Below, piece after piece: positions 1 through 53,076 of a stretch of 53,076 nucleotides of DNA. Below the pieces are notes generated by a model that was given only the letters and a program-made list of their open reading frames with translations, made no database searches and was not told the origin of the DNA. Positions within the stretch are counted from its first letter, which is position 1; every line of letters begins with the position of its first letter. Source of the stretch: a virus; the IMG/VR virus record IMGVR_UViG_3300048065_000485, positions 1 through 53,076 of that record; one strand, written 5' to 3'. The translations under genes were made by a program, and so were the position numbers.

Positions 1-2
1 GT

Positions 3-830
3 TATATCTTATTGGGTATGTTTTTATTAATACCTATGTCAGCAAATGCAGATGATAACGAAGTATTTTTAGGTAACATAAGTGGTGACAATTTAGAACT
101 AGATATACTACAAGCAGGTACTGATAATACAGTCACAGGTATAACAGAGTCAAGTCAATTTACAGGAGACGACAATACCTTACATATTATGCAAATAGGT
201 ACTGGAAATTTGTTTGAAGGTAATTGGACTAGTGGCGGCCTTAATACTTTAAAAGTATTCCAAGGTGGTGGCGGTAATGATAATTTTGTTAGGTTAACAG
301 GGTTTGGAACAAACAATACTGGACTTGTACTACAAGGTATGCACTCGGACGGAACTATTGACGCAGATGAAACAGGCTCCCACGAAGCATATTGGACAGT
401 AACAGGCGACTACAATGAGTTTTCCAGTTTTCAAACAGACACTAACCGAGGCAATGGAAGTGGAGATAGTCATCACTTAGCACATATAATTGATGGTGAC
501 TACAATGATGTTTGGCATAGGCAAAGAGGCAAAGCAGGACACGACGGTTTTATAGAAATCACAGGCGATTACAACGATGTAATTTTAGACCAAAAAGGCA
601 GTGGTGGTAAAAAATGGGCAGATGTCGTTTTAGATGGCAATGGACATAATATTGATATAAATCAACGTGGTACAAATTATGCATCAGCGGCAGTTGATTT
701 AACATTTGGTACAGGTGCTTACACATTTGATTTATCACAGAATGTCTCATCAGCAACAGCAACATACTCACTTACCGGTATATGTAATAACTCAGGAGGC
801 TGTTCAGTTACAGTGAATCAGAATAACTAA
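3..830 (+). CDS. Curlin-repeat secreted protein (CsgA/CsgB-like), 5' partial
   Basis: The reading frame is open to the left edge, so the true start lies upstream. The visible N-terminus is a hydrophobic stretch ending in SANA before DDNE, which looks like the second half of a signal peptide with cleavage after ANA. The mature part holds about nine degenerate repeats with spacing G-x-x-N-x(3-5)-Q-x-G, for example DNTLHIMQIGTGN and GDYNDVILDQKGSG, and ends in VTVNQNN. This Asn/Gln/Gly periodicity is the hallmark of curlin amyloid subunits (CsgA/CsgB), which are exported by CsgG. The likely role is an extracellular or outer-membrane fibre made during infection. No CsgG is visible, but it could lie upstream. 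Curli-type genes have been reported in pelagimyophages as far as I recall. The next gene starts in a TAATG overlap, so they are co-transcribed. Confidence 0.72.
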   Translation, partial: YILLGMFLLIPMSANADDNEVFLGNISGDNLELDILQAGTDNTVTGITESSQFTGDDNTLHIMQIGTGNLFEGNWTSGGLNTLKVFQGGGGNDNFVRLTGFGTNNTGLVLQGMHSDGTIDADETGSHEAYWTVTGDYNEFSSFQTDTNRGNGSGDSHHLAHIIDGDYNDVWHRQRGKAGHDGFIEITGDYNDVILDQKGSGGKKWADVVLDGNGHNIDINQRGTNYASAAVDLTFGTGAYTFDLSQNVSSATATYSLTGICNNSGGCSVTVNQNN

Positions 831-1144
831 TGCAAAGTTTAGACAGTTTAGGAAATCCAATACCCATTGAAGTAGACTATTTTGAATGCCCTGAAACTAT
901 GGTGTGTCTTACTGAAGAGACATTTAATGAAATGCTGGAACCATACGATATGGAATACAGCACAGAAACACTTGCACTTGAACCCAAAGGCGATGCAGAA
1001 GCAGTATTAGACTTCACAACTACATTATTATTTTTAGATTTTTGGACTATTGCCTATCTGGCAATACCTCTCACTATATTTGCAGTATATGGATTAAGTA
1101 TATATGCAGGCTTTAAATGGATTCAAACTAAAATAAGCAAATAA
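830..1144 (+). CDS. Small membrane protein, unknown function
   Basis: A 104-residue protein whose start overlaps the curlin-like gene's stop in TAATG, implying translational coupling. The first ~55 residues are acidic and soluble-looking, with two cysteines (ECPETMVC). Residues ~60-98 form one long or two short hydrophobic segments, followed by a basic end (KWIQTKISK), so a membrane anchor with the positive end in the cytoplasm is likely. I do not recognise the family. Position suggests an accessory to the secreted curlin-like protein, but that is inference only. Confidence 0.6.
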   Translation: MQSLDSLGNPIPIEVDYFECPETMVCLTEETFNEMLEPYDMEYSTETLALEPKGDAEAVLDFTTTLLFLDFWTIAYLAIPLTIFAVYGLSIYAGFKWIQTKISK

Positions 1145-1148
1145 TTAG

Positions 1149-1177
1149 TTGACACGCCGCAGTTTTTTTGCTATAAT
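1149..1177 (+). promoter_or_regulatory. Sigma70-type promoter
   Basis: TTGACA (1149-1154), 17-bp spacer, TATAAT (1172-1177): a perfect consensus. Predicted +1 is near 1184, only about 5 nt before the ATG at 1189, so the transcript would have almost no leader. Confidence 0.85.
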
Positions 1178-1188
1178 ATTTTTGAACT

Positions 1189-1377
1189 ATGAAACATATG
1201 ATCAAATGGCTGAAGATAACAGCCGGTATAAACTTATATCTATCCGTTATAATGACGTTTGTGTTTTTAACACTACTGTTTGCAATAGTATCCGACTATA
1301 ATTTAACTAATGCAGACGAATATGTTAGGTTCTTAATAAAAGAAGAAATGCAAAAAGACCCTAATGGAAATAACTAA
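1189..1377 (+). CDS. Small single-span membrane protein
   Basis: 62 residues with a basic N-terminus (MKHMIKWLK), one hydrophobic span at about residues 12-35, and a charged C-terminus. It lies directly behind a perfect sigma70 promoter and overlaps the next gene by 14 bp. A second ATG four codons in could also start it. Family not recognised. Being first behind a strong host-type promoter suggests early expression. Confidence 0.6.
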   Translation: MKHMIKWLKITAGINLYLSVIMTFVFLTLLFAIVSDYNLTNADEYVRFLIKEEMQKDPNGNN

Positions 1378-1666
1378 TTACACAAACAGTCTTAAGATTT
1401 ATTTTCTTGCTTTTGTAAGTGTACACATAATTGCATTCGGTGTGTTCTTCCCATTAATAGCATTTTTAATATTTTGTATATTAATGCCTTTTCTTTGGAT
1501 TACTACAATCTATATGATAATGTATAATTATTGCAGACAAGAAGGTATAGACTGGCCCTATACAGAAGGTAACCCAGTTTTACTAGATGTACATTTAACT
1601 CCATTCTATTACTTAAATGATTACGACCCATTTATAGATTACTTTGATTATGACCCACGTTACTAA
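1364..1666 (+). CDS. Membrane protein, paralogue of the next gene
   Basis: 100 residues. The N-terminus TNYTNSLKIYFLAFVSVH leads into two hydrophobic segments (about residues 12-35 and 38-62), then a Tyr/Asp-rich tail (YYLNDYDPFIDYFDYDPRY). It shares a clear N-terminal pattern with the following gene (TN/TKYTNSL..Y..A.ASVH..A.G..YP), so the two arose by tandem duplication. It overlaps both neighbours (14 bp and 23 bp). Function unknown; a holin-like or envelope role is possible but not shown. Confidence 0.6.
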   Translation: MEITNYTNSLKIYFLAFVSVHIIAFGVFFPLIAFLIFCILMPFLWITTIYMIMYNYCRQEGIDWPYTEGNPVLLDVHLTPFYYLNDYDPFIDYFDYDPRY

Positions 1667-1964
1667 GTACACAAACAGTTTGAGAAACTATGCTATTGCT
1701 GTAGCAAGTGTTCACGCAGTAGCATTAGGTTGGTTATATCCAAATGTACTAATGCTTATAGTTGTTCCACCAATAATATTCTATTTGCTTTTCTTATATT
1801 GCGAATTAATGTATGAAATTGACGAAGGAACTAGATTAAGATTACTAAAAGCAATTCGTGAAGCAGACGACCCAATCACAAAAGATGTACTAACTTGGGA
1901 ACTGATATTACACGAAGAACATACTATATTTGGAAACAATTCAAATGATAGGTTAGGTTTTTAA
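1644..1964 (+). CDS. Membrane protein, paralogue of the preceding gene
   Basis: 106 residues, starting inside the 3' end of its paralogue. It repeats the TKYTNSLRNYAIAVASVH N-terminus, has two hydrophobic segments (about 14-32 and 34-55), and then a different, charged C-terminal half rich in Glu/Asp/Arg. The tails have diverged completely, so the membrane domain is the conserved unit. A second start, ATGACC, lies two codons in. Function unknown. Confidence 0.6.
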   Translation: MIMTHVTKYTNSLRNYAIAVASVHAVALGWLYPNVLMLIVVPPIIFYLLFLYCELMYEIDEGTRLRLLKAIREADDPITKDVLTWELILHEEHTIFGNNSNDRLGF

Positions 1965-1970
1965 TTTAAT

Positions 1971-1978
1971 GATAAATA
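1971..1978 (+). promoter_or_regulatory. Late promoter box GATAAATA
   Basis: T4-type late box upstream of the lipoprotein gene. Predicted +1 near 1984 gives a leader of about 48 nt containing a hairpin and an AAGGAG ribosome site. Confidence 0.6.
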
Positions 1979-1983
1979 TATTA

Positions 1984-2011
1984 TGTTATAATAACAGATT
2001 GTTTTATAACA
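1984..2011 (+). other. Inverted repeat at the 5' end of the lipoprotein mRNA
   Basis: TGTTATAA (1984-1991) pairs with TTATAACA (2004-2011) around a 12-nt loop. The hairpin would start at the predicted transcript 5' end and could protect the mRNA or affect initiation. Confidence 0.45.
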
Positions 2012-2031
2012 CTTATATATAAGGAGAAAAT

Positions 2032-2355
2032 ATGAACAATTTAAAAAATGCGTTCTTAGGTATATTCTTTGTAATGTTTGCTCAAGGTTGTGCTACAGTT
2101 GGTACCGTAATCGATGGCGGACAAAAACTAGCCACAGATACACTTGATACTGTAACAGGTACAGCAAGTGGTATCGTTGGTTCAGTTGCAAATGATGTCG
2201 GTAGTGTAGTTCAAACTACAGCAGAAGTTGGAGTTGGATTAGTCCAAACTGCGGCTGATACCGGTGCAGGATTAGTACAAGTTGTTGCTGACGAAGTCAA
2301 CAATCAAACTGATGCTTTACAAGAAGAAGAACCAAAAGAAGAGCCAAAAAAGTAA
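2032..2355 (+). CDS. Putative lipoprotein with 11-residue helical repeats
   Basis: 107 residues. A short basic start and hydrophobic stretch lead to a lipobox-like FAQGC at ~16-20; the -3 residue is Ala, so it is not ideal. Residues ~55-90 hold three 11-residue repeats of the form VGSVVQTTAEV / GVGLVQTAADT / GAGLVQVVADE, an amphipathic-helix pattern seen in lipid-binding repeat proteins. The end is Glu/Lys-rich. AAGGAG precedes the ATG by 6 nt. The gene ends A AAA AAG TAA, a canonical -1 slippery site at the stop codon, and the -1 frame stays open for 71 more codons, so a longer product is likely. Probable location: inner face of the outer membrane. Confidence 0.7.
   Translation: MNNLKNAFLGIFFVMFAQGCATVGTVIDGGQKLATDTLDTVTGTASGIVGSVANDVGSVVQTTAEVGVGLVQTAADTGAGLVQVVADEVNNQTDALQEEEPKEEPKK
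2346..2352 (+). promoter_or_regulatory. Candidate -1 ribosomal frameshift site (A AAA AAG)
   Basis: The heptamer lies in the required phase (cc[A AAA AAG] TAA) with the stop immediately after. A purine-rich AGAAGAG sits just upstream and could act as a stimulatory Shine-Dalgarno element. The -1 frame is open from 2313 to 2567. No strong downstream stem was seen. Confidence 0.55.
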
Positions 2356-2567
2356 CTAGCTCATTCTTTAAACCTTTTAAGTTTTTAAAACAGAACGAAA
2401 AACAAAAAGGTATAGACTCACCCTCGAAAGAGAGTGAGCAGGTAACTGAAGAGGATATTAAAGAACTTATATTGCAAAATAAAGTTCTAAAAGAGTTATT
2501 GAAAGATAAACTTTTAGAAGATGCAATTAAAGAATATTGCTCCAAGGTACCTGAAGACTGTGAATAG
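2352..2567 (+). CDS. Frameshift extension of the lipoprotein (charged coiled-coil tail)
   Basis: The -1 frame after the slippery heptamer encodes 71 residues: a basic/aromatic start (VTSSFFKPFKFLK), then a Glu/Lys/Leu-rich helix (EEDIKELILQNKVLKELLKD), ending CSKVPEDCE before TAG. There is no ATG or GTG in this frame and only two internal TTG codons, so frameshifting is the simplest way to express it. The amino-acid make-up looks coding. Its stop is overlapped by the GTG of the next gene (2560), as expected for a real translated unit. It would add a helical arm to the lipoprotein. The alternative is a degraded separate gene. Confidence 0.5.
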   Translation, partial: VTSSFFKPFKFLKQNEKQKGIDSPSKESEQVTEEDIKELILQNKVLKELLKDKLLEDAIKEYCSKVPEDCE

Positions 2568-3072
2568 ATTACTTTTCATCATAACATTAACATTTCCTCT
2601 GTTTTTAACGGCAGAGGAAATTGTTCTTAGTCCATCATACTTACCGGAAGGTAGTGTATTGGACCTTACCTATAATCCCCCACTAGATCCTTATTACTGT
2701 GATAATAATCCTGAACTTTGTAAAGTAATAGAAACTAGTGACATTCCAAAGTTTGATATGACTCCACGTGCTACTAATGGACAATGGATAGCATTTTGGA
2801 CGTTTCAGTTATTAGATGTATATTCAACATCACGAGCATTAAAGTACGATTGTGTAACAGAAATAAATCCGTTGTTTACAGAATCGCCTAGTGATGCTAG
2901 ATTGGTACTTACAAAAACACTTTTACTGGTACCTGGCTTAATGTACAACGATTACTGGAAAGAAGTCACACCTAACGAACTTAATGACACTAATATGGTG
3001 TACTCAATAGTTGTTGCAAATAACTTTAGATTACTTAACAAAGCCAAGCAGTATTGCAATAAAATACGATAA
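2560..3072 (+). CDS. Signal-peptide membrane protein with DVYST/EINPLF motif
   Basis: I prefer the GTG at 2560 over the ATG at 2521: it gives a clean signal peptide (NRLLFIITLTFPLFLTAEE), has AAGG upstream, and overlaps the frameshift extension by only 8 bp. About 170 residues. The mature part has paired cysteines (YYCDNNPELC) and the block FWTFQLLDVYSTSRALKYDC then EINPLF. That D..ST..AL...E.NPL pattern recurs in small polytopic membrane proteins of the DUF5658 type (from memory). A hydrophobic segment covers ~114-130. Function unknown; by position, part of the envelope block. A late box overlaps its stop codon. Confidence 0.6.
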   Translation: MNRLLFIITLTFPLFLTAEEIVLSPSYLPEGSVLDLTYNPPLDPYYCDNNPELCKVIETSDIPKFDMTPRATNGQWIAFWTFQLLDVYSTSRALKYDCVTEINPLFTESPSDARLVLTKTLLLVPGLMYNDYWKEVTPNELNDTNMVYSIVVANNFRLLNKAKQYCNKIR

Positions 3073-3075
3073 ATA
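3068..3075 (+). promoter_or_regulatory. Late promoter box GATAAATA, leaderless start
   Basis: Exactly 5 nt (ttgat) separate the box from the ATG at 3081, so T4 spacing puts +1 on the A of ATG. The box contains the TAA stop of the upstream gene (3070-3072). Confidence 0.7.
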
Positions 3076-3080
3076 TTGAT

Positions 3081-5150
3081 ATGAAATGGTTATACAGCGG
3101 GTACGCAGTAGCAGTATCTATAGCATTGTTACTCGCATTAAGGGTATTCGATCCTACGCCTTTACAAAGCCTACGTGGTCAAGTATTTGACAGTTACCAA
3201 CAATTAGATGAAGTAGTACAAAGTGATGACGTTGTATTAATAAACATTGGCGAAAAAAGTTTAGCAAAATACGGACAGTATCCTTTCCCTAGACAATACT
3301 ATGCTCAAATGGTAGTAGACGTTGCTATGAAAAATGGCGGTGTTATGGGTTGGACAATAATGTTTCCAGAAGCAGATAGGTTTCAGGGAGATGAAAGTTT
3401 TGCAGGTATGATGAATCAGAACGTTATGAATGTTCCTGGTGCAAGAAAGAATCCTGTAAACTATAATGTATTAAGCCAAACACCAAGTGTAAAGGGTATA
3501 AAGTCAACAGGACCACATATAGGCACAGGCACAATAGGGCCTGTTCCAGCAAAAGATTATTTGCTTACTTGGCCCAACTTAGTTACTAATGTAGACAAGT
3601 TAGAATCAGCAAGTAATGGTAAAGGAGTAAATGCTTCAGCACCACAACCAGATAATCAAACAAGAACATATCCATTAGCAATTACAGTAGGTGATAAAAT
3701 ATATCCTAGTTTTGCTGTAGAAATGTTAAGGGTAAAAACAGGCAAACCTAGTTACATAATTAAAACATCAGAAATAGGAATACAGGAAGTTGCTGTTCCC
3801 CCATTTGACCCGATAGTAACGCAACCAAACGGAACAGCATATATAAGATTTAATAATGAATTTACTGAAATTGAATATGAGGGTGCAGAAAGCATTCCAG
3901 ACTTAGCAGGTAAATTTGTTATAGTAGGTGTTACAGCAGAAGGTATTGCTAACCCTGTGCCTACACCTAAAGGAAACTTATATCCTCAACAGATACAAGC
4001 ACACATGCTACAGAACTTTATAGATGGTAGTAATATAACAAGGAGTCAGTTAAGTGCTGTCATAGAGCTTCTAGTAGGGTTACTGACTATGGTTCTTGTT
4101 GCTTTAGCAGTATATAGATTACCATTGCTTTTAACAGCACCTATGGCTTTAGCAGTATTAGGTGGTATAGCATACTTTAGTGTTTACAAATATACTAGTA
4201 GTTTGGTATTATTAGATGCAACTTTCCCTGTATTAAGTGGATTTTTAGTATTTACACAGGCGGCATTTAATAACTTTTACAAGCAGTTTAAATTACGTGA
4301 ACAAATTAAGAAACAATTCGAACATTACCTTGCTCCAGCAATGGTTAAAAAATTACAGAAAGATCCAAGTTTATTACGTTTAGGTGGAGATACAAAAACA
4401 ATGACATATCTATTTTCAGATATTAGAGGTTTCACACCGATATCAGAACAGTTTAAAACAGATCCACAAGGTTTAGGTAAACTTATAAACAGATATATGA
4501 CACCAATGACTGACCTCGTTATGCAGAAAGAGGGAACAATAGACAAATACATAGGTGATGCCTTAATGGCAATTTGGGGAGCACCACTTGATATAGAAAA
4601 TCATGCTCAGTTGGCAATAGAAACAGCACAAGAAATGGAAGTAGAATTAGCAAAATTAAACAAAGAACTAAAAGCAGACGGACTTATGGAGTTAGGTGTT
4701 GGTATAGGCATAAACACAGGTGATGCAGTAGTAGGTAACATGGGCTCAGATCAACGATTCGATTATACAGTATTAGGCGATAGTGTAAATTTAGCGGCAC
4801 GTTTAGAAGCACAAACAAAAGAGTATGGTGTATTCTTTATGTTTACTGAACACACTCTTAAGGAAATTACAGCACCTGAAAATTTAGTGATGTTAGATAA
4901 AATTGCTGTAAAAGGACAAACAGCACCAGTTACAATTTATACTATTTTAAAAGATCATAAAGAAGCAAGAGTTATTAACAGAATGGTAGATGCATATCAA
5001 AACAGAGAATGGAGTACAGTTGCACATCAAATAGAAATTATTAATCAGCATAACTGGAATTCTGTATTAGCAGAATTATATGGTCAAAGAATTAAACAGC
5101 CTATGCCTAAAGGCGAATGGGACGGAGTTGAACGTAAAACAACTAAATAG
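3081..5150 (+). CDS. CHASE2-domain class III adenylate cyclase
   Basis: 689 residues. An N-terminal membrane anchor (~6-22) precedes a periplasmic CHASE2 sensor domain (~25-320, with the typical VVLINIGEKSLAKYGQYPFPR start), three membrane spans (~325-410), and a C-terminal class III cyclase domain (~440-625). Catalytic residues look complete: metal aspartates D447 (FSDIRGFT) and D493 (KYIGDALMAIWG), substrate-determining K490 and T563 (FDYTVLGD), and transition-state N570 and R574 (NLAARLE). The Lys/Thr pair fits a class IIIb adenylate rather than guanylate cyclase. It should convert ATP to cAMP at the inner membrane in response to a periplasmic signal. A late box 5 nt before the ATG predicts late, leaderless expression. 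Such a gene is very unusual in a phage. Confidence 0.92.
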   Translation: MKWLYSGYAVAVSIALLLALRVFDPTPLQSLRGQVFDSYQQLDEVVQSDDVVLINIGEKSLAKYGQYPFPRQYYAQMVVDVAMKNGGVMGWTIMFPEADRFQGDESFAGMMNQNVMNVPGARKNPVNYNVLSQTPSVKGIKSTGPHIGTGTIGPVPAKDYLLTWPNLVTNVDKLESASNGKGVNASAPQPDNQTRTYPLAITVGDKIYPSFAVEMLRVKTGKPSYIIKTSEIGIQEVAVPPFDPIVTQPNGTAYIRFNNEFTEIEYEGAESIPDLAGKFVIVGVTAEGIANPVPTPKGNLYPQQIQAHMLQNFIDGSNITRSQLSAVIELLVGLLTMVLVALAVYRLPLLLTAPMALAVLGGIAYFSVYKYTSSLVLLDATFPVLSGFLVFTQAAFNNFYKQFKLREQIKKQFEHYLAPAMVKKLQKDPSLLRLGGDTKTMTYLFSDIRGFTPISEQFKTDPQGLGKLINRYMTPMTDLVMQKEGTIDKYIGDALMAIWGAPLDIENHAQLAIETAQEMEVELAKLNKELKADGLMELGVGIGINTGDAVVGNMGSDQRFDYTVLGDSVNLAARLEAQTKEYGVFFMFTEHTLKEITAPENLVMLDKIAVKGQTAPVTIYTILKDHKEARVINRMVDAYQNREWSTVAHQIEIINQHNWNSVLAELYGQRIKQPMPKGEWDGVERKTTK
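5142..5149 (+). promoter_or_regulatory. Late promoter box ACTAAATA, leaderless start
   Basis: TAAATA followed by gtagt and the ATG at 5155 (5-nt gap). The box overlaps the cyclase stop codon TAG at 5148-5150. Confidence 0.55.
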
Positions 5151-5154
5151 TAGT

Positions 5155-5481
5155 ATGAAAAACTTTTTACACAACATAGTACAGAAAGGCAAATCTGCTT
5201 TAATATGGTTAGGCCAATTGGCTTATAAAATCTATAAAGCAATAGTTAAATTTATTTTTAAACTCCTTTACGAAGAATACGAATTGACAGTTTGGTATCT
5301 TAAAGACTCAGTCAGAGATAAAGACGGTAACATAACAACTACAAGATCACATAAAAGATATCTTTTAAAGAAAATTTCTAAGAAAACTCCTAAACATATC
5401 AAAGGAAAAGATATGGAAGGAAGAGCATTTGAAATTAGAACTGTAGAACCTTTTGATTATCAGATAAGAAAAATTTATTAA
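5155..5481 (+). CDS. Small basic protein with amphipathic N-terminus, unknown
   Basis: The start at 5155 is chosen because a late box sits exactly 5 nt upstream; the upstream in-frame ATG at 5080 lies inside the cyclase gene. 108 residues. Residues 1-45 are a hydrophobic/basic helix (WLGQLAYKIYKAIVKFIFKLLYEEY) and the rest is very Lys/Arg-rich with a possible beta segment. It may bind membrane or nucleic acid. Convergent with the next gene; the two abut with no gap and no terminator is visible. Family not recognised. Confidence 0.6.
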   Translation: MKNFLHNIVQKGKSALIWLGQLAYKIYKAIVKFIFKLLYEEYELTVWYLKDSVRDKDGNITTTRSHKRYLLKKISKKTPKHIKGKDMEGRAFEIRTVEPFDYQIRKIY

Positions 5482-6114
5482 TTATTCGTCTGGAGACCAA
5501 TCTTTTAAATTTCTAAAAAACATATAATAGTGTCTAAAATCTTTCAGTTGTTGTTTAGCATGGAATAGTTCTAAAGGCACACCTTCTCCATGATTAACTA
5601 ATGGGAAATAATATCTTTTAATTATTCTTTCTAAATTTCTTACATCTTTACCTAATGCATCTAGTATAATATTGTTGTATTCATAATCAGTTACCAAGTC
5701 TACTAACCAATAATGAAAAGGATGTTCTGGATTAAATCTTCTTATAACTTCTCTAGATTGATAATACATTGCTCTTACAGGATTCATGCCTGGTCTGTAT
5801 AGATTCATTATTTCCTTAAACCTAAAACTTTCATGTTCTGTAGCCTTATGATTAACAAATCTAGCATAATCATTTTTCATTGCTTTTTTTAGGGATTCGA
5901 AATTTTCTCCAATATTCTGGTGATACTCTTTATAGAGTTTATCAAATATTTTTTGGTATTTTGTCGGTAACTTCTCGTAGTATACATCTTGAATTTCTTG
6001 TAATTCAATAGCACCCTCTAATAATGTATGTGGAATAGTTGTAGTTCGTTGGAACTTGTCGAGTTCTGTAGTTATCCGCAAAACAACAAAATCGATAATT
6101 TCGCCTTTGCTCAT
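5482..6114 (-). CDS. Conserved-looking helical protein, unknown
   Basis: 210 residues, no signal peptide or membrane span, rich in Tyr, His, Arg and Glu, predicted largely helical (FDKLYKEYHQNIGENFESLK). No domain recognised. The start is supported by a late box 5 nt upstream on the minus strand, overlapping the stop codon of the Nudix gene. Its place at the end of the gp14-gp15-Nudix late block suggests a virion or assembly role, but that is inference. Confidence 0.65.
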   Translation of the reverse strand: MSKGEIIDFVVLRITTELDKFQRTTTIPHTLLEGAIELQEIQDVYYEKLPTKYQKIFDKLYKEYHQNIGENFESLKKAMKNDYARFVNHKATEHESFRFKEIMNLYRPGMNPVRAMYYQSREVIRRFNPEHPFHYWLVDLVTDYEYNNIILDALGKDVRNLERIIKRYYFPLVNHGEGVPLELFHAKQQLKDFRHYYMFFRNLKDWSPDE

Positions 6115-6119
6115 ACTTA

Positions 6120-6127
6120 TATTTATT
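6120..6127 (-). promoter_or_regulatory. Late promoter box AATAAATA, leaderless start
   Basis: On the minus strand the box is followed by taagt and the ATG at 6114 (5-nt gap). It spans the Nudix gene's stop codon. Confidence 0.6.
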
Positions 6128-6554
6128 CAGAATGAATTTTTAATATAGTATGCAGTTTTTCTGTACCTTTGTTATAAGATAATGTAACTTTGGCACCATT
6201 ATGTAGAGGTTTTGGCCACTGCCCAATATTGACCCAGGCATAACCGGCACTTTCACCATTTATTTTTGGGGGCATAAATTCTTCTTCTACTACATATACA
6301 AAACTATAGTAATAAAATTTTTTATCTTTGCTTTGGTAGACATCTAAAGGATTTAATTTTTGCAGTTCTGGAACGAACCCTATCTCTTCTTCAAGTTCTC
6401 GTTGTATACATTCGTAAGGAGTTTCTCCCCTTTCAATTATACCTCCCCAAAATCCCCAGGTATGATTGAATCGTTTGTTGCCTTCTCGTAATTGCAACAT
6501 ACATCTTCCTGTGTCTTTGGCAAGGAATAAAACTCCTGCCGCCGTTGTGTTCAT
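6123..6554 (-). CDS. Nudix hydrolase
   Basis: 143 residues with a perfect Nudix box, G-x5-E-x7-REUxEExGU, at residues 38-60 (G38, E44, R52-E53, E56-E57, G59). The TWGFWGG run just before it resembles the GDP-mannose/NADH-type proteins seen in T4-like phages. It should cleave a nucleoside diphosphate linked to another moiety; the substrate cannot be read from sequence. The start overlaps the stop of gp15 by one base, so it is translated from the same minus-strand late mRNA. Confidence 0.9.
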   Translation of the reverse strand: MNTTAAGVLFLAKDTGRCMLQLREGNKRFNHTWGFWGGIIERGETPYECIQRELEEEIGFVPELQKLNPLDVYQSKDKKFYYYSFVYVVEEEFMPPKINGESAGYAWVNIGQWPKPLHNGAKVTLSYNKGTEKLHTILKIHSE

Positions 6555-7906
6555 TATAAACTAAGTCTCCAAAATCCTGGATTGTATTCTCCTTCATAAC
6601 TACTTATCCAGGCCTTGCCTGTCCATTTGTATTGTTTGGAAGTAAAAGAGTTATTTAGATAATGAATATCACTACTACTGGCACTAGCATCAAATACTAC
6701 AGTCCATGCAGAACCGTTGTATTGAATTATGTCGTTTGCCCCGGCATCTATGTCCCAATTAGGGTATCCTGATTTTGTAATTTCCTCTGTAATTAAATAT
6801 CTTTGTCCGTTAGAGGCGGCCGCTAGAGTACCGTCTCCAGGGAAGTTTGCTCTAGGATCTATAATTTTATCCACTGCAGAAAGTGTATTGGTAGGCAATG
6901 TATCTGTATCTAAATTAAAAATTAATGAAGCATCATTAGTTGGATTTTTAGTTACAGTACCATATACCAAATTTAATAAATTTTCTGAGTCACCGCTTAT
7001 ATTTAATTTTAATAAACTTGTAGATCTTATTTCTCCAAGTTGTTCTATAATACTAGACCACTTTACTTCAGTGCCATCTTGTTCTACTAATGTAGCAGTA
7101 GAACCTATTACTTGTACTTTGTAATCACCTGGTGTAGTAACAATCTCAAATGATTCTTCTATACTACCAAAGAAGTCTTGATAATCTTGGCTGTAACCTA
7201 ATTCTGAGATATCAGATACTGAATGTACATTGTTTATGATCTCTTGAATAATTGTTTGTCTTTTTACTTTAGCAGGAGGACTAATCCAAATAGGAAGTGC
7301 AAACGTTAAAGTTGAGATATCTAAGTTTTCATCTACACCTGCAGGAATACCTCTACTACTCCAAGCAATATCTGTTAGTTCTACTTCAAATACACTGGTC
7401 CAATCTAAAGGGTTACTATTGGATTGTAATTGTATGCTTGGATTAAACAATACAAATATTTGTTCTAATACTTGTAATTTAGTATCAGTATTAGTTGTCC
7501 AAAGATCTACATTAATTGTTAAATTATATGGTACAGGCATATACCTTTGTGTTGAGTATAAGTTGCCTTGTTCAGAAGAATAAGTTCCTGTTTCTTTATC
7601 AAATTCTCTTTCTGCTATCTGATTTGTATCTACAAAGAAAGGTTCTGCTATTCTATCTCTTGCTGGTTGTATACTTTGTATTGTAACACTTATAAAAGGA
7701 GCACTATTAATTACGTTTTCAGAATTATTACGCAATATATTTGCTACCATTCTACTAGCATCACCGTATCTTGCCGGTACACGATTATAACTTACGCCGT
7801 CTTTTGTAAATTCTCTAACTTTAAAGTTTGAAAAAATTCTAATAACTTGCAGTAAATAACGTTTTATCTGCTCGTCATACCAGTAATCTAAATTCTTACC
7901 TGCCAT
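6554..7906 (-). CDS. 15: Tail sheath stabiliser / tail completion protein gp15
   Basis: 450 residues. The first ~230 follow T4 gp15: a WYDEQIKRYLLQVIRIFSNF start, RVPARYGDA, APFISVTIQSI, then PVPYNLTINVDLWT and LEQIFVLFNPSIQLQ, matching remembered T4 gp15 blocks in the same order. gp15 caps the tail tube and sheath at the neck and joins gp14. The protein is ~180 residues longer than T4 gp15; the extension ends in two short modules (NDIIQYNGSAWTVV and KQYKWTGKAWISSYEG) also found in gp14 and the sheath here. Its ATG overlaps the gp14 stop by one base. Confidence 0.78.
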   Translation of the reverse strand: MAGKNLDYWYDEQIKRYLLQVIRIFSNFKVREFTKDGVSYNRVPARYGDASRMVANILRNNSENVINSAPFISVTIQSIQPARDRIAEPFFVDTNQIAEREFDKETGTYSSEQGNLYSTQRYMPVPYNLTINVDLWTTNTDTKLQVLEQIFVLFNPSIQLQSNSNPLDWTSVFEVELTDIAWSSRGIPAGVDENLDISTLTFALPIWISPPAKVKRQTIIQEIINNVHSVSDISELGYSQDYQDFFGSIEESFEIVTTPGDYKVQVIGSTATLVEQDGTEVKWSSIIEQLGEIRSTSLLKLNISGDSENLLNLVYGTVTKNPTNDASLIFNLDTDTLPTNTLSAVDKIIDPRANFPGDGTLAAASNGQRYLITEEITKSGYPNWDIDAGANDIIQYNGSAWTVVFDASASSSDIHYLNNSFTSKQYKWTGKAWISSYEGEYNPGFWRLSL

Positions 7907-8967
7907 TAGTTGTCCGTCCTAGGTTTAATGACTTTACTTAAATTTGTTTTTTCGTTAGCATCAGTGCCATCACTTTCACTAGTTATATTGTCATTATTAA
8001 TAAACGTAGCAAGTATTCTGTTTGCCGCAGACCAAGCCTTTCTTCCGTCTGTGCCAACGTTTAACCAACGTGTTCCAGATTTTTTAAATAATCTATTTGG
8101 TGAGAAGTCTGTTCTTAAGAAATAATCACCATCTGTAGTTCCACTTGTTGGGAATGTTTCTCCACTACCAACTAAACTAAGTCCATTTACAGGTGTTCCA
8201 TCAGCACCACCAAAGTCTATACTTGGCTTATCAGGTACAGTTTCATCAAAATATAAATGTGTAGTATTTCTAAATTGAGGATCGAAAGGTACGTCTTTTT
8301 CTGCCTGTTCTAAAAGTTTATCATTTATATTAATATCATTTGCGTATGTACTAATTAAATTTCTTAAATCTTCTTCCTCTTCGCCAGTACCAAGAATATC
8401 TCTGTATTCTTGTGAGTCTGTAATTGGGCCTAATTTTACTCTCCAAAGATGTGGCCACCAACGTGGGTCATATCCTTCTGCAGGCCTACTAGCATCTGTA
8501 ACTACATAATATCTGTTGATTGCTTCTTCGCTACCTAATAATAAGTCGTCTCTTAAATGTGGTAATTCTAATACATCACCTGCCATTAATTTTCTACCAA
8601 CTGCTTCTACCATGCTTTCTATATGGAAATTCATAAACAAAGTATCGTTTGCTAAAAACATACCAAATTGTGTTAAGTCAAATGCATCGTTATCGCCAAT
8701 GTTGTATTGTCCACGTAATTCGTAAATGTCTTTATCGTACTTTCTATCTCTATTTTCTAAAAATAACAAATCTTGTATAAAAACTTCTGAATCATTTGCC
8801 GCACTACTAGGTCTTGTAGGGTCTCCTTCATCTGGAGTTGTATGTACACCTAAGTATTTGTGTATATGTACACCGGTACCACCGGCATAAAGGTGCTCTC
8901 CGACAATTCTGTCAGTGAAGTTGTAGTCATTTGTTTTGACTGGGTTCCATAAACTTAATTTAGGCAT
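7906..8967 (-). CDS. 14: Neck protein gp14
   Basis: 353 residues. The central FGMFLANDTLFMNFHIESM, then KLMAGDVLELPHLRDD and NRYYVVTD, parallels T4 gp14 (FGM..QDEVTLSIN, then GDLIYFP). gp14 forms the ring linking the portal/gp13 to gp15. Position next to gp15 supports this. The C-terminal third carries one copy of a GDYFLRTD..NRLFKKSGTRW module related to repeats in gp15 and gp18. A late box 5 nt before the ATG (minus strand) implies leaderless late expression. gp13, usually adjacent, is on the other strand 8.8 kb away. Confidence 0.68.
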   Translation of the reverse strand: MPKLSLWNPVKTNDYNFTDRIVGEHLYAGGTGVHIHKYLGVHTTPDEGDPTRPSSAANDSEVFIQDLLFLENRDRKYDKDIYELRGQYNIGDNDAFDLTQFGMFLANDTLFMNFHIESMVEAVGRKLMAGDVLELPHLRDDLLLGSEEAINRYYVVTDASRPAEGYDPRWWPHLWRVKLGPITDSQEYRDILGTGEEEEDLRNLISTYANDININDKLLEQAEKDVPFDPQFRNTTHLYFDETVPDKPSIDFGGADGTPVNGLSLVGSGETFPTSGTTDGDYFLRTDFSPNRLFKKSGTRWLNVGTDGRKAWSAANRILATFINNDNITSESDGTDANEKTNLSKVIKPRTDN

Positions 8968-8972
8968 ACTAC

Positions 8973-8980
8973 TATTTATC
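8973..8980 (-). promoter_or_regulatory. Late promoter box GATAAATA, leaderless start
   Basis: Minus strand: box, gtagt, then ATG at 8967. It drives gp14-gp15-Nudix and is divergent from the plus-strand late box at 9028. Confidence 0.75.
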
Positions 8981-9027
8981 GCCTTTACAAATCCTATCGT
9001 AATACAATTAACTACATATTTAATTGC

Positions 9028-9035
9028 GATAAATA
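9028..9035 (+). promoter_or_regulatory. Late promoter box GATAAATA before tRNA-Ser
   Basis: Predicted +1 at about 9041, three bases before the mature tRNA 5' end at 9044. It likely drives the tRNA and the biosynthetic cassette behind it. Confidence 0.6.
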
Positions 9036-9043
9036 TCTAAAAC

Positions 9044-9133
9044 GGAAAGGTGGCTGAGTGGCTTAAAGCACTTCCCTGCTAAGGAAGAGTACGGGTAACT
9101 GTACCGAGAGTTCGAATCTCTCCCTTTCCGCCA
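9044..9133 (+). tRNA. tRNA-Ser (anticodon GCU)
   Basis: Acceptor GGAAAGG (9044-9050) pairs with CCTTTCC (9123-9129), then discriminator G and encoded CCA. The anticodon stem CTTCC/GGAAG encloses loop CTGCTAA with anticodon GCT at 9078-9080 (reads AGC/AGU). The long variable arm is typical of serine tRNA, and the T arm has GAGAG-TTCGAAT-CTCTC. A late box lies just upstream. It probably helps decode AGU, which is common in these AT-rich genes. Confidence 0.93.
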
Positions 9134-9142
9134 GGAAAAATT

Positions 9143-10528
9143 ATGAGAAATATTAATATATTTTATTTAGAAGATGGGTTTCAGTTTACTAAAGAAACTA
9201 TAGAACAACATACGGCAAAAGGTTGGACAGGACGTGAGCCCTTGCCGTTGCATGTACTCACACAAATAGAATTAGAGCAGAACTATAATCCATTTAAGGA
9301 AATGTTTGACATAAACATTATTAATAATGGTGACATATCGAAATGTGATTCACAAGATATCACACTTGTTCCAATAGATATACAAAGTTTTCCTATAACA
9401 ATAGAAAATCGTAAGAATTATTACTTGTCTCCTTTTGGAGAAGAAGTAGATAAAGTAGTACAGAAAATTCTTTCTTTAAACTTACCAAATTTAGTTTTAT
9501 TGTTTTATTCTAGTACTGAGCCTTATTTCTTTGATGCAAATATATACCTTGCAGAGTTAGGTTCTAATAATCCAAATATAAAAATTATATTAAGTGGGTC
9601 AGGAGAGACTGAAGATTATTTTGGGCACTATACTAATTATACAGCAAAACTTCGTAATGTACATAAAATACACAAACTTTGGTATTTTGATCGAGTACAT
9701 TATATGACATTCTTATCACAAGATGAAGAATTTAATAAAGTCCATTTAGAAATGGATAGAAAAATGACTGATAGAGAAAAGAAACTGTACCACATAGTAC
9801 CTAATAAATTTTTGTGTACACTAAGAAATTGTCGTTCTCATAGATTGCTTTTTTCTACTCTATTAGAAAATAGTGCTATAGGATTAGATGATATAACATA
9901 TGGCAGATTCTATAGTTTAAGACCTACAGATTTAATGAAAATTGCCGGCAACGAAAACACTAAAGATGAATATCCATATCATATAGAACTTATTTCAACT
10001 AGTCTTAATCAATTATTAAACAAAGAAGATTTAGATGATAGTTTAACAAGAGATGTAATGGACAATCTTATGAGCCGCCCACATATAATCGATATGAAGA
10101 ATATAGACGATAGAGGTATTCCCGGCCCTTGGTTATATGAAGACTGTGATATTGTAATCACTCCAGGCGGAGAACCTTACGGATATGGTTATGTAGACGA
10201 AAAGCAATTAATACCTATGGCATTTAAAAAGCCTTTTATAACATTTGGCTGTAAGGGAATTTACGAAGAATTAAAAAATATAGATTTCAAAACTTTTGAT
10301 GATTGTTGGCCTGTAAATTTTAATGAAGCAGATACTTTATTAGAAAGAGTACAAGGCTTCTTTACTGTTTTTGAATATATAAGAAATTTAAGTCCTTCTG
10401 CATATCAAGAACTATTAGAAAAGACAAAGGATAGTGTAGAGTTTAATTATAACCATTTAGTAGATGGTACATTTAGAAGAAAAAGTAATGAAAACTTTTT
10501 TCAGGAGATTTATAATGCCTGCAGTTAG
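9143..10528 (+). CDS. Glycosyltransferase-like protein (exostosin-like C-terminal pattern)
   Basis: 461 residues, no signal peptide. The stretch KFLCTLRNCRSHRLLFSTLLE followed ~100 residues later by DIVITPGGEPYGYGYVDEKQLIPMAFKKPFITFGC and a hydrophobic/aromatic run resembles phage glycosyltransferase-like proteins: an N-R..HR block, then an acidic ..EK...P....PFI..G motif that would bind a sugar nucleotide. The gene at 33817 is a distant paralogue. AGGAA precedes the ATG. It opens the biosynthetic cassette, suggesting transfer of the cassette's product to DNA, protein or host surface. The substrate is unknown, and the catalytic assignment is inference from pattern. Confidence 0.5.
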   Translation: MRNINIFYLEDGFQFTKETIEQHTAKGWTGREPLPLHVLTQIELEQNYNPFKEMFDINIINNGDISKCDSQDITLVPIDIQSFPITIENRKNYYLSPFGEEVDKVVQKILSLNLPNLVLLFYSSTEPYFFDANIYLAELGSNNPNIKIILSGSGETEDYFGHYTNYTAKLRNVHKIHKLWYFDRVHYMTFLSQDEEFNKVHLEMDRKMTDREKKLYHIVPNKFLCTLRNCRSHRLLFSTLLENSAIGLDDITYGRFYSLRPTDLMKIAGNENTKDEYPYHIELISTSLNQLLNKEDLDDSLTRDVMDNLMSRPHIIDMKNIDDRGIPGPWLYEDCDIVITPGGEPYGYGYVDEKQLIPMAFKKPFITFGCKGIYEELKNIDFKTFDDCWPVNFNEADTLLERVQGFFTVFEYIRNLSPSAYQELLEKTKDSVEFNYNHLVDGTFRRKSNENFFQEIYNACS

Positions 10529-11393
10529 AGGAGCAAGACCTGTTAGAAATAAAGAAATTCAGGATTTTCATTGGCACTTAGATAAAAATGATTTAAAAAA
10601 TGTAACACTTTCAGAATACGAAAAAGTTTGGAGAGAATGGATTAATTATTCTAATACAAAATCTCTACAAGGTTTAGAAAATTTTACTCATGTAGATTAT
10701 ACACAAGGAACAAGCCAAACATTTGATCAGTTTATTTTAAGGCATAGTAAAGACAGAGAAATAATTGTTTTAAGCGGAGACTTCCAATATCATGCTTGTT
10801 TAGGAAAGCACGTTGAATTTAAATATGTAGACTATCCTCACTATTTAGAAGGCACACTACAAGGTCCAGGCTTACATGCTTTACTTATAAGTGCACCATT
10901 TAGTGACTTTGGTGTTATACATCCTGACTTTGAAGAATTAATGAGAATATGTAATGTAATGGATATACCTGTATGTTTGGATTTAGCATATTGGGGTATT
11001 AGTAAGCATGTTCATATAAATTTAAATGATTTCCCTGCTATTAAAGAAGTCACATGTAGTCTAAGTAAGCCATTTTTTACACTGGAAAATCACAGAGTAG
11101 GCGTACGATTTACAAGAGATTATGTAGATGATGGTGTAAGTATGCTTAATGAAGTAAAAATGCAAAATAATTATAGTATGGCATTAGGTGTAGAATATAT
11201 GCGTAATTTTTCTCCTGATTATAATTGGGAAAAATATAGAGATTTATACGAAACAATATGTTCTAATGAAGAATTAGTTTGGACAGATACTATGATTTTT
11301 GGATTAGGAGATGATATAAGACATGCAGAATATAATAGAGGTGTGTCTGGTAACTATAGAGTCTGTATTTCGGACTGGCTAGGTGATTGTTAA
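10515..11393 (+). CDS. PLP-dependent aminotransferase-like protein (fold type I)
   Basis: The ATG at 10515 has AGGAGA 6 nt upstream and overlaps the previous gene by 14 bp; the in-frame ATG at 10464 lies too deep in it. 292 residues, shorter than most aminotransferases (~350-400). Fold-type-I marks: D156 in CLDLAYWG (pyridine-nitrogen Asp, with Y159) and K185 in CSLSKPFFTLENHRVGVRF, where S-x-S-K...R-x-G-x-R is the Schiff-base lysine and phosphate-binding pattern. The small domain seems reduced. It could aminate a keto-sugar or keto acid within the cassette. Assignment rests on these motifs; a catalytically altered relative is possible. Confidence 0.6.
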   Translation: MPAVRGARPVRNKEIQDFHWHLDKNDLKNVTLSEYEKVWREWINYSNTKSLQGLENFTHVDYTQGTSQTFDQFILRHSKDREIIVLSGDFQYHACLGKHVEFKYVDYPHYLEGTLQGPGLHALLISAPFSDFGVIHPDFEELMRICNVMDIPVCLDLAYWGISKHVHINLNDFPAIKEVTCSLSKPFFTLENHRVGVRFTRDYVDDGVSMLNEVKMQNNYSMALGVEYMRNFSPDYNWEKYRDLYETICSNEELVWTDTMIFGLGDDIRHAEYNRGVSGNYRVCISDWLGDC

Positions 11394-11400
11394 ATAAATA
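11393..11400 (+). promoter_or_regulatory. Late promoter box AATAAATA before amidinotransferase
   Basis: Overlaps the upstream stop codon (taa 11391-11393). Predicted +1 near 11406, giving a 30-nt leader with AGGAG at 11423-11427. Confidence 0.55.
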
Positions 11401-11435
11401 GTAGCATATAATAACTACACCCAGGAGACACATAA

Positions 11436-12497
11436 ATGATAGTTAATTCTCACAACGATTGGGACCCATTGGAAGAGATCATCGTTGGACATGCTCACCA
11501 CAGCAGAATTGCAACTGATATATCCGCAAGAAGTTTCAGTTACGCAAACTTTCCAAAAGAAGACGTAGAAAAATTAGAAGGCACTTATCCGCAATGGGTA
11601 ATTGACGAAGCAAATGAAGATGCAGATGGACTTGCAAAAGCATTAGAAGATTTAGGTGTAATAGTACACCGTCCTAAAATTATAGATTGGGATAAAAAGA
11701 ATTACGACATAGGCCAAGGCTGGAATACAAAAGGCTGGTACAGTTGGTGTCCGAGAGATTTAATATTACCATTAGGCGATATGCTTATTGAAACTCCTAC
11801 TCCTGTAAGAGCAAGATATTTTGAAACAAGATTATACGAAGACATTATGTATGAAGCATTTGAAGATGGTGCTTTATGGATGTCAGCACCAAAACCTAAG
11901 TTACATGATGACATGTACACATTTGAAGACATTGAAGACAAGCCAACGTTGTTAAACCATGAAATTTGTTTTGATGCACCAAACATTGTGAGAGTTGGTA
12001 AAGACTTGTTGTATCAAGTTAGCAATAGTGGTAACATGAAAGGCTACCAGTGGTTAAAAAGATTAGTTGAACCTATGGGTTACAAAATGCATTATAGTGA
12101 ACTTTACAGTTTCGCACATTTTGATAGCACTATTGTTCCACTTAGACCAGGGCTAGTACTTATGAACAGCTCAAGGGTAACACCTGACAACTGTCCTGAA
12201 ATGTTTAAAAAGTGGGATAAGATTTGGTTTGATGATTGTGTTGTACAAGGTAGTAAATTAGCAGACGAAGGCTACATGCCACCATGCTCACCATACATTG
12301 GTATGAACTTACTAAGTGTAGATCAAAATACTGTAATCTTAGACTCAGCACAAGAACCTCTAATGAGGGAACTTGACAAGTACGGTATAGATAGTGTACC
12401 TGTACAGTTTAGGCATTCTATGACGCTCTCTGGCGGCATACATTGTGCTACTTTAGATCTAAGACGTAAAGGAACTTTAGAGAGTTATTGTGATTAA
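11436..12497 (+). CDS. Glycine amidinotransferase family enzyme (AGAT-like)
   Basis: 353 residues. The start matches the family (SHNDWDPLEEIIVGHA). Predicted catalytic triad in the guanidine-modifying fold: D180 (FDAPNIVRVGKDLLYQ), H228 (FAHFDSTIVPLRPG) and C337 (GGIHCATLDLRRKG). Spacing is close to human AGAT (Asp254, His303, Cys407). It should move an amidino group from arginine onto an amine. The neighbouring PLP enzyme could supply the amine. The gene has its own late box and AGGAG ribosome site. Phage copies are unusual; the acceptor is unknown. Confidence 0.88.
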   Translation: MIVNSHNDWDPLEEIIVGHAHHSRIATDISARSFSYANFPKEDVEKLEGTYPQWVIDEANEDADGLAKALEDLGVIVHRPKIIDWDKKNYDIGQGWNTKGWYSWCPRDLILPLGDMLIETPTPVRARYFETRLYEDIMYEAFEDGALWMSAPKPKLHDDMYTFEDIEDKPTLLNHEICFDAPNIVRVGKDLLYQVSNSGNMKGYQWLKRLVEPMGYKMHYSELYSFAHFDSTIVPLRPGLVLMNSSRVTPDNCPEMFKKWDKIWFDDCVVQGSKLADEGYMPPCSPYIGMNLLSVDQNTVILDSAQEPLMRELDKYGIDSVPVQFRHSMTLSGGIHCATLDLRRKGTLESYCD

Positions 12498-12984
12498 ATA
12501 CGGGCATATAGATAACTTCGGTATCACACATGATCAGATGAGTCAATTAAACTTTGAAGATTACTTCCAATGTTATCAGCAAACACCTGCTGTAGAAAAG
12601 TATTATACAAAACATAATAGTAGTATATGGCAGATGTTTGAAACTTCCCCTCAATGGGTACATGATTTATCATTAAAAATACCTCAAGACTTTGATCACC
12701 ATGTAGTAAGTGTAATTAATGTAGAGCCTGGGCAGACAATTCCACATCATGTTGATAAACATTTTAAATTAAAACAAGAACATGGTGAAGGCGAAAGTCA
12801 TCGCTATCTAATATTTTTAGAAGATTGGAAACGTGGACACTATTATGAAGTACATGATCAGCCTTTTGTAAAATGGAGAGCAGGTGATTGGGTAAAGTTT
12901 GGTATAGATGATTGGCATATTGCAGGAAACATGGGAGAGGAGCCTTTTTATTCAGCACAAATAACGGTACTAAAAAATGTATAA
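12490..12984 (+). CDS. 2OG-Fe(II) oxygenase-like / cupin-fold protein, first of a pair
   Basis: The GTG start overlaps the amidinotransferase stop by 8 bp. 164 residues. Candidate iron ligands: H87-V-D89 (PGQTIPHHVDKHF) and distal H143 (DDWHIAGN), with R105 (SHRYLIFLED) between, in the layout of aspartyl/asparaginyl-hydroxylase-like double-stranded beta-helix proteins. It would hydroxylate a substrate using 2-oxoglutarate and O2. The next gene is a paralogue with the same HxD..H frame. Substrate unknown; likely the cassette intermediate or a protein side chain. Confidence 0.62.
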   Translation: MIKYGHIDNFGITHDQMSQLNFEDYFQCYQQTPAVEKYYTKHNSSIWQMFETSPQWVHDLSLKIPQDFDHHVVSVINVEPGQTIPHHVDKHFKLKQEHGEGESHRYLIFLEDWKRGHYYEVHDQPFVKWRAGDWVKFGIDDWHIAGNMGEEPFYSAQITVLKNV

Positions 12985-13519
12985 AGGACATAAAGATATT
13001 TCATTTGTTACAGATGAAATGATTTATAGAGTTAAATTTACAGAACATACTAATACAGTTTATAGTGCAGGTTTTTGGGATAGTATGGGAGTAGCAGTAC
13101 CTGATTATCCTTACGATGCACCTTGGGTACATCAAGTATTTGAAAGTGATTGTGATTATTGGGTGCATGAAGTTAAACACCAATTTGATGATGTATTAAA
13201 ATATAGTGTTGCTACAGTAAATTGTATTAAACCTGGGAGGTTTATTGCACCACATACAGATACACTTTATAAAATTAAAGAACGAGTAAAGAAAGAAAAA
13301 TTAAACATAAAAGGATTAGAACCTGTACGAATAAATTTATTTTTACAGGATAGGTTGATGGGTCATTATTTTGAAATGGAAAATGAATCTTGGATAGATT
13401 ACAAAAAAGGAGATTTTACAGTAATAAAACCTAATGCAGAACATCTTGTTGCAAATTTAGGATACCAAAATAGATACACATTACAAGTTACAGGATTTGC
13501 AGAAAAAGGAACATTTTAA
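12977..13519 (+). CDS. 2OG-Fe(II) oxygenase-like / cupin-fold protein, second of a pair
   Basis: 180 residues; overlaps the preceding gene by 8 bp. Candidate ligands H93-T-D95 (PGRFIAPHTDTLYK) and H156 (NAEHLVANLG), with RINLFLQD and GHYFEME in between, matching the paralogue's RYLIFLED and GHYYEVH blocks. Two tandem copies with the same ligand triad suggest successive hydroxylations or different substrates. Family call is from motifs; a non-oxygenase cupin role cannot be excluded. Confidence 0.62.
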   Translation: MYKGHKDISFVTDEMIYRVKFTEHTNTVYSAGFWDSMGVAVPDYPYDAPWVHQVFESDCDYWVHEVKHQFDDVLKYSVATVNCIKPGRFIAPHTDTLYKIKERVKKEKLNIKGLEPVRINLFLQDRLMGHYFEMENESWIDYKKGDFTVIKPNAEHLVANLGYQNRYTLQVTGFAEKGTF

Positions 13520-13528
13520 GGAATAAAC

Positions 13529-14485
13529 ATGAGAATATTTATAACAGGAGCAGACGGTTTTATAGGTCAGCACATGGTTGAACGATTAAAAGACAAACAC
13601 GAACTAGAATTTTTAAAAGAAGATTTAAGAGACCATGCCAAGGTTGCCATGCAGATCTCAACTTTTGATCCTGAGATAATTGTTCATTTGGCGGCAAGAA
13701 CAGAAGTACAGGACAGTTTTTATGAACAAATAACTTTTAGCGAAGTAAATTACGTTGGTACTGTAAATTTAATTGAAATTGCGGCAACACTACCTAATTT
13801 GAAAAATTTTGTATTTGCAAGTACAATGGAAGTATATGGTTGGCAACCTATAAGTGATTTGATTAGAGACGGAAAAGAAGAAGGAATAATTGCATTTAAT
13901 GAAGCAACACCTCCGAATCCAAATGCCCCCTACGCCGTTGCAAAGTATGGCTGTGAAAAATACTTAGAGTATGCTCATAGAAGTTATGGATTACCTTTTA
14001 CTGCTATTAGACAAACAAATGCATACGGTAGAAAGGACAATGACTTTTTTGTAACAGAACAAATTATTACACAAATGTTAAAAAATCCAGATGAGATTAA
14101 CTTAGGATATGGCGAGCCATACAGAAACTTTATTTACATTGATGATTTATTAGATGCATGGGAAACAGTAATAACAAATCCTGATAAGTGTGCTGGTGAA
14201 ATATTCTGTATAGGACCAGACAATGCAATTAAAATAAAGGACTATGTGCAACTCATTGCAGATAAACTTGAATGGAAAGGTCATGTAAATTGGAATACTA
14301 AACCTCCAAGACCAGGTGAAATTTATTTACTTAATAGTACTAATCATAAAATTACAACAAGATTAGGTTGGTTCCCTAAAGTAGAATTAAGTGAAGGACT
14401 AGATAGAACTATTGCTGTCTGGAAAGATGTTTTAGAAAATAATTTGCCACATAATCAGGACAGAAGATTTTCTAAAGGAAAATAA
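13529..14485 (+). CDS. NAD-dependent nucleotide-sugar epimerase/dehydratase (extended SDR)
   Basis: 318 residues. An N-terminal Rossmann motif GADGFIG (G7, G10, G13), VHLAARTEVQ, S/T in FASTMEVYG, the catalytic pair Y135/K139 (PYAVAKYG), then RQTNAYG and NFIYIDDLLDAW identify an extended SDR acting on NDP-sugars. It would oxidise at C4 and epimerise or dehydrate the sugar. Complete length for the family. It gives the cassette a sugar-nucleotide branch. AAGGAA precedes the ATG; the next gene follows in TAATG. Confidence 0.9.
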   Translation: MRIFITGADGFIGQHMVERLKDKHELEFLKEDLRDHAKVAMQISTFDPEIIVHLAARTEVQDSFYEQITFSEVNYVGTVNLIEIAATLPNLKNFVFASTMEVYGWQPISDLIRDGKEEGIIAFNEATPPNPNAPYAVAKYGCEKYLEYAHRSYGLPFTAIRQTNAYGRKDNDFFVTEQIITQMLKNPDEINLGYGEPYRNFIYIDDLLDAWETVITNPDKCAGEIFCIGPDNAIKIKDYVQLIADKLEWKGHVNWNTKPPRPGEIYLLNSTNHKITTRLGWFPKVELSEGLDRTIAVWKDVLENNLPHNQDRRFSKGK

Positions 14486-16341
14486 TGTTTAACATTACTT
14501 TAGTTCAGCCTAATTTTCAGACTGGGCCTAAGCATCTTAATAGTTATTATTTGCCTTATAGTGTTGGTTCCTTATGGAGTTATTTACTACAACATTCTCA
14601 AATAGAAGAAAATTATCAAGTAGATAATTGGATATTTAGACGAGAAACATTACAAGATGTAGTAGATAGATGTAAAAATACAGATATAGTTTTTATAAGT
14701 TTATACATTTGGAATAAAAATTATTGCCTTATGTTAGGTAAAATTTTAAAAGAAGCCTATCCAAATATTAAAATTATTTTAGGCGGCCCTGAAGTACCTC
14801 ATAGAAATCCAAATTTTTTAAAAGACAATGATTATATTGATTCTATAGTAATCGGAGAAGGCGAGTTAGCAGTATTAGATATACTTACTGCTTATTTAGA
14901 TGAAAAACCCTTAGAGCAAGTGTATGAATACGAGAGGATAAAGGATTTAAACTTACCTAGTCCTTATACACTAGGATTGTTTGACGATCTTTTAAAACAA
15001 CACCCAGATATAGAATGGGTTCCAACATTAGAAACAGATAGAGGATGCCCTTACAGTTGTACTTTTTGTGATTGGGGAAGTGCCACAGCAAGTAAAATGT
15101 ATAAATTATATGACGATAGAATACTTGCAGATCTTCAATGGGTAGCAGATAATAAATTACCTTACCTAGCATTAACATCTAGTAATTTTGGAATCTTTAA
15201 GGATAGAGATTTGATGATAACAGATATGATTGTTAAAACAACTAAAGAAACAGGTTACCCAAAAGGCATTAGTGTAAGTTATGCAAAAAACAGTAATGAT
15301 ACTGTATTAGAAATTGTTAAAAAATTTATAGATGTGAATATACAAACAGGAATAACTTTGAGTTTACAAACAACAACTGAAGAAGTTTTAGAGAATATTA
15401 AACGTAAAAATATGAAAATTAATTCTATTGATGAAATCATAGGATCTGCAAAAGAAAAAAATGTTCCTGCCCTAACAGAATTAATATTAGGCATGCCAGG
15501 TGAAACTGTGGAATCATGGAAGTCTACTTTAGAACAAATATTAATAAATGAAATACCAACATTAGATGTTTACTTTTTACAACTATTAGTAAACTCTCCA
15601 ATGTATGTAAAACAAATACAAGAATATGATTTAAAAACATTTTATGCATATGACTTTTTCTATGGTGTACAGAACGAAAAATTTGAATACGATAAAAAAC
15701 ATAAGATATCGGAATCTATAGAAGTTATAAAAAGCACAAATACAATATCAGAAAAAGAAATGGCAGATGTATCTTTGTTTACTGTTTTTGTATTAGGATT
15801 TCAAATGTTTGGATTATCAAATATTATGTCTACTCATTTAAATAAAACACAAGGATTGTCTTATATAAAGTTCTATGAAGGTCTATACGAATATCTTATT
15901 GAAAACGATACTAATATTAATATATGGCTAGAAAAGTTACAAAAGGGTTTTATAGATTGGAAAAAAACAGGTTATATGGATACAAACATAGATGGAGTAC
16001 ATATAGAAGGTTGGAAATTTTTCCATTCCTTAATGCCAATCATTCAACAGAATAATTTAGTATCACATTATATAGATCTTGTTGCAGATTATTCTAAACA
16101 ATTTACAACATCTGATATTATAGAAGATTTTGTAAAAGTATCAAATTTACAAATTAAACAATTTGACTCACAAATACACGAATCTCTCCAGGTTACAGTC
16201 AAAAGTAACCTTTTTCCTGCAAATTTAATTATTTCTGATAGATACGGAGACTACTTGGCAGAAAAAGAAGAACACTTAGATATGCTCTTTTTTGGAAGAC
16301 GTAGAGGATGGCACCTTAATAAAATAAGTCTTGACAAATAA
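14485..16341 (+). CDS. Radical SAM enzyme with N-terminal cobalamin-binding-like domain
   Basis: 618 residues. Residues ~1-160 form a B12-binding-like Rossmann domain (LVQPNFQTGP, YYLPYSVGSLWSYL, IILGGPEVPHRN, IGEGE) without the DxHxxG base ligand, as usual for the radical SAM subgroup. The iron-sulphur motif CxxxCxxC is C188-C192-C195 (GCPYSCTFCDWG). ELILGMPGET is a typical later strand. The C-terminal ~200 residues are unassigned. It should cleave SAM to a 5'-deoxyadenosyl radical, doing methylation or rearrangement at unreactive carbon. The phage also carries a SAM synthetase at 41960. TAATG coupling to the epimerase. Confidence 0.88.
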   Translation: MFNITLVQPNFQTGPKHLNSYYLPYSVGSLWSYLLQHSQIEENYQVDNWIFRRETLQDVVDRCKNTDIVFISLYIWNKNYCLMLGKILKEAYPNIKIILGGPEVPHRNPNFLKDNDYIDSIVIGEGELAVLDILTAYLDEKPLEQVYEYERIKDLNLPSPYTLGLFDDLLKQHPDIEWVPTLETDRGCPYSCTFCDWGSATASKMYKLYDDRILADLQWVADNKLPYLALTSSNFGIFKDRDLMITDMIVKTTKETGYPKGISVSYAKNSNDTVLEIVKKFIDVNIQTGITLSLQTTTEEVLENIKRKNMKINSIDEIIGSAKEKNVPALTELILGMPGETVESWKSTLEQILINEIPTLDVYFLQLLVNSPMYVKQIQEYDLKTFYAYDFFYGVQNEKFEYDKKHKISESIEVIKSTNTISEKEMADVSLFTVFVLGFQMFGLSNIMSTHLNKTQGLSYIKFYEGLYEYLIENDTNINIWLEKLQKGFIDWKKTGYMDTNIDGVHIEGWKFFHSLMPIIQQNNLVSHYIDLVADYSKQFTTSDIIEDFVKVSNLQIKQFDSQIHESLQVTVKSNLFPANLIISDRYGDYLAEKEEHLDMLFFGRRRGWHLNKISLDK

Positions 16342-16359
16342 TTAAAGTTCTGTTAGACT
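16331..16359 (+). promoter_or_regulatory. Probable sigma70-type promoter
   Basis: TTGACA (16331-16336), 17 bp, TAGACT (16354-16359; 4 of 6 consensus). Predicted +1 near 16366; the next gene has GAGGAG before its ATG at 16380. Confidence 0.5.
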
Positions 16360-16379
16360 AGTTTTTTTCGAGGAGTATT

Positions 16380-16604
16380 ATGGAAACTTATATTTTATTT
16401 TTTATCTTTATTTTAATAAACTCATATTTTTCATTTAAAGCAGGTGAAAAATCAGGTAGGTTTATAGGAATGTTACATATTGTTCAGTTTTTTCAAACCA
16501 AAGGAGTATTAAAAGATAAAAAAGAAATAGTTGGGTTTAAAAATTGGCCAAGGGCTATACAGGTATTATACCTTGACCCAAGAGAAGAACTATTTGAGGA
16601 TTAG
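16380..16604 (+). CDS. Small N-terminally anchored membrane protein
   Basis: 74 residues: one hydrophobic span at the N-terminus (ETYILFFIFILINSYFSF), then a basic/charged cytoplasmic part with ending PREELFED. A good ribosome site (GAGGAG) lies before the ATG and a probable sigma70 promoter just upstream. Family not recognised. Confidence 0.6.
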   Translation: METYILFFIFILINSYFSFKAGEKSGRFIGMLHIVQFFQTKGVLKDKKEIVGFKNWPRAIQVLYLDPREELFED

Positions 16605-16612
16605 ACACATAC

Positions 16613-17770
16613 ATGGCACGAAGAAAAGCAGTTAGAAGCATTTACGTTACTAAAGAACCTGAATGGAAAACTATTAAATTAATTACAGAACCTTCAGAAC
16701 AAGAAGAAGCATTTAAAAGTTGCGAGTATTTTGTTCGTACTGAAATAGCAAAAAAGAAATTAGTAGCCTCTTGTAAAAAATGGGTTAAAGATAATTCAGG
16801 TTGGACTAAAGAAGAAATTAAAACAGTATGCTCATGTCCAGACTGGAGTTTTTCTAGTGCTGGGATATCTACATATATATTTTATAAGATAGGCTTTATG
16901 CCAGAGCATGTAGAAAAACATTATCACGAAAGAAGAAAAGAAGAATGGTTAAAACGTGGCGAACAAACAATAGCAGAAAAACAAGTAAAAGCAGAAACAA
17001 GTCCTAAAAAAGTAATTAGCATTCAGGAAAGAATGAAAATGCAAGTAGAACATCTATGTGCTGATTGGGAATATAAATTAGACTGTTTTGTTGAGGGAAA
17101 TATTACACTTAAAGAATTTGATCCCTACAAAGATATGTTATCGTATCAGCCTGAGATAAAGGCCGCACATGCAACTTTAATAAAGCAAGATTTCGAACCT
17201 GCATATAAAGAATCACTAGAAGTAAAAGAATGGACTGACCCAGACATAAAAGAAGGTTATGCACACTTTACACCTAAAATGAGAAAAGAGTTTGTTGAGT
17301 TTTTTGTAAAGATTAATACTGCATGTGATACAATTATAGAAACAAAAAAGACTACTAGAAAGGCTCGTAAACCTAGAGCAAGATCAAAAGAGTCTATTAT
17401 AAAGAAATTAAAATTCCAATTAAATTGCCCAGACTTAGGTATTGCAAGTATACATCCTACAGACATAGTTCATGCAAATGAAATATGGATATACAATACT
17501 AAAACAAGGAAATTAGGTGTATACCATGCAATTAATAAAGATCCAAGAGGTATGGGTAGAGATGGATTAATGGTTAAAGGTACAACTATACAGGACTTTG
17601 ATGAAGATTCTAGTATACAAAAGACACTTAGAAAACCTAAAGAACAAATTAATAATTGGACTGGTAAAGCAAAAACTAAATTTGCTAAGGCATTTGATGA
17701 ATTAACAACTACAGGCATTAAAATGAACGGCAGAATGAACGATAATACTATAATACTACAAGCCTTTTAA
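16613..17770 (+). CDS. Conserved T4-like phage protein, unknown function
   Basis: 385 residues, Lys/Arg-rich, no membrane span. The central KKTTRKARKPRARSKESIIKK is highly basic. It is followed by a conserved-looking C-terminal domain (IHPTDIVHANEIWIYNTKTR, then GLMVKGTTIQDFDEDSSI and KTLRKPK). I recall this domain from marine T4-like phages without a known function. Basic composition and placement before gp13 suggest DNA binding or head/neck assembly; that is inference. Fourteen bases separate it from the next late box. Confidence 0.65.
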   Translation: MARRKAVRSIYVTKEPEWKTIKLITEPSEQEEAFKSCEYFVRTEIAKKKLVASCKKWVKDNSGWTKEEIKTVCSCPDWSFSSAGISTYIFYKIGFMPEHVEKHYHERRKEEWLKRGEQTIAEKQVKAETSPKKVISIQERMKMQVEHLCADWEYKLDCFVEGNITLKEFDPYKDMLSYQPEIKAAHATLIKQDFEPAYKESLEVKEWTDPDIKEGYAHFTPKMRKEFVEFFVKINTACDTIIETKKTTRKARKPRARSKESIIKKLKFQLNCPDLGIASIHPTDIVHANEIWIYNTKTRKLGVYHAINKDPRGMGRDGLMVKGTTIQDFDEDSSIQKTLRKPKEQINNWTGKAKTKFAKAFDELTTTGIKMNGRMNDNTIILQAF

Positions 17771-17780
17771 TGTGAAAATT

Positions 17781-17788
17781 GATAAATA
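17781..17788 (+). promoter_or_regulatory. Late promoter box GATAAATA, leaderless start
   Basis: Followed by gtact and the ATG at 17794 (5-nt gap). Confidence 0.75.
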
Positions 17789-17793
17789 GTACT

Positions 17794-18555
17794 ATGCCAG
17801 TAGATCAAATAGGATATAACAACAGAGAAGAACTTGTAAACGAGTTACAATTACGTCTGGCAGACGGTATTGTAGACGTTGAATTAGATAGAGCACATTA
17901 TGATATTGCTATAGACAAGTCACTTGCTTTGTATAGACAACTTAGTGCAGGTGCCGTAGAAGAAAGTGCCCTGTTTTTAACAACACAAGAAGGTGTAACG
18001 GAGTATACATTACCAGATGAAGTAATGGAAGTGCGTAGATTATACAGAAAAGGTGTTGGTACTAATAGCGGTGGCGGTACAAACTTCGATCCTTTTGATG
18101 TAGCATTTAATAATATGTACTTATTACAGGCAGGCCAAATGGGCGGATTAGCAGTATTCGATGCATTTAGTCAATATAAAGAAGTTTTAGGTAGAATATT
18201 TGGTAGTGAATATAATTTCTTATGGAATAGGAATACCAAACAACTTAAAATTTTAAGAAATGTAAGACACGAAGAAGAAATTGCTGTAGGCATTTATAAT
18301 TTCATACCAGAAAGTATTTTGTTAAAAGACATATATGCCGCAAATTGGTTGGCCGCTTATGCTCTTGCTCAGTCTAAAATGATGTTAGGTGAGGCAAGAA
18401 GTAAATATGCTAGTGGACTTCCTGGTGCAGGCGGAAACATACAGTTAAATGGTGATGCATTGAAACAAGAAGCAATAGCAGAAATGGATAAAGGGCGAGA
18501 ATCGTTATTCCAGAAGGAAGAAGGTAATGCCCCATTAGGATTTGTAATAGGATAA
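17794..18555 (+). CDS. 13: Neck protein gp13
   Basis: The start is placed at ATG 17794 because the late box ends 5 nt upstream; the in-frame TTG at 17779 would lie inside the promoter. 253 residues. The pattern (REELVNELQLRLADGIVDVELDRAHYDIAIDKSLALYRQ, then TEYTLPDEVMEVRRLYR and FLWNRNTKQLKI) matches the gp13 neck proteins of marine T4-like phages. gp13 sits between the portal and gp14 and closes the filled head. Displaced from gp14 by the tRNA/biosynthetic cassette. Confidence 0.72.
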   Translation: MPVDQIGYNNREELVNELQLRLADGIVDVELDRAHYDIAIDKSLALYRQLSAGAVEESALFLTTQEGVTEYTLPDEVMEVRRLYRKGVGTNSGGGTNFDPFDVAFNNMYLLQAGQMGGLAVFDAFSQYKEVLGRIFGSEYNFLWNRNTKQLKILRNVRHEEEIAVGIYNFIPESILLKDIYAANWLAAYALAQSKMMLGEARSKYASGLPGAGGNIQLNGDALKQEAIAEMDKGRESLFQKEEGNAPLGFVIG

Positions 18556-19217
18556 TGTTAATAGGAATAACCGGTTTTATAGGCAGTGGCAAAGATACAG
18601 TAGCCAATATGTTTGTAGAACGTGGGTGTGTCCATGACAGTTTCGCCGCTCCCCTAAAAGATGTTTGCTCCAGTATTTTTGGTTGGGAAAGATCTATGCT
18701 TGAAGGGGATACTGTAGAAAGTAGAGAGTACAGAGAAACACCTGATATGTTTTGGACTAAAAAATTAGGCGTACCAAACTTTACTCCAAGGTTAGCATTA
18801 CAACTATTAGGCACAGAAGTACTAAGAAATCATTTTGATCAAGATATTTGGTTAAATAGTTTAGAGTATAGAATAAGAAAACAGACACAAAACGCACCAT
18901 GTACAGTAATTAGTGATGCTCGTTTTAGAAATGAGTTAGATTTAATTAAAAATATGGGCGGTGTGGTTATTTGGGTACAACGTGGAGACTTACCGGAATG
19001 GTTTGAAACAGCAAAGACGGCACACGAAAACGTTGTTAGTAGAAAAATCATGCAAACAAAATACAGAGATGTTCATGAGAGTGAATGGAATTGGGCAGGT
19101 TACCCAGTTGATTACATTATAGATAATAATGGAACCCTCGAAGATCTAGCCAAACAAGTTGAAAGCATCAGAGATTGGAAAACTGGTGAATTTAAACAAC
19201 CTCTAAAATTAATATAA
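18555..19217 (+). CDS. 1: Deoxynucleoside monophosphate kinase gp1
   Basis: 220 residues. P-loop at G7-T15 (GFIGSGKDT), then SFAAPLKDV, RLALQLLGTEVLRNHFD, VISDARFRNELDLIKNMGGVVIWVQRG, and a C-terminal DYIIDNNGTLEDL, matching the T4 gp1 layout (RLMQALGTD, VPDTR, GATVIHVVRPG, ITNDGSLEEL). It phosphorylates dNMPs to dNDPs for phage DNA synthesis. TAATG overlap with gp13 means it is made with late genes here. Confidence 0.85.
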   Translation: MLIGITGFIGSGKDTVANMFVERGCVHDSFAAPLKDVCSSIFGWERSMLEGDTVESREYRETPDMFWTKKLGVPNFTPRLALQLLGTEVLRNHFDQDIWLNSLEYRIRKQTQNAPCTVISDARFRNELDLIKNMGGVVIWVQRGDLPEWFETAKTAHENVVSRKIMQTKYRDVHESEWNWAGYPVDYIIDNNGTLEDLAKQVESIRDWKTGEFKQPLKLI

Positions 19218-19268
19218 TACCACATAATACCTTTTAAATTCCGTAAATACACTAAAATATTGTATTCT

Positions 19269-19276
19269 GATAAATA
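19269..19276 (+). promoter_or_regulatory. Late promoter box GATAAATA before tail sheath
   Basis: Predicted +1 near 19282, leader ~30 nt with a small hairpin (TAAGAT/ATCTTA, 19281-19295) and AGGAG at 19301-19305. Confidence 0.75.
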
Positions 19277-19311
19277 CATATAAGATTAGATCTTAATATT
19301 AGGAGAACAAT

Positions 19312-22092
19312 ATGGCAACTTTAGTAAGTCCTGGTGTAAGTGTAACGACTACAGACGAAAGTTTTTACGCCCCCGCCGGTGCCGGTTCAGTCCCTTTGAT
19401 TGTTATTGCAACAGCACAGGATAAGACAGCACCTGACGGTAGTGGTACAGCCGCTTTCACAACATCAGCAAACTCAAATAAACTTAAATTGATCACAAGT
19501 CAAAGAGAGTTATTACAGAACTATGGTAATCCAACATTCAAATCAAGTGGTTCTACACCTTTACATGGTGATGAACAAAATGAATATGGTTTACTTTCAG
19601 CCTATAGTTTCTTGGGCATAGCCAATAGAGCATACGTTTTAAGAGCAGATGTAGATTTAGGTGATTTATCATCAAGTGCAACAGCACCTACAAATAATCC
19701 TGCTAACGGTTCTTATTGGTTAGATACTTCAGCAACAAGTTGGGGTGTGTATGAATATGTTTCAAGTGCATGGGTAAAACAAACAGTAAAACAAACATCA
19801 GCATCAGATATAGATTCAGACGGTGTTACACCTAAATCAAGTTTTGGACAAGACGGCGAATACTGTGCCGTTTATCTAACAACTTCAGGTGGTACGCAAC
19901 CTAAAATTAGTTTCTTCCAGAAACTAAGCGGTACATGGAGAAATATTGGTTCATCTGCATGGTCAAGTGCAGTAAGTGGTTCAAATGGTAATTTCCAATT
20001 TGCAAGTCACTTAGCAATACCTACAACAAAAGCAGGTGGTGGTGCCTTAACAGCAGGTGATGTTCATATTAGAACAACATCAGCAAACAACGGTTCAAAC
20101 CTTGTTGTTAAATTATACAGTTCAACAACTAATCAATTTACAACAGAATCAATTGTTATAGATTCTAAGTCAGATTCAGTATATACAAACACTTATAGTT
20201 CACCAAAAGTTGGTGATTTATGGGCAAACACTGAAGGCGAAGATGGCGTAGCAAGTATTACTTTACAAAGACATAATGGTGAATCTACTTTAACAGTAGC
20301 AAGTTCATCAGCATTGACTGGTACACAAAATGTTTCCGGACATTCTGGTAAAATAAGTTTCAACCTTACAATTAATGAAGGAACAACTATTCCAGTTACT
20401 TTCTCAACAGGTGGCGGAAGTGCAACAGTTGATAATCTAGTAACTGATATTCAGTCAGCATTATCAAGTGCTAATCCGGCCACAACTTTTGCAAATACTG
20501 TAACAGCATCTAACGATGGTGGTAAAATTACTTTTACAACAAGTACAGGTAAAGATATTAAATTTGCGGCAGGTAATGTTTCTGGGTATGATTCATCAGA
20601 CCTTAACATAGCAGGTGGTACATATAGTAACTTTAAAGACCTAAGTTTTACAGCAAGTAGTACAACACTTACAGGTGTTGCTACAGAGGGTGACCTTTGG
20701 TATGATAATAATGTTTCTAATACAAACATTGATATTTTATATCAAAATGCTGGTTCATGGGCAACATATACTGGTGATGTACAATTTGCGGCTTCAGAAC
20801 CAAGTAAGCAATCAGATGGTACGACTTCTTTATCAACTAATGATCTTTGGATTGATAGTAGTGATTTAGAAAACTTCCCTAAAATTTATAAACGTAGTGC
20901 CGCAAGTGCTTGGGTATTAGTAGATAATACAGACCAAGTTTCTAGCGATGGTATATTGTTTGGGGACTTTAGATCAAGCAGTGATGCAAGTTTTATAAGT
21001 ACAGCAAATGGACTTCCAAATGCGGCATTATACCCAAGTGGTATGTTAGCATGGAACAAAATGGCTTCTGTTGGTAATATTAAAAAGTATGACGCAACAA
21101 ATAGTTTATGGAAAGATCATTCTGGTAATAAATCAGACGGTTCACCTTACATGATGCGTAAAGCTCAAAGACAAGTAATTGTTACAGCACTTCAAAGTGC
21201 CATTACAGCAAGTTCAGAAATCAGAAACGAAACAAATAGATTTAATCTAATTGCATGTCCTGGTTATGCAGAACTTATGGATGAGATGATTACTTTAAGT
21301 ACAGATAGAAAAAATACTGCATTCGTAGTTGGTGATGCACCACTAAGATTAGCGGCAGATTCTACAAGTACAGCGGCTTGGGCAAACAATACAGGTGTTG
21401 CAGATGTAAATGGAGAAGACGGACTAGTTAGTTCATCACCATATGCGGCTGTATACTACCCACATGGTTTAGCAACAAACTTAGACGGTACAAACGTTAT
21501 GGTTCCAGCAAGTTATATGGCTTTAAGAACTATTGCATTTAACGACCAAGTGGCTTTCCCATGGTTTGCACCAGCAGGATTCCAAAGAGGATTAGTAAAC
21601 AACGTTTCAAGTGTTGGATATTTAGATTCAACTACAAGTGAATTTGAAGCAGTTGCTTTAAGTGAAGGACAAAGAGATAGCCTTTACAGTAATAAAGTTA
21701 ATCCAATTGGAAACTTCCCTGGAAGAGGTATTGCTATATTTGGACAGAAAACTTTAAACCCAAATGCAAGTGCATTGGATAGAGTTAATGTTGCACGTTT
21801 AGTAGTTTATATAAGAGAAAGACTTGATGATATCGTTAAGCCATTCTTGTTTGAACCAAATGACGAAGTAACAAGAGCAAATGCCAAAACTGTAGTAGAT
21901 AGATTCCTTGGACAATTAGTTGCACAAAGAGGTTTATTTGACTTTATCACAGTTTGTGATACTACAAATAATACAGCGGCTAGAATAGATAACAATCAAT
22001 TGTATATAGATGTAGCAATACAACCTGTTAAAGCAGTTGAATTTATTTATATTCCAATTAGAATCCAAAATACATTGGGCTCAACAGCATAA
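19312..22092 (+). CDS. 18: Tail sheath protein gp18, with large internal insertion
   Basis: 926 residues versus 659 in T4. The N-terminus (LVSPGVSVTTTDESFYAPAGAGSVPLIVIATAQDKTAPDG) and the C-terminal ~300 residues (NLIACPGYAELMDEMITL, APAGFQRG, ALDRVNVARLVVYIRERL, FVYIPIRI-like end) are typical contractile-sheath. Residues ~125-545 hold an insertion rich in Ser/Thr/Gly with at least four related modules of GxLW-x-D..lY....sW type (for example EGDLWYDNNVSNTNIDILYQ and STNDLWIDSSDLENFPKIYK). Related modules occur in gp14 and gp15. The insertion probably decorates the sheath surface. Strong ribosome site AGGAG; followed by a good terminator. Confidence 0.93.
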   Translation: MATLVSPGVSVTTTDESFYAPAGAGSVPLIVIATAQDKTAPDGSGTAAFTTSANSNKLKLITSQRELLQNYGNPTFKSSGSTPLHGDEQNEYGLLSAYSFLGIANRAYVLRADVDLGDLSSSATAPTNNPANGSYWLDTSATSWGVYEYVSSAWVKQTVKQTSASDIDSDGVTPKSSFGQDGEYCAVYLTTSGGTQPKISFFQKLSGTWRNIGSSAWSSAVSGSNGNFQFASHLAIPTTKAGGGALTAGDVHIRTTSANNGSNLVVKLYSSTTNQFTTESIVIDSKSDSVYTNTYSSPKVGDLWANTEGEDGVASITLQRHNGESTLTVASSSALTGTQNVSGHSGKISFNLTINEGTTIPVTFSTGGGSATVDNLVTDIQSALSSANPATTFANTVTASNDGGKITFTTSTGKDIKFAAGNVSGYDSSDLNIAGGTYSNFKDLSFTASSTTLTGVATEGDLWYDNNVSNTNIDILYQNAGSWATYTGDVQFAASEPSKQSDGTTSLSTNDLWIDSSDLENFPKIYKRSAASAWVLVDNTDQVSSDGILFGDFRSSSDASFISTANGLPNAALYPSGMLAWNKMASVGNIKKYDATNSLWKDHSGNKSDGSPYMMRKAQRQVIVTALQSAITASSEIRNETNRFNLIACPGYAELMDEMITLSTDRKNTAFVVGDAPLRLAADSTSTAAWANNTGVADVNGEDGLVSSSPYAAVYYPHGLATNLDGTNVMVPASYMALRTIAFNDQVAFPWFAPAGFQRGLVNNVSSVGYLDSTTSEFEAVALSEGQRDSLYSNKVNPIGNFPGRGIAIFGQKTLNPNASALDRVNVARLVVYIRERLDDIVKPFLFEPNDEVTRANAKTVVDRFLGQLVAQRGLFDFITVCDTTNNTAARIDNNQLYIDVAIQPVKAVEFIYIPIRIQNTLGSTA

Positions 22093-22112
22093 GTTTAACA
22101 ACTTAAACATTT

Positions 22113-22138
22113 AAAGGGCGGTTTTACTGCCCTTTTTT
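22113..22138 (+). terminator. Rho-independent terminator after tail sheath
   Basis: AAAGGGC (22113-22119) pairs with GCCCTTT (22129-22135), followed by a T run. It separates the abundant gp18 mRNA from gp19. Confidence 0.85.
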
Positions 22139-22181
22139 GTGTCATAATTAAAACTAGAGTTAATTAAATTGACCCAAAGAT

Positions 22182-22189
22182 GATAAATA
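22182..22189 (+). promoter_or_regulatory. Late promoter box GATAAATA before tail tube
   Basis: Predicted +1 near 22195; ~34-nt leader with a GGAG ribosome site before ATG 22229. Confidence 0.75.
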
Positions 22190-22228
22190 TTCGTATAATT
22201 AGTTCATAAAGAACAAATGGAGTAAAAA

Positions 22229-22870
22229 ATGGCAACATCATCAGCAACAACAGAAACAAAAAGTAAGTTTGGTGTACCTACAGGAACTGGTACTTCTGGC
22301 ATCTTAATGCCTAAATTAAAGTATAGATTCCGTGTAAGTTTTCTAAACAACTTTGGTGGTTCAACTAATACTGTTTCACTGACACAGAATGTTCAAAGTG
22401 TGGTAAGACCTAAAATTAATTATGAGGAAGTAATTATTGATAGTTACAACTCTCGTACTTATTTGCAAGGTAAACACAGTTGGGACCCAATTAGTGTAAC
22501 AATTAGGGATGATATACAGAATAAGGTTGCTAAGTTAGTAGGTGCACAGGTACAAAGACAACTTAACCATTTCCAACAAACAACACCAGCCGCAGGTTCC
22601 GACTATAAATTTGATATGCAAATTGAAGTATTAGACGGTGTAAATGCAGGTGCTAGTGAAGTTTGGTTCCTAGAAGGGTGTTTCTTAACACAATCAGATT
22701 ACAGTGAAGCAGACTATAGTTCTAACGATCAACAGACTGTTACTATGATGATACGTTATGATAACGCAACACACTTCCAAGGCGATAATGATGTTAATGG
22801 AAGAGTTGAAGCGGGTAATCCGTTCCCTGATGATAACACACTAGCAGATAATAGCGGCGTTATAGTATAA
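22229..22870 (+). CDS. 19: Tail tube protein gp19
   Basis: 213 residues. It follows the sheath gene and has the tube fold pattern: LMPKLKYRFRVSFLNNFG, TQNVQSVVRPKINYEEVIIDSYN, HSWDPISVTIRDD, and a late FLEGCFLTQSDYSEADYSSND with a final beta strand (QTVTMMIRYDNA). Hexamers of this protein form the inner tail tube. It has its own late promoter, separated from gp18 by a terminator, which allows its own stoichiometry. Confidence 0.9.
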   Translation: MATSSATTETKSKFGVPTGTGTSGILMPKLKYRFRVSFLNNFGGSTNTVSLTQNVQSVVRPKINYEEVIIDSYNSRTYLQGKHSWDPISVTIRDDIQNKVAKLVGAQVQRQLNHFQQTTPAAGSDYKFDMQIEVLDGVNAGASEVWFLEGCFLTQSDYSEADYSSNDQQTVTMMIRYDNATHFQGDNDVNGRVEAGNPFPDDNTLADNSGVIV

Positions 22871-22885
22871 TAACGGAGTACTCTA

Positions 22886-23977
22886 GTGAAATATACACGT
22901 TTTACTGGTAAAAATACAGTAGACAATTTTTATGCTAGAGACTTTAGGAATAACTATAGGTTTAGACCTGAAGTTAATCCTCCTAGACAGCAGTTTCAGG
23001 GATATGTAAATTTCATATTCAACAGAAACGTGTTACAGTTATTAGGTAATGAGAATCTAACATTTAAAACAAGTATGAGCAGTTTGGTAAGAACTGCTCA
23101 ACTTCCTGCGGTCGATTTCAACATAGTTGAAAAAAACAATTTTAATAAGAAAAGAAATGTTACTACAGGCGTAACTTATGCACCTGTAGATATCACAGTA
23201 TTTGATACAGTGAATAATGAATGGTTAACTGTATTAATGAAATATTTTTCTTACTTACACATGGACCCAAGAAATAAAAACTCTTTTGGGGATAGAGATA
23301 TTAATTTCTATAATTCAATGTCAGAAGAATTAGCAGGAAGTAATTTTGGAGCAGGTTCTAATTTTAATAGTAATGAAGCAGGTCTTAATTTACAAGTAGA
23401 TCAAAACTTTTTTGAACGAATAGATTATATTTTATATGCAGGTGGAAAAGGCGTACAATACAGTTTAATGAAACCTATGATAAAAAGTTTTGCACCAAAA
23501 ACTGTAGACTATTCATCTAGTGATTTTATGGACTTTAGTTTAAATCTAGTTTACGAAAACTTTACTACATTTGATATTGTGAATTTTGATTTAGGAGAAG
23601 TAGACTTAGATAGATTTGAAGACATTGGAGACTTTACTATTCCAGGCGAAGAAAATCTTAAACCAATATCACTAGAAGTTGAAACAGACTTTGCATTCTT
23701 AGGTAATAAATCTAATAATAATATACCTGGTGTAGGCACAAGGCCTAGATCAGCACAGCCTTTAAAAGGTCCTAGTGATCCTATAGGTGATTGGTTAACA
23801 GATAATTTAGGAGATACAGTAGGTGGATTCTTAGGTGATGCTTTATCTACAGCAGTAGGAGTAAAACCTACATACGGAGACTGGAAAGATAAAGTAGAGA
23901 ACGATTTAATAGATAGTGTTACTAGTGGCATAGCAAATGCTTTCACAAAGCCACCAAAAGATAGTGGAGGTTCTTAA
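22886..23977 (+). CDS. Tail-tube-fold structural protein (gp54-like tube initiator?)
   Basis: GTG start with ACGGAG upstream. 363 residues. The first ~240 follow a tube-protein plan: YVNFIFN, FKTSMSSLVRTAQLPAVDFNIVEKNNFNKKRNVTT, YAPVDITVFDTVNNEWLTVLMKYFSYLHM, and SFAPKTVDYSSSDFMDFSLNLVYENF. This recalls gp19 relatives such as T4 gp54, which starts tube polymerisation on the baseplate. The C-terminal ~120 residues are Gly/Pro/Asp-rich with a glycine-zipper-like LGDTVGGFLGDALSTAVG. Position directly after gp19 supports a tail role. The gp54 identity is a guess; virion role is fairly safe. Confidence 0.55.
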   Translation: MKYTRFTGKNTVDNFYARDFRNNYRFRPEVNPPRQQFQGYVNFIFNRNVLQLLGNENLTFKTSMSSLVRTAQLPAVDFNIVEKNNFNKKRNVTTGVTYAPVDITVFDTVNNEWLTVLMKYFSYLHMDPRNKNSFGDRDINFYNSMSEELAGSNFGAGSNFNSNEAGLNLQVDQNFFERIDYILYAGGKGVQYSLMKPMIKSFAPKTVDYSSSDFMDFSLNLVYENFTTFDIVNFDLGEVDLDRFEDIGDFTIPGEENLKPISLEVETDFAFLGNKSNNNIPGVGTRPRSAQPLKGPSDPIGDWLTDNLGDTVGGFLGDALSTAVGVKPTYGDWKDKVENDLIDSVTSGIANAFTKPPKDSGGS

Positions 23978-24411
23978 TGAGCTCATCATTATACGAAACA
24001 TTTGGTAGTGAAATAAATTATAAATTTACAGCAGGTAAATTAGAAGCATATTTAGATAATGCTAGTGTTAAATTTCCCCTACCAGAAGCAAGTTCAGAAA
24101 TATTAGCAGAATTGGCTAAGGTTAAGGAAATTGCTATAGATCCTCAAAAATTAGATGTAATTAAAACTAAACTAGTTGCTATAGGATTCAGTCAATCTAA
24201 TGCTAATGCAATGGCAAAAGTTTTAATTCAAATAGCAAAAGTTCAGAATGTAGATCCTACAGCATACTTTGATATGAATGCAGACACTCTTAAATTAAGT
24301 GTAGATGCATTTGAAGCCATGAATGCTATACGACCAGCAGGTAATAAAGTAGATTTAAAAGAGCCATTAGATAATTCTAGAAGTAAAGTCGCCAAACTTA
24401 TCAAGGCCTAA
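23977..24411 (+). CDS. Helical virion-region protein, unknown
   Basis: 144 residues, overlapping the previous stop by one base (TAATG). Helical and alanine-rich (AELAKVKEIAIDPQKLDVIK, NANAMAKVLIQIAKVQ). No signal or membrane span. Located between tail-tube-like and gp4 genes, and one base from the gp4 ATG, so it belongs to the late virion operon. Not recognised; a chaperone or baseplate role would be guesswork. Confidence 0.6.
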   Translation: MSSSLYETFGSEINYKFTAGKLEAYLDNASVKFPLPEASSEILAELAKVKEIAIDPQKLDVIKTKLVAIGFSQSNANAMAKVLIQIAKVQNVDPTAYFDMNADTLKLSVDAFEAMNAIRPAGNKVDLKEPLDNSRSKVAKLIKA

Positions 24412-24412
24412 C

Positions 24413-24883
24413 ATGGGCAAATTCGCCACAGGAAAATACGAAGTAGTCAACAAAGGTAAATTTGTTGGTAACAGAAATCCTACCTATAGAAGTAGTTGGG
24501 AATTAGCATTTATGCGAATGTGTGATGCACATCCTAACATTACTAAATGGGCCAGTGAAAATGTAAAAATTCCTTATAGAAATCCAGTATCAGGAAATTA
24601 TACAAATTATGTTCCTGATTTTATGATACAGTATATTGACAAAAATGAAACTCCACATGTAGAGTTAATAGAAATTAAACCTCGTAATCAAACAACAATG
24701 GAAAGTGCTAGATCGCAAGGACAAAAATTACAAACTGTTATAAATGCCGCTAAATGGACAGCCGCACAAGAATGGTGTAAACGTAAAGGCATACGTTTTA
24801 AAGTTATAAATGAAGATCAAATATTTTCTAATAAGAAACCTCGCAAGGCGAAAAAAAGAATTTCTAAGCCTAGAATCAAATAA
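24413..24883 (+). CDS. 4: Head completion protein gp4 (PD-(D/E)XK fold)
   Basis: 156 residues. A TnsA/PD-(D/E)XK-type nuclease pattern is visible: E30 (YRSSWELAFM), P68-D69 (YVPDFM), E87-x-K89 (LIEIKPR). T4 gp4 (gp50/65) proteins share this fold and complete the packaged head before tail joining. The C-terminus is very basic (KKPRKAKKRISKPRIK), consistent with DNA contact. The stop codon lies in the late box that drives gp16. Confidence 0.82.
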   Translation: MGKFATGKYEVVNKGKFVGNRNPTYRSSWELAFMRMCDAHPNITKWASENVKIPYRNPVSGNYTNYVPDFMIQYIDKNETPHVELIEIKPRNQTTMESARSQGQKLQTVINAAKWTAAQEWCKRKGIRFKVINEDQIFSNKKPRKAKKRISKPRIK

Positions 24884-24886
24884 ATA
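24879..24886 (+). promoter_or_regulatory. Late promoter box AATAAATA, leaderless start
   Basis: Followed by gtagt and ATG 24892 (5-nt gap); contains the gp4 stop codon TAA (24881-24883). Confidence 0.7.
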
Positions 24887-24891
24887 GTAGT

Positions 24892-25371
24892 ATGACTAAG
24901 AAACTAGAAGAAGAATTTAATCTGCCTCCTATTGAAGAAGTTACTCAACAGGAAACATTGCCTACTGTAGAAGAATCTAAAGAAAGTATAGAAGAAGTGC
25001 AAGGTGCTTTAAGTGTAAGTGAAAAGATAAATTTAGCATTTAAAGAAATAAAAGGATTAGAAGATCACGAAGTTGAAATGAATGATATAGCCAAAAAGGC
25101 TATAGAAAGTTATGAGCAACTTATGAATCTAGGTATGAATGTCAGCGATATGGCGGCTGGTAAAGTATTTGCAGAAGCAAGTAATATGTTAAAAATAGCC
25201 TTAGATGCCAGTGATGCTAAAACAAAAGCAAAACTACAACAAATAGATTTAATGCTTAAAAAAGCAAGAATAGATAAGTTTGATAATAAGGGTACTGAAG
25301 CAGAGTCAGTTCAAGCAACTGTTTTTGATAGAAATGAACTATTAAAAATTATTAATACTAAAGAAGACTAG
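24892..25371 (+). CDS. 16: Small terminase subunit gp16
   Basis: 159 residues. Acidic, disordered N-terminus, a central helical hairpin (~70-140, DIAKKAIESYEQLMNLGMNVSD and ASNMLKIALDASDAKTKAKLQQID), and a C-terminal QATVFDRNELLKII that corresponds to T4 gp16's NATVFMGSPTEL. It forms the ring that regulates gp17 and selects DNA for packaging. Lies upstream of gp17 as in T4, with three small genes in between. Leaderless late start. Confidence 0.78.
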   Translation: MTKKLEEEFNLPPIEEVTQQETLPTVEESKESIEEVQGALSVSEKINLAFKEIKGLEDHEVEMNDIAKKAIESYEQLMNLGMNVSDMAAGKVFAEASNMLKIALDASDAKTKAKLQQIDLMLKKARIDKFDNKGTEAESVQATVFDRNELLKIINTKED

Positions 25372-25490
25372 TTAGATCTTTCAGGTCTTACCCACTCGCC
25401 GTTTCTAAATACTGCAAGTTCCCCTAAATTACATAATGTATACTCGCCTTCTTGAGGATGTTGTGGTTCTCTAACTTTAATTTTTTCCAT
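25368..25490 (-). CDS. 40-residue late protein antisense to the gp16 3' end
   Basis: A perfect TATAAATA box on the minus strand (25496-25503) is followed by atagt and ATG at 25490, the same 5-nt geometry as the other late genes. The 40-residue product (MEKIKVREPQHPQEGEYTLC, then NLGELAVFRNGEWVRPERSN) looks like a compact beta fold. It overlaps the last 4 bases of gp16 on the opposite strand. Function unknown. The promoter evidence is what makes this short ORF credible. Confidence 0.6.
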   Translation of the reverse strand: MEKIKVREPQHPQEGEYTLCNLGELAVFRNGEWVRPERSN

Positions 25491-25495
25491 ACTAT

Positions 25496-25503
25496 TATTT
25501 ATA
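25496..25503 (-). promoter_or_regulatory. Late promoter box TATAAATA, leaderless start
   Basis: Exact T4 late consensus on the minus strand, 5 nt before the 40-residue ORF. Confidence 0.75.
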
Positions 25504-25538
25504 ACTTTATTTTTTTGATAAGTGATTTTATTAAAAAT

Positions 25539-25546
25539 GATAAATA
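25539..25546 (+). promoter_or_regulatory. Late promoter box GATAAATA with leader
   Basis: Predicted +1 near 25552; short leader with ACGGAG before ATG 25569. Divergent from the box at 25496. Confidence 0.7.
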
Positions 25547-25568
25547 AGTATATCAACGGAGTTTAAGT

Positions 25569-26267
25569 ATGGAATTAAAAAATTATATAGCAGAATCATT
25601 TAATAAAGAATATGCTTATAGAGTCAAACTTGCACACGACTGTGGTGCAGAACAAATGGATATGATAGAAAAATGTTTAGCAAAATACAATTTTGTTAGT
25701 GCATCTCCATTTAAAAGGGCTCCGATTCAAGAGAATCCAGTAGAATTTCAAAGAGCAAAAAATGCCAACTTTACTTCAGAAGTATGTAGTACAGATGTTG
25801 TACTTAAATACCCAGTCAACGAAAGAATTTTAGAAGTATGGTTAGCAGTAAATTTAGGCATGGATCACGAAAGAGTTCTATGTTATGGTGTAGATGAGCC
25901 TAGACGTGTTGAAGCAGATATTCAAGCAGAAAGACTTGCTAATGATGAAGATAGGCAAGTTAGTGAAGAAGATGCTTTATTAAACGATGAAAATATGGAA
26001 CACTATGAAGCTCACCAAGATGGAATAGATGCTAAAGATTTTGGATTTGGTGAAGAATTCAACGAAGCATTTTTAAAAGAATTAGAAAAAATTAAAGCAG
26101 AAAAAGGTGCAGACTATTTCCGCAACTATCCTAGTAAGGACGAGTTAATGGGTGATAATTTAAGACCTATGTATGATACACTTACAGGACAACCTAATAT
26201 GGGTAGAGGTGCAGAACAAGCCAAACAAGTTGATAATATTGCACAACACGGTTCTAGAAGTAGATAA
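25569..26267 (+). CDS. Conserved-looking late protein, unknown
   Basis: 232 residues, acidic, no membrane span. N-terminal domain (~1-115: ELKNYIAESFNKEYAYRVKL, KCLAKYNFVSASPFKRAPIQ, VWLAVNLGMDHERVLCYGVDEPR) looks globular; the rest is a charged helical linker with a GDNLRPMYDTLTGQPNMGRG end. I recall similar proteins in marine T4-like phages without function. Late promoter and position between gp16 and gp17 suggest a virion or packaging role. Confidence 0.62.
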   Translation: MELKNYIAESFNKEYAYRVKLAHDCGAEQMDMIEKCLAKYNFVSASPFKRAPIQENPVEFQRAKNANFTSEVCSTDVVLKYPVNERILEVWLAVNLGMDHERVLCYGVDEPRRVEADIQAERLANDEDRQVSEEDALLNDENMEHYEAHQDGIDAKDFGFGEEFNEAFLKELEKIKAEKGADYFRNYPSKDELMGDNLRPMYDTLTGQPNMGRGAEQAKQVDNIAQHGSRSR

Positions 26268-27103
26268 TGAAAATAAATCACATAGTAAATGAAAACGCGG
26301 CCTATTCTCCTGAAGAGGAGGCAAAGGCACGTGACTATTATGTTATTTTAAAGCAAGAAGATAAATTACGAGCAATAGCATTTGAAAAAATGTTTAGAAA
26401 GTATGGTGTTGCTGATATGGCAAGAAGGGCAACAGAAGAAGAATACGAAAGAATGTTAATGTCTATAGATGAAGATGGCGACTCTATTAAAGAAGCAGAA
26501 TATTCAGTTACAGTAAATGGTCAGACGCAACGTTATAAAGATATTAGAGGTGCAGATGTTAGAATTTGGAAACACATCCAAGGCCTAGAGCAAAAAACTA
26601 ATAAAGAAATTCTTAGTAAGTCTCCACAGGGAAAAGTAGATCCTAGTAAAATTATACTTAAAAGAAACGGTGTTGAAGTACCCCACAAATATACTGGTAA
26701 AGAAAAACAACCAATTACAGGACCTTTAATTAAAGAAGCAATGAGCGATGCATACGGTATTGTTAGTGCAGAACCTGAAGTAGAAGGTTCAGTAGAATTT
26801 AAACAACACAAGAATACTGATAAAGGTTCAGTAAGTATTGAAGCGGCAGGCGATACAATGCAGGATTTAGCAGATGTGCTTAAACTTGCAGGACTTACTT
26901 TACCAAAAGATATGCATAATGATCAAGAAGCATCAGCACATGATGATGAGCCAGAACAAGAAGATGTTTTATTATCACCTGATCACAAAGACGATGAAGA
27001 AAAATCTCCTTGTGATAGCCCAGATACAGACCCTTCATACGAAACAGATAAAGAAATCTTAATTAATTATATAAAAGATAAACTTAAAAAAAGCATTTCT
27101 TAA
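26267..27103 (+). CDS. Late protein with acidic C-terminus, unknown
   Basis: 278 residues, coupled by TAATG to the preceding gene. The N-terminal ~60 residues are helical (YSPEEEAKARDYYVILKQED); the middle has a VSIEAAGDTMQDLADVLKLAGL block that I recall in marine T4-like virion-region proteins; and residues ~220-265 are extremely Asp/Glu-rich (HDDEPEQEDVLLSPDHKDDE). It ends 11 bp before the gp17 late box. Function unknown. Confidence 0.6.
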   Translation: MKINHIVNENAAYSPEEEAKARDYYVILKQEDKLRAIAFEKMFRKYGVADMARRATEEEYERMLMSIDEDGDSIKEAEYSVTVNGQTQRYKDIRGADVRIWKHIQGLEQKTNKEILSKSPQGKVDPSKIILKRNGVEVPHKYTGKEKQPITGPLIKEAMSDAYGIVSAEPEVEGSVEFKQHKNTDKGSVSIEAAGDTMQDLADVLKLAGLTLPKDMHNDQEASAHDDEPEQEDVLLSPDHKDDEEKSPCDSPDTDPSYETDKEILINYIKDKLKKSIS

Positions 27104-27114
27104 CATCATTACCA

Positions 27115-27122
27115 CATAAATA
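27115..27122 (+). promoter_or_regulatory. Late promoter box CATAAATA, leaderless start
   Basis: Followed by ctatt and the gp17 ATG at 27128 (5-nt gap). Confidence 0.65.
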
Positions 27123-27127
27123 CTATT

Positions 27128-28723
27128 ATGGCAAGAGGAACAGCAGATACCAGTCTGGTTAAACAAGGCTATAGTAAAACCGCATATACACCAGATTCCC
27201 TACAAGATTTTAAGAATTGTGCAGATCCTGTGAACGGACCTCTGTATTTTATGGCAAATCATGTCAAAATTCAACATCCTACAAAAGGTGGTATAGACTT
27301 TGACCCTTTTGCATATCAGTTAGATCTAATAGAAAACTACAATAATTTTAGATATAGTATAAACATGCTGGGCAGACAGATGGGTAAAACTACTGTGGCG
27401 GCAGGATATTTGTTGTGGTATGCTATGTTTAAGCCTGACAGCACAATATTAGTTGCGGCTCATAAGGCGGCTGGTGCCTTTGAGATTATGCAACGTATTA
27501 GATATGCGTATGAAAGTGTACCAGATCATATAAGAGCAGGTGTGACAGAATACAATAAAGGCTCTATGGCATTTGATAATGGAAGTAGAATAGTTAGTGC
27601 AACAACTACAGAAAATACTGGTAGGGGTATGTCGTTAACGTTAGTTTACTTAGACGAGTTTGCATTTGTACCGCCCAGAATAGCAAGTGAGTTTTGGACA
27701 GCATTGTCTCCTACACTAGCAACAGGTGGTAAGTGTATAATTACATCAACGCCAAATAGTGATGAGGACACATTTGCTAGTATATGGAATTCTGCAAATA
27801 AAATGTTTGATGAACATGGTAATGAGCAAGAAGTAGGTGTAAATGGATTTAAACCTTTACTAGCAAAATGGGACGAACATCCAGATAGAGATGCCAATTG
27901 GGCAATAGAAGAAAGAGGTAGAATAGGTACAGAACGTTTTAAACGTGAACACGAATGTGAATTTGTTATATATGATGAAACACTTATTAACCAATTAAAA
28001 TTATTAGAACTTACAGGAAACGATCCTATTATGAAAATGGGTCATGTACGTTGGTTTAAATACCCAAGTCCAGAAAATATCTATGTTGTTACATTAGATC
28101 CAAGTACAGGAACAGGTGGTGACAATGCCGCCATACAAATTGTGGAACTCCCCTCAATGATTCAAGTAGGCGAATGGTGTCATAATAAAACACCTATAGA
28201 AGGGCAGATAAAGGTCATGTTAGAAGTAATGCATTTTATAAAGGAACAAGGTGCTCATACTATATATTGGACAGTTGAAAACAATGCAATTGGCGAGGCC
28301 GCACTTGTGGTGATCAGAGACACCGGAGAAGATGCTTTTCCTGGTGATTTCCTACACGAACCTAAAAGAATACAAGGTAAAACAGGCAGACGTGGCTTCC
28401 ATACAACACATAAAGTCAAAGTAGAATCATGTATAAACATGAAAAGACTAATTGAAAATGACAAACTTATTATTAATAGTAAGGCATGTTTATCAGAATT
28501 CAAAAATTTTGTTGCTAAGGGTAATAGTTTCGCGGCTAGACCAGGCGATTCAGACGACTTGGTAATGAGTATGATGATTGCTGTTAGAGTAATAGACTAT
28601 GTAAGTACATTTGAAGATGAAGTATATGACGCAGTTAATAATAGTTTAGGTGTAGACTCTCTTTATTCAACTGGTGGCGACGATGATGACTACGATGATC
28701 CGATGCCAATTGGCATAATCTGA
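27128..28723 (+). CDS. 17: Terminase large subunit gp17
   Basis: 531 residues. ATPase domain: Walker A G82-T88 (GRQMGKT), Walker B with D176-E177 (LVYLDEFAFV), and a coupling motif near ITSTPNS. Nuclease (RNase H-like) domain: D324 (VVTLDPSTGTGGDNAA), ENNAIGEAA, and a C-terminal acidic D474-S-D476-D477 (PGDSDDLVMSMM). It packages DNA into the prohead and makes the headful cuts. Full length for marine T4-like phages. Its TGA stop is inside the next late box. Confidence 0.97.
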   Translation: MARGTADTSLVKQGYSKTAYTPDSLQDFKNCADPVNGPLYFMANHVKIQHPTKGGIDFDPFAYQLDLIENYNNFRYSINMLGRQMGKTTVAAGYLLWYAMFKPDSTILVAAHKAAGAFEIMQRIRYAYESVPDHIRAGVTEYNKGSMAFDNGSRIVSATTTENTGRGMSLTLVYLDEFAFVPPRIASEFWTALSPTLATGGKCIITSTPNSDEDTFASIWNSANKMFDEHGNEQEVGVNGFKPLLAKWDEHPDRDANWAIEERGRIGTERFKREHECEFVIYDETLINQLKLLELTGNDPIMKMGHVRWFKYPSPENIYVVTLDPSTGTGGDNAAIQIVELPSMIQVGEWCHNKTPIEGQIKVMLEVMHFIKEQGAHTIYWTVENNAIGEAALVVIRDTGEDAFPGDFLHEPKRIQGKTGRRGFHTTHKVKVESCINMKRLIENDKLIINSKACLSEFKNFVAKGNSFAARPGDSDDLVMSMMIAVRVIDYVSTFEDEVYDAVNNSLGVDSLYSTGGDDDDYDDPMPIGII

Positions 28724-28729
28724 TAAATA
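28722..28729 (+). promoter_or_regulatory. Late promoter box GATAAATA, leaderless start
   Basis: Followed by cttgt and ATG 28735 (5-nt gap). Overlaps the gp17 TGA stop (28721-28723). Confidence 0.75.
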
Positions 28730-28734
28730 CTTGT

Positions 28735-30903
28735 ATGGCAACAAATTTTAAAGATATTTCTGAAAAAGTATTTAACTTATTAAAAGGACATGGTTTTGAC
28801 CTTAAAACTTTTGATAAGGACGGTAAAATAGTTATTGACCCACAAGAAGGTACACGATTCGTATCAGATGAACCTAACATTTTAGTTAGAATAGATGACA
28901 TGGAAAAAGAGATATCATTGCAAACAAGTGAAGATTTTGCAGATCATAATTTAAGAAACCTATTAAAAGAATTAGCACAAGATAGTTTATTATCTTTTGA
29001 CTTTAGAGTATTTGACAAGCAGTTAAAACCTAAAGGAGAAGAAATAGACGTTGCTCGTAGACAAGAGATTGATATGAACGAAGAACTAAATTTATTAAGA
29101 CGCCTATCAGGCTTAGAAGAAAACACTAAAGACGACTGCACAGCATGTGATAAAGATATGTCAGATTGCAAATGTGAACTTTGCTCAGACTGTGATGCAA
29201 AAGGTTGTGAAAATTGTGATGATGGCAAAATTGTAACAGAAACAGAAGCACTTAAAGAAAATCCTTATCTAGTAGGTGCAAGATTGCTAGGAAAAGTTTT
29301 ACAACAAGGTGCAAAAAGGCCTATAACTACAACTATAGCAGTTGATGCCTTAGATGATGGCGAATTAGATACAACAGCCGGTGCAATTAAATGGTTAGGC
29401 AGTAAAGTTGGAAATGCTTTTACACCAGACTCCCTTAAACAAGCAGGTCCTATTATAGCAAAATATGGTATACCAGTGGCAGGTGTACTGGCCGCAATAT
29501 ACGGTGGTAAAAAATTAGCAGATTTTGTTGCAGGAAAAAGAGATCAAGGTTTGTCAGTATCACAAAATAATCAAACTGTAAATGCTAGTGTAGATCTAGA
29601 TGAAAAGAAAATAATTAATATTAAAACTAGTGTAGGTCAGATGCCTGGATATGATGATCATAAACCGTTATCTCTTGCAGATTATCATGATTGGACTATG
29701 CAAAACGATAAAAGTCAACCTAAGGCAAATATTGTTAGTCAGAGATATCCGGGATATTTACAAGACTTTGAAGATTATGCTCTGTCCGAAGCAGGTAATA
29801 AACCCACAGTACCTTATAGCAAGTCTACTCAAGCAGATTTAGATAAAAAAATGTCAGATGCAGAATTAGATAAAGAAGCAATGAGAGGAAGACCTTCACT
29901 TGATGATGAAGAAGCACCATTCGACAGATACATGAGACATATGGATCCTGTTAGAAAAGCACAAAAAGGAAATAAAATAAAAGGTGAGTCAGTTACAGAA
30001 GCAAGTTTAGGTAGAATGACAGGTAGTAGAAAGTCCAGTTATCAACCACTAGCAGATAATGTTAAAATTATTGTTAGGCACAACAAAGAAGTAAACGAAG
30101 AAGTTCGTGGTGCTAGAAGCAGAAACATTCACAGTATATTAATACAACGTGGAGAAGAGAAATTTAAAATGGCAGAAAATAATCTGTCAGCCGCAAGAGC
30201 AATGGCAAGACATTTGCACAATGGCGGAGAAACTTTTGACGAAATAGGTGAATCAATTACTGAAATGTCAAGAGAGTTTAAAAAATTAAAAGAATTTATA
30301 CAATATGTTAGAAAAGCAAAATTAGTAAATGAAGCAAACGAAGAGTTTGTTACTATGGCAATGGAAAACATAAACGATATTAAAACAAATCTAAAAAGAT
30401 TAAGTGGTGTCAAAACTTATGCTAATGCTGTTGAATCAGTATTAGGTTATAATAATGTTGAAATATTACAAGACAATTTAGATTTAGAAAGTAAATTTAC
30501 AGAAACACATTTTGATGATAAAGTTGCAAACGTTATGGATAGCCTAAAAGCAATGTCGAGTAGAAAGAAAAGTTTTGAAAATAAAATTGTTAAAGCAATA
30601 GAATCTGAAACTTTTGCAAACATTAAAGATTTATTAAGTGAAAATGATATTGTTGACTTTGAAACACCGCATGGTAAACTTGGTCATCAAGTTAGCCAAT
30701 TAGGTTACTCAGCACAAGACAATACATTATCTAATTATTTACATAGCATTAGTAGTAAAATTAGTGCTGGTGGACAACTTAACCAATTTGAATATGGTAC
30801 TATAAAGAGTTGTTTACTAGGTGCAGGTCAGCACAATGTACAAAGTGCTCCTATGAACGTTGAAGAATCATATGAAGCATTTATGGACCGCTTTGACGTA
30901 TAA
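28735..30903 (+). CDS. Large late protein with Cys-rich zinc-binding insert
   Basis: 722 residues. Residues ~1-125 form a globular domain (FKDISEKVFNLLKGHGFDLK, then FVSDEPNILVRIDD). Residues ~135-161 contain eight cysteines (CTACDKDMSDCKCELCSDCD followed by AKGCENC), a DnaJ-like pair of zinc knuckles. A hydrophobic Ala/Gly stretch at ~235-270 (AKYGIPVAGVLAAIYGGKKLADFVAG) may touch membrane or pack as a helix. The last ~250 residues are charged and helical. Marine T4-like phages often have a large protein of this type after gp17. Virion or internal head protein is plausible; function unknown. Confidence 0.6.
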   Translation: MATNFKDISEKVFNLLKGHGFDLKTFDKDGKIVIDPQEGTRFVSDEPNILVRIDDMEKEISLQTSEDFADHNLRNLLKELAQDSLLSFDFRVFDKQLKPKGEEIDVARRQEIDMNEELNLLRRLSGLEENTKDDCTACDKDMSDCKCELCSDCDAKGCENCDDGKIVTETEALKENPYLVGARLLGKVLQQGAKRPITTTIAVDALDDGELDTTAGAIKWLGSKVGNAFTPDSLKQAGPIIAKYGIPVAGVLAAIYGGKKLADFVAGKRDQGLSVSQNNQTVNASVDLDEKKIINIKTSVGQMPGYDDHKPLSLADYHDWTMQNDKSQPKANIVSQRYPGYLQDFEDYALSEAGNKPTVPYSKSTQADLDKKMSDAELDKEAMRGRPSLDDEEAPFDRYMRHMDPVRKAQKGNKIKGESVTEASLGRMTGSRKSSYQPLADNVKIIVRHNKEVNEEVRGARSRNIHSILIQRGEEKFKMAENNLSAARAMARHLHNGGETFDEIGESITEMSREFKKLKEFIQYVRKAKLVNEANEEFVTMAMENINDIKTNLKRLSGVKTYANAVESVLGYNNVEILQDNLDLESKFTETHFDDKVANVMDSLKAMSSRKKSFENKIVKAIESETFANIKDLLSENDIVDFETPHGKLGHQVSQLGYSAQDNTLSNYLHSISSKISAGGQLNQFEYGTIKSCLLGAGQHNVQSAPMNVEESYEAFMDRFDV

Positions 30904-30917
30904 AATACGTTTATAAA

Positions 30918-30925
30918 GATAAATA
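30918..30925 (+). promoter_or_regulatory. Late promoter box GATAAATA upstream of gp32
   Basis: Predicted +1 near 30931, at the base of the hairpin 30932-30951. It would give gp32 a late transcript besides the sigma70 one. Confidence 0.5.
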
Positions 30926-30931
30926 AATTTG

Positions 30932-30951
30932 TTGGTAAAATAATTTACCAA
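30932..30951 (+). other. Perfect 8-bp hairpin
   Basis: TTGGTAAA and TTTACCAA around loop ATAA. No strong T run follows, so it is not a clear terminator; it may protect the 5' end of a late mRNA or be a weak terminator. Confidence 0.4.
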
Positions 30952-30967
30952 TAGTTGTAAAAAGGTG

Positions 30968-30996
30968 TTGACTTTTTTACATCTTGGCATTATAAT
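30968..30996 (+). promoter_or_regulatory. Sigma70-type promoter of gp32
   Basis: TTGACT (30968-30973), 17 bp, TATAAT (30991-30996). Predicted +1 near 31003, just before an 8-bp hairpin. Confidence 0.8.
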
Positions 30997-31004
30997 AAAA
31001 AACA

Positions 31005-31032
31005 GTAATACCCTAAACACAGAAGGTATTAC
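31005..31032 (+). promoter_or_regulatory. Leader hairpin of gp32 mRNA (possible autoregulatory operator)
   Basis: GTAATACC (31005-31012) pairs with GGTATTAC (31025-31032) around a 12-nt A-rich loop at the very 5' end of the sigma70 transcript. T4 gp32 represses its own mRNA through a 5' structure followed by unstructured sequence. This hairpin is placed where such an operator would be. Confidence 0.5.
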
Positions 31033-31036
31033 GAAC

Positions 31037-31072
31037 ATGGCAAATATAGGAGAAATATCATGGCCTCATTAG
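31037..31072 (+). CDS. Short upstream ORF in gp32 leader (11 codons plus stop)
   Basis: ATG at 31037 opens MANIGEISWPH and stops at 31072, overlapping the gp32 start (31060) in another frame. Its ribosome site would lie in the hairpin. It may be chance, or couple translation of gp32. Confidence 0.3.
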   Translation: MANIGEISWPH

Positions 31073-32076
31073 CAGAAATAAGAGCAAAGTTACAATCAAT
31101 GGAAAACAATTCCAAAGGTAATTCCCAAGCTCAAAGCGATAACGCAATATACCCATTTTGGAACATAGACGAAGGAAGTAGTACAGTACTACGATTCCTA
31201 CCTGACAGTGATCCAAATAACACGTTCTTTTGGGTAGAACGACAAATGATCAGACTTACATTCCCAGGAATAGTAGGTGGAGATCAAAAGCCAACAACTG
31301 TACAAGTTCCTTGTATGGAAATGTTTGGTGAAACTTGTCCAGTATTAACTGAGGTACGCCCTTGGTTTAAAGATCCTAGTCTCGAAGACATGGGTAGAAA
31401 GTACTGGAAAAAAAGAAGTTACATCTTCCAAGGGTTTGTAAATGAAAATCCTTTAGATGAAACTGCACCAGAGAATCCAATTAGAAGATTTGTAATTGGT
31501 CCTCAAATATTTAACATAATCAAATCAGCACTTATGGACCCAGAGATGGAAAACCTTCCAACAGACTATGTTGCAGGTACTGACTTTAGATTATCTAAAA
31601 CAACCAAAGGTCAATACGCAGACTATTCTACAAGTAAATGGGCACGAAAAGAAAGTGGTCTTACTGAAGAGAATTTAGCGGCAATTGATACACATGGTTT
31701 GTATAACTTAAACGACTTCCTTCCTGCTAAACCAACAGCAGAAGGTGTACAAGCGATAGCAGAGATGTTCCAAGCATCAGTAGATGGAGAACTGTATGAC
31801 CCAGAAAAATGGGGCAACTTTTTCAAACCCTATGGACTTGATACTGGAACAAAAACACAGGCAACTGTGGCTCCAGCTCAAACTGTACAAACAACTACAA
31901 CAGAGAGTGTGGCACCTGTAAGTGCTCCAGAACCTGTAGTAGCGGAAACAACTGCACCAGCGGTAGAGACTGCACCAGCACCAGCGGCTGAAACAGTAGC
32001 AACTGCTCCTGCAGGAGATACTGGTAAGAAATCAGCAGATGATATTCTTAACATGATCAGAAACAGACAGTCGTAA
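31060..32076 (+). CDS. 32: Single-stranded DNA-binding protein gp32
   Basis: 338 residues. A basic, helical N-terminus (ASLAEIRAKLQSMENNSKG) for cooperative self-contact; the OB-fold core from ~30 (YPFWNIDEGSSTVLRFLPD, VQVPCMEMFGETCPVL) with cysteines at the zinc-site region, GRKYWKKRSYIFQGFV, RFVIGPQIF; and an Ala/Pro/Thr-rich linker (~265-320) before a charged C-terminal tip that binds partner replication proteins. It coats ssDNA in replication, repair and recombination. AGGAG precedes the ATG. Followed directly by uvsX. Confidence 0.93.
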   Translation: MASLAEIRAKLQSMENNSKGNSQAQSDNAIYPFWNIDEGSSTVLRFLPDSDPNNTFFWVERQMIRLTFPGIVGGDQKPTTVQVPCMEMFGETCPVLTEVRPWFKDPSLEDMGRKYWKKRSYIFQGFVNENPLDETAPENPIRRFVIGPQIFNIIKSALMDPEMENLPTDYVAGTDFRLSKTTKGQYADYSTSKWARKESGLTEENLAAIDTHGLYNLNDFLPAKPTAEGVQAIAEMFQASVDGELYDPEKWGNFFKPYGLDTGTKTQATVAPAQTVQTTTTESVAPVSAPEPVVAETTAPAVETAPAPAAETVATAPAGDTGKKSADDILNMIRNRQS

Positions 32077-32085
32077 GGAGAGATT

Positions 32086-33192
32086 ATGCAAAAGCCATTT
32101 GACTTAACAAAGTTCAGAACCGGTTTAACCAAAAGCATAACTGGTATTAGTGCTGGATTCCATGACCCAAAGGATTGGATTAGTACTGGTAACAAAACAT
32201 TAGACTACCTAATAAGTGGGGACTTCAATGGAGGTATCCCACTAGGTAAAGTTAGTGTATTTGCAGGTGAATCAGGTTCTGGTAAATCGTTTATATGTTC
32301 TGGAAACATTGTTAAAAATGCACAAGATCAAGGATGTCAAGTAGTATTATTTGACTCTGAGAATGCATTGGATGAACAATGGTTACAGGCATTGGATGTT
32401 GATACGTCACCAGAAAAACTATTAAAAATTAGTGTTTCAATGATTGACGATGTTGCTAAAGCAATAAGTGAATTTATGAAAGACTACAAAAACAATTATG
32501 GCGATATGGCATATGAAGATATGCCTAAATTACTATTTGTTATAGATAGTTTAGGAATGTTATTAACTCCTACTGACGTAACTCAATTTGAGAAAGGTGA
32601 TATGAAAGGTGATATGGGTAGAAAACCAAAGGCATTGGCGTCTTTAGTTAGAAACACAGTTAACCAAATAGCACCCTTCCCAATTGGAATTGTAGCAACT
32701 AATCATACTTATGCATCACAAGACATGTTTGATCCTGATGATAAAATATCAGGCGGACAAGGCTTTATATATGCATCAAGTATTGTTGTAGCAATAAAGA
32801 AACTAAAATTAAAAGAAGATGCGGATGGAAATAAAGTATCTACAGTACAAGGTATAAGAGCCGCCTGTAAAGTTATGAAGTCAAGATACAGTAAACCTTT
32901 TGAAGGTGTGCAGATCAAGATTCCATATGAAACAGGAATGGACCCTTATAGTGGTATGTTAGAAATGTTAGAAGCAAAAGGCATTGTGGTTAAAGTCGGC
33001 AACAAACTTTCTTATGTATCGCCAGTTACTGGTGAAGAAATCAAAGAGTTCAGAAAAGGCTGGACTGATGATAAACTTCAAGTAATTTTAGATGAATGGG
33101 GTCAAAATCCTATAGCACAGGATGATGTAATAGAAGATATTGATCCAGAAGAACTAGAACCTAATATGGAGGATTATACAGATGAATCCTGA
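32086..33192 (+). CDS. uvsX: RecA-like recombinase UvsX
   Basis: 368 residues. Walker A at residues 61-68 (GESGSGKS), VVLFDSENALDEQWLQALDVD, Walker B (LLFVIDSLGMLLTP), then GIVATNHTYASQDMFDPDDKISGGQGF, the typical UvsX block with DNA-binding loop region. It forms presynaptic filaments with UvsY and gp32 for strand invasion and recombination-driven replication. AAGGAG before the ATG; 11-bp overlap with the next small gene. Confidence 0.96.
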   Translation: MQKPFDLTKFRTGLTKSITGISAGFHDPKDWISTGNKTLDYLISGDFNGGIPLGKVSVFAGESGSGKSFICSGNIVKNAQDQGCQVVLFDSENALDEQWLQALDVDTSPEKLLKISVSMIDDVAKAISEFMKDYKNNYGDMAYEDMPKLLFVIDSLGMLLTPTDVTQFEKGDMKGDMGRKPKALASLVRNTVNQIAPFPIGIVATNHTYASQDMFDPDDKISGGQGFIYASSIVVAIKKLKLKEDADGNKVSTVQGIRAACKVMKSRYSKPFEGVQIKIPYETGMDPYSGMLEMLEAKGIVVKVGNKLSYVSPVTGEEIKEFRKGWTDDKLQVILDEWGQNPIAQDDVIEDIDPEELEPNMEDYTDES

Positions 33193-33415
33193 TATAGAGT
33201 TACTTTATAATATATGGGATAGTGTTAAACCATATGTAGCAGTAAAGGAACGACTTCATGTTGCTGAAGAGATTGTAAGAGTTTTTGATGATCAATTGGA
33301 TATATCAGAAGTAGAAGACAATCTTAATCAATTTGATTCAGTAATGAAGGCGGCACTAATTAGTCATTATGAATTCGGATTAGACGATGATGATGACGAA
33401 GAGGATTGGGAATAA
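33182..33415 (+). CDS. Small acidic protein after uvsX, unknown
   Basis: 77 residues, helical, ending in a run of Asp/Glu (GLDDDDDEEDWE). Similar short proteins sit after uvsX in marine T4-like phages (from memory), with no known function. The acidic tail resembles those that bind OB-fold or basic partners. Overlaps uvsX by 11 bp and is 3 bp from uvsY. Confidence 0.65.
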   Translation: MNPDIELLYNIWDSVKPYVAVKERLHVAEEIVRVFDDQLDISEVEDNLNQFDSVMKAALISHYEFGLDDDDDEEDWE

Positions 33416-33418
33416 TAT

Positions 33419-33880
33419 ATGGCTACCCATTATAATAATATTGTTCAAGACTTAGGTAATATAGTTCCGGCAATCGAGTATTACGAAAAAGAATTGAACG
33501 AAGCAAGATGGGAAGTAAAGATCAAAGGGAGTTTGGAGAAAGCCTCCTCCTCCCTACCCGGTCTGACAGAGTTTCGCTTCAATCAACTACAAGAGATTGA
33601 AGCAATTCTCGAACATCTAAATATAGAACTTCGCAAAGAACGTTCTAAAACATTCAGAAAATATTTGGAAAATTATAATAGAACTTTGAGCAGTAGAGAT
33701 GCAGATAAGTTTGTAGATGGTGAACAATCAGTTATAGATCTAACTCACCTTGTGAACCAATTTAGCCTTTTGAGAAATAAATACTTAGGCATAATGAAAG
33801 GATTGGATACAAAGCAATGGCAGATAGGACACATAACGAGATTGAGAACGGCAGGAATGGAAGACATAGTGATAGAATAG
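33419..33880 (+). CDS. uvsY: Recombination mediator UvsY
   Basis: 153 residues (T4: 137). Two long helices with the order W..k.....E, R....LE.YNRTLSSRDADKF, EQSVIDLTHLVNQFSLLRNKYLGIMKGLDTKQWQI and a final RLRTAGMED, paralleling T4 UvsY (…KYEKSEMKTVLSADKDVLK…AIKHIQDMRAFEAG). It loads UvsX onto gp32-covered DNA. Context between uvsX and other recombination genes supports the call. Confidence 0.82.
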   Translation: MATHYNNIVQDLGNIVPAIEYYEKELNEARWEVKIKGSLEKASSSLPGLTEFRFNQLQEIEAILEHLNIELRKERSKTFRKYLENYNRTLSSRDADKFVDGEQSVIDLTHLVNQFSLLRNKYLGIMKGLDTKQWQIGHITRLRTAGMEDIVIE

Positions 33881-34989
33881 TCCATCACTTTAATTTACAA
33901 GACTGCGAAGAAAGAGCAAGAACTAATTTTGAAGATTTTTCAGTAACACTTACAAAAGATCTTGTAAACAAATTAGAAGCAGACCCAAGTTATTCAAAAC
34001 AAATAGATATAATTTTTAGGTATACTAGTGAAGGTACCTTATGGTTAGTCAATGGTGAATGGTGGGCAGGCACAATACACAAATTTGCAAAAAAATATAA
34101 TATACCATTAGAAAATATTACATTTCTATCAGCAAGTGCTACAGTAGAAAGTTCATATAATAAATGGCATTCTTTACATGCTCCAAATGACGGTAAAATA
34201 AATTGTGATTATGAACACTTTGGTTTTGAACTATATGGTAAGAATAAAAGATATTACGATTATTTAAAATTTACTACAGAAGCACCCACAGATATTAGAA
34301 AACATAAATTTAATTGTTTTAATAGAAATATGTTAGCACACAGACAGAGATTTATGCTGTCTATGTGGGAAAAGGGATTAATAGAGACAGATAAATTAAC
34401 TAGTTTTCATTACTATAAAGATGTAGATTTTATGCCACAGTTTTCTGTGCCAGAAGAATTACAAAAACTTTTACCTATACAATGCGATATTAAAGGTGAT
34501 TGGCAGACAGCATTTGATACATTATTTGAAATTGTAGAATGGACAGGAGATGATGGTGGAGACTGGAATAAAGTAGGTGATTACAGATATGTATATGAAA
34601 ATTCTTATTTTACTGTAACTACTGAAAGTTCAGAATGTTATACACTTGCAGATCAATTTGATGATGAAGAATTAAATAATTATCTCAAACCTTTTCATAC
34701 AGAAATGTTTATTACTGAAAAAACAACACGACCTATGTTAAATTTACATCCACAGGTAATCTATTGTTGTACAGGTACTTTAGACCATTTAAGAAGTATG
34801 GGATATAAAACATTTAGTAATTATTGGAACGAAGATTATGATAATGAAATAGACCCCATAAAGAAAGTAAATATGGTGACTGATGTTGTTAAAGAACTTA
34901 ATGACAAACCCATAGAAGAACTACATGAAATGTATTGGGATATGATGCCAATACTAAAACATAACCAATCCCTCCTAATAAATCAATAA
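33817..34989 (+). CDS. Glycosyltransferase-like protein, paralogue of the one at 9143
   Basis: 390 residues. The 5' 64 bp overlap uvsY in another frame; no later in-frame start exists until deep in the protein, so the overlap appears real. Core pattern: KHKFNCFNRNMLAHRQRFMLS (N-R...HR), then FHTEMFITEKTTRPMLNLHPQVIYCC and LRSMGYKTFSNYWNEDYD. This matches the 9143 gene's NCRSHR, VDEKQLIPMAFKKPFITFG and FKTFDDCW blocks in the same order. Probable sugar-transferring enzyme; target unknown (phage DNA or host glycan). Confidence 0.55.
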   Translation: MADRTHNEIENGRNGRHSDRIVHHFNLQDCEERARTNFEDFSVTLTKDLVNKLEADPSYSKQIDIIFRYTSEGTLWLVNGEWWAGTIHKFAKKYNIPLENITFLSASATVESSYNKWHSLHAPNDGKINCDYEHFGFELYGKNKRYYDYLKFTTEAPTDIRKHKFNCFNRNMLAHRQRFMLSMWEKGLIETDKLTSFHYYKDVDFMPQFSVPEELQKLLPIQCDIKGDWQTAFDTLFEIVEWTGDDGGDWNKVGDYRYVYENSYFTVTTESSECYTLADQFDDEELNNYLKPFHTEMFITEKTTRPMLNLHPQVIYCCTGTLDHLRSMGYKTFSNYWNEDYDNEIDPIKKVNMVTDVVKELNDKPIEELHEMYWDMMPILKHNQSLLINQ

Positions 34990-34996
34990 AAAAAGG

Positions 34997-35024
34997 TTGA
35001 CAATACTCCAAAAAATGCTATACT
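34997..35024 (+). promoter_or_regulatory. Sigma70-type promoter
   Basis: TTGACA (34997-35002), 16 bp, TATACT (35019-35024). Predicted +1 near 35031, ahead of ATAGGAG and the ATG at 35057. Confidence 0.8.
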
Positions 35025-35056
35025 ATATATAGTTAGTTAGGAAATAGGAGTAATAT

Positions 35057-35212
35057 ATGTTATCATTTATAGGCGGATTAGGCATTATAGGTTCAATTAT
35101 TTGGACTATTAATATGTTGCTTGATAATGCATCTGGTGGCTTAGAAGAAGTCATTGGTACTATAATTGGTATTTGGATATTCTTTTCTGTTTTATCTAAC
35201 ATTATAGGTTGA
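35057..35212 (+). CDS. 51-residue membrane protein
   Basis: ATG at 35057 with AGGAG upstream and a near-consensus promoter. Product MLSFIGGLGIIGSIIWTINM continues LLDNASGGLEEVIG to a second hydrophobic span TIIGIWIFFSVLSNIIG. Two short membrane helices joined by an acidic loop. Its stop TGA lies inside the -35 hexamer of the next promoter. Small two-span proteins like this can be holins or host-takeover factors; no family evidence. Confidence 0.65.
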   Translation: MLSFIGGLGIIGSIIWTINMLLDNASGGLEEVIGTIIGIWIFFSVLSNIIG

Positions 35213-35236
35213 CAAATATAGAAAATTTGTTATACT
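35209..35236 (+). promoter_or_regulatory. Sigma70-type promoter overlapping an upstream stop codon
   Basis: TTGACA (35209-35214) shares bases with the TGA of the 51-residue ORF; 16 bp; TATACT (35231-35236). Predicted +1 near 35243, before GGGAGG and ATG 35272. Confidence 0.8.
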
Positions 35237-35271
35237 TATATAGTAAGTTTAATTAATCCGTGGGAGGAAAT

Positions 35272-36303
35272 ATGCAAAACTTTGTAAAAATTAAAAAAGG
35301 TACTTACCGTAATGCACCTATTAAAGATGCGGTATTCCCAGTAGTAAAACAATTAACCTTTGGAAAGAAAGGTGCTTTTGTTACTGTTGATGGTAGTTCT
35401 TTAATGGGACCAAATGCTAAAAGAGTTAGAATTTTAGTTGACTCACCACTTAGTGTTGAACCTGCTAGTAAAGAAGATTATCAATCTACAATGCCAGTCA
35501 AGAAGACTAAAAAGAAAAAAGAAACGCAACAACAGGCAATGGATAGAATTGCTGGAAGGTTTGCTGTTTTAGATCAAATGACTGATGCAGTTGCAAATGG
35601 TACAGTAAGAGGACTTATAGTAAGTGGCCCTCCAGGAGTTGGTAAAAGTTTTGGTGTAGAGACTATACTTGATGAATACGACTCAATGACAAAACTGTCA
35701 GGACAACCTCCAAGAACAGAAGTTGTAAAAGGTTCAATGACACCAATTGGACTCTACCAGACTCTATACAATAATTCAAACAAAGGTGACATACTTGTAT
35801 TTGATGACTGTGATAGCATTTTGTTTGATGAGGTATGTTTGAACATGTTGAAGGCTGTTTTGGACTCTGGTAAAAAGAGAACAATTAGTTGGAAAGCAGA
35901 ATCACAGGCTTTAAGAAGAGAAGGCATTCCTGATAGGTTTGAATTCTCAGGTGGTGTAATTTTTATTACTAATGTAAACTTTGAAAATGTTAGAAGTAAG
36001 AAAATACAAGATCACTTAGAAGCATTAATGAGTAGATGTCATTACATTGATCTTGGAATGGATACTACTAGTGATAAGTTTATTAGAATTAATCAAATTA
36101 TTAGAGACGGTATGTTGAAATCATATGGCTTTAGTAAAGAGTTTGAAAAGGAAATAGTAGACTTTATGGTTTTGAAAAGTGCTAGACTTAGGGAACTTAG
36201 TTTAAGAATGGTACTTAAAATTGCTGACTTGGCCAAGATGGATTTCGATAATTGGAAACAATTGGCAGAGTCAACTTGCATGAGGAGACTGATCGATAAG
36301 TAG
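35272..36303 (+). CDS. AAA+ ATPase of T4-like marine phages
   Basis: ATG 35272 is used (GGGAGG upstream); the GTG at 35260 is part of the ribosome site. 343 residues. An N-terminal ~90-residue domain with a Lys-rich linker (KKTKKKKE), then Walker A G119-S126 (GPPGVGKS), Walker B with D178/D179 (ILVFDDCDS), sensor 1 N in VIFITNVNF and an Arg-rich EALMSRCHYIDLG that may hold the arginine finger. C-terminal lid helices (LRELSLRMVLKIADLA). It may remodel a replication, packaging or capsid complex. Not the clamp loader gp44 by its motifs. Own promoter; followed by a double terminator. Confidence 0.82.
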   Translation: MQNFVKIKKGTYRNAPIKDAVFPVVKQLTFGKKGAFVTVDGSSLMGPNAKRVRILVDSPLSVEPASKEDYQSTMPVKKTKKKKETQQQAMDRIAGRFAVLDQMTDAVANGTVRGLIVSGPPGVGKSFGVETILDEYDSMTKLSGQPPRTEVVKGSMTPIGLYQTLYNNSNKGDILVFDDCDSILFDEVCLNMLKAVLDSGKKRTISWKAESQALRREGIPDRFEFSGGVIFITNVNFENVRSKKIQDHLEALMSRCHYIDLGMDTTSDKFIRINQIIRDGMLKSYGFSKEFEKEIVDFMVLKSARLRELSLRMVLKIADLAKMDFDNWKQLAESTCMRRLIDK

Positions 36304-36321
36304 GTCTCCCATGTTCCCCCT

Positions 36322-36351
36322 AGTGTTCAAAACCCTCCCACTTTGAACACT
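36322..36351 (+). terminator. Perfect 10-bp hairpin, first of a tandem terminator
   Basis: AGTGTTCAAA (36322-36331) pairs with TTTGAACACT (36342-36351) around a C-rich loop; a short T run follows. It lies just upstream of a stronger terminator. Confidence 0.6.
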
Positions 36352-36356
36352 TTTAG

Positions 36357-36390
36357 AAACCCTCAATTAGTTGGGGGTTTCTTCTTTTTT
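36357..36390 (+). terminator. Rho-independent terminator
   Basis: AAACCCTCAA pairs with TTGGGGGTTT (one T-G wobble) around loop TTAG, followed by CTTCTTTTTT. It closes the AAA+ transcript before the receptor's own promoter. Confidence 0.9.
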
Positions 36391-36394
36391 ATGC

Positions 36395-36422
36395 TTGACA
36401 AAACATATTGTTCGTGTATAAT
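36395..36422 (+). promoter_or_regulatory. Sigma70-type promoter of the TonB-receptor gene
   Basis: TTGACA (36395-36400), 16 bp, TATAAT (36417-36422). Predicted +1 near 36429; leader of ~39 nt with ACGGAG before ATG 36468. It starts right after the terminator. Confidence 0.88.
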
Positions 36423-36467
36423 TAATACTAAAACTATTATGACTAAATGGTCACGGAGAATTTAAAA

Positions 36468-38153
36468 ATGGAAAGATTCCTTTATGAGAATATAATTAAA
36501 ATTGCAATCGTTATTACTTTACCACTTTGGACAGCCTATGCACTTGCTGAAGATGTAGAAGAAGTAATTGTTATTGCACAAGAAGTTAAGGCAACAGAAA
36601 CAGATTCACTTACTGATACAAAATTAATTACCAGTATTATGCCTGATGTTACTTACATAGCAGGAGGCTATGGAGGCAATGTTTTATTCAGAGAGCGAGG
36701 TACACAATCTGTACATACAGCAGTTTACAGAAATGGTATACCGCAAAATACACCTGGTTCAGGTTGGTATGACTTTGCACATGATATTGTATCAGGGGAA
36801 GATGTTAAAGTAATTAGCGGAGCCAATAGTGTAATGTATGGCTCAGGAAGTATTGGTGGTACAGTTTTAATAAAAGACTTAATTAAGAAAGGTGTAACAG
36901 GCAGACTTGGTAATCAGTCACATAGATATATTTCAGTAGCACCTACAAACTGGATGCAAATTACAGATTTTTCTGTAAAACAAAATGCTAGAAATGATAA
37001 CGAAGAAGAAGACACTTATGAAAATACCAGTGCAAAAATTATTGCAGATGCAGGTGACTTTACATTGTATGTTACTTCAACTGATTATGCTTATGATTAT
37101 GATAATTGCTTCACAGCAGAGTTTACACAAAGTAATGATTGCTTACAGGACGGTGAAAGATTTACAGTAAGTATTAGAAATGAATACTTTACTATAGGTA
37201 GATCAGAAGATAAAGCAGAATATTTTACTGAGGGTGTTAGTACATATCAAAATGAAAGTAGCAGAGACTTTTTTAGAGTAGGCGATACAGTAAAGTTATC
37301 TAACTTATTGGATGTTACTTATGGTGTTGATGGTAGCAAAGATCAATACATGGAACAAGAACAAGACAACTACGGTGCCTTTTTAAGTGTAAATGCCAAG
37401 TTCGCCTTAGAATATAACTTTGGTATTAGATACGGAAACAATGATCAAAATGCTGTAAGATTAGGTATTGCAAAAGATCAGTTCTTTTTTAATGTAGGAA
37501 CTAGTTATAGGAGACCTAACTTATATGAACTTTATGGTGATGCCTTTGTAGATCCTAATGAAGAATTACTTCCAGAGGAAGGAGTTGGATATGAAATAGG
37601 ATTTGGTGCCATCAGTATTTTTAAATACGAATTTGAAGAAGCAATAGAATATACTGCACCATATTCAGAAACAGTATTGGTTGCACCTGCTACATTTGAT
37701 GCAGAAGGAAATCTTTTAACTGAACAAATAAATGAAGAAATTTATTATAATGCAAAATATAATAATTCAGGTGCTTATGATACTCAGGGTATTAGATTTG
37801 CTAATACATGGGGACCTTTTAGTATAAATCTAAAAGTAAATGACACAGATCAAACTAGAATACCAGAGTATGTTGGTGTTATTACATGGGATCAGATGTT
37901 TAAAGATATAAATTATAAAGTACAATATTCAGGGCAGTTTGATAGAGCACCTGGACCTTATGATGTTCTTTCAGAAGAGCAAGAATTTTTAGAAGATCTC
38001 ACAAAACTTAGTGTGTATATTACAAAAAGATTTACTAATGGAATGAATTTAAACTTTGCAATAGACAACATTACTGATGAGGAAGTTGAAGTGTTACCAT
38101 ACTACAATAACCAAGGCAGACAAATTAACTTGACAATACAATACAATTGGTAG
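36468..38153 (+). CDS. TonB-dependent outer-membrane receptor
   Basis: The start at 36468 has ACGGAG 8-10 nt upstream; the ATG at 36447 lacks one. 561 residues. Signal peptide 1-27 (cleavage ALA/ED), then a TonB-box-like EVIVIA at 32-37, plug domain ~45-145 (VLFRERGTQ, VYRNGIPQNTPGSGW, VKVISGANSVMYGSGSIGG) and a ~400-residue beta-barrel of alternating strands ending INLTIQYNW with the aromatic C-terminal residue needed for outer-membrane insertion. It would import a scarce ligand (iron complex, cobalamin or similar) using host TonB, or mask/replace a host receptor. Size is at the small end (BtuB-like). Phage-encoded TonB receptors are, to my knowledge, essentially unreported. Own promoter and terminator insulation. 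Confidence 0.88.
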   Translation: MERFLYENIIKIAIVITLPLWTAYALAEDVEEVIVIAQEVKATETDSLTDTKLITSIMPDVTYIAGGYGGNVLFRERGTQSVHTAVYRNGIPQNTPGSGWYDFAHDIVSGEDVKVISGANSVMYGSGSIGGTVLIKDLIKKGVTGRLGNQSHRYISVAPTNWMQITDFSVKQNARNDNEEEDTYENTSAKIIADAGDFTLYVTSTDYAYDYDNCFTAEFTQSNDCLQDGERFTVSIRNEYFTIGRSEDKAEYFTEGVSTYQNESSRDFFRVGDTVKLSNLLDVTYGVDGSKDQYMEQEQDNYGAFLSVNAKFALEYNFGIRYGNNDQNAVRLGIAKDQFFFNVGTSYRRPNLYELYGDAFVDPNEELLPEEGVGYEIGFGAISIFKYEFEEAIEYTAPYSETVLVAPATFDAEGNLLTEQINEEIYYNAKYNNSGAYDTQGIRFANTWGPFSINLKVNDTDQTRIPEYVGVITWDQMFKDINYKVQYSGQFDRAPGPYDVLSEEQEFLEDLTKLSVYITKRFTNGMNLNFAIDNITDEEVEVLPYYNNQGRQINLTIQYNW

Positions 38154-38159
38154 TATAAT
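38130..38159 (+). promoter_or_regulatory. Sigma70-type promoter inside the receptor 3' end, near-leaderless
   Basis: TTGACA (38130-38135), 18 bp, TATAAT (38154-38159). Predicted +1 at about 38165-38166, on the uvsW ATG. Confidence 0.7.
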
Positions 38160-38164
38160 AACTT

Positions 38165-39622
38165 ATGGCAAAATGTGTTTTAGAAATTAGAGACGAAGTA
38201 AATGTTCGTTTCACAGGACTTGATGTAAAAGCAAGACGTAAAATTTCTGATGCTTGTAAATATTTCCTTCCTTACGCATATCATATGCCTGCTTACAAAT
38301 TAGGTAGATGGGACGGTTGTGTTAGGTACTGTGATATAGGTGGCAGAACATATTTTCATTTATTAGATAAACTTGTTCCTATTATTACTGAAGAAGGTTA
38401 TGATATTGAAATAAAAGATATGCGTAAAGCATGGGAATTTAAGTTTGATCAAGTAACGCAATCAAGTTATGAGCATGTTGCTTGGCCTAAGAAACATCCT
38501 GCAGAAGGACAACCTGTAATATTAAGGGATTATCAAGTAGATATTGTTAATAGATTTTTAGAAAATACACAATGTTTACAAGAGATTGCCACAGGTGCAG
38601 GTAAAACAATTATAACTGCTGTATTAAGTCACAAGTGTGAGCCCTATGGTAGAACAATAGTTATAGTTCCTAATAAAGATTTGGTTGTACAAACAGAAAA
38701 AGACTATAAGAATTTAGGATTAGATGTGGGTGTTTTATATGGTGATAGAAAAGAATATGATAAAACGCATACAATTTGTACTTGGCAAAGTTTAAGTATA
38801 TTAGAAAAGAAAAGTAAAAACTATGAAGCAGACTTTCCTATAGATGAATTCTTGGAAGACGTTGCGTGTATTATGGTAGACGAAGTACATAAGGCTAAAG
38901 CAGACGTTTTAAGAAATTTACTTAGTGGAGTATTTGCTCATGTTCCAATTAGATGGGGATTAACAGGAACCATTCCTAAAGATGAATATGAAGCAGTAGG
39001 TTGTACTTGTAGTTTAGGTCCTGTAATTGGAAAAATGAGTAGTAAAGAATTACAAGATATGGGTGTATTAGCAGATTTAGATATCAGTATTTTACAATTA
39101 CAAGATGGTATGATTGAATTTGGGGGATATGCACAAGAACTTAAATGGCTCGTAACAGACCCTAAAAGAATTGAACAGTTATCTAAAATAATTAATGGAT
39201 TTGCAGAAAATGGAAATACATTAGTTCTTATAGATAGAATTAAAACAGGAGAAATGTTAGCAGAAGATAATCCAGATTGGGTATTTGTATCAGGTTCTAT
39301 GAAGCAAAAAGATAGACAAGATAATTATGATGACGTTTCAGAAATGGACAATAAAGTTATTGTTGCTACATATGGCGTAGCGGCGGTAGGAATAAACATT
39401 CCTAGGATCTTTAATTTAATATTAATAGAGCCAGGAAAAAGTTTTGTGAGAGTAATACAAAGTATTGGAAGAGGTATTAGAAAGGCACAGGACAAAGATT
39501 ACGTTAATGTTGTAGACATTACTAGTAATTTAAAATATAGTAAAAGGCATTTAACAAAAAGAAAGGCCTTTTATCGAGAGCAGAATTTTAGACATTCAGT
39601 AACTAAGGTGGAATATAAATGA
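38165..39622 (+). CDS. uvsW: RNA-DNA / DNA helicase UvsW
   Basis: 485 residues. An N-terminal ~100-residue DNA-binding domain (PAYKLGRWDGCVRYCDIGGRTYFHLL) as in T4 UvsW; Walker A A142-T148 (ATGAGKT) preceded by the Q-motif-like ILRDYQVDIVNRFL; DEVH box at D239 (MVDEVHKAKA); GLTGTIPK (motif III); and motif VI QSIGRGIRKA near the C-terminus. It unwinds branched DNA and R-loops and is part of the switch from origin to recombination replication. The promoter's predicted +1 coincides with the ATG. ATGA overlap with the next gene. Confidence 0.95.
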   Translation: MAKCVLEIRDEVNVRFTGLDVKARRKISDACKYFLPYAYHMPAYKLGRWDGCVRYCDIGGRTYFHLLDKLVPIITEEGYDIEIKDMRKAWEFKFDQVTQSSYEHVAWPKKHPAEGQPVILRDYQVDIVNRFLENTQCLQEIATGAGKTIITAVLSHKCEPYGRTIVIVPNKDLVVQTEKDYKNLGLDVGVLYGDRKEYDKTHTICTWQSLSILEKKSKNYEADFPIDEFLEDVACIMVDEVHKAKADVLRNLLSGVFAHVPIRWGLTGTIPKDEYEAVGCTCSLGPVIGKMSSKELQDMGVLADLDISILQLQDGMIEFGGYAQELKWLVTDPKRIEQLSKIINGFAENGNTLVLIDRIKTGEMLAEDNPDWVFVSGSMKQKDRQDNYDDVSEMDNKVIVATYGVAAVGINIPRIFNLILIEPGKSFVRVIQSIGRGIRKAQDKDYVNVVDITSNLKYSKRHLTKRKAFYREQNFRHSVTKVEYK

Positions 39623-40119
39623 AAATACTTACAGTAGAAAATAATACATACGATATAGATTGCGTACCTGATGAAATAGATGATATCAGGTATTGTGTTT
39701 TAGATGGAGCAGACCCAGAGTGGGTAGACTTCTATTTCTTACCTTTAATTTTTTTAGAGAGTTTTCATGCTCCTGCTATTTGTTTGCAGATTGGAGAGTT
39801 TAATATCCAAATGCCAATGGATTGGAGTGTGTTGTTATGTGATGAAGATTTTGATAGTGTAGAAACACTTCCATTAGCAAGTCTTAATAATAGAGAATTT
39901 AGAGCATTAGTTATGAATCCTCTTACAAGTAGACTGCCTAACAGTGAACCTATACAAATTACAAATGTTTATCAAGATGTAAAATGGTTTTTTCCTAAAC
40001 TTAAAAATGGACACTTATTATCAGTTCCATTAGAGTCAGGAGACAATCCACAATGTGCTTTGTTTGTTAAAGATGCAAATAAGGTAAAAGATATTGAAGT
40101 TGCTGATTTAATTAGTTAG
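39619..40119 (+). CDS. Conserved marine T4-like protein, unknown
   Basis: 166 residues in ATGA overlap with uvsW. Blocks FLESFHAPAICLQIGEFNIQMPMDWSVLLCD, LPLASLNNREFRALVMNPL, and DVKWFFPKLKNGHLLSVPLE are strikingly dense in conserved-looking aromatic and proline residues and recur, from memory, in cyanophage genomes beside uvsW. No enzyme motif seen. Compact beta-rich fold likely. Function unknown. Confidence 0.65.
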   Translation: MKILTVENNTYDIDCVPDEIDDIRYCVLDGADPEWVDFYFLPLIFLESFHAPAICLQIGEFNIQMPMDWSVLLCDEDFDSVETLPLASLNNREFRALVMNPLTSRLPNSEPIQITNVYQDVKWFFPKLKNGHLLSVPLESGDNPQCALFVKDANKVKDIEVADLIS

Positions 40120-40128
40120 GAGGATAAC

Positions 40129-40899
40129 ATGGCAAAACATAGATATAGAATAGAAGGTGGCAGATATGGAGGCGAACTTGTCTTAGGAGAAGTTAATCCT
40201 GCATTTGCTAGTTATTATGCAGATAAACAAGATGAACTTGTAGATGCAGTATTAGAATCAGAAGATTGGGAACCAGAAGAAGAGGTAGATTCTGATGCAT
40301 TATTAGACCCAGAAGGTATTCCACACCCTGCAATGCCAGGTGAAGATTTTTATATGTGGGAAAATGATGAATTTGAACACATTAATAGTGCCTATGCAGA
40401 TGGAGGTTTTACAGTATACGAAGTTCCAGCGGATGGTTCTGATGATTGGGACTATGATAAAGAAGTATATGAAGGAGAAGCCATTCATGTATATGGCAGA
40501 GAAGGTGGGTATTTTAGCACAGAAGATGAGCCAGAAGTCTTAAACGAAGAAGATGCAGACGGTAACAAGTATGTGCCTGTATTAGCATTTCATAGTTCAG
40601 AGAAAGGCGGCTTTGGTGCTTGGTTTGTGGAAACAGATGAACCTTTTGATGAATTTAAATTAGGATATGGTGTTGTAGAAACAAATTTAGCCGAATTTGT
40701 TGATGCTGTATATTATGATAAGGTAGAATTAGATTGTGATTACGATTATAATGATACAACCGGTAAAAGTTATGATGCACAAGTAGGTTGGTTAAATACT
40801 AAGTGGCATGACAGTATGGAAAACATACAAGAGAACTTAGATGAATATCTTGCAGAGTTTGAAGAAAATGCAGAATGGGAACGTGAAAATAGGGAATAA
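40129..40899 (+). CDS. Highly acidic conserved protein, unknown
   Basis: 256 residues with strong AGGAGG before the ATG. It begins HRYRIEGGRYGGELVLGEVN, a start I recall from cyanophage hypothetical proteins, and is exceptionally rich in Asp, Glu, Tyr and Trp throughout (DDWDYDKEVYEGEAIHVYGR). Such acidic proteins can mimic DNA or bind basic host proteins, but this is inference. TAAATG junction with the next gene. Confidence 0.65.
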   Translation: MAKHRYRIEGGRYGGELVLGEVNPAFASYYADKQDELVDAVLESEDWEPEEEVDSDALLDPEGIPHPAMPGEDFYMWENDEFEHINSAYADGGFTVYEVPADGSDDWDYDKEVYEGEAIHVYGREGGYFSTEDEPEVLNEEDADGNKYVPVLAFHSSEKGGFGAWFVETDEPFDEFKLGYGVVETNLAEFVDAVYYDKVELDCDYDYNDTTGKSYDAQVGWLNTKWHDSMENIQENLDEYLAEFEENAEWERENRE

Positions 40900-41706
40900 A
40901 TGAGACGAGTATTAATATGCGGCCTGCCAGGTTCAGGCAAAACGACATTGGCAAAAAGACTATGTGAAATTATAGATAATGCTGATTGGTATAATGCTGA
41001 TGATATCAGAGAAAAATTTAATGATTGGGACTTCTCACCTGAAGGTAGAGAGCGTCAAATGAAACGTATGCAGGACTATGTAAGAAAAAGTTGTGCAAAG
41101 GGTAGATATGGAATTGCAGATTTTGTTTGCCCAACACATGAATTACAAGAAGCATTTATGCCTGAGTATGTAATCTTTATGGATACTATTAAAGAAGGTA
41201 GATTCGAGGATACTAACAAGATATTTGAAAGTCCTATCGATCAAGCATCTTATGAAGTTGATGCACATATTACTGAAGACGAATGGTGGACAGAGGAATC
41301 TATAGATCAGTGGGCTAGATTAATTGCTGTTGATTTAAAGGATTGGGAGTTTCAACCTAAACAGCCTGTTACACAAATGCTTGGAAGATTTCAACCTTGG
41401 CATGAAGGACATCAAAAATTATTTGAAAGAGCATTGGCAAAACATGGCCAAGTTGCGGTGATGGTTAGAGATATGCCTATTACACAAGACAACCCATGGC
41501 AAGTAGATGATATTTGTAAAAATATAGAAATAGAACTGGCTGAATTTGCTGGTAAGTTTAGAGTTTATAGTGTTCCTAACATTATGAATATTACTTATGG
41601 TAGAGGAGTAGGCTATAAAATTGAAGAAGAAGTTTTAGATGAGGAAACACAAAAAATTAGTGCAACCAAAATCAGAGAACAAATGAGAAAGGATGGAGAA
41701 CTATAA
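40900..41706 (+). CDS. P-loop kinase fused to HxGH nucleotidyltransferase
   Basis: 268 residues, two domains. Residues 1-~150: P-loop kinase of the APS-kinase/polynucleotide-kinase type (GLPGSGKTT at 8-16, WYNADDIREKFNDWDFSPEGR, like APS kinase's N-AD-R segment). Residues ~155-268: nucleotidyltransferase with HEGH at 168-171 (GRFQPWHEGH) and ISATKIR at 253-259, the pair that binds ATP phosphates in NMN-adenylyltransferase-like enzymes. NadR has the same two activities in the opposite order, so an NAD-related role (nicotinamide riboside to NAD) is possible; a sulphate/APS role is the other option. Neighbours are MetK and APRT. Confidence 0.75.
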   Translation: MRRVLICGLPGSGKTTLAKRLCEIIDNADWYNADDIREKFNDWDFSPEGRERQMKRMQDYVRKSCAKGRYGIADFVCPTHELQEAFMPEYVIFMDTIKEGRFEDTNKIFESPIDQASYEVDAHITEDEWWTEESIDQWARLIAVDLKDWEFQPKQPVTQMLGRFQPWHEGHQKLFERALAKHGQVAVMVRDMPITQDNPWQVDDICKNIEIELAEFAGKFRVYSVPNIMNITYGRGVGYKIEEEVLDEETQKISATKIREQMRKDGEL

Positions 41707-41947
41707 CCATCCTGCTTATTCGAGGTACCCACATTTGAAGAACCCTACCGAGGCAGAACATACACCTTGGAAAAAATGGTTTGCTTGGAAGCCTGTAACA
41801 TTACTATCTGGAAAGATAGTGTGGTTACAAAATGTGTATAAAAGAGAAAGGACGGTGCAATGGGTACCTCCTGCTTTCCCTGAAGGAGCATTCGATGGTA
41901 TTGAATATTCTACTTGGGAAGACATAATGGAAAACAAATTTAAATAA
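41693..41947 (+). CDS. Small Trp/Pro-rich protein, unknown
   Basis: 84 residues overlapping the previous gene by 14 bp. Rich in Trp, Pro, His and Tyr (AYSRYPHLKNPTEAEHTPWK, RTVQWVPPAFPEGAFDGIEY). No membrane span. Family not assigned; I recall similar short proteins in marine phages. Twelve bases before metK. Confidence 0.6.
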   Translation: MENYNHPAYSRYPHLKNPTEAEHTPWKKWFAWKPVTLLSGKIVWLQNVYKRERTVQWVPPAFPEGAFDGIEYSTWEDIMENKFK

Positions 41948-41959
41948 GGAAAACAAAAT

Positions 41960-43078
41960 ATGTATCAATTTACAAGTGAAAGTGTCAGCGAAGGACATCC
42001 AGATAAAGTTGCTGATTTAATATCAGATCACATAGCACAATGGTTAATTAATCATAATTCTAATAATAGAGCCGCAGTAGAAACATTAGTTACTACAAAT
42101 ACTGTAATAATAGCAGGAGAATATAAAACTGATAGAGAAGAAGATGTAGAGGAATCAGTTAGAGGTATTGTAATTGATACTGTCAAGCAACTAGGTTATG
42201 AACAAGAAGGATTTCATTGGGACAAATTAAATATAGAATATTACTTACATGGGCAAAGTTCAGATATAGCATTAGGTACTGATAACTTTGGTGCAGGTGA
42301 TCAAGGTATTATGTTTGGATATGCAAATAGGGAAACAGAAAATTACATGCCTTTTGCAATATCGTATTCGCATAAGATATTACAAGAACTATCTAATAGG
42401 AGAAAATCTAATTCAAAATATAAAGGTATAATTTTACCTGACAGTAAGTGTCAGTTGACAGTAAATTATGGAGCACCAAATACACCTTTAGATATTAACA
42501 ATGTCGTAGTCAGTACTCAACATCATGCAGAAGCGACACAACAGCAGGTCGAAGATTTAGTAAGGGAAGTTGTAAAAGATGTTGTTCCTAAAGAGTTTTT
42601 AACAGAAAAAACAAATTACCAAATTAATCCTACAGGCAGATTTGTTATTGGTGGACCTGACGGAGATACAGGTTTAACAGGAAGAAAAATTGTTGTAGAT
42701 ACTTATGGTGGATATGCTCCGCATGGCGGTGGTGCTTTTTCAGGTAAGGATTTTACAAAAGTAGATAGAAGTGCGGCATATATGGCTAGATGGATAGCAA
42801 AGAATATTGTTCATAAATATGATTTACAAGAATGTTTAGTACAATTAAGTTATGTGATAGGAATAGAGGAACCGTCATCATTGTTAATATATGCAAATGG
42901 TGAACTTAGATTAGATTTAATGAACTTAATTAGAAAGGAAGTTGATTTAACACCTAAAGGAATTATAGAATGGTTAGGATTATTAAATGTAATATTACCT
43001 GACACCACAAATTACGGACATTTTGGTAAAGAACCTACTGGCAATAGTTTAATAACCTGGGAAGAATATACATTATGA
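41960..43078 (+). CDS. metK: S-adenosylmethionine synthetase
   Basis: 372 residues (E. coli MetK 384). Signature blocks present in order: FTSESVSEGHPDK (4-16, ATP/metal), LHGQSSDIALG, GAGDQGIMFGYA, PTGRFVIGGPDGDTGLTGRK, VDTYGGYAPHGGGAFSGKD and KVDRSAAYMARWIAKN. The enzyme joins methionine and ATP into SAM. It appears complete. AAGGA precedes the ATG, and apt overlaps its stop (ATGA). In this phage SAM would feed the radical SAM enzyme at 14485 and any methyltransferases. A full metK in a phage is unusual. Confidence 0.96.
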   Translation: MYQFTSESVSEGHPDKVADLISDHIAQWLINHNSNNRAAVETLVTTNTVIIAGEYKTDREEDVEESVRGIVIDTVKQLGYEQEGFHWDKLNIEYYLHGQSSDIALGTDNFGAGDQGIMFGYANRETENYMPFAISYSHKILQELSNRRKSNSKYKGIILPDSKCQLTVNYGAPNTPLDINNVVVSTQHHAEATQQQVEDLVREVVKDVVPKEFLTEKTNYQINPTGRFVIGGPDGDTGLTGRKIVVDTYGGYAPHGGGAFSGKDFTKVDRSAAYMARWIAKNIVHKYDLQECLVQLSYVIGIEEPSSLLIYANGELRLDLMNLIRKEVDLTPKGIIEWLGLLNVILPDTTNYGHFGKEPTGNSLITWEEYTL

Positions 43079-43620
43079 TTTTAAATTTTAAAGACTCAAT
43101 AAGAACAGTACCAGACTTTCCTATAGAAGGAATACAGTTCAGGGACATTACAAGCATGTTAGAAAGCCCACATGCGTTCAACAAAGCATGTGTTGACCTT
43201 ACTAAAGTATGTATGCAATTTGATGCTACTAAAATTGTTGCAATAGAAAGTAGAGGATTTATTTTTGGCTCTCCTATAGCAAGAGATATGGAATTACCCT
43301 TAATATTAGCAAGGAAACCAGGTAAGTTACCCAACCCCACCTATCAAAGAAGTTATAAACTAGAGTATGGAGAATCAACTTTACATATTCAACGAAATTC
43401 TGATATAAACTCTAAAGATAAAATTGTTATAGTAGATGACTTAATTGCTACAGGCGGAACAGCAAAGGCATTAGCAAGTTTGATAGCACAATGTTGGAAA
43501 GTACCTAAAGAAAATATTTTAATTTTAGCCGTTATAGACTTGCCCGATTTAGAAGGAAGTGCTATAATAGAGAAAGAAGGATATAATGTTGAGACACTAA
43601 TTGAATTTGAAGGAAAATAA
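43075..43620 (+). CDS. apt: Adenine phosphoribosyltransferase
   Basis: 181 residues, full family length. N-terminal FPIEGIQFRDITSMLESPHAF, IVAIESRGFIFGSPIARDMELPLILARKPGKLPNP, and the PRPP loop IVIVDDLIATGGTA at ~118-131. It makes AMP from adenine and PRPP. The ATGA overlap with metK suggests one unit: adenine released when SAM by-products are cleaved could be salvaged to AMP. That link is inference. TAATG junction to the next gene. Confidence 0.93.
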   Translation: MILNFKDSIRTVPDFPIEGIQFRDITSMLESPHAFNKACVDLTKVCMQFDATKIVAIESRGFIFGSPIARDMELPLILARKPGKLPNPTYQRSYKLEYGESTLHIQRNSDINSKDKIVIVDDLIATGGTAKALASLIAQCWKVPKENILILAVIDLPDLEGSAIIEKEGYNVETLIEFEGK

Positions 43621-44102
43621 TGTCACCTAAAAAGAATCCAGCCCTACCTTTAAAAGATGTAATGGCGGCAATAGATAAAAAAGATAGAAATTTTTATACT
43701 AATCTTAGTGCTGAACAAAAGAAGGCATTTAGTGCCTGGATGATGATGAGATATTGCAGTAGTGTACAAGGTAGAGATGCCGCAAATTATATCTATATGA
43801 CAAATGAATTACTTAATAGATATCATAAAGTTGAATATAAGGTCCCACAACATCCTGAATTACAATGGTTATTATTTACTGCATGTGGAGTAGGTAAGGT
43901 ACAATTTCATCCTTTTTTAAAACCGCCTAATGCAAAGAAGAAAAATAATAAAGTATTTGACTTTATATACAGTATATATCCACATATGAAATCAGAGGAT
44001 ATTAATAATTTAATAGAAATAAACAGTAAAGAAGAACTTAAAGAATTAGCAGAAGCACACGGATACGATGACAAATCAATTAGAGAAATCTTTGGAAAAT
44101 AA
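43620..44102 (+). CDS. Probable clamp-loader small subunit (gp62-like, Phage_clamp_A type)
   Basis: 160 residues. PALPLKDVMAAIDKKDRNFY, LSAEQKKAFSAWMMMRYCSSVQG, ELQWLLFTACGVGKVQFHPFLK and a C-terminal ELAEAHGYDDKSIREIF fit, from memory, the Phage_clamp_A family of marine T4-like phages, the partner of gp44 in loading the gp45 sliding clamp. Neither gp44 nor gp45 is in the window. Direct similarity to T4 gp62 is not obvious to me, so the call is moderate. Confidence 0.55.
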   Translation: MSPKKNPALPLKDVMAAIDKKDRNFYTNLSAEQKKAFSAWMMMRYCSSVQGRDAANYIYMTNELLNRYHKVEYKVPQHPELQWLLFTACGVGKVQFHPFLKPPNAKKKNNKVFDFIYSIYPHMKSEDINNLIEINSKEELKELAEAHGYDDKSIREIFGK

Positions 44103-44772
44103 TTTCACATGTAAATGGTGTGGAAAAAGTTTTAAGAGTGAACGAACTCTTAGTGTTCATATGTGTGTTAAGAAAAGACGTATGGCAGATAAGGATTTAA
44201 CACATACAAGATTAGGTTATAGAGTTTTTCAAATGTTTTATGAAATGAACACAGCGGCCACTAAATCAAAAACTTATGAAGATTTTGTAAAAAGCCAATA
44301 TTATGAAGGGTTTGTAAAGTTTGGTAGAAGTTGTGTAACAAACGAATATTTAAATCCAGAACAATTTGCAGAATGGCTTATAAAGGAAGGTAAAAAATTA
44401 GCAGATTGGCATAAGGATAGTCTTTATGACGAATTTTTATTAGTATATGTAAAAAAAGAACCTGGAATGAAGGCATTAGAAAGAACAATCATTTATCTTG
44501 ACAGTTGGGGTAAAGAAAATAATAAACCTTGGCAGGATTATTTTAAAGAGGTTACATCAGCAAGAGCAGTACATGATATAAGAAGTGCTAAAATATCTCC
44601 CTGGATGATATATCTTTGTAGATCTGGTGATGACTTATTAGTAAAATTTAGTGACGAACAGGTTAAAATGATAGAACATATTATAGATGCAACATTTTGG
44701 ATGAAACAGTTTGCAAATAATAAAGAAGAAGTAGCGGAAGTTAAAAATGCATGTGAGGTTGCAGGAATATGA
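44068..44772 (+). CDS. Zinc-finger protein of T4-like marine phages, unknown
   Basis: 234 residues; start overlaps the previous gene by 35 bp. The N-terminus has a single C2HC finger: C15, C18, H31, C33 (FTCKWCGKSFKSERTLSVHMC is the extent), like one C2H2 finger with the last His replaced by Cys. The rest is a helical domain (RLGYRVFQMFYEMNTAATKS, SWGKENNKPWQDYFKEVTSA). It may bind nucleic acid or a replication protein; I recall it near clamp-loader genes in related phages. Confidence 0.65.
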   Translation: MTNQLEKSLENNFTCKWCGKSFKSERTLSVHMCVKKRRMADKDLTHTRLGYRVFQMFYEMNTAATKSKTYEDFVKSQYYEGFVKFGRSCVTNEYLNPEQFAEWLIKEGKKLADWHKDSLYDEFLLVYVKKEPGMKALERTIIYLDSWGKENNKPWQDYFKEVTSARAVHDIRSAKISPWMIYLCRSGDDLLVKFSDEQVKMIEHIIDATFWMKQFANNKEEVAEVKNACEVAGI

Positions 44773-44783
44773 AGGAGAATAGA

Positions 44784-45089
44784 ATGGAAATGTGGGATAT
44801 GCCCGAATTAATTGAATTGACAGAAAAATGGCACGTTGATAGAAATCTTATTGATGGTGCAACTAGTAAAGATCAAGTATTAAAATTAATACAGGAAGTT
44901 GGAGAATTATCTGATAGTGTTTGTAAAGGTACAGACGTAAAAGATGATATTGGAGATTGTTTGGTAATATTAATCAATATTGCTAAAAGAGAAGGCACAA
45001 CATTAGAAGAATGTTTAAATGTTGCATATAATGATATCAAGGACAGAAAAGGTCGTATGGTAGATGGTATATTTGTTAAGGAAGAGTAA
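44784..45089 (+). CDS. MazG-like nucleotide pyrophosphohydrolase, first of a pair
   Basis: I prefer ATG 44784 because AGGAG lies 6 nt before it; ATG 44769 overlaps the upstream stop and lacks a site. About 101 residues. The all-alpha NTP-PPase signature ExxEL...(D)D.GD is present as LIQEVGELSDSVCKG then KDDIGDCLVILINIA. It would hydrolyse an NTP or dNTP to the monophosphate and PPi; phage MazG proteins have been linked to (p)ppGpp or dNTP control. Directly followed by a second member of the fold. Confidence 0.82.
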   Translation: MEMWDMPELIELTEKWHVDRNLIDGATSKDQVLKLIQEVGELSDSVCKGTDVKDDIGDCLVILINIAKREGTTLEECLNVAYNDIKDRKGRMVDGIFVKEE

Positions 45090-45349
45090 TGAATAAAAAA
45101 CAAGAAATGTTAGTAATAACAATGGAAGAATGTGCTGAACTTAGTCAGGCATGTAGTAAACTAATTCGTTTTGAAGATGATCGCAGTGAACAAGACCTTG
45201 TAAACTTGCAAGATGAGATAGGTGATGTGATGTGTATGATTGATATTATGAAACATAGCGGACTTGTCAGTGAAGAACAAATTGAAGAACGCAAGAAAGT
45301 TAAAAAAGAAAAACTAATGAAGTGGAGTTTATTGTTCAGTGAAGATTGA
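45089..45349 (+). CDS. MazG-like nucleotide pyrophosphohydrolase, second of a pair
   Basis: 86 residues starting in a TAATG overlap. ITMEECAELSQACSKLIRF then NLQDEIGDVMCMIDIMKHSG gives the E-x-x-E...D-E-x-x-D metal set of the MazG fold with a shorter frame than its neighbour. The two may work as separate dimers or as a heteromer. Substrate unknown. Confidence 0.8.
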   Translation: MNKKQEMLVITMEECAELSQACSKLIRFEDDRSEQDLVNLQDEIGDVMCMIDIMKHSGLVSEEQIEERKKVKKEKLMKWSLLFSED

Positions 45350-45908
45350 TTTTGATGTAGATATCGATATGGCTAATAGAGATGACTTTCTCAAGTTAGT
45401 TAATCATACACCTGCAAGTATTGAAAAAGATAGTAACTTTACTAAACATAATACTGGTGTCTACTTTCAAAATATTCCTAAGTTTCCTTTAGAAGGTTAC
45501 AGTACAATAGATCATAAACAAGCAGAAGAAGATGGATGGTTTAAAGTAGACTTTCTTAATAATCATATATACGAAAATATTATAGATGAAACACATCTTG
45601 ATAAACTAATAGCAACTGAGCCTATGTGGGAATTGTTTACACACAAGGAAGTTGTTGAAAAATTATTTCATATAAGCAATCATTGGGATATTGTTAAACA
45701 ACATCCTCCTAAAAGTCTTGAACAACTAGCAATGATACTTGCTATGATACGCCCAGGTAAAAGGCATTTGGTGGGAAAGGACTGGAAGGTTATTGAGGAA
45801 GATGTTTGGGTAAAACCAAATGATGATACTTACTTTTTCAAGAAGTCACATAGTTATGGATATGCTTTGGCTATAATTGTACAATTAAATTTATTGTGTG
45901 AAGATTAG
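45339..45908 (+). CDS. Unknown conserved-looking protein
   Basis: 189 residues from a GTG at 45339, overlapping the previous gene by 11 bp; an alternative ATG lies at 45369. Contains AMIRPGKRHLVGKDWKVIEEDVWVKPNDDTYFFKKSHSYGYALAII, a compact C-terminal domain with Arg/Lys/His clusters. No known catalytic motif. Convergent with the minus-strand gene behind it (4-bp overlap). Confidence 0.58.
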   Translation: MKIDFDVDIDMANRDDFLKLVNHTPASIEKDSNFTKHNTGVYFQNIPKFPLEGYSTIDHKQAEEDGWFKVDFLNNHIYENIIDETHLDKLIATEPMWELFTHKEVVEKLFHISNHWDIVKQHPPKSLEQLAMILAMIRPGKRHLVGKDWKVIEEDVWVKPNDDTYFFKKSHSYGYALAIIVQLNLLCED

Positions 45909-46285
45909 TCTATTTTTCTTACTAGTTGAATACCACGTCTTTTTATTCTCTTTTTAATTAAATTTTGTAAAGATGTCATAGGTCCAAATATAATTTCTAT
46001 ATCTTTCATTACAAAAGTTCTCAAAAGATTTTTATAAGGTTTCATTTCATGAAATAAAAATATATCTATTGGTAATTGTCTATTTGATTCCCACCACCAA
46101 GTCTCACCTAATTCTAAGAAATCTTTTTTTAATTCGTTATTAGGAATTTTATCTAAATCGTAGAATGTAAGTATACTGTTATCATGATTGATAACAATAC
46201 CTATGTATTCATTGTCACCATATTTGATGCCGGTCAAGAACGGATAACGTTCTTCTGTTTGTTTGATAAGTTCTTCTTTCTCCAC
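45905..46285 (-). CDS. Late minus-strand protein, unknown
   Basis: The GTG at 46285 is chosen because the minus-strand late box (46291-46298) ends 5 nt upstream, the geometry of the other leaderless late genes. The longer ORF starting at 46354 would cross the divergent promoters. 126 residues. LGETWWWESNRQLPIDIFLF, RTFVMKDIEIIFGPMTSLQNL and a basic KKRIKRRGIQLVRKID end recur, from memory, in cyanophage hypothetical proteins. A single late minus-strand gene in the middle of plus-strand replication genes. Confidence 0.68.
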   Translation of the reverse strand: MEKEELIKQTEERYPFLTGIKYGDNEYIGIVINHDNSILTFYDLDKIPNNELKKDFLELGETWWWESNRQLPIDIFLFHEMKPYKNLLRTFVMKDIEIIFGPMTSLQNLIKKRIKRRGIQLVRKID

Positions 46286-46290
46286 AAAAC

Positions 46291-46298
46291 TATTTAGT
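46291..46298 (-). promoter_or_regulatory. Late promoter box ACTAAATA, leaderless start
   Basis: Minus strand: box, gtttt, GTG at 46285. Divergent from the box at 46308 with only 9 bp between them. Confidence 0.6.
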
Positions 46299-46307
46299 AT
46301 AAATATT

Positions 46308-46315
46308 GATAAATA
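46308..46315 (+). promoter_or_regulatory. Late promoter box GATAAATA
   Basis: Predicted +1 near 46321, a 16-nt leader with AAAGAG before ATG 46337. Confidence 0.65.
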
Positions 46316-46336
46316 GTACAATATAAAGAGTTTATT

Positions 46337-47140
46337 ATGAGCCAAAACGACCACAAATTATACTTATATGATAATAATATCGATTTAGTAATTGGTACGG
46401 ATGGACTATACGTGGATAACAGACCTATGAATAATAGAAAATTAATTGCCCATAAAGGGTTAACAAACGAATTGCTGTTCAGTATTAGGAACAGAGATAG
46501 AAAATTACAAAATGTTTTTAGTGATACCTTAAGTGCGTATCTTATAAATCCTACAACTAAAAGACGTTTGTTCTATAAACTTTTAGAGCATACTAGTAAT
46601 GTAGGTCAAGTTAAATTGGTCTTAGATGAGGGCGATTTAAGAAATGTCACAGCAGGATTATATAGAATTTACATAGCAAAACAGGATTCTTCAGGTACAG
46701 ACAAGCCTGTATATTCAGACCAGAATAACGGATTAGTTTTTGATATACAGATTACAGAACAAATAGATCAATCTCCAACACCAACTCAGAGTGCAAACAC
46801 ATTTTTACAAGTAGCATCTACTACAGATGGTGATCCAGCAAATGTTTTTACAACAAGTGCTTTTTCAGGTAATCAAGACAGAAACTTTCCAAATGCATTA
46901 CATACAATAGCAATCTACCCAGATGCATATACTGGAAATATTGATGTACAGGCAAGTCTAGTTGAAAGTGTACCCGATACGAATAATTTAAGTACAGATT
47001 GGGTAACACTTGAAAGTAATATTCCTGTAACAAGTAGTAGCAAAATAGTATCGAGAAACTATAACGTAAATGCAAACTGGATTAGAATTTTACATACTCC
47101 AACATCAGGTAATATAAGCCAAGTACAAGTCAGAAACTAG
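46337..47140 (+). CDS. Virion structural protein (tail or fibre-like)
   Basis: 267 residues. The first ~125 (KLYLYDNNIDLVIGTDGLYV, LLFSIRNRDRKLQNVFSDTLSAYLINPTTKRRLFYKLLEH) form a beta-sandwich-like domain that I recall from structural proteins of marine T4-like phages. A Ser/Thr/Pro linker (~145-165) leads to a second beta domain (NALHTIAIYPDAYTGNIDVQASL, WVTLESNIPVTSSSKIVSRN). Late promoter directly upstream agrees with a virion role although the neighbours are replication genes. Confidence 0.65.
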   Translation: MSQNDHKLYLYDNNIDLVIGTDGLYVDNRPMNNRKLIAHKGLTNELLFSIRNRDRKLQNVFSDTLSAYLINPTTKRRLFYKLLEHTSNVGQVKLVLDEGDLRNVTAGLYRIYIAKQDSSGTDKPVYSDQNNGLVFDIQITEQIDQSPTPTQSANTFLQVASTTDGDPANVFTTSAFSGNQDRNFPNALHTIAIYPDAYTGNIDVQASLVESVPDTNNLSTDWVTLESNIPVTSSSKIVSRNYNVNANWIRILHTPTSGNISQVQVRN

Positions 47141-47169
47141 TTGACTTTTAACATTATATCCTGTATAAT
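47141..47169 (+). promoter_or_regulatory. Sigma70-type promoter of primase, leaderless
   Basis: TTGACT (47141-47146), 17 bp, TATAAT (47164-47169). Predicted +1 at 47176 equals the A of the primase ATG. The -35 starts on the base after the upstream stop codon. Confidence 0.8.
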
Positions 47170-47175
47170 AATACT

Positions 47176-48153
47176 ATGGATATAGACTTTTTAGTTGAGA
47201 GTGTACACCGCCTCCTTTTAGATAATTTACCAGTTAGAACAGGTAAAACACCTAGTGGCTGGAACACAATGGATTGTCCAATGTGTAGTGATAAAAGAAA
47301 ACGAGGCGGATTAATAACTACCGGCGCAAAAATATCCTATAACTGTTTTAATTGTGGCTTTACTACTGGTTGGGAACCTAACCCTACCTTAGGCAAAAAG
47401 TATAAAGACTTAGCAACCAGATTAGGTGCAACAGACGAAGATGTACATAAAGTCACAATTGAACTTTTAAAATATACAGAAGAATTAGAAACAGAAAATA
47501 CATCAGACTATGTATATTCTATAGCAAAATTTAATACAATAGATTTACCAGACAATGTTGTTACTGTAGATGATTTAAATGATGATCATACTATTAAACA
47601 ATATGCAGAACAAAGAGGACTACTTGGTCTATATCCACTGCTATACTTTAATGAAAAGTTGTACAAGCAGAGATTAGTAGTCCCCTTTACCTATAACGGT
47701 GAACTAGTTGGCTGGACAGCAAGGCATATTAATCCGCCTGATAAAACAACGCCTAAATATTTACATAATATGCAATCAGGATATGTTTTTAATGTAGATA
47801 AGTTCGCAGATACAGAAAGAGAAATTGTTATAGTGACAGAAGGTGTATTTGATGCTATAATGATTGATGGAATAGCAATACAGGGTAATAGTGTTGGTCC
47901 TGAGCAGGCACATCTAATAGAAAAATTAGGTAAAAGAATAATTGTATGTCCTGATAGAGATGAAGCAGGTAAAGATTTGATTATGCAGGCCGCTGAACTA
48001 GGGTGGGAAGTAAGTTTCCCGCCTTGGCATGTGGATTGTAAAGATGCCGCAGATGCAGTTAATATGTATGGAAGATTAGCAACAGTGAGCAGTATAATAA
48101 AACATGCAACTAACAATAAACTTAAAATAGAAGTAAAGGCAAAAATGTTATGA
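47176..48153 (+). CDS. 61: DNA primase gp61
   Basis: 325 residues. N-terminal zinc-binding domain with C34/C37 (DCPMCSD) and C57/C60 (YNCFNCGF). Then a primase core and TOPRIM domain with E222 (VTEGVFDA) and D260/D262 (CPDRDEAGKD). It makes short RNA primers for lagging-strand synthesis with gp41. Full-length for the family. No ribosome site; the predicted transcript starts at the ATG. ATGA overlap with a small membrane ORF. Confidence 0.95.
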   Translation: MDIDFLVESVHRLLLDNLPVRTGKTPSGWNTMDCPMCSDKRKRGGLITTGAKISYNCFNCGFTTGWEPNPTLGKKYKDLATRLGATDEDVHKVTIELLKYTEELETENTSDYVYSIAKFNTIDLPDNVVTVDDLNDDHTIKQYAEQRGLLGLYPLLYFNEKLYKQRLVVPFTYNGELVGWTARHINPPDKTTPKYLHNMQSGYVFNVDKFADTEREIVIVTEGVFDAIMIDGIAIQGNSVGPEQAHLIEKLGKRIIVCPDRDEAGKDLIMQAAELGWEVSFPPWHVDCKDAADAVNMYGRLATVSSIIKHATNNKLKIEVKAKML

Positions 48154-48308
48154 ACAAAAAGTTTAATCATTGGAAAAAAGTTTGCAAGTTACATTGGAAG
48201 GAAATTGTCACTATGTCTATAGCATTACATTGGATTGTAGACTTGTTAATTTTAGGACCAATAGTTTTCTTTTTAGGGTATATGTTTGGAGTACATGTAG
48301 GACATTAA
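48150..48308 (+). CDS. 52-residue membrane protein
   Basis: ATG 48150 overlaps the primase TGA (ATGA). Product begins MNKKFNHWKKVCKLHWKEIV, basic, then a hydrophobic span SIALHWIVDLLILGPIVFFL and GYMFGVHVGH. One membrane helix with a His-rich end. It fills the gap between primase and the next gene exactly (1 bp gap), which supports it being real. Function unknown. Confidence 0.62.
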   Translation: MNKKFNHWKKVCKLHWKEIVTMSIALHWIVDLLILGPIVFFLGYMFGVHVGH

Positions 48309-48309
48309 T

Positions 48310-49062
48310 ATGAAATTAATAGCAAATGGTTGTAGTTTTACTTTTGGGCATAAGGACTCTGAAAATAGTATGGCTCCAGATTGGGTATGGCCTAGTCGTT
48401 TTAACGGCACAAAAGGATTTACTGATGTTACTAATTTAGCAGTTGAAGGAGGCTCTAACGATAGAGTTGTTAGAACTACTATTGAATATTTTGAAAAAAA
48501 TAAAGGAATAGATTTGAACAATGTAGTATTAGTAGTACAACATCCTACGCCTAATAGGGGAGAATGGTTTAATATAGCAAATAAATTGTGGATAGGATAT
48601 GTAACAACAATGGAAGATGTATTATATGATATTAGTATTACAGATTATACAAAAAATGATTTAGATAAAATTCAAAATGATACTAAAACAGAACGAAAAG
48701 TATTTGAGCAGTATAAGTCGTTTGTAGAATCTGATATAACTGAAGTTATAAAATACTTTAAAAATATTATTTTATTGCAAACATATTGCAAACAAAAAGG
48801 AATTAAACTTTTACAAGTAGGATTATCAGCAAGATGCTTACCTAGATTTTACTTTAAAGAATCTAGGCAAAGTGTATCCAATAATATTTTTTGTAAAGAA
48901 TTATATAAAATGATAGACGAATCTATAATATGTGATAGATTTTTAACAGAAATAGTTAAAGGTAATGAAGAAAGTCCTGACGACGGTCATCCAAACGAAG
49001 TAGGACATGACATAATTTTTAGATATATATACAATGAGATAAAGAAAAGATGGCAGATATAA
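48310..49062 (+). CDS. SGNH/GDSL-type hydrolase-like protein
   Basis: 250 residues. N-terminal ANGCSFTFGH places S9 in a GDS-like block; AVEGGSNDRVVRTT could be block II (G) and the C-terminal SPDDGHPNEVGHDII gives the D..H catalytic pair with H in block V. Such proteins cleave esters, for example acetyl groups on glycans. Related proteins are common in marine T4-like phages (from memory). Starts one base after the small membrane ORF; overlaps gp41 by 13 bp. Confidence 0.65.
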   Translation: MKLIANGCSFTFGHKDSENSMAPDWVWPSRFNGTKGFTDVTNLAVEGGSNDRVVRTTIEYFEKNKGIDLNNVVLVVQHPTPNRGEWFNIANKLWIGYVTTMEDVLYDISITDYTKNDLDKIQNDTKTERKVFEQYKSFVESDITEVIKYFKNIILLQTYCKQKGIKLLQVGLSARCLPRFYFKESRQSVSNNIFCKELYKMIDESIICDRFLTEIVKGNEESPDDGHPNEVGHDIIFRYIYNEIKKRWQI

Positions 49063-50432
49063 AACAATATAACGAAGAAACACAAGAATTATTTTTAAGA
49101 TTCTTATTAAGTGACCCTGATCTATTTGCAAGGTGTCAAAATATTGTAAATCCTGTGTATTTTAATATGAAGTACAGGAAAGCAGTTGAATTATTTGTTT
49201 CTCATAGTACTGAATTTAATGCGATTCCTACACCAGAGCAAGTTAGTGCCGTATCTGGTGTGACTTTAGAGCCAATACCTAATGTAACTCCTGATCATCA
49301 TGAATGGTTTATGAATGAATTTGAAACATTTTGTAGGCATAAGGCATTAGAAAAAGCAATTATAGAAAGTACTGACTTGTTAGAAAATCAAGACTATGGT
49401 ACTGTGGAAAATAAAATTAAAGATGCAAGTCAAGTTGGTTTAGTAAAAGACTTGGGATTAGAATATTTTGAAAATCCTAAAGAAAGACTACAATGGATAA
49501 AAGATCAAGCAGGTGCAATTAGTACAGGTTGGAAAGGTATAGATCATAAACTATATGGTGGCATGAACAGAGGAGAGATGACAATCTTTGCTGGTGGTTC
49601 TGGTGCAGGTAAAAGTTTATTTTTACAAAACTTTGCAGTGAATTGGTCCCTTGCAGGTATGAATACTGTTTATATTAGTTTAGAGCTCAGTGAGCAACTT
49701 ATTAGTATGAGATTAGATAGTATGGTATCTGGTTATGGTACAAAAGAAGTTATGCGTAATATGGATGATGTAGATTTGAAGGTGCGTATGAAAGCCAAAG
49801 GTGCTGGTAAACTTAGAGTCAAGCAGATGCCTAACGGTGTTAATGCAAATGACATAAGAGTATTTTTGCGTGAATATGAAATATCTTGTGGTGAAAAAGT
49901 AGACTGTTTACTAGTAGATTATTTAGATTTGATGATGCCTATTAGTGCAAAAGTAAGTGGTAGCGATTTGTTTATTAAAGACAAATATGTATCTGAGGAG
50001 TTGCGTAATTTAGCAGTAGAAAGAGATTTATTATTTGTTACAGCATCGCAGTTAAACAGAGGTGCAGTAGAAGAAATAGAATTTGATCATCATCATATTG
50101 CAGGTGGTATTAGTAAAATACAAACAGCAGATAATGTTGTAGGTATATTCACAAGTAATGCTATGCGAGAAAAGGGTAGATATCAAATACAGTTTATGAA
50201 AACAAGAAGTAGTAGTGGTGTAGGCACAAAGGTAGATTTAAGATTTGACCCTGATACATTGCGTATTGAAGATTTACAAGAAGGCGATGAAGATGCAGAT
50301 ACAATTACAACAACTAGTTTAGTTGATCAACTAAAAAGAGGTAATTCTATAAAAGCAGAAGAGCCTGAGCAAAAGGACACTATAGGACAAGCCATGAACA
50401 TGCGTGAGTTCCTCAAAAAGAATGACTTATAA
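49050..50432 (+). CDS. 41: Replicative DNA helicase gp41
   Basis: 460 residues, DnaB family. N-terminal helical domain, then STGWKGIDHKLYGGMNRGEM, Walker A G182-S189 (GGSGAGKS), ISLELSEQLISMRLD, Walker B VDCLLVDYLDLM, SQLNRGAV and an arginine-containing MKTRSSSGVGTKVDLRFD end. It unwinds duplex ahead of the fork 5'-3' on the lagging strand and partners gp61. Full length for the family. Confidence 0.95.
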   Translation: MADIKQYNEETQELFLRFLLSDPDLFARCQNIVNPVYFNMKYRKAVELFVSHSTEFNAIPTPEQVSAVSGVTLEPIPNVTPDHHEWFMNEFETFCRHKALEKAIIESTDLLENQDYGTVENKIKDASQVGLVKDLGLEYFENPKERLQWIKDQAGAISTGWKGIDHKLYGGMNRGEMTIFAGGSGAGKSLFLQNFAVNWSLAGMNTVYISLELSEQLISMRLDSMVSGYGTKEVMRNMDDVDLKVRMKAKGAGKLRVKQMPNGVNANDIRVFLREYEISCGEKVDCLLVDYLDLMMPISAKVSGSDLFIKDKYVSEELRNLAVERDLLFVTASQLNRGAVEEIEFDHHHIAGGISKIQTADNVVGIFTSNAMREKGRYQIQFMKTRSSSGVGTKVDLRFDPDTLRIEDLQEGDEDADTITTTSLVDQLKRGNSIKAEEPEQKDTIGQAMNMREFLKKNDL

Positions 50433-50433
50433 T

Positions 50434-50441
50434 GATAAATA
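50434..50441 (+). promoter_or_regulatory. Late promoter box GATAAATA
   Basis: Predicted +1 near 50447; ~22-nt leader with TTGGAGA before ATG 50469. Confidence 0.65.
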
Positions 50442-50468
50442 GCATTATACAATATTTTTGGAGACATC

Positions 50469-50735
50469 ATGCCTAAGGCTAGAAGTATATTAGAAGAACT
50501 TAATCAAATTTCTGTTGATAGAGATAGAAATCATGTGACATCTAATAGAGGCGAACATGTAATTACTAGTGCAATTAATCTAATTGAACAAATAGAATTA
50601 CATTATGATGAAAAAACAGCAAAGGATTTGACTAATAGACTTATTAATAGTATAAGAGGCAAAGACGTTAAAAAATTCTCCAGAGGTATAAAGAAAGTTA
50701 TAAAAGAATCTCAAAGAGAAGACAATGCTGATTAA
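50469..50735 (+). CDS. Small helical late protein, unknown
   Basis: 88 residues, basic, helical (ARSILEELNQISVDRDRNHV, KDLTNRLINSIRGKDVKKFS). No motif. Late promoter with a good GGAG site. Overlaps the next gene by 11 bp. Could be a virion-associated DNA-binding protein; not shown. Confidence 0.6.
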   Translation: MPKARSILEELNQISVDRDRNHVTSNRGEHVITSAINLIEQIELHYDEKTAKDLTNRLINSIRGKDVKKFSRGIKKVIKESQREDNAD

Positions 50736-51399
50736 AGAAGTAATTAATAATACTGCATATCCGTTAATAGAAGCAGACCTTTTAAAGGACAAACAAAAAG
50801 TTAACCATAACAATGTAGCATATGAATGGGACGAGACAAATCAAGTTTTTCTTGCGACAATTGATGGTGTAAAAACAGAAATTGAGCAAGGCTCAAGACT
50901 AGAATATGAGATACTTAAAACAGCAGGAGTTATAAGGTCTGGCGGCAAATTAGAACCAACATTGCTAACAAGATTTAAAGGTATGTTTAATAAAGGCCCA
51001 CTTGCAACTAAAAAGAAAGCACCTGGATTTTTAGGTAAACTGGGACAGGATATGGACTCTCAAACTGGTATAGGCAGAAAGTTTGGAGCGGGTATTGGAT
51101 CGGCGATAGGTCAAGGTATAGATAAAATGATGGGTACTCCCACAGAAAGGTATCCTAAAGGATTTTCAATGCATTTTATATCTAAAAAAGGCGAACCTGT
51201 TGATGTTTCACTAGAGCAAGAATATACAGATGTAGATTTTAAAAAAATGGCTAAGAAAAAAGAATTAGTTAAAGTTAGAACAGTCGATAGTAATAGAGTG
51301 TTTGGTGTAAGTGTTGAAAAACTACAAAAAGGATTTGCAACTCCTGATTCTCTTCAAAATAAAGACAATAATAAAAATAGTTCTGGCCTACTAAAATAA
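50725..51399 (+). CDS. Late protein with glycine-zipper segment, unknown
   Basis: 224 residues. Residues ~90-135 are Gly-rich (FLGKLGQDMDSQTGIGRKFG then AGIGSAIGQGIDKMMG), a glycine-zipper-type pattern often found in membrane-active or tail proteins. The flanks are charged. The N-terminus (LIKEVINNTAYPLIEADLLK) and C-terminus look globular. Part of the late operon from 50434. Confidence 0.6.
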   Translation: MLIKEVINNTAYPLIEADLLKDKQKVNHNNVAYEWDETNQVFLATIDGVKTEIEQGSRLEYEILKTAGVIRSGGKLEPTLLTRFKGMFNKGPLATKKKAPGFLGKLGQDMDSQTGIGRKFGAGIGSAIGQGIDKMMGTPTERYPKGFSMHFISKKGEPVDVSLEQEYTDVDFKKMAKKKELVKVRTVDSNRVFGVSVEKLQKGFATPDSLQNKDNNKNSSGLLK

Positions 51400-51403
51400 G
51401 GCA

Positions 51404-52660
51404 ATGAAATTTTTAGATATTTCAAGTAGTTTCGTAAAAGAAATTATATTAGAAGCAGAAAATAAAAATACTCACTTAGAGCATCTGGAAGACAATATTT
51501 TTAATAGAGGTTATCAGGGTGCCAAAGAAGCAATTAATTATCTATATAGTCTACACGAAATGCTAGAAGGAAATTCTGAAAGTCCAGTTAGTATGACGAC
51601 TAAGTGGGACGGAGCACCCGCCGTAATTGCTGGTAAAGATCCAGAAACAGGTAAATTTTTTGTGGGTACCAAGGGTGTATTTGCACAAAAACCTAAAATA
51701 AATTTCACAGATAAAGACATAGAAGAAAATCATCCTGCAGAAGGCTTACAGGAAAAATTAAAATTAGCATTAAGAACATTAAAAAATTTAAATTGGAATA
51801 CTGTAGCACAGGGCGATATGTTATTTTCCAAAGAAGATTTACAACAAACTAATATAGACGGAGAACAAGTATTAGTATTTAAGCCAAATACTATTGTTTA
51901 CGCAGTACCCACAAATAGTAATTTAGCAAAAGAAATTGCTAATGCTGATATAGGTATTGTTTGGCATACAGAGTATGTAGGAGGCCCTACACTAGCCGAT
52001 ACAAGAGCCAAATACGGTTTTGATAGTAGTGTACTAGGACAAAGTTCTAAAGTTTGGCATAGAGACGCCTTAATAAAAGACTTTTCAGGCGTAGTAACTT
52101 TAACAAATAATGAAAGCGAAGAAGTTATGGGTGCTATTAAAGAGGCAGATGCATATTTAAAAACAATAGATTCTGCAACATTTAGTTGGTTAGAGAAAGG
52201 TAACGATGTCATAGGTAAAGATTTCCTACAACAATTAAAAGCACATGTAAATAATAATATTAGAGCAGGGGCATTTGATGAGCCTACAAAATTTGCACAA
52301 GGATTTGTACAAAAATATATTACATTTATGCAGAAGAAAATAGACGGATATAAGACTCAGGCTAAGCAAGACGAAATGAATGATAAGTTAGTACAAGGCG
52401 TTAAGTTTATAAAAGAACATGTACCAAGTATTGTAAGTGTATATGATCTATATTTAAAAATTATACATTCAAAAGTTCTTATTGTTAAAAAATTAGAAAC
52501 AATTAGACAGTTACCTACATTTAAAGAAACTGAAAATGGATATGAGGTAACAGGCGAAGAAGGATTTGTTGCTGTAGACAGAATGGGCAACGCATTAAAA
52601 TTAGTAGATAGATTAGAGTTTAGTAGATTAAACTTTGGAACAGGAATGCCAGGAAAATGA
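51404..52660 (+). CDS. KxDG nucleotidyltransferase / ligase-like protein
   Basis: 418 residues. K67-W-D-G70 (MTTKWDGAPAVIAG) matches motif I of ATP-dependent ligases and capping enzymes, where Lys forms the AMP adduct. FFVGTKGVF, AQGDMLF and GIVWHTEYVGG lie where motifs III-IV would, and the C-terminal ~150 residues are helical. It resembles the DUF6267 proteins of marine T4-like phages as I recall. It may be a DNA or RNA ligase, or a protein AMPylase-like relative; activity unproven. It sits in a late operon and its TGA overlaps the next ATG. Confidence 0.6.
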   Translation: MKFLDISSSFVKEIILEAENKNTHLEHLEDNIFNRGYQGAKEAINYLYSLHEMLEGNSESPVSMTTKWDGAPAVIAGKDPETGKFFVGTKGVFAQKPKINFTDKDIEENHPAEGLQEKLKLALRTLKNLNWNTVAQGDMLFSKEDLQQTNIDGEQVLVFKPNTIVYAVPTNSNLAKEIANADIGIVWHTEYVGGPTLADTRAKYGFDSSVLGQSSKVWHRDALIKDFSGVVTLTNNESEEVMGAIKEADAYLKTIDSATFSWLEKGNDVIGKDFLQQLKAHVNNNIRAGAFDEPTKFAQGFVQKYITFMQKKIDGYKTQAKQDEMNDKLVQGVKFIKEHVPSIVSVYDLYLKIIHSKVLIVKKLETIRQLPTFKETENGYEVTGEEGFVAVDRMGNALKLVDRLEFSRLNFGTGMPGK

Positions 52661-53076
52661 AAGATATGACTACTAATGAAATGATAGCATACTTAGAAAA
52701 GGCTATGAAAGAGAAGCATCATCCAGATTGGCTTGGATGGGTAAGACAAAATAAAGTTTTTAAATTAAAAACCATTCCTATAAACTCTGTAGCACCAGCA
52801 GATGGTTGGGAGGGAGATCAAAATAATATAGATAATATGGTTAAAAGTGATTTAAGTAATGCTCCTACTATTGTGGTTCATAAAGATGGCACTATGATTG
52901 ATGGCAATCATAGACATCAAGCATTAAAGAAACAAGGTGCTCAAACAGTTAAAGCCTATGTAGGCGAAAGTAAAATGGACTTAAAATTAGTTAATCAAGA
53001 AATATCAGAAGCAAGGTTATACAGAACGACCAGAAACTTCGGTAATCTCACAGGGCAGGATGTAGCATCTTTATTT
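52657..53076 (+). CDS. ParB/Srx-fold protein, 3' partial
   Basis: ATGA overlap with the ligase-like gene; open for 140 codons to the window edge. The N-terminal ~105 residues follow a ParB-like fold: FKLKTIPINSVAPADGW, then APTIVVHKDGTMIDGNHRHQALKKQG, where DGNHR is the ParB Box II/GxxR-like phosphate-binding motif. Phage ParB-like domains can be nucleases, CTPases or adaptors. The visible tail (SEARLYRTTRNFGNLTG) is of unknown type. Pairing with a nucleotidyltransferase-like gene suggests a shared job. Confidence 0.65.
   Translation, partial: MKDMTTNEMIAYLEKAMKEKHHPDWLGWVRQNKVFKLKTIPINSVAPADGWEGDQNNIDNMVKSDLSNAPTIVVHKDGTMIDGNHRHQALKKQGAQTVKAYVGESKMDLKLVNQEISEARLYRTTRNFGNLTGQDVASLF

Follow-up and report, generated by a model that had tools for sequence, protein, structure and literature searches.

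A probable curli-type secretion module with an envelope cassette at the left end of a contig from a putative marine T4-like jumbo phage

The window (the whole stretch of DNA analysed here, 53,076 nucleotides of IMG/VR virus record IMGVR_UViG_3300048065_000485) opens at positions 3–5481 with a block that is, very probably, the rightmost part of a type VIII (curli-type) secretion module (T8SS) carried by a phage, together with an envelope cassette. The features of this block are as follows:

3–830, plus strand: curlin2, second curlin-repeat protein, 5′ end off the contig (Pfam PF07012 [Curlin_rpt], E 7e-10, above cut-off)
830–1144, plus strand: tmA, small membrane protein, start overlapping the curlin2 stop (TAATG)
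1149–1177, plus strand: sigma70-type promoter TTGACA-17-TATAAT, ahead of tmB
1189–1377, plus strand: tmB, 62-aa membrane protein, the best conserved of the small membrane proteins
1364–1666, plus strand: tmC, small membrane protein, paralogue of tmD
1650–1964, plus strand: tmD, small membrane protein
1971–1978, plus strand: T4-late-type promoter motif GATAAATA, ahead of the lipoprotein gene
2032–2355, plus strand: lipoprotein, short isoform, 107 aa, lipobox Cys20 invariant in 20/20 relatives
2346–2352, plus strand: slippery heptamer A AAA AAG, immediately 5′ of the TAA stop of the short isoform
2352–2567, plus strand: putative −1 frame extension of the lipoprotein, 71 codons, conserved YC-xxxP-xxC end
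2359–2369, plus strand: candidate stimulator stem, 5′ arm, 6 nt past the slippery heptamer
2429–2439, plus strand: candidate stimulator stem, 3′ arm
2560–3072, plus strand: signal-peptide/membrane protein, DUF5658-like (sub-threshold Pfam match), GTG start overlapping the stop of the −1 extension
3068–3075, plus strand: T4-late-type promoter motif at −13 of the cyclase ATG, leaderless mRNA predicted
3081–5150, plus strand: CHASE2-class III adenylate/guanylate cyclase, 689 aa (CHASE2, E 8e-31; Guanylate_cyc, E 2e-20; both above cut-off)
5142–5149, plus strand: ACTAAATA, at −13 of the gene after the cyclase
5155–5481, plus strand: small membrane-associated protein after the cyclase, variable and missing from many relatives

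Every gene that the initial annotation listed in this region, from the curlin-repeat protein through the four small membrane proteins, the lipoprotein and the signal-peptide protein to the cyclase, is indeed present, head to tail on the plus strand. The block is not a chance assembly, since the same gene order recurs in dozens of independent IMG/VR contigs with cyclase identities of 63–100%. A scan of the block against Rfam gave no match. The DUF5658-like protein was not assigned to that family, its Pfam match being sub-threshold and a fold match lacking.

Secretion genes had been anticipated in the missing left part, and overlapping contigs supplied CsgG and CsgF, though not CsgE. Contig L004, near-identical across the overlap, adds the end of CsgG, a curlin-repeat protein (curlin1) and FecR to the left, and from it the full length of curlin2 could be read as 296 aa (2693–3583). 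A second contig, L049, contributes CsgF (3526–4017; Pfam CsgF, 4e-13). The remaining upstream Pfam matches are CsgG (3e-46, for the gene in L004, L049 and L030), FecR (9e-11) and curlin1 (5e-4, slightly below cut-off). CsgF, CsgG, curlin1 and FecR form a complete set in 7/7 relatives with at least 8 kb of sequence upstream of the cyclase; the linkage to secretion partners predicted by the initial annotation is therefore found upstream and conserved in related phages. The order of the module is csgF-csgG-curlin1-FecR-curlin2-[tmA-tmB-tmC-tmD]-[lipoprotein, DUF5658-like]-CHASE2 cyclase. With predicted fibre subunits, CsgG pore, CsgF, FecR and cyclase all present, it has the gene content by which a phage T8SS (curli) module is recognized. 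CsgE (PF10627) is absent from seven phage records; its presence under another name was ruled out, the Pfam CsgE domain being absent. The curlin repeats are few and degenerate, the AlphaFold model of curlin2 is all-beta with moderate confidence (pLDDT 68), and a structure search with this model returned beta-helices as best matches, none of them significant.

The core of this module is known, since csgF-csgG-curlin-FecR-curlin-cyclase has already been published for pelagiphages and other marine phages (PMC7029224, PMC9004378, PMC9599517). What is new here is the set of extra membrane genes, the split between early and late promoters, the putatively frameshifting lipoprotein and the jumbo-phage lineage. 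A pelagimyophage connection had been suggested initially, and an HTVC008M-like identity of the contig was rejected on two markers: the terminase stands at ~57% to PA5oct-type jumbo phages versus 32% to HTVC008M, and UvsX at 60–65% to the jumbo phages Phosso, Atu_ph07 and CBB. Both being closest to T4-like jumbo phages, the source appears to be an uncultured marine T4-like jumbo phage and therefore another lineage carrying the curli module. Such modules, which are widespread, have thus spread over at least one more lineage.

At the sequence level the two lipoprotein isoforms proposed initially are real: a shift into the −1 frame at 2346–2352 would yield a product of 178 rather than 107 aa. Comparison among relatives makes it highly probable that this gene carries a conserved programmed −1 frameshift producing both the short and the long form. 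An in-phase heptamer is found in 40/44 loci (A AAA AAG in 35, G GGA AAG in 5), and heptamer plus extension occur in 40/44 relatives versus 0/471 control genes; within the whole window the lipoprotein gene is the only ORF with such a cassette. A stem at the 6-nt spacer is present in 24/26 distinct sequences, and divergent loci have unrelated stem sequences. Covariation within the main stem family is weak, and L220 and L223 gave no convincing stem. The extension shows a pN/pS of 0.38 (104 pairs), and its length differences are whole codons. In the four loci without the heptamer the extension sits in another frame. A minimum-energy fold of the window sequence alone placed a hairpin upstream of the slip site; this was set aside because downstream pairing is what relatives keep.

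Two other readings of the extension, as a distinct gene under translational coupling or as the result of slippage during transcription, seem highly improbable. The extension of one divergent relative (L204) opens with an ATG of its own (TAATG), and runs of A6–A7 can slip when transcribed; however, the −1 frame has no conserved start codon (L078–L080 have none there), G GGA AAG, the heptamer of five loci, lacks a long homopolymer, and the stem stands at a fixed 6-nt spacer. The −1 cassette of E. coli dnaX consists of an A AAA AAG heptamer, a short spacer and a downstream stem, and there the shift truncates the product. The lipoprotein cassette shares these three elements, but it lies in a phage lipoprotein gene with the stop codon right after the heptamer, and the predicted shift extends the product. 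No frameshift of this kind was found in HTVC008M, no lipoprotein homologues were found in cultured phages (BLAST low-complexity filtering may hide some), and the literature searched did not describe programmed frameshifting for any phage lipoprotein gene. As a defined element the cassette can be tested in an E. coli reporter without the uncultured phage.

Two classes of putative promoter are distributed along the block. The sigma70-type promoter TTGACA-17-TATAAT occupies the same position ahead of tmB in 21/21 loci (14 different sequences). The late-type motif lies close to the lipoprotein start in 42/42 loci, exactly at −13 of the cyclase ATG in 60 of 63 (the remaining three having CTAAATA there), and in the csg operon leader in 6/6; it also precedes curlin2 in close relatives, and exact NATAAATA stands at −13 in 5/32 homologues of the gene after the cyclase. 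Over the whole window the motif lies exactly at −13 of seven ORFs, compared with at most one for any permutation of it. A homologue of the gp55-type late sigma is present in a 250-kb relative; the motif at fixed distance and this sigma together mark the sites as predicted T4-type late promoters, and the genes behind them are likely to be expressed late. The initial annotation had viewed the block as a single surface-remodelling programme. We do not retain that view, because the early and late promoter classes differ along the block and the tmB/lipoprotein cassette occurs also at other sites, away from the csg genes; the cassette may therefore have a separate function. The split narrows the possible roles: the csg part would act late at the surface, and tmB–tmD early at the membrane.

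Control of curli by cAMP, also put forward initially, fares poorly. The putative cyclase retains the residues of a class III adenylate cyclase (metal-binding D447 and D493, specificity K489 and T563, transition-state N570 and R574). With these catalytic residues and the linkage to csg genes, the cyclase might turn on the phage's own curli genes as in enterobacteria, and a role for it in T8SS function has also been suggested (PMC9599517). Yet no cNMP_binding domain was found in seven phage records (HTVC008M, Melnitz, the 250-kb relative and four more contigs). Such phages are reported to lack CsgD (PMC9599517), and what precedes the csg operon is instead the phage late-type motif; the cyclase, too, is predicted to be late. 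We regard this scheme as very unlikely, and cAMP-CRP control was rejected since no effector was found in those seven records.

On balance we favour an explanation in which a curli-type module with an envelope cassette follows an early/late plan and may give the infected cell an adhesive late surface. Host polymerase would transcribe the small inner-membrane protein genes soon after injection. Late, alongside virion assembly, the CsgG/CsgF pore would be made, the two curlin-repeat proteins exported to coat the infected cell, and the lipoprotein inserted with a short:long ratio set by frameshifting; the cyclase, with its periplasmic CHASE2 domain and perhaps with FecR, would sense the state of the envelope. 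The likeliest benefit, though a tentative one, would be a sticky late surface holding neighbouring cells or new virions near, the "sibling capture" that has been proposed (PMC7029224). Against it, cultures of Melnitz showed its authors no clumping (PMC9004378). That the two isoforms sit in the outer membrane and the long one, with its conserved two-cysteine tail, takes over the gating done by CsgE in bacteria, confining curlin export to late infection, is a doubtful conjecture.

Two other roles, each of which we consider rather unlikely, make different use of the same genes. CsgG/CsgF might form a late pore timing lysis, pinholin- or secretin-like, with the curlin-repeat proteins and FecR as accessories and no fibre. 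Such a role was proposed for Melnitz (PMC9004378) and would suit both the late-type promoter of the csg operon and the position of csgF, immediately downstream of a tandem pair of small single-TM proteins (PHROG 18771), one with a weak holin match (E 0.09). However, in every relative whose upstream sequence is long enough the pore is accompanied by the two curlin-repeat proteins and FecR, for which a pore serving lysis alone would have no need. Alternatively the block might be a superinfection-exclusion or surface-masking island. T4 Imm and Sp offer a comparison in size and timing for tmB–tmD, with their near-perfect early-type promoter, and a surface coat could block receptors; but the secreted and lipoprotein genes stand behind late-type promoters, late for exclusion, and the only tie to known exclusion proteins is a chance-level Cor match (E 0.06).

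Compared with the pelagiphage T8SS (HTVC008M, pelagimyophages and HTVC023P-type podophages; PMC7029224, PMC9599517), the order from csgF to cyclase, the lack of CsgE and the pair of small genes in tandem ahead of csgF are shared. The present module differs in its jumbo lineage, the envelope genes added between curlin2 and the cyclase, the putatively frameshifting lipoprotein, an internal early promoter of its own and a tail-fibre gene as upstream neighbour (in L049, together with two 98-aa single-TM proteins). FecR and adenylate cyclase belong to the published T8SS module, and podophage versions have a histidine kinase upstream of csgF (PMC9599517); no histidine kinase domain was found there in L049. 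Methylophilales phage Melnitz (PMC9004378) shares csgF-csgG-curlin-FecR-curlin-cyclase and the late motif at −13 of the cyclase, but is without the tm/lipoprotein/DUF5658 cassette, and its cyclase has a different catalytic domain in which the transition-state Asn is Ser. With bacterial curli (E. coli csgBAC/csgDEFG) the phage module has curlin repeats and homologues of CsgG and CsgF in common; the phages differ in lacking CsgE, in the addition of FecR and the CHASE2 cyclase, and in their phage promoters.

The cyclase resembles alphaproteobacterial CHASE2-class III adenylate cyclases (~31–38% identity across most of its length), whose genes, unlike those of the phages, have no csgG nearby. The phage sensor (CHASE2) domains form a clade of their own (100/100) but are joined to three interchangeable catalytic domains, the Melnitz type with Ser for Asn among them. 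Among bacterial CHASE2 cyclases a FecR gene lies no more than 10 kb away in 17 of the 35 loci with full flanks, many of them from Bradyrhizobium; as a raw count this is no more than suggestive of a FecR-cyclase link in bacteria.

Reading of the ORFs at 1–5481 bore out the initial annotation of a curlin-repeat protein, four small membrane proteins (tmA–tmD), a lipoprotein, a signal-peptide protein and a cyclase. By Pfam, the gene at 3–830 (curlin2) matches Curlin_rpt and that at 3081–5150 matches CHASE2 and Guanylate_cyc, all above the curated cut-offs. The signal-peptide protein gave only a sub-threshold match, to DUF5658, and the small membrane proteins and lipoprotein gave no Pfam family match. 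The cyclase has counterparts in pelagimyophage HTVC008M (36.6% identity) and Methylophilales phage Melnitz (34.7%), annotated in both beside csgF, csgG and curlin genes.

It had been suggested that CsgG/CsgF-like genes may lie to the left of the block, and these were found, with confirmation by Pfam (as for FecR), in overlapping or related loci among the 80 recovered by an IMG/VR scan with the cyclase as query. L004, whose cyclase is identical to the window's, extends further left and carries the CsgG end, a first curlin-repeat protein (curlin1), FecR and the start of curlin2. Compiled over all loci, the order is csgF-csgG-curlin1-FecR-curlin2-(tmA-tmD)-(lipoprotein, DUF5658-like)-cyclase, and the first five genes are all present in 7/7 loci that extend 8 kb or more upstream of the cyclase (L019, L030, L031, L049, L059, L079 and L081). 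CsgF is preceded by two 98-aa proteins in tandem, both of PHROG 18771, and by a tail-fibre-like gene. Locus L030 (6776–9842) has extra genes between curlin2 and the cyclase, one for a ferredoxin-reductase-like flavoprotein.

The core of this finding is not new, since the module has already been described: csgF/csgG and curli-associated genes in pelagimyophages, with sibling capture suggested (PMC7029224); the Melnitz operon, with a suggested role in lysis (PMC9004378); and, for myo- and podophages, a module that includes a histidine kinase along with FecR, the cyclase and a second curlin gene (PMC9599517). The excerpts of these papers at hand make no mention of the small membrane/lipoprotein cassette, frameshifting or a promoter plan for the module.

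The terminase of the window shares approximately 57% identity with those of PA5oct-type jumbo Pseudomonas phages, versus 32% with that of HTVC008M, and its UvsX is 60–65% identical to those of jumbo phages Phosso, Atu_ph07, CBB and others. A 250,519-base contig with the same module has a terminase 78% identical to the window's.

The lipoprotein ORF ends CCA AAA AAG TAA, and its -1 frame remains open for 71 more codons, to 2567, with the C-terminus YCSKVPEDCE. An in-phase canonical heptamer (A AAA AAG in 35, G GGA AAG in 5) with an open extension of 33–74 codons occurs in 40/44 lipoprotein loci, versus both features in none of 471 other genes scored alike. The extensions share a YC-xxxP-xxC terminus, vary in length in whole-codon steps and have a pN/pS of 0.38 (104 pairs); the -1 frame lacks a conserved start codon in the lipoprotein loci compared.

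RNAalifold on 20 relatives revealed an 11-bp helix, its 5' arm starting 6 nt past the heptamer, and in a perfect-helix search the best helix lay at spacer 6 in 24 of 26 distinct heptamer-bearing sequences. Among these 24 are loci whose stems are unrelated in sequence (CCTTCTTA/TAAGAAGG, GCCATTC/GAATGGC and CCTTTTCTCT/AGAGAAAAGG); for shorter stems the shuffle control was only borderline. The main stem family is 99.1% paired, versus 48.6–61.4% when the arms are slid, and shows weak covariation because the arms hardly vary.

In L018, L028, L029 and L037 the heptamer is absent, one base is deleted past the stop and the extension is retained in the +1/-2 frame; these genes may rely on another type of frameshifting. 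The DUF5658-like gene begins with a GTG that overlaps the extension stop (2560–2567), so that frameshifted ribosomes could feed this gene. Since related cassettes sit at other genome sites (L210–L215, L220–L224, L231), the lipoprotein does not strictly belong to the csg module. In L204 (~95–450) the extension opens with its own overlapping ATG (TAATG), possibly an ancestral or derived two-gene state.

The T4-late motif NATAAATA is rarer in the window (22 copies) than in shuffled sequence (about 40). Exactly 13 nt before an ORF ATG it is found at 7 sites, and at the same position 9 times in HTVC008M, versus at most one for any permutation of its letters in either case; it is placed where late promoters are expected. 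NATAAATA-N5-ATG recurs window-wide before many structural-type genes (e.g. 3068, 6127, 8980, 17781, 24879, 27115 and 28722). Because five bases separate motif and ATG, the late mRNAs would be leaderless, provided transcription starts where it does in T4. The tRNA-Ser(GCT) at 9044–9133 has a late motif 16 nt upstream (region 9028–9133), which suggests late expression.

Within the module the late motif stands at -13 of the cyclase in 60/63 loci (CTAAATA in the remainder), near the lipoprotein start in 42/42, at the head of the csg operon in 6/6, and at -13 of curlin2 in L004, L049, L011 and L042, all closely related to the window. The internal controls (tmA, tmC, tmD, csgG, curlin1, FecR and nudix) are without it. 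A TTGACA-17-TATAAT-like promoter is found in the block before tmB only (21/21 loci, 14 distinct sequences). The 250-kb relative has a gp55-type sigma homologue.

The gene make-up of the block, its conservation, the promoter motifs and the frameshift cassette are evident from sequence; the csg products would presumably be made late and exported, and may be adhesive. A late adhesive coating is our tentative preference, at less than even odds, and the timing of lysis and exclusion are not far behind. The late-type csg promoters are easier to reconcile with adhesion or lysis than with exclusion; exclusion is the better fit for the early-type tmB–tmD. The cAMP route proposed initially lost ground, as no cNMP-binding protein was found in the seven phage records searched.

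The window cyclase retains both metal aspartates and the Lys/Thr and Asn/Arg pairs. Trees of its two halves conflict. On the sensor side, every phage protein falls into a single clade (100/100), in which HTVC008M and Melnitz are sister to the jumbo lineage; in the catalytic-half tree L066 groups with HTVC008M (100/99) and L076/L079/L081 with Melnitz (100/100). We therefore infer that the output domain was exchanged and the CHASE2 sensor kept, the contrast being L066, L076, L079 and L081 versus L002 and L003. The catalytic-half tree carries a warning on its longest branches; the swap can also be seen clearly in the alignment. The Melnitz-type catalytic domain has Ser at the transition-state Asn position. 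Bacterial relatives are mostly alphaproteobacterial, and csgG was never near them in the flanks inspected. FecR often is (within 10 kb in 17/35 bacterial CHASE2-cyclase loci with full flanks, L087–L166), hinting at what may be an older FecR–CHASE2 partnership.

Elsewhere in the window, one gene lies between those for the clamp loader and helicase:

36447–38153, + strand, TonB-dependent receptor-like protein (Plug domain, E 5e-10)

This protein had no match among 50,697 phage records; a 51% relative is encoded on contig G003, and segments of the 250-kb contig G001 also match. Its gene has a promoter, TTGACA-16-TATAAT, at 36395. At 41960–43620 putative SAM synthetase-like and adenine phosphoribosyltransferase-like genes, recognized by eye, adjoin.

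Follow-up and report, generated by a model that had tools for sequence, protein, structure and literature searches.

A probable −1 programmed ribosomal frameshift in a lipoprotein gene among phage curli (type VIII secretion) genes

Conserved programmed frameshifts are mainly known in tail chaperones and coat proteins in phages, and in mobile elements in bacteria (PMC5009743). Frameshifting in the phage tail-assembly chaperones, including gpG/gpGT of lambda and a known −2 shift in phage Mu, yields a minor, C-terminally extended product, with −1 and −2 versions occurring within one functional class (PMC5009743). In E. coli dnaX, the heptamer A_AAA_AAG and a downstream RNA stem give two products from one gene (PMC3711429). 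Given a stimulator, few −1 motifs in E. coli shift as efficiently as this heptamer, and the usual starting point of a stimulator is 5–8 nt downstream of the slip site (PMC4066793), a spacing also seen in IS911 and other IS3 elements, where a stem or pseudoknot follows the slippery heptamer and stimulators may be branched or pseudoknotted (PMC4066793, PMC5009743). The locus described here resembles each of these systems in part: it has the heptamer and downstream stem of dnaX and, like dnaX, two products, here predicted; the stimulator spacing of IS911; a predicted minor, C-terminally extended form like that of the chaperones; and, within one family, probable −1 and candidate −2 versions.

The stretch of DNA analysed (hereafter the window), a virus record of 53,076 bases, carries T4-like genes. 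Its large terminase is matched by >2,500 phage records, the best at 57% identity and from jumbo Pseudomonas phages. Close to its start lies a lipoprotein gene whose stop codon is followed, in the −1 frame, by a further coding region (the tail). Feature coordinates are given in Table 1.

The lipoprotein gene and the frame behind its stop codon

The frame-0 product has the signal peptide and lipobox cysteine of bacterial lipoproteins and is predicted to be lipidated, and the lipobox F-x-Q-G-C is invariant at residues 16–20 in the alignment of relatives. The protein appears to consist of 11-residue repeats followed by an acidic, lysine-containing C-terminus, and the size difference among relatives corresponds to one whole 11-residue unit. 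By eye only, the body of the lipoprotein (positions 2095–2310 of the window), apparently made of 11-residue repeats, is reminiscent of amphipathic membrane-binding helices. The AlphaFold model of the lipoprotein was uninformative (mean pLDDT 45). Neither lipoprotein nor tail matched a Pfam or PHROGs family at threshold, the sole PHROGs match of the lipoprotein being a weak one to a tape-measure family (E 0.08) and a Pfam NAP match to the tail falling under its cut-off, and neither had a match among the 50,697 isolate phage records of INPHARED.

Table 1. Features of the frameshift locus and its neighbourhood (window coordinates)
Feature	Position	Strand	Remarks
Curlin-repeat protein	3..830	+	cut at window start; upstream end of conserved neighbourhood
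Lipoprotein ORF, frame-0 product	2032..2355	+	107 codons/aa; signal peptide, lipobox FAQGC
Slippery heptamer A_AAA_AAG	2346..2352	+	in phase with stop; exact in 44/48 relative contigs
Tail, −1 frame	2352..2567	+	71 aa (VTSSFFKPFKFL...EYCSKVPEDCE) plus TAG; fused after KK upon shift
Frame-0 stop TAA	2353..2355	+	directly 3' of heptamer; one codon later in L130/L131
Spacer, heptamer to stem	2353..2358	+	6 nt; 5 nt in four class-2 relatives
Stem 5' arm	2359..2369	+	GCUCAUUCUUU; 11-bp stimulatory stem
Loop CCUC	2422..2425	+	invariant; proposed pseudoknot 5' strand
Stem 3' arm	2429..2439	+	AGAGAGUGAGC; 11-bp stimulatory stem
GAGG	2451..2454	+	proposed pseudoknot 3' strand; kept in 28/29 sequences
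Downstream gene, signal peptide	2560..3072	+	170 aa; GTG start overlaps tail stop
CHASE2-adenylate/guanylate cyclase	3081..5150	+	downstream part of conserved neighbourhood

The gene ends CCA AAA AAG TAA, and a slippery heptamer of the X_XXY_YYZ type thus stands in frame-0 phase at the stop codon. In all 16,469 codons of the genes in the window, phased A_AAA_AAG occurs three times, and the lipoprotein's copy alone leads beyond the stop of its gene. Because of this rarity, and because the heptamer is kept in 44/44 class-1 relatives and the tail evolves as a protein (see below), we consider it more than a chance occurrence. A shift at this site would produce the predicted junction EEPKKVTSSFFKPFK, which spans ...EEPKK-VTSSFF..., with 71 residues beyond the two lysines before the TAG at 2565–2567. 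The tail frame of the window contains no ATG or GTG, and its first TTG lies 119 nt past the shift.

The initial annotation had correctly given the coordinates and counts of a 107-codon lipoprotein ending in an in-phase A AAA AAG TAA, a −1 frame free of stops, and of ATG or GTG, for 71 codons, and a tail stop that overlaps the GTG of the next gene. That GTG lies at 2560. The description of the tail as a charged coiled coil holds only in part, the first half being predicted as coil and the second as one acidic helix. In the structural model, this single helix covers residues 35–67 of 73 (mean pLDDT 67) and is followed by a C-x6-C motif that is invariant in the tail. Invariant or near-invariant residues are found at both ends of the tail, as KKV..SF at its start and, around the C-x6-C, as Y-C-S-x-x-P-x-x-C at its end.

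Conservation of the frame break and of a downstream RNA stem

Relatives were sought in IMG/VR with the lipoprotein, the fusion, the tail alone, diverse lipoproteins and DNA patterns, and the resulting family comprises 48 contigs, 47 from IMG/VR and one, metagenome-assembled, from GTDB genomes (L120); one contig is present both as a short piece (L102) and whole (L064). All family sequences are metagenome-derived and belong to uncultured marine viruses with bacterial hosts. The GTDB contig (JALRDI010000311.1), labelled Ilumatobacteraceae, bears the phage lipoprotein/tail locus and is probably misbinned phage DNA. In every homologue with readable sequence, the tail comes after the lipoprotein and in another frame, and neither an in-frame fusion nor a lipoprotein without tail was found among the 48 contigs, which hold 29 distinct sequences with lipoprotein identities down to 41%. 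Lipoprotein and tail subtypes occur in differing combinations, L054, for example, pairing an L036-type lipoprotein with an L030-type tail, as recombination close to the site might produce.

We divided the family into 44 contigs with an exact A_AAA_AAG (class 1) and 4 without the heptamer (class 2). Even where the stop has moved by one codon, with GAC TAA after the heptamer (L130/L131), heptamer and stem are retained. Across 28 class-1 sequences, the tail has a summed pN/pS of 0.41 and a median dN/dS of 0.30, with 343/343 usable pairs below 1, versus 0.21 for the lipoprotein itself; tail indels are all multiples of three, and the other two frames contain 3–12 stops each. This comparison demonstrates purifying selection on the tail sequence. 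Alignment of homologues, which the initial annotation had proposed as a check on the heptamer and the tail frame, thus finds both conserved, with an exact heptamer in the window and in 44/48 contigs, and a coding −1 frame that, in the 44 class-1 contigs, has no start codon as far as the shift.

The class-2 relatives (L035, L039, L133 and L134) read GAA AAG AAG TAR, with a run of only four A, followed by a 5-nt spacer, the same stem and a tail in the +1 (equivalently −2) frame. They may use a −2 (or +1) shift; in the −2 case, Lys-tRNA would slip back by two bases, exchanging AAG for AAA, and so lead into the tail. Loss of the heptamer with the tail kept as a separate gene had been named in the initial annotation as evidence against a frameshift. 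The first part of this is seen in these four relatives, but the stem is kept and no separate tail gene is evident, and for these two reasons we consider a −2 shift likelier than lost recoding.

RNAalifold, run unaided on 25 sequences, returned exactly the 11-bp stem, which begins 6 nt past the heptamer and thus within the distance of about 5–8 nt typical of −1 stimulators. Its arms pair GCUCAUUCUUU with AGAGRRUGAGC in the relatives, across a loop of 14–68 nt. Over 29 sequences, pairing holds in 99.4% of stem cells. Two-sided changes are seen at four pairs and fall in three lineages: L032 (C-G to A-U and U-A to C-G, its stem GATCACTC/GGGTGATC replacing GCTCATTC/GAGTGAGC), L062/L066 (C-G to U-A) and L033/L101 (U-A to A-U). 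None of 500 shuffles was as good as the two-helix structure, and slid versions of it were 50–61% paired. Silent positions within the stem are nearly frozen but variable elsewhere in the tail: GAG encodes Glu at 72/73 structural positions versus 43/170 elsewhere in the tail, CGC encodes Arg at 15/15 versus 1/13, and TTC encodes Phe at 23/25 versus 6/56. Synonymous shuffling of single sequences was set aside as proof of the stem, being too weak alone; since such shuffles reach the stem pairing in about 1–10% of draws, the case for the stem is drawn from conservation and covariation across relatives. No Rfam family matches the RNA element.

Within the loop, CCUC is constant although the encoded residue varies (P, S, A or T, all with third base C), and GAGG is located 8–11 nt past the stem. 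These two segments can pair, and may do so in a pseudoknot that closes the stem. This pseudoknot remains a proposal because CCUC and GAGG almost never vary and hence provide no covariation. A local hairpin of CCUC with GAGR was rejected, as it is only 85% paired and the pseudoknot pairing is better. A Shine-Dalgarno-like stimulator upstream of the heptamer is weak and inconsistent (−2.1 kcal/mol in the window, versus −9.0 kcal/mol for the strong ribosome-binding site at the gene's own start).

Probable frameshifting and its alternatives

Taken together, the heptamer, its phase, the spacer, the covarying stem and the coding tail, conserved together in 44 relatives, support the proposal of the initial annotation that a −1 frameshift gives two isoforms. 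We put the probability that −1 programmed ribosomal frameshifting yields a minor, C-terminally extended lipoprotein at about 0.9. Most ribosomes would terminate at 2353 and release the 107-aa lipoprotein, while a minority would be held back by the downstream RNA stem, maybe closed into a pseudoknot, and both lysyl-tRNAs at A AAA AAG would then slip back by one base and pair again. The shifted ribosomes would then read the −1 frame to 2567 and produce a 178-aa form with a periplasmic tail, in which a basic, aromatic stretch would precede an acidic helix and the conserved C-x6-C pair. This long form would be placed in the same compartment as the short one, where its basic aromatic tail start could contact the membrane or the cell wall, and the helix and C-x6-C, the latter perhaps forming a disulfide, could pair with another subunit.

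One alternative, which we regard as improbable, is that the frameshift mainly delivers ribosomes to the downstream gene, by coupling at the GTG at 2560, rather than making a functional tail. The window and several relatives do have this GTG overlapping the tail stop, but in several others (L010, L013 and L018) a start codon comes some bases past that stop, and a search beside the tail of L067/L101, L111 and L117 showed no homologue of the downstream gene. The tail also has conserved residues of its own (Y-C-x6-C and SFFKP) and a dN/dS of about 0.3. The two outcomes could coexist: translational coupling of the downstream gene to the tail is possible, and ribosome delivery to its GTG would then be a second effect of frameshifting, though not a general one.

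We consider it very unlikely that the tail is instead translated on its own, by ribosomes that re-initiate past the lipoprotein stop or start internally. The lipoprotein stop does lie just upstream, and a GTG or TTG is found 14–32 nt into some tails. However, in all 44 class-1 contigs the tail frame is free of ATG, GTG and TTG up to and including the shift, on which ground an own start for the tail was rejected, and start codons further into the class-1 tails are at no conserved place and would remove the conserved SFFKP segment. Re-initiation also leaves the exact heptamer, its phase and the covarying stem unexplained. Start codons for the tail frame in homologues, also named in the initial annotation as evidence against a frameshift, lie upstream of the shift only in class 2, where three of the four relatives have them inside the lipoprotein gene, making internal initiation possible there; the fourth, L039 (L121), again has none.

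Transcriptional slippage on the A-run, by which a base would be added to some mRNAs to give a single-frame fusion, appears just as unlikely. It is a known alternative at A-rich sites, but the 6–7 A that precede the G are fewer than the A-runs (n > 7) listed for transcriptional realignment (PMC3711429), and the conserved stem at 6-nt spacing, the exact codon phase and the class-2 relatives with four A all point to the ribosome. Finally, although the frame break sits at a homopolymer, faulty sequencing or assembly and recent mutation of a fused gene are refuted as its origin by the relatives, in which the same break recurs in 48 contigs from many samples, with 29 distinct sequences, lipoproteins down to 41% identity and no in-frame fusion.

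The phage curli cluster and comparison with known systems

The initial annotation had taken the gene for that of an envelope lipoprotein; a lipoprotein it is predicted to be, but its gene belongs to a phage, within that phage's curli-secretion cluster, and is not a bacterial envelope gene. In relatives, the gene order runs from a curlin through small membrane proteins (104, 62, 100 and 106 aa) to the lipoprotein/tail, a signal-peptide protein and a CHASE2-cyclase. Further upstream, L119 and L106 encode CsgF, CsgG, another curlin and FecR, with Pfam matches in L119 (CsgF 1e-11, CsgG 1e-46, FecR 3e-11) upstream of the same block. Adjacent CsgF, CsgG, curlin-repeat and FecR genes, characteristic of phage curli (T8SS) loci, are thus present in L119, and the window has curlin and cyclase only; because it begins within the second curlin gene, CsgF, CsgG and FecR are out of view. 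From its gene content, we identify the locus as a phage curli/T8SS cluster of the kind described in pelagiphages (PMC9599517). Positions 1–5481 of the window, together with L119 and L106, outline an extended version of this cluster, in which a block of four small membrane proteins plus one signal-peptide protein is absent from the phages HTVC008M and Melnitz.

Elsewhere in this T4-like record, positions 36447–38153 (+) encode a protein of 568 aa that contains a TonB-dependent receptor plug domain (PF07715, E 5e-10); tblastn against 50,697 isolate phage records gave no match to it. A run of non-structural genes at 9143–16341 includes a radical SAM/B12-binding protein, an NAD-dependent epimerase and a protein that looks amidinotransferase-like by eye and has no Pfam match.

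From gene position alone, we infer that the lipoprotein is an accessory of the phage-encoded curli module, the purpose of whose pore in marine phages is disputed (PMC9599517, PMC9004378). If it is such an accessory, it would matter that short and long forms are made in a fixed ratio. Fixed isoform ratios often mark assemblies with unequal subunits, and the locus accordingly suggests an envelope complex of defined structure close to the phage's curli pore. We tentatively suggest, with somewhat more doubt than confidence, that lipoprotein isoforms set by frameshifting tune a virus-carried curli (type VIII) module, in a family that switches between −1 and −2 shifts with the same stimulatory RNA.

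The closest curli clusters, those of HTVC008M, Melnitz and pelagiphages, share the gene order of CsgF, CsgG, curlin repeats, FecR and adenylate cyclase (PMC9599517, PMC9004378). The cultured phages HTVC008M and Melnitz both carry CsgF-CsgG-curlin-FecR-curlin-cyclase, the HTVC008M genes in the FecR and second-curlin positions being annotated only as hypothetical, but differ in lacking the small-membrane-protein block, the frameshifted lipoprotein and its downstream neighbour. The tail-assembly chaperones likewise differ in setting: the lipoprotein gene lies in a curli-secretion cluster without an adjacent tape-measure gene in the window, its neighbours being curlin, small membrane proteins and cyclase, and no family match was found at threshold. 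In dnaX, an unrelated gene, the shifted product is shorter rather than longer, and an upstream Shine-Dalgarno-like element helps, where none is evident at the lipoprotein site. Compared to IS911 and other IS3 elements, the stem is long-range, with its 14–68-nt loop, and the shift would fuse a lipoprotein to a tail instead of producing a transposase. The literature searched contained no report of a programmed frameshift in an envelope lipoprotein. Within these sources, the kind of mechanism is already known, and the gene, its setting and the within-family frame switch look new. Annotation by the frame-0 ORF alone would overlook the tail in these contigs, and the lipoprotein family is a natural setting in which to compare −1 with candidate −2 shifting under a single conserved stimulator.

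Follow-up and report, generated by a model that had tools for sequence, protein, structure and literature searches.

Why would a marine phage encode a complete receptor-type nucleotidyl cyclase beside its curli surface-fibre genes, and what would read the product in bacteria that, for some related phages, seem to lack any known cAMP receptor? The 53,076-nucleotide stretch analysed here (the window) is part of a giant marine phage in which these genes lie side by side. Curli modules are common among marine phages, but there is no agreement on what they are for; aggregation, lysis timing and nutrient uptake have been proposed (PMC7029224, PMC9004378, PMC9599517). An intact, selected and late-expressed cyclase with a lineage-specific sensor and an exchangeable catalytic domain points to a signalling component rather than cargo, and makes the purpose of the module testable: what does CHASE2 sense, and how is cAMP read where CRP is absent? 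The kind of enzyme and the curli module are already published; what is new here is the jumbo-phage home, which extends the module beyond pelagiphages, the finding that sensor and enzyme are inherited separately, and the documented absence of a receptor.

The cyclase open reading frame matched CHASE2 (PF05226; residues 16-339, E 8e-31) and Guanylate_cyc (PF00211; residues 439-621, E 2e-20) in Pfam. An AlphaFold model (pLDDT 86.4) contained a cyclase fold from residue 437 to 622 followed by helices to 672. Together, PF05226 and the model gave the topology of CHASE2 receptor cyclases, i.e. an N-terminal transmembrane segment, an extracytoplasmic CHASE2 domain, further transmembrane segments and a cytoplasmic catalytic domain. 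The sensor and membrane spans called in an earlier, sequence-only reading were thus borne out by the CHASE2 match and by TM1 and TM2-TM4 of the model, the sensor being extracytoplasmic. That reading had also listed six catalytic residues. D447, D493, T563, N570 and R574 stood, while the purine lysine had to be moved from position 490, which is occupied by tyrosine, to K489; the active-site residues align with those of the solved CyaC, CyaB and Cya2 cyclases. The hexad D447 K489 D493 T563 N570 R574 provides the complete class III set of two metal-binding aspartates, purine lysine, threonine at the Asp/Thr position, and transition-state asparagine and arginine. The catalytic domain was placed with CyaC, CyaB, Cya2 and light-regulated cyclases by both phmmer and Foldseek. 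A solved CHASE2 structure was also sought by Foldseek, and the top PDB matches listed were cyclases or photoreceptor-cyclases. D447, K489, D493 and R574 were invariant wherever covered among 240 viral relatives. For both the CHASE2 and the catalytic domain, dN/dS against close relatives was about 0.03-0.17, values at odds with a degenerate closest family. Judged from its sequence, the identity of this protein as a full-length class III cyclase is near certain. It is complete and conserved, is probably active and of the adenylyl type, and we infer that its product is cAMP.

Table 1. Features of the cyclase locus (window coordinates; residues are those of the cyclase).
Feature	Coordinates	Strand	Basis or remark
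Curlin-repeat gene, second curlin of the module	1..830	+	PF07012, E 7e-10
Small predicted lipoprotein between curlin and cyclase	2032..2355	+	lipobox-like start MNNLKNAFLGIFFVMFAQGCA in translation
Small predicted exported or membrane protein directly upstream of the cyclase	2521..3072	+	sub-threshold DUF5658 only
T4-type late promoter box GATAAATA	3068..3075	+	5 nt ahead of ATG; predicted leaderless start
CHASE2 class III (IIIb-like) receptor nucleotidyl cyclase, 689 aa	3081..5150	+	Pfam, catalytic residues, model, purifying selection
TM1 (residues 7-23)	3099..3149	+	hydropathy, model helix
Extracytoplasmic CHASE2 sensor (residues 24-320)	3150..4040	+	PF05226, model, sensor tree
TM2-TM4 and signalling helix (residues 325-413)	4053..4319	+	model
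Sensor/catalytic exchange junction (near residues 405-420)	inside or adjoining 4053..4319	+	junction alignment, sliding identity
Class III catalytic domain (residues 437-622)	4389..4946	+	PF00211, PDB matches CyaC/CyaB/Cya2

The phage backbone was compared with known phages. The TerL (57%), DnaB (55%) and tail sheath proteins were nearest to those of the Pseudomonas jumbo phages PA5oct and Paride (about 287 kb), Sinorhizobium phage Phosso followed them in the terminase and DnaB rankings, and almost every gene of the window had a homologue in a syntenic contig of 250,519 bases. These comparisons assign the window to a jumbo phage lineage. A pelagimyophage (Kyanoviridae) was rejected on the same genes, which were nearer to PA5oct and Paride than to HTVC008M or Melnitz. 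PA5oct and Phosso records were not among the cyclase matches in the phage collection, and a search of one open-access literature library returned no report of a curli-cyclase module in jumbo phages. A tRNA-Ser(GCT) gene lies at 9044-9133. Its best alphaproteobacterial matches, 86% to a 1.3-Mb genome (G219) and 83% to a 0.9-Mb genome (G278), constitute a weak host clue, and neither genome has a listed cNMP-binding domain. Elsewhere in the window, a radical SAM protein that also has a B12-binding domain (14485-16341) adjoins a nucleotide-sugar epimerase (13529-14485).

The window starts within the second curlin of a curli module. The ATG of this gene lies upstream of the window, at position 2693 of contig L001, which overlaps window positions 1-8310 at 99.7%, and the whole gene matches PF07012. 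Directly ahead of the genes seen in the window, contig L001 adds a partial csgG, curlin, FecR and curlin, and csgF is present in the relatives L016 and L027; in the window, L001 and relatives, the csgF, csgG, curlin and FecR genes lie upstream of the cyclase gene on the same strand. They were also found upstream at 69 of the 71 viral cyclase loci for which 8 kb or more of preceding sequence was available, and the HTVC008M and Melnitz homologues terminate a csgF-csgG-curlin-FecR-curlin series. Wittmers et al. (2022) had described the phage module as CsgF-CsgG-curlin-FecR-curlin-AC, and the pelagiphage cyclase of this T8SS module as being of alphaproteobacterial origin and common to myo- and podophages (PMC9599517). 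The kind of gene is therefore known. The view that phages rarely encode such cyclases does not hold, given the published module, cultured examples and at least 585 confirmed stretches in one IMG/VR scan, in which the suggested search for viral-metagenome homologues was answered. A link to adhesion, raised in the same reading, is plausible because curli genes are the cyclase's constant neighbours. The cyclase can nonetheless occur without the module, as csgF, csgG, curlin and FecR were not detected in the 10 kb upstream of two Melnitz-type loci (L181 and L183). Between curlin and cyclase in the window, the lipoprotein gene had no Pfam family match, and the stop codon of the gene preceding the cyclase falls within the late promoter box. 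A histidine kinase has been placed before csgF (PMC9599517); the small open reading frames at this position in L016 (L016:161-756), L342 (L342:6624-7186), L081 (L081:6860-7419), L082 (L082:7516-7860), HTVC008M and Melnitz matched no kinase family in Pfam. Each of the two in L342 appears to combine one transmembrane segment with a coiled coil and may be holin-like.

The heptamer ATAAATA was rarer than expected in the window (22 sites versus 40.6 under a first-order model). Seven sites were positioned exactly 5 nt ahead of the ATG of an open reading frame of at least 60 aa, nine sites had this spacing in HTVC008M, and no peak at the N5-ATG spacing was seen among control heptamers. Sites on the plus strand were mostly shortly upstream of gene starts, with structural genes among those at the exact spacing. 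The geometry of a T4 late promoter would start transcription at or beside the ATG. The placement of ATAAATA suggests that many late mRNAs of this phage are leaderless, and from the same geometry we infer a leaderless cyclase mRNA. Within the window's sensor lineage, ATAAATA was held at -12 to -6 in 73 of the 75 loci with an aligned ATG, and the box occurs in the same arrangement ahead of csgF in HTVC008M and ahead of the cyclase itself in Melnitz. Late expression, as proposed from the letters alone, is thus upheld by the box at 3068-3075 and its conserved position. Late boxes were also found at 6126 and 8979 with a minus-strand block (5482-8967) encoding an unknown protein, a NUDIX hydrolase, a 450-aa enlarged gp15-like tail sheath stabiliser and a virion protein.

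The two halves of the protein have different histories. The catalytic hexads of the 240 viral loci fell into three types, DKDTNR (63), DKDSNR (92) and DKDDSR (82), with three loci truncated, such that the position of residue 563 was T, S or D. In the last type (the D/S type; L082, L164-L240 and others), which is Melnitz-type, the transition-state asparagine is replaced by serine and Asp occupies position 563, on a very long branch. All phage sensors clustered together, separately from those of 39 bacterial CHASE2 cyclases (SH-aLRT 100). When the SAR11-binned phage cyclases L333 and L334 were added they grouped with the phages (100), and the split between phages and bacteria was then weakly supported. 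Catalytic types were scattered across the sensor tree, where the D/S type as a single clade was rejected (AU p 8e-77), whereas in the catalytic tree this type occupied its own long branch. Jumbo sensors are found with all three types; the joint is in the signalling helix, where the alignment placed it at the QIKKQF stretch. For example, L063 was 98-100% identical to the window over residues 61-240 with a catalytic domain nearer that of HTVC008M, while L076, a jumbo hybrid with a D/S catalytic domain, was 85-97% identical to the window over residues 21-320 and 97% identical to Melnitz over residues 421-480. Misassembly is a disfavoured source of these hybrids, as 19 jumbo loci of the D/S type and five of the HTVC008M-like type shared the same joint on separate IMG/VR contigs. 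Every flank-classifiable locus with a window-type sensor had jumbo-type flanks, and the exchange therefore occurred within the jumbo lineage. On this phylogenetic evidence the sensor follows the phage lineage and the catalytic domain is exchanged. No donor of the D/S catalytic domain was found.

Sensor identity correlated with that of FecR (rho 0.78) and CsgG (0.67), whereas catalytic identity did not follow either closely (0.17 and 0.25, respectively). This pattern is consistent with a sensor required to suit the envelope proteins of its own phage. With the jumbo loci left out, the FecR correlation was 0.57 for the sensor versus 0.26 for the catalytic domain, and among the few jumbo loci alone the sensor correlation was 0.29 (p 0.07), giving no significant sign of tight sensor-FecR co-evolution within this set. 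The correlation comes mostly from deep lineages, and shared phage descent therefore explains much of it. In Sinorhizobium meliloti, CHASE2 cyclases act with the outer-membrane beta-barrel NsrA (PMC13001267), and CyaD1 lacking CHASE2 produces cAMP constitutively (PMC5498481). The FecR gene SMc02177 adjoins cyaD1 but is dispensable for perception of the plant signal (PMC5498481), which counts against the simplest version of a FecR-sensing model. CHASE2 cyclases of Campylobacterota also cluster with FecR (PMC9239204).

In the reading that we favour, with about an even chance of being correct, the protein is a receptor adenylyl cyclase produced late, whose cAMP signals the condition of the FecR/curli envelope machinery that the phage itself encodes. 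As the last member of the curli/FecR module, the cyclase would be expressed late, as virion genes are, from a promoter of its own, and would dimerise in the inner membrane, where periplasmic CHASE2 would gate the cytoplasmic class III catalytic pair and hence conversion of ATP to cAMP. What CHASE2 reads would most likely be the condition of FecR, of the CsgG pore or of the passage of curlin, or else a ligand entering through this envelope machinery, and cAMP would convey that information into the cell. The FecR/curli machinery as the signal is our guess and could equally well prove wrong; the several small genes between curlin and cyclase in the jumbo lineage count against this reading.

The conventional output of such an enzyme would be a cAMP receptor, and late cAMP acting through a host CRP-type protein could switch host catabolic or surface genes, as the sequence-only reading had supposed. 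Bacterial CHASE2 cyclases are indeed often found beside cNMP-binding proteins (within 3 kb at 11 of 76 loci, a marine operon in L271 being one example), S. meliloti uses Clr (PMC13001267), and 287 of the 385 genomes in a class-wide sample had a cNMP-binding domain. However, this domain was found in none of 14 phage records, complete HTVC008M and Melnitz among them, and was missing from 138 of 147 probable SAR11-family genomes; HTVC008M, a cultured relative, infects SAR11. This family was reached via two genomes that matched a 16S probe whose sequence we take to be that of SAR11, and its name rests on the probe, on genome size and on curli-module phage contigs. The conventional output is therefore missing, at least in SAR11, and for these probable hosts the CRP reading fails. 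With expression from a late promoter, changes in host transcription would also probably come too late to have much effect. Overall we consider host reprogramming through CRP unlikely, though it may apply to the jumbo phage itself, for which the tRNA-Ser gives a weak host clue.

Guanylate_cyc matches were found in three SAR11-family genomes, two of them above the family cut-off. These two (G409 and G445) were phage contigs carrying csgF-csgG-curlin-FecR-AC and the third (G464) was below the cut-off, so that none of the 147 genomes had a class III cyclase of its own. The two contigs filed in SAR11-family genomes (G409:C1, L342, and G445:C11, L341) may represent a direct host link or binning contamination; L342 has terminase-like and other phage genes beside the module. 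In a bolder reading, which we rather doubt in full, marine phages may install a complete sensor-gated cAMP source, tied to curli/FecR, in cells with neither a class III cyclase nor a cAMP receptor. The sensor would be bound to the phage lineage, the catalytic half would pass between unrelated phages at a constant joint, and the route taken by cAMP would thus not be CRP.

A non-transcriptional purpose of cAMP or of ATP use, such as a target other than CRP, export of cAMP, or disruption of the nucleotide signalling or defence of the host or of rival phages, would account for an intact cyclase kept in hosts with neither partner, and catalytic domains are freely exchanged as if the product alone counts. 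Sensor gating would be odd for a plain ATP sink, and we regard this explanation as fairly improbable. There is only a slight chance that the main product of the catalytic domain is a cyclic nucleotide other than cAMP, cGMP for instance: position 563 varies (T/S/D), few residues set class III substrate choice and several solved structural neighbours, Cya2 included, are guanylyl cyclases, but the purine lysine K489 is invariant, and guanylyl cyclases usually have Glu at this position. A passenger gene inherited with the curli genes and no longer functional in the phage is hardly credible, since dN/dS of 0.03-0.17, invariant catalytic residues and a conserved promoter oppose it, even though the whole module moves between phage groups (PMC9599517 and loci here).

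The receptor cyclase favoured here can be compared with three known systems. Spirulina CyaC and Pseudomonas CyaB (PDB 1wc1 and 3r5g) share its fold (TM-score 0.86-0.87 of target) and its K/T/N/R active-site positions, whereas their N-terminal regulatory parts differ and soluble CyaC has no CHASE2. Alphaproteobacterial CHASE2 cyclases of the S. meliloti CyaD1/CyaD2/CyaK type, which are regulated through CHASE2 (PMC5498481), are full-length homologues with 31-38% identity. FecR was nearby at 27 of 80 bacterial CHASE2 cyclase loci, a likeness to the phage module, whereas csgG was within 10 kb at 0 of 80 and no curli genes were found beside these bacterial cyclases; bacterial genes can sit with cNMP receptors, whereas the phage module sits with curli genes and without a receptor. 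The pelagiphage cyclases (HTVC008M AGE60353.1 and Melnitz QZI94833.1) are closest in design, with CHASE2, transmembrane segments and a class III domain over the full length, the same csgF-csgG-curlin-FecR-curlin-AC gene order as the window lineage, and monophyletic sensors. Identity to the window is nevertheless only 31-33% in the sensor and 42-50% in the catalytic domain. The gene of the window belongs to a jumbo lineage and not to Kyanoviridae or HTVC023P-type podophages, is separated from curlin by extra genes and has its own late promoter, a box that the Melnitz cyclase also carries.

Follow-up and report, generated by a model that had tools for sequence, protein, structure and literature searches.

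A conserved enzyme cassette in the gp14-gp13 region of jumbo phages and its possible guanidino-sugar product

What could a phage build with seven enzyme genes carried among the genes of its virion? The question is raised by a 53 kb IMG/VR virus record (the whole stretch of 53,076 nucleotides that was analyzed is called the window here), in which a tRNA-Ser(GCT) gene and seven enzyme genes, named A to G, occupy positions 9044-16341, all on the plus strand and with overlaps or short gaps between them. The cassette is flanked by a gp14-like gene on the minus strand and by h74, h385, and gp13 on the plus strand. The gp13 of the window shares 50% identity with its counterpart in Pseudomonas phage PA5oct and about 40% with gp13 of other jumbo phages (e.g., XbC2 and Phosso), which, on sequence grounds, marks the window as a fragment of a jumbo myovirus. 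ORF and tRNA calls confirmed the gene positions, the single strand and the tight spacing between gp14 and gp13 that had been described in the original prediction, as follows:

6554-7906, minus strand: gp15-like gene (left flank)
7906-8967, minus strand: gp14-like virion structural protein (left flank; phrog_11591, 5.5e-93)
9044-9133, plus strand: tRNA-Ser (GCT), accessory, seen only in cassettes with A upstream of B
9143-10528, plus strand: A, GT-B-fold protein, putative glycosyltransferase, accessory (AlphaFold2 and Foldseek)
10515-11393, plus strand: B, compact PLP fold-type-I (class I/II aminotransferase-like) enzyme, putative, core (fold and invariant residues)
11436-12497, plus strand: C, StrB1-like L-arginine amidinotransferase, predicted, core (StrB1 match, catalytic triad)
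12490-12984, plus strand: D, 2OG-Fe(II) oxygenase-like protein (Fe triad H87/D89/H143 kept, no Arg at H+10)
12977-13519, plus strand: E, 2OG-Fe(II) oxygenase-like protein of Asp_Arg_Hydrox type (H93/D95/H156/R166 invariant)
13529-14485, plus strand: F, predicted NAD-dependent nucleotide-sugar epimerase/dehydratase (extended SDR), core (Pfam, catalytic residues)
14485-16341, plus strand: G, cobalamin-binding radical SAM protein of TokK/CysS/KedN5 type, putative C-methyltransferase, accessory (TokK, 1.2e-70)
16380-17770, plus strand: h74 and h385 (phrog_11903), before gp13 (right flank)
17779-18555, plus strand: gp13 (right flank)

These coordinates are those of the ORFs as called, except for B, which was called at 10464-11393; alignment places its true start at 10515 (MPAVRGARP...), giving an A/B overlap of 14 bases. 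Apparent stops in B came from alignments that extended upstream of this start and were set aside.

Enzyme classes and active sites

The classes of C, F, and G are clear from their sequences. The closest solved structure to C is StrB1, an inosamine-phosphate amidinotransferase (PDB 1bwd, 5.7e-84), ahead of human AGAT (5e-54) and also of SxtG. The HMM match to StrB1 and AGAT is full-length, the Asp/His/Cys triad (D180, H228, and C337) is invariant in 15 diverse sequences, and C belongs by these features to the AGAT/StrB1 group of penteins; in the tree it was placed on the StrB1 side with weak support (82/72). F scored 141.8 bits against the Pfam Epimerase family (cut-off 20.9) and reached no equivalog cut-off; it carries both the GxxGxxG and the YxxxK motifs, with Y135xxxK139, T99, and E101 invariant. 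In G, the B12-binding (PF02310) and PF04055 domains both scored over their cut-offs and the CxxxCxxC cluster (C188/C192/C195) is invariant, as expected of a predicted cobalamin-dependent radical SAM enzyme. Its score against the KedN5 subfamily (NF033712) was 217 bits, below the curated cut-off of 700 bits, which places G outside this subfamily.

Two proteins were classified by fold, as neither B nor A matched any family in family searches or any solved structure in profile searches. The AlphaFold2 model of B (pLDDT 80.8) gave 871 Foldseek matches at E<=1e-3, and those listed are PLP fold-type-I enzymes, including HisC and AspAT. Residues K202, D173, Y176, and R211 (ORF numbering from 10464) are invariant in the aligned relatives. 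The fold and the Schiff-base lysine thus point strongly to a PLP fold-type-I aminotransferase-like protein, and B is predicted to act as an aminotransferase. A 282-residue protein similar to B is present in another uncultured phage. For A (pLDDT 87.8), the best Foldseek matches are GT-B enzymes (best E 8e-4, TM about 0.3), and the GT-B matches include T4 beta-glucosyltransferase, which A resembles weakly in fold; we assign A with modest confidence to the GT-B fold, as a putative glycosyltransferase.

E has a sub-threshold match to Asp_Arg_Hydrox and D is its paralogue. The HxD...H iron triad is present in 71 of 71 sequences of each protein (H87, D89, and H143 in D; H93, D95, and H156 in E). 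E also has R166 in all 71, the arginine expected to bind 2OG, whereas D has F153 at that position, again in 71/71. Since it lacks the arginine at H+10, D may be atypical and not a standard 2OG enzyme; its co-substrate could be a different one, or its role another. Of the two 2OG oxygenases originally predicted, both therefore keep the iron triad and only E the full motif. The other predicted classes held, those of C, F, and G by sequence and those of A and B by fold, and none of the aligned relatives showed a decayed active site in B, C, E, F, or G.

Conservation, insertion site, and promoter

To determine whether these genes are inherited together, we scanned IMG/VR with C, which returned 119 relatives, of which 80 loci were kept. 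All 80 have the same arrangement, with B, C, and F present wherever the contig reaches. To avoid selection by C, loci were also chosen by B and by gp13. Among the loci selected by B, C is present in 40/40, F in 35/35 testable loci and gp14 in 40/40; of the 45 gp13-selected loci with 2.3 kb or more of upstream sequence, cassette genes are present in 41, and the remaining four (L213, L228, L252, and L254) have a clean empty site, with gp14 directly against h74. In the 102 kb record of L228, C was absent from the rest of the record as well. B-C-F order and strand are kept in every testable locus, and dN/dS values of 0.026-0.14 indicate purifying selection on all seven genes. Mean identity of C across 81 loci is 90%, as compared to 81% for gp13 and 79% for gp14. 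The cassette is a real evolutionary unit, in agreement with the coherent operon that had been proposed.

The seven genes as a fixed set fared less well. The conserved core is B-C-F, nearly always with D and/or E, giving three to five genes, and its smallest form is B-C-F alone (L078 and L079); A, G, and the tRNA are optional. Of 45 loci, 20 were found to have the tRNA, and in each of them A lies upstream of B, as it does in 2 of the 25 loci without the tRNA. A belongs to a family that is multi-copy in these phages, with paralogues elsewhere in the window and also in a relative of 250 kb, one of them adjoining a G-like gene. The paralogue in the window is a second GT-B-like gene at 33817-34989, away from the cassette. 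Some loci have, between B and C, a member of another accessory family, whose C-terminus is related to A. In 41 of the 80 loci a minus-strand radical SAM/SPASM gene, absent from the window, lies between gp14 and the cassette (e.g., L004:1770-3089) as a second radical SAM partner that comes and goes, and other accessory genes encode DUF6071/SGNH-like proteins and a possible sulfotransferase, the latter called from a weak Pfam match (0.18) and a motif. In one cassette only, a full-length isocitrate lyase gene (L014:6471-7784; Pfam ICL, 1.1e-93) lies between tRNA-Ser and A.

The four empty sites, the neighboring gp14 (minus) and gp13 (plus) genes of phages Atu_ph07 and Phosso, and the presence of other genes at this place in PA5oct together establish the gp14/gp13 region as a divergent cargo site. 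A cargo site had indeed been predicted, as an interruption of a gp13-gp14-gp15 run; as gp14 and gp13 are divergent, the cassette sits instead in a divergent intergenic region. The same data bear on whether unrelated metabolic genes were simply gathered at a permissive site, with no joint pathway: the site does take other cargo and accessory genes come and go, but the constant order and strand of B-C-F, the translational overlaps and the strong purifying selection make this hardly credible.

We found neither B nor A in cultured phage records. A search for B in 194 cyanobacterial genomes gave only one fragment (L084) and one marginal match. L084, a contig of Synechococcus lacustris str. Tous, carries B-C-D-E with C at 86% identity; it was rejected as an indication of the host, being a 3.7 kb phage-like fragment in an assembly without gp13.

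Both sides of the divergent region carry a motif resembling the late promoter of phage T4, which is TATAAATA:

8973-8980, minus strand: T4-like late promoter motif GATAAATA, 13 nt upstream of the start of the divergent gp14 gene
9028-9035, plus strand: T4-like late promoter motif GATAAATA of the cassette, 16 nt upstream of the tRNA

NATAAATA immediately precedes the first cassette element in 34 of 36 loci; its first letter is G or T in 23 of them (script count) and A in another 11 (printed sequences). The window contains 12 sites of GATAAATA, against 6.3 expected, and 11 of the 12 are on the plus strand. TATAAATA alone was rejected as the late promoter, with four sites against 12.8 expected; the motif here is mostly GATAAATA. 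The likeness of NATAAATA and GATAAATA to the T4 late promoter suggests that the cassette is transcribed late, together with the virion genes. In the four empty-site relatives, a TTGACA-type sequence precedes h74, a hint that h74-h385 may have a sigma-70-type promoter of their own.

Possible product of the cassette

A nucleotide-sugar enzyme, together with an arginine amidinotransferase and a PLP enzyme that would form an amine, points to a sugar or cyclitol that bears a guanidino group. We tentatively favor, as falling just short of an even chance, the reading that the cassette is a late biosynthetic operon for a sugar-like building block with a guanidino group, which is transferred as a glycan decoration. 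The scheme that we infer, in each of its reactions and substrates, its step order and its acceptor, would run as follows. F would convert an NDP-sugar into a keto or epimerised form, B would install an amine, and C would transfer the amidino group of L-arginine to that amine, giving the guanidino group. D and E could hydroxylate the product, G, where present, could methylate it at carbon, and A or other phage-encoded GT-B proteins of the A family would transfer the moiety. The core B-C-F, with D/E, would thus make a conserved moiety, and A, G, and other accessory genes would vary the decoration. Virion proteins are the most plausible acceptor, because of the predicted late transcription with virion genes and the position of the cassette.

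In favor of a glycan, the same types of partner recur around phage amidinotransferases of other lineages. On the other hand, B resembles class I/II enzymes, and known sugar aminotransferases usually belong to the DegT family; the core has no glycosyltransferase tied to it, as many cassettes lack A; and the cassette was found to contain no acceptor, flippase or anchoring gene. Relatives of StrB1 and AGAT also serve non-sugar pathways, and F could act in a different pathway.

We also considered a product that is not attached to a glycan, namely a diffusible guanidino amino acid, aminocyclitol or polyamine that would act on the host or competitors or serve as a counter-ion for DNA. The gene neighborhoods of StrB1 and its bacterial relatives are natural-product-like, the nearest matches of G, TokK and CysS, belong to antibiotic pathways, the minimal core B-C-F has no glycosyltransferase, and the cassette proteins are all predicted to be soluble. 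Still, F, a predicted nucleotide-sugar enzyme, is never missing, glycan-type enzymes, including A-family GT-B proteins, are repeatedly found near phage amidinotransferases, and carrier, NRPS/PKS, and exporter genes are absent from the cassette; we regard a diffusible product as rather unlikely, if a serious contender.

Adding the guanidino-sugar to the LPS or capsule of the host, perhaps as a barrier to re-infection, would equally employ the sugar-nucleotide enzyme and the GT-B protein, and the swappable accessory genes look like those of glycan-decoration loci. Such remodeling of the host surface is nonetheless distinctly unlikely, as the cassette lacks a membrane protein, a flippase and a membrane-anchored transferase, and a late promoter would leave little time for altering the surface.

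DNA hypermodification had also been proposed, with the enzymes building a modified base or a glycosylated nucleotide. T4 beta-glucosyltransferase is among the fold matches of A, and 2OG enzymes and amidino groups are both known in DNA modifications. Archaeosine is an amidino-type example among them (PMC6884629). Against this, a late promoter is ill-suited to modifying replicating DNA, and the cassette is absent from four close relatives. In six related records, including the 250 kb one, QueC (PF06508) and TGT (PF01702) gave no match while controls were positive, although parts of these records may be lacking and a DpdA gene could have escaped the search; the thymidylate-synthase/hydroxymethylase family (PF00303) was likewise without a match in the same, possibly incomplete, records. 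This role is thus disfavored and appears very improbable. PreQ1-amidination, for which a QueE-like gene had been read by eye in the 250 kb relative, was dropped as QueC and TGT were absent.

With the glycan decoration as the preferred reading, the broader picture would be that of a widespread lineage of uncultured jumbo phages with its own late guanidino-sugar pathway, whose virions are decorated (or which releases the sugar) and in which methylation and accessory tailoring vary, a viral glycan chemistry for which no counterpart has been described; we consider this possible, and on balance doubtful. If true, these phages would produce a guanidino-sugar with a positive charge and attach it late in infection, a viral modification absent from the literature searched, and amidinotransferases of at least four unrelated phage groups would gain a concrete function. 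The pairing of a strongly conserved core with variable decoration is reminiscent of an arms race over a structure of the virion or surface, and the presence and absence alleles at one fixed site allow phages with and without the cassette to be compared.

Relation to known systems

Our literature search found no published description of the cassette, which is best called a set of phage-borne sugar or small-molecule modification genes whose chemistry and gene set have not been described before. For the most likely product, a guanidino-sugar, the chemistry is essentially undescribed in phages. An ocean survey reported a different enzyme, guanidinoacetate N-methyltransferase, as enriched in viruses (PMC11360552). 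The earlier view that no such phage pathway is familiar holds for the cassette itself, yet there is a precedent in Campylobacter phages CP220 and CPt10, which carry interchangeable modules with five radical SAM genes and an amidinotransferase, for which no function was given (PMC2853527).

In CP220 the amidinotransferase lies beside radical SAM genes and predicted nucleotide-diphospho-sugar transferases, and in Campylobacter phage WX1 a short class I/II aminotransferase accompanies the amidinotransferase and the radical SAM genes. These phages differ from the cassette in lineage; C is only 24-31% identical to their amidinotransferases, and neither a 2OG pair nor a homologue of F or G was found in them. 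Homology between B and the WX1 aminotransferase was considered and is not supported, as no similarity was detectable.

A closer amidinotransferase (38% identical to C) occurs in cyanophage S-SCSM2R, where it adjoins a D/E-like 2OG protein (HMM E 7e-16) in a cluster that also holds a DegT aminotransferase, a radical SAM gene and glycosyltransferases. In contrast to the cassette, this locus has no B, F, or G homologue and does not lie at the gp14/gp13 site. In AG-345-D19, the amidinotransferase stands beside a possible sulfotransferase and SGNH-like proteins.

The streptomycin-type guanidino-cyclitol pathway resembles the cassette in that StrB1 is the solved structure closest to C and an aminotransferase is paired with an amidinotransferase, a pairing also seen beside a Streptomyces relative (L166). 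Its aminotransferases, however, are of the DegT type whereas B is class I/II-like, and the cassette, arranged as a predicted phage late operon, lacks a cyclitol synthase but has 2OG proteins and a predicted nucleotide-sugar enzyme. G shares the CxxxCxxC cluster, the B12-binding domain and the TokK match with the TokK/CysS/KedN5 methylases, from which its low KedN5 score sets it apart. Finally, T4-type DNA glucosylation also employs a phage GT-B enzyme after sugar activation, and A is weakly similar in fold to its beta-glucosyltransferase; unlike T4, no pathway for a hydroxymethylated base was found here and expression is predicted to be late rather than early.

The 250 kb relative (G002, which includes L151-L163) has further genes that we read by eye, including curli-like genes, a pseudoazurin-like gene, a cytochrome-like gene, an array of SPASM-like genes near 160-177 kb, a NodU-type carbamoyltransferase gene and the QueE-like gene, and it may contain a second sugar or natural-product region.

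Follow-up and report, generated by a model that had tools for sequence, protein, structure and literature searches.

TonB-dependent receptors have been annotated in the genomes of phages. The megaphage Mar_Mega_1 carries a SusC-like receptor that was described as serving carbohydrate uptake (PMC9723777), and the pelagiphage Skadi-1 carries a TonB-dependent receptor that was described as pointing to the receptor used for adsorption (PMC10504331). A separate line of work concerns vitamin B12. Most open-ocean bacteria and phytoplankton reportedly rely on B12 made by others, and virioplankton with a class II ribonucleotide reductase are B12-dependent; enhanced B12 uptake was only suggested, in 2023 (PMC10547690). 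Searches of open-access journal articles (few subscription titles, no bioRxiv preprints) turned up no account of a BtuB-like family in phages.

Here we analyse a 53,076-nt stretch of viral DNA (the window; IMG/VR record IMGVR_UViG_3300048065_000485) in which a TonB-dependent receptor had been predicted from sequence. The gene probably encodes a phage-specific, BtuB-like receptor whose ligand is cobalamin or a corrinoid related to it, and which raises uptake during infection.

An intact receptor gene in a phage genome

The open reading frame at 36447–38153, listed with 568 aa, is a real and intact TonB-dependent receptor gene (Table 1). Translation most likely starts at the ATG at 36468 rather than at 36447, because it has a Shine-Dalgarno GGAG upstream and is the point from which most relatives align. 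The protein has the parts named in the original prediction: a signal peptide (residues 1–27) whose hydrophobic leader and cleavage site, MERFLYENIIKIAIVITLPLWTAYALA/ED, were judged by eye; a TonB box (31–38, EEVIVIAQ); a compact plug (about 41–141) with its motifs; and a predicted 22-strand barrel (142–561) whose final residue is W. The Pfam Plug domain PF07715 matches at 5.1e-10 (40.2 bits, cut-off 23.9), and its model matches 37 of 37 relatives, with the Pfam barrel model matching by sequence in only one of the 37. The EE-V pattern of the TonB box recurs in 76 of 86 relatives. The family is under purifying selection, with dN/dS of 0.08–0.18.

The two ends of the protein vary among relatives. 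About 40 of them (for example L094 and L116) begin with an unusual leader with an acidic start, MNxFDKNFHxNxSPLY, and others carry a MEKFLYDNIVKIA-type leader; the motif occurs on no other gene of the relatives' loci that we examined. The C-terminal residue is non-aromatic in 33 of 86 relatives, and a deeper clade (for example L342, L355 and L384) ends in K, P, R or another such residue. Outer-membrane barrels usually end with an aromatic residue, and these non-aromatic termini may matter for membrane insertion.

Table 1. Features of the receptor locus and of related genes in the window
Feature	Position	Strand	Basis
B12-binding and radical-SAM enzyme, TokK/KedN5 methylcobalamin C-methyltransferase type	14485–16341	+	Domains, NCBIfam, PDB
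AAA ATPase (phrog_1250), conserved left neighbour	35260–36303	+	Synteny, phrog match
Hairpin, 10-bp stem, first of pair behind AAA gene	36322–36351	+	RNA fold
Intrinsic terminator, 12-bp stem (36355–36382) and T-rich tail	36355–36390	+	Terminator scan, RNA fold
Sigma70-type promoter, TTGACA-N16-TATAAT	36395–36422	+	12/12 matches
Shine-Dalgarno GGAG, for start at 36468	36455–36458	+	Sequence
BtuB-like TonB-dependent receptor, 561 aa	36468–38153	+	Pfam, NCBIfam, PDB profile, predicted fold, alignment of relatives
Loop 2 (EL2) acidic motif RNDNxExDxY, residues 175–184	36990–37019	+	Alignment of 86 relatives
Loop 3 (EL3) motif YDYDNC...SNDC, residues 209–225	37092–37142	+	Alignment of 86 relatives
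Second promoter, in receptor gene's 3' end across last codons, placed for downstream helicase	38130–38159	+	12/12
UvsW-type DNA helicase, conserved right neighbour	38165–39622	+	Synteny, domain match
MetK, methionine adenosyltransferase (SAM supply)	41960–43078	+	TIGR01034 407.8 bits, cut-off 309.4
Adenine phosphoribosyltransferase (Apt), adenine salvage	43075–43620	+	NF002636 180 bits, cut-off 125; PDB Apt 7e-41

BtuB is the nearest kin in predicted fold and in sequence

Structure prediction gave the plug and 22-strand barrel that had been anticipated. AlphaFold2 modelled both domains from 86 diverse relatives with a pLDDT of 89.8 and a pTM of 0.85, the strands being counted by hand from the predicted strand list; a shallow alignment of 25 similar relatives reached a pLDDT of only 37. 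VIA-align placed Escherichia coli BtuB first (Z 37.4 over 500 residues, 3.0 Å, about 18% identity), then Bacteroides B12 transporters at Z 32–34, then haem receptors including ChuA at Z 31.6. The first 15 matches are B12 transporters without exception, and other receptor families appear at lower Z in a ranking that by its nature cannot exclude them. Foldseek also returned BtuB as the best match (5.6e-20).

Sequence comparison gave the same order. A PDB search with the family profile found six sequences of BtuB, between 6e-10 and 4e-9, followed by the haem receptor ShuA at 0.09. Among NCBIfam models, TIGR01779 (TonB-B12) fits the window protein best (3.1e-9, residues 65–560) and matches 25 of 37 relatives. 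The window protein scores 35.9 bits, far under the equivalog cut-off of 599.7, and we therefore call the receptor BtuB-like rather than BtuB.

A BtuB-like scaffold might instead serve the uptake of another scarce ligand, such as haem, a siderophore, nucleosides or some other metabolite. Haem receptors are next-nearest both by fold and among sequence models, and purine-salvage genes (Apt and a nucleosidase-like gene) lie nearby. B12 transporters are nevertheless clearly ahead in sequence and fold, and the nearest bacterial relatives of the receptor are controlled by cobalamin riboswitches. We consider a different ligand unlikely.

The closest bacterial receptors lie behind cobalamin riboswitches

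We ran a protein profile built from phage sequences alone over 398 Pseudomonadota genomes. The first five of the best bacterial loci that we examined all had a cobalamin riboswitch upstream (5/5), and with a profile from a larger alignment RF00174 or AdoCbl-II lay upstream of 22 of the best 30 bacterial loci. Some of the eight loci without a riboswitch matched at the C-terminus only, so their upstream region may fall outside the sequence examined. The control comprised 30 receptor loci chosen by plug score from four of these genomes, holding 7, 20, 42 and 83 plug matches. Five of these loci had a riboswitch, namely the top match of the phage profile in each of the four genomes and its second match in one; the remaining 25 had none. 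One control locus, L516, is a TonB-dependent receptor with a TPP riboswitch, perhaps thiamine-related.

The best bacterial relative, a 613-aa protein (locus L285; 8.8e-22, about 23% identity), is encoded behind a cobalamin riboswitch and is itself BtuB-like (TIGR01779, 1.7e-91). It shares the phage-invariant motifs of the extracellular loops EL2 and EL3, including YDNC...NDC, the EL2 motif being similar. Neither the window nor any of 19 phage records yielded a cobalamin riboswitch; such a riboswitch upstream of BtuB is common in bacteria, not universal. The original prediction had named iron or cobalamin as the imported nutrient. Judged from these homologies, in which BtuB is nearest by sequence and fold and the bacterial kin are riboswitch-linked, cobalamin is strongly favoured over iron.

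Conserved extracellular loops suggest a fixed small ligand

Conservation in the phage family peaks in the loops that face outward. The EL2 residues D177, N178, E180, D182 and Y184 and the EL3 cysteines C214 and C225 are identical in 86 of 86 relatives. In a conservation map drawn for the phage family alone, entropy is 0.9–1.4 bits in EL2, EL3, EL7, EL9 and EL10, against 1.74 in strands and 2.1 in periplasmic turns; EL8 is the only highly variable one among the long loops. The invariant acidic motifs are placed in loops that appear to correspond to the outer loops of BtuB with its calcium and cobalamin contact residues.

These loops bear on a second function that had been proposed, in which altered receptor display blocks superinfection. 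TonB-dependent receptors, BtuB included, are commonly used by phages and colicins, and a phage receptor that displaced or mimicked the host's could stop other phages from adsorbing or injecting. The structural matches include a BtuB-colicin complex and FhuA with a bound phage T5 protein, and the receptor evolves faster than its helicase neighbour (mean pairwise identity 52% versus 81%). Superinfection exclusion is disfavoured, however, because conservation is concentrated in the extracellular ligand loops, with EL2, EL3, EL7, EL9 and EL10 varying less than the barrel. The receptor has also retained a TonB box, a plug and purifying selection, none of which a passive decoy needs. A fixed small ligand appears to account for the loop pattern better than a decoy does, and we judge exclusion improbable.

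A long-held gene of large phages

A widespread group of very large bacterial viruses, known mainly from environmental DNA, carries this receptor. Homologues in other phages, which the original prediction had proposed to look for, are abundant: the largest of five viral-contig scans yielded at least 214 contigs with confirmed viral relatives, 37–98% identical to the window protein. The INPHARED phage collection gave no match to it. Receptor-bearing contigs reach 340 kb, and the window's terminase resembles jumbo-phage terminases (for example PA5oct, at 57% identity), so the window is probably a piece of a much larger genome.

The position of the gene is conserved. In most of 86 relatives the receptor is flanked by the AAA ATPase and the UvsW-type helicase, with a gap to the helicase of usually 4–39 nt. 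Such synteny in dozens of contigs rules out a contig chimeric with host DNA, an artefact that had been raised as a possible refutation. Starting from the helicase, we found the receptor adjoining in 69 of 78 testable contigs. The other nine have empty sites, with an AAA-to-helicase spacer of 105–522 nt, and the gene is therefore dispensable. On a helicase tree rooted at its midpoint, contigs with empty sites branch from within receptor-bearing ones at least three times, so that loss is a simpler account than repeated gain. This count leaves out the helicase loci L582 and L601, which have too little upstream sequence; with both scored as receptor-bearing the tree gives four changes.

The receptor also occurs beyond this lineage. 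Eleven relatives in another phage lineage have receptors 49–70% identical to the window's. Two example contigs, of 92.8 and 90.6 kb, have almost nothing else in common with the window, and a transfer of the receptor between phage lineages is therefore probable. There it follows an MTA/SAH-nucleosidase-like gene by 5–17 nt (for example L017, 7379–7924). The lineage with this gene pair has T4-type baseplate-like genes.

Transcription signals surround the gene. The consensus sigma70 promoter that had been predicted is present without a mismatch. The proposed insulation by a double terminator held in part: two hairpins lie upstream and together fold at −26 kcal/mol (z −4.7, 36310–36392), but the terminator scan picks out the second alone; the first does not by itself fit the scan's pattern. 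The terminator arm GGGGGTTTC is seen again in close relatives. Of 86 non-redundant relatives, 39 have a promoter with 11–12 of 12 matches in the 110 nt before the gene, whereas 0.1% of shuffled upstream sequences do; the relatives without one fall mainly into two groups, the deeper clade and the lineage in which the receptor directly follows another gene. Towards its 3' end the receptor gene contains the second 12/12 promoter, and 38 of 86 relatives have a 12/12 match in that region; the window's terminator scan found no terminator-like site between receptor and helicase. Promoters of the receptor's type also precede gp32, the AAA ATPase, the helicase and the primase.

The description of the gene as an autonomous moron is not supported, because this promoter type also serves the neighbouring replication genes. 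A moron of that kind would have come from a host only lately, would bring a promoter and a terminator of its own and would have no tie to the phage's programme. The promoter behind hairpins fits that picture, as do the empty sites in some relatives. Against it, the gene is neither sporadic nor recently gained: most testable contigs carry it next to the helicase, and the empty sites represent at least three separate losses. The GC content of its region is the same as that of the surroundings, and no close bacterial homologue appeared, a conserved-peptide genome scan returning none at all and the Pseudomonadota profile none that was close. We regard an autonomous moron as very improbable. The lineage appears to have held the receptor for a long time as part of its replication region, losing it now and then.

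Genes for cobalamin, SAM and adenine in the same genomes

The window encodes a possible cobalamin consumer. Its TokK/KedN5-like enzyme, adjoined by a sugar-nucleotide dehydratase-like gene (13529–14485), contains PF02310 (6e-10) and PF04055 (8e-15), matches the KedN5 model at 3.9e-64, which is under that model's cut-off, and matches TokK in the PDB at 1.2e-70. The enzyme may thus consume cobalamin in the receptor's own phage, and might carry out B12-dependent methylation of a glycan or another phage target. A class II ribonucleotide reductase was rejected as a consumer, since the relatives' reductase is under the cut-off and looks class I. B12-binding domains were found in 3 of 19 records, although most of the 19 are fragments centred on the receptor.

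Genes of SAM and adenine metabolism accompany the receptor. In the window MetK is followed directly by adenine phosphoribosyltransferase, and in many relatives an MTA/SAH-nucleosidase-like gene lies some 5.4 kb downstream of the point where the receptor gene begins. A 340-kb relative combines the same receptor locus with MetK, a phosphoribosyltransferase adjoining a nucleosidase-like gene and a B12 radical-SAM protein. By association only, the genes of the window and of this relative would fit a cobalamin-SAM-adenine theme. A further window protein (40900–41706) has an N-terminal kinase-like and a C-terminal nucleotidyltransferase-like domain (phrog_10255) and is possibly NAD-related. MetK was rejected as a host indicator: its nearest match is a Marinimicrobia single cell at 54%, followed by mixed Alphaproteobacteria and Clostridia.

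A model for cobalamin uptake during infection

We infer that cobalamin is the ligand, that expression is early, that uptake shows a net gain and that the gain is linked to SAM. The receptor would be transcribed from a sigma70 promoter like those of the phage replication genes, then exported and inserted by the host's Sec and BAM machinery. Host TonB-ExbBD would power it through the TonB box; none of the 19 phage records encodes a TonB. The infected cell would import more cobalamin, and the extra cobalamin would feed methionine and SAM metabolism. In the window's phage it would also supply the phage-encoded B12-dependent radical-SAM methyltransferase. Points that weigh against this model are the low TIGR01779 score, the negative riboswitch search in phage records, the few B12-binding domains among the 19 records, the class I look of the relatives' reductase, the gene's dispensability and the non-aromatic C-termini.

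A more elaborate proposal, which we put forward tentatively and consider rather doubtful, is a jumbo-phage cobalamin-to-SAM circuit. In it the receptor would capture corrinoid, MetK would make SAM, the TokK-like enzyme would spend both, and the nucleosidase and adenine phosphoribosyltransferase would recycle adenosyl by-products. If such a circuit exists, its methyl groups might end up on phage DNA or on surface sugars, and external B12 would set infection yield.

Comparison with known systems

The receptors form a conserved family that is specific to phages; among characterised proteins, B12 importers are its closest relatives. Jumbo phages appear to have kept this outer-membrane transporter beside their replication genes over long evolutionary times, not as a passing passenger. 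Viral steering of vitamin uptake thereby becomes directly testable with one gene.

Among phages, Mar_Mega_1 and Skadi-1 resemble the window in that their genomes contain TonB-dependent receptors, whereas we saw in their accounts neither a ligand test nor a conserved family (PMC9723777, PMC10504331). A putative cobalamin dependence is a likeness to the B12-dependent virioplankton; the present phages differ in that they carry a candidate gene for the uptake and in that the relatives' reductase looks class I. The riboswitch-controlled Pseudomonadota receptors, represented by L285, have EL2 and EL3 motifs in common with the phage receptor, but L285 is bacterial, longer at 613 aa, under a cobalamin riboswitch and only about 23% identical. 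BtuB of E. coli and Bacteroides shares the plug, the 22-strand barrel and a TonB box near the mature N-terminus, and appears to have acidic outer loops in places corresponding to the phage receptor's. Unlike BtuB, the phage receptor has a compact plug and an invariant EL3 cysteine pair, lacks a riboswitch and scores below the TIGR01779 equivalog cut-off, and it is encoded by a phage under its own sigma70-type promoter.
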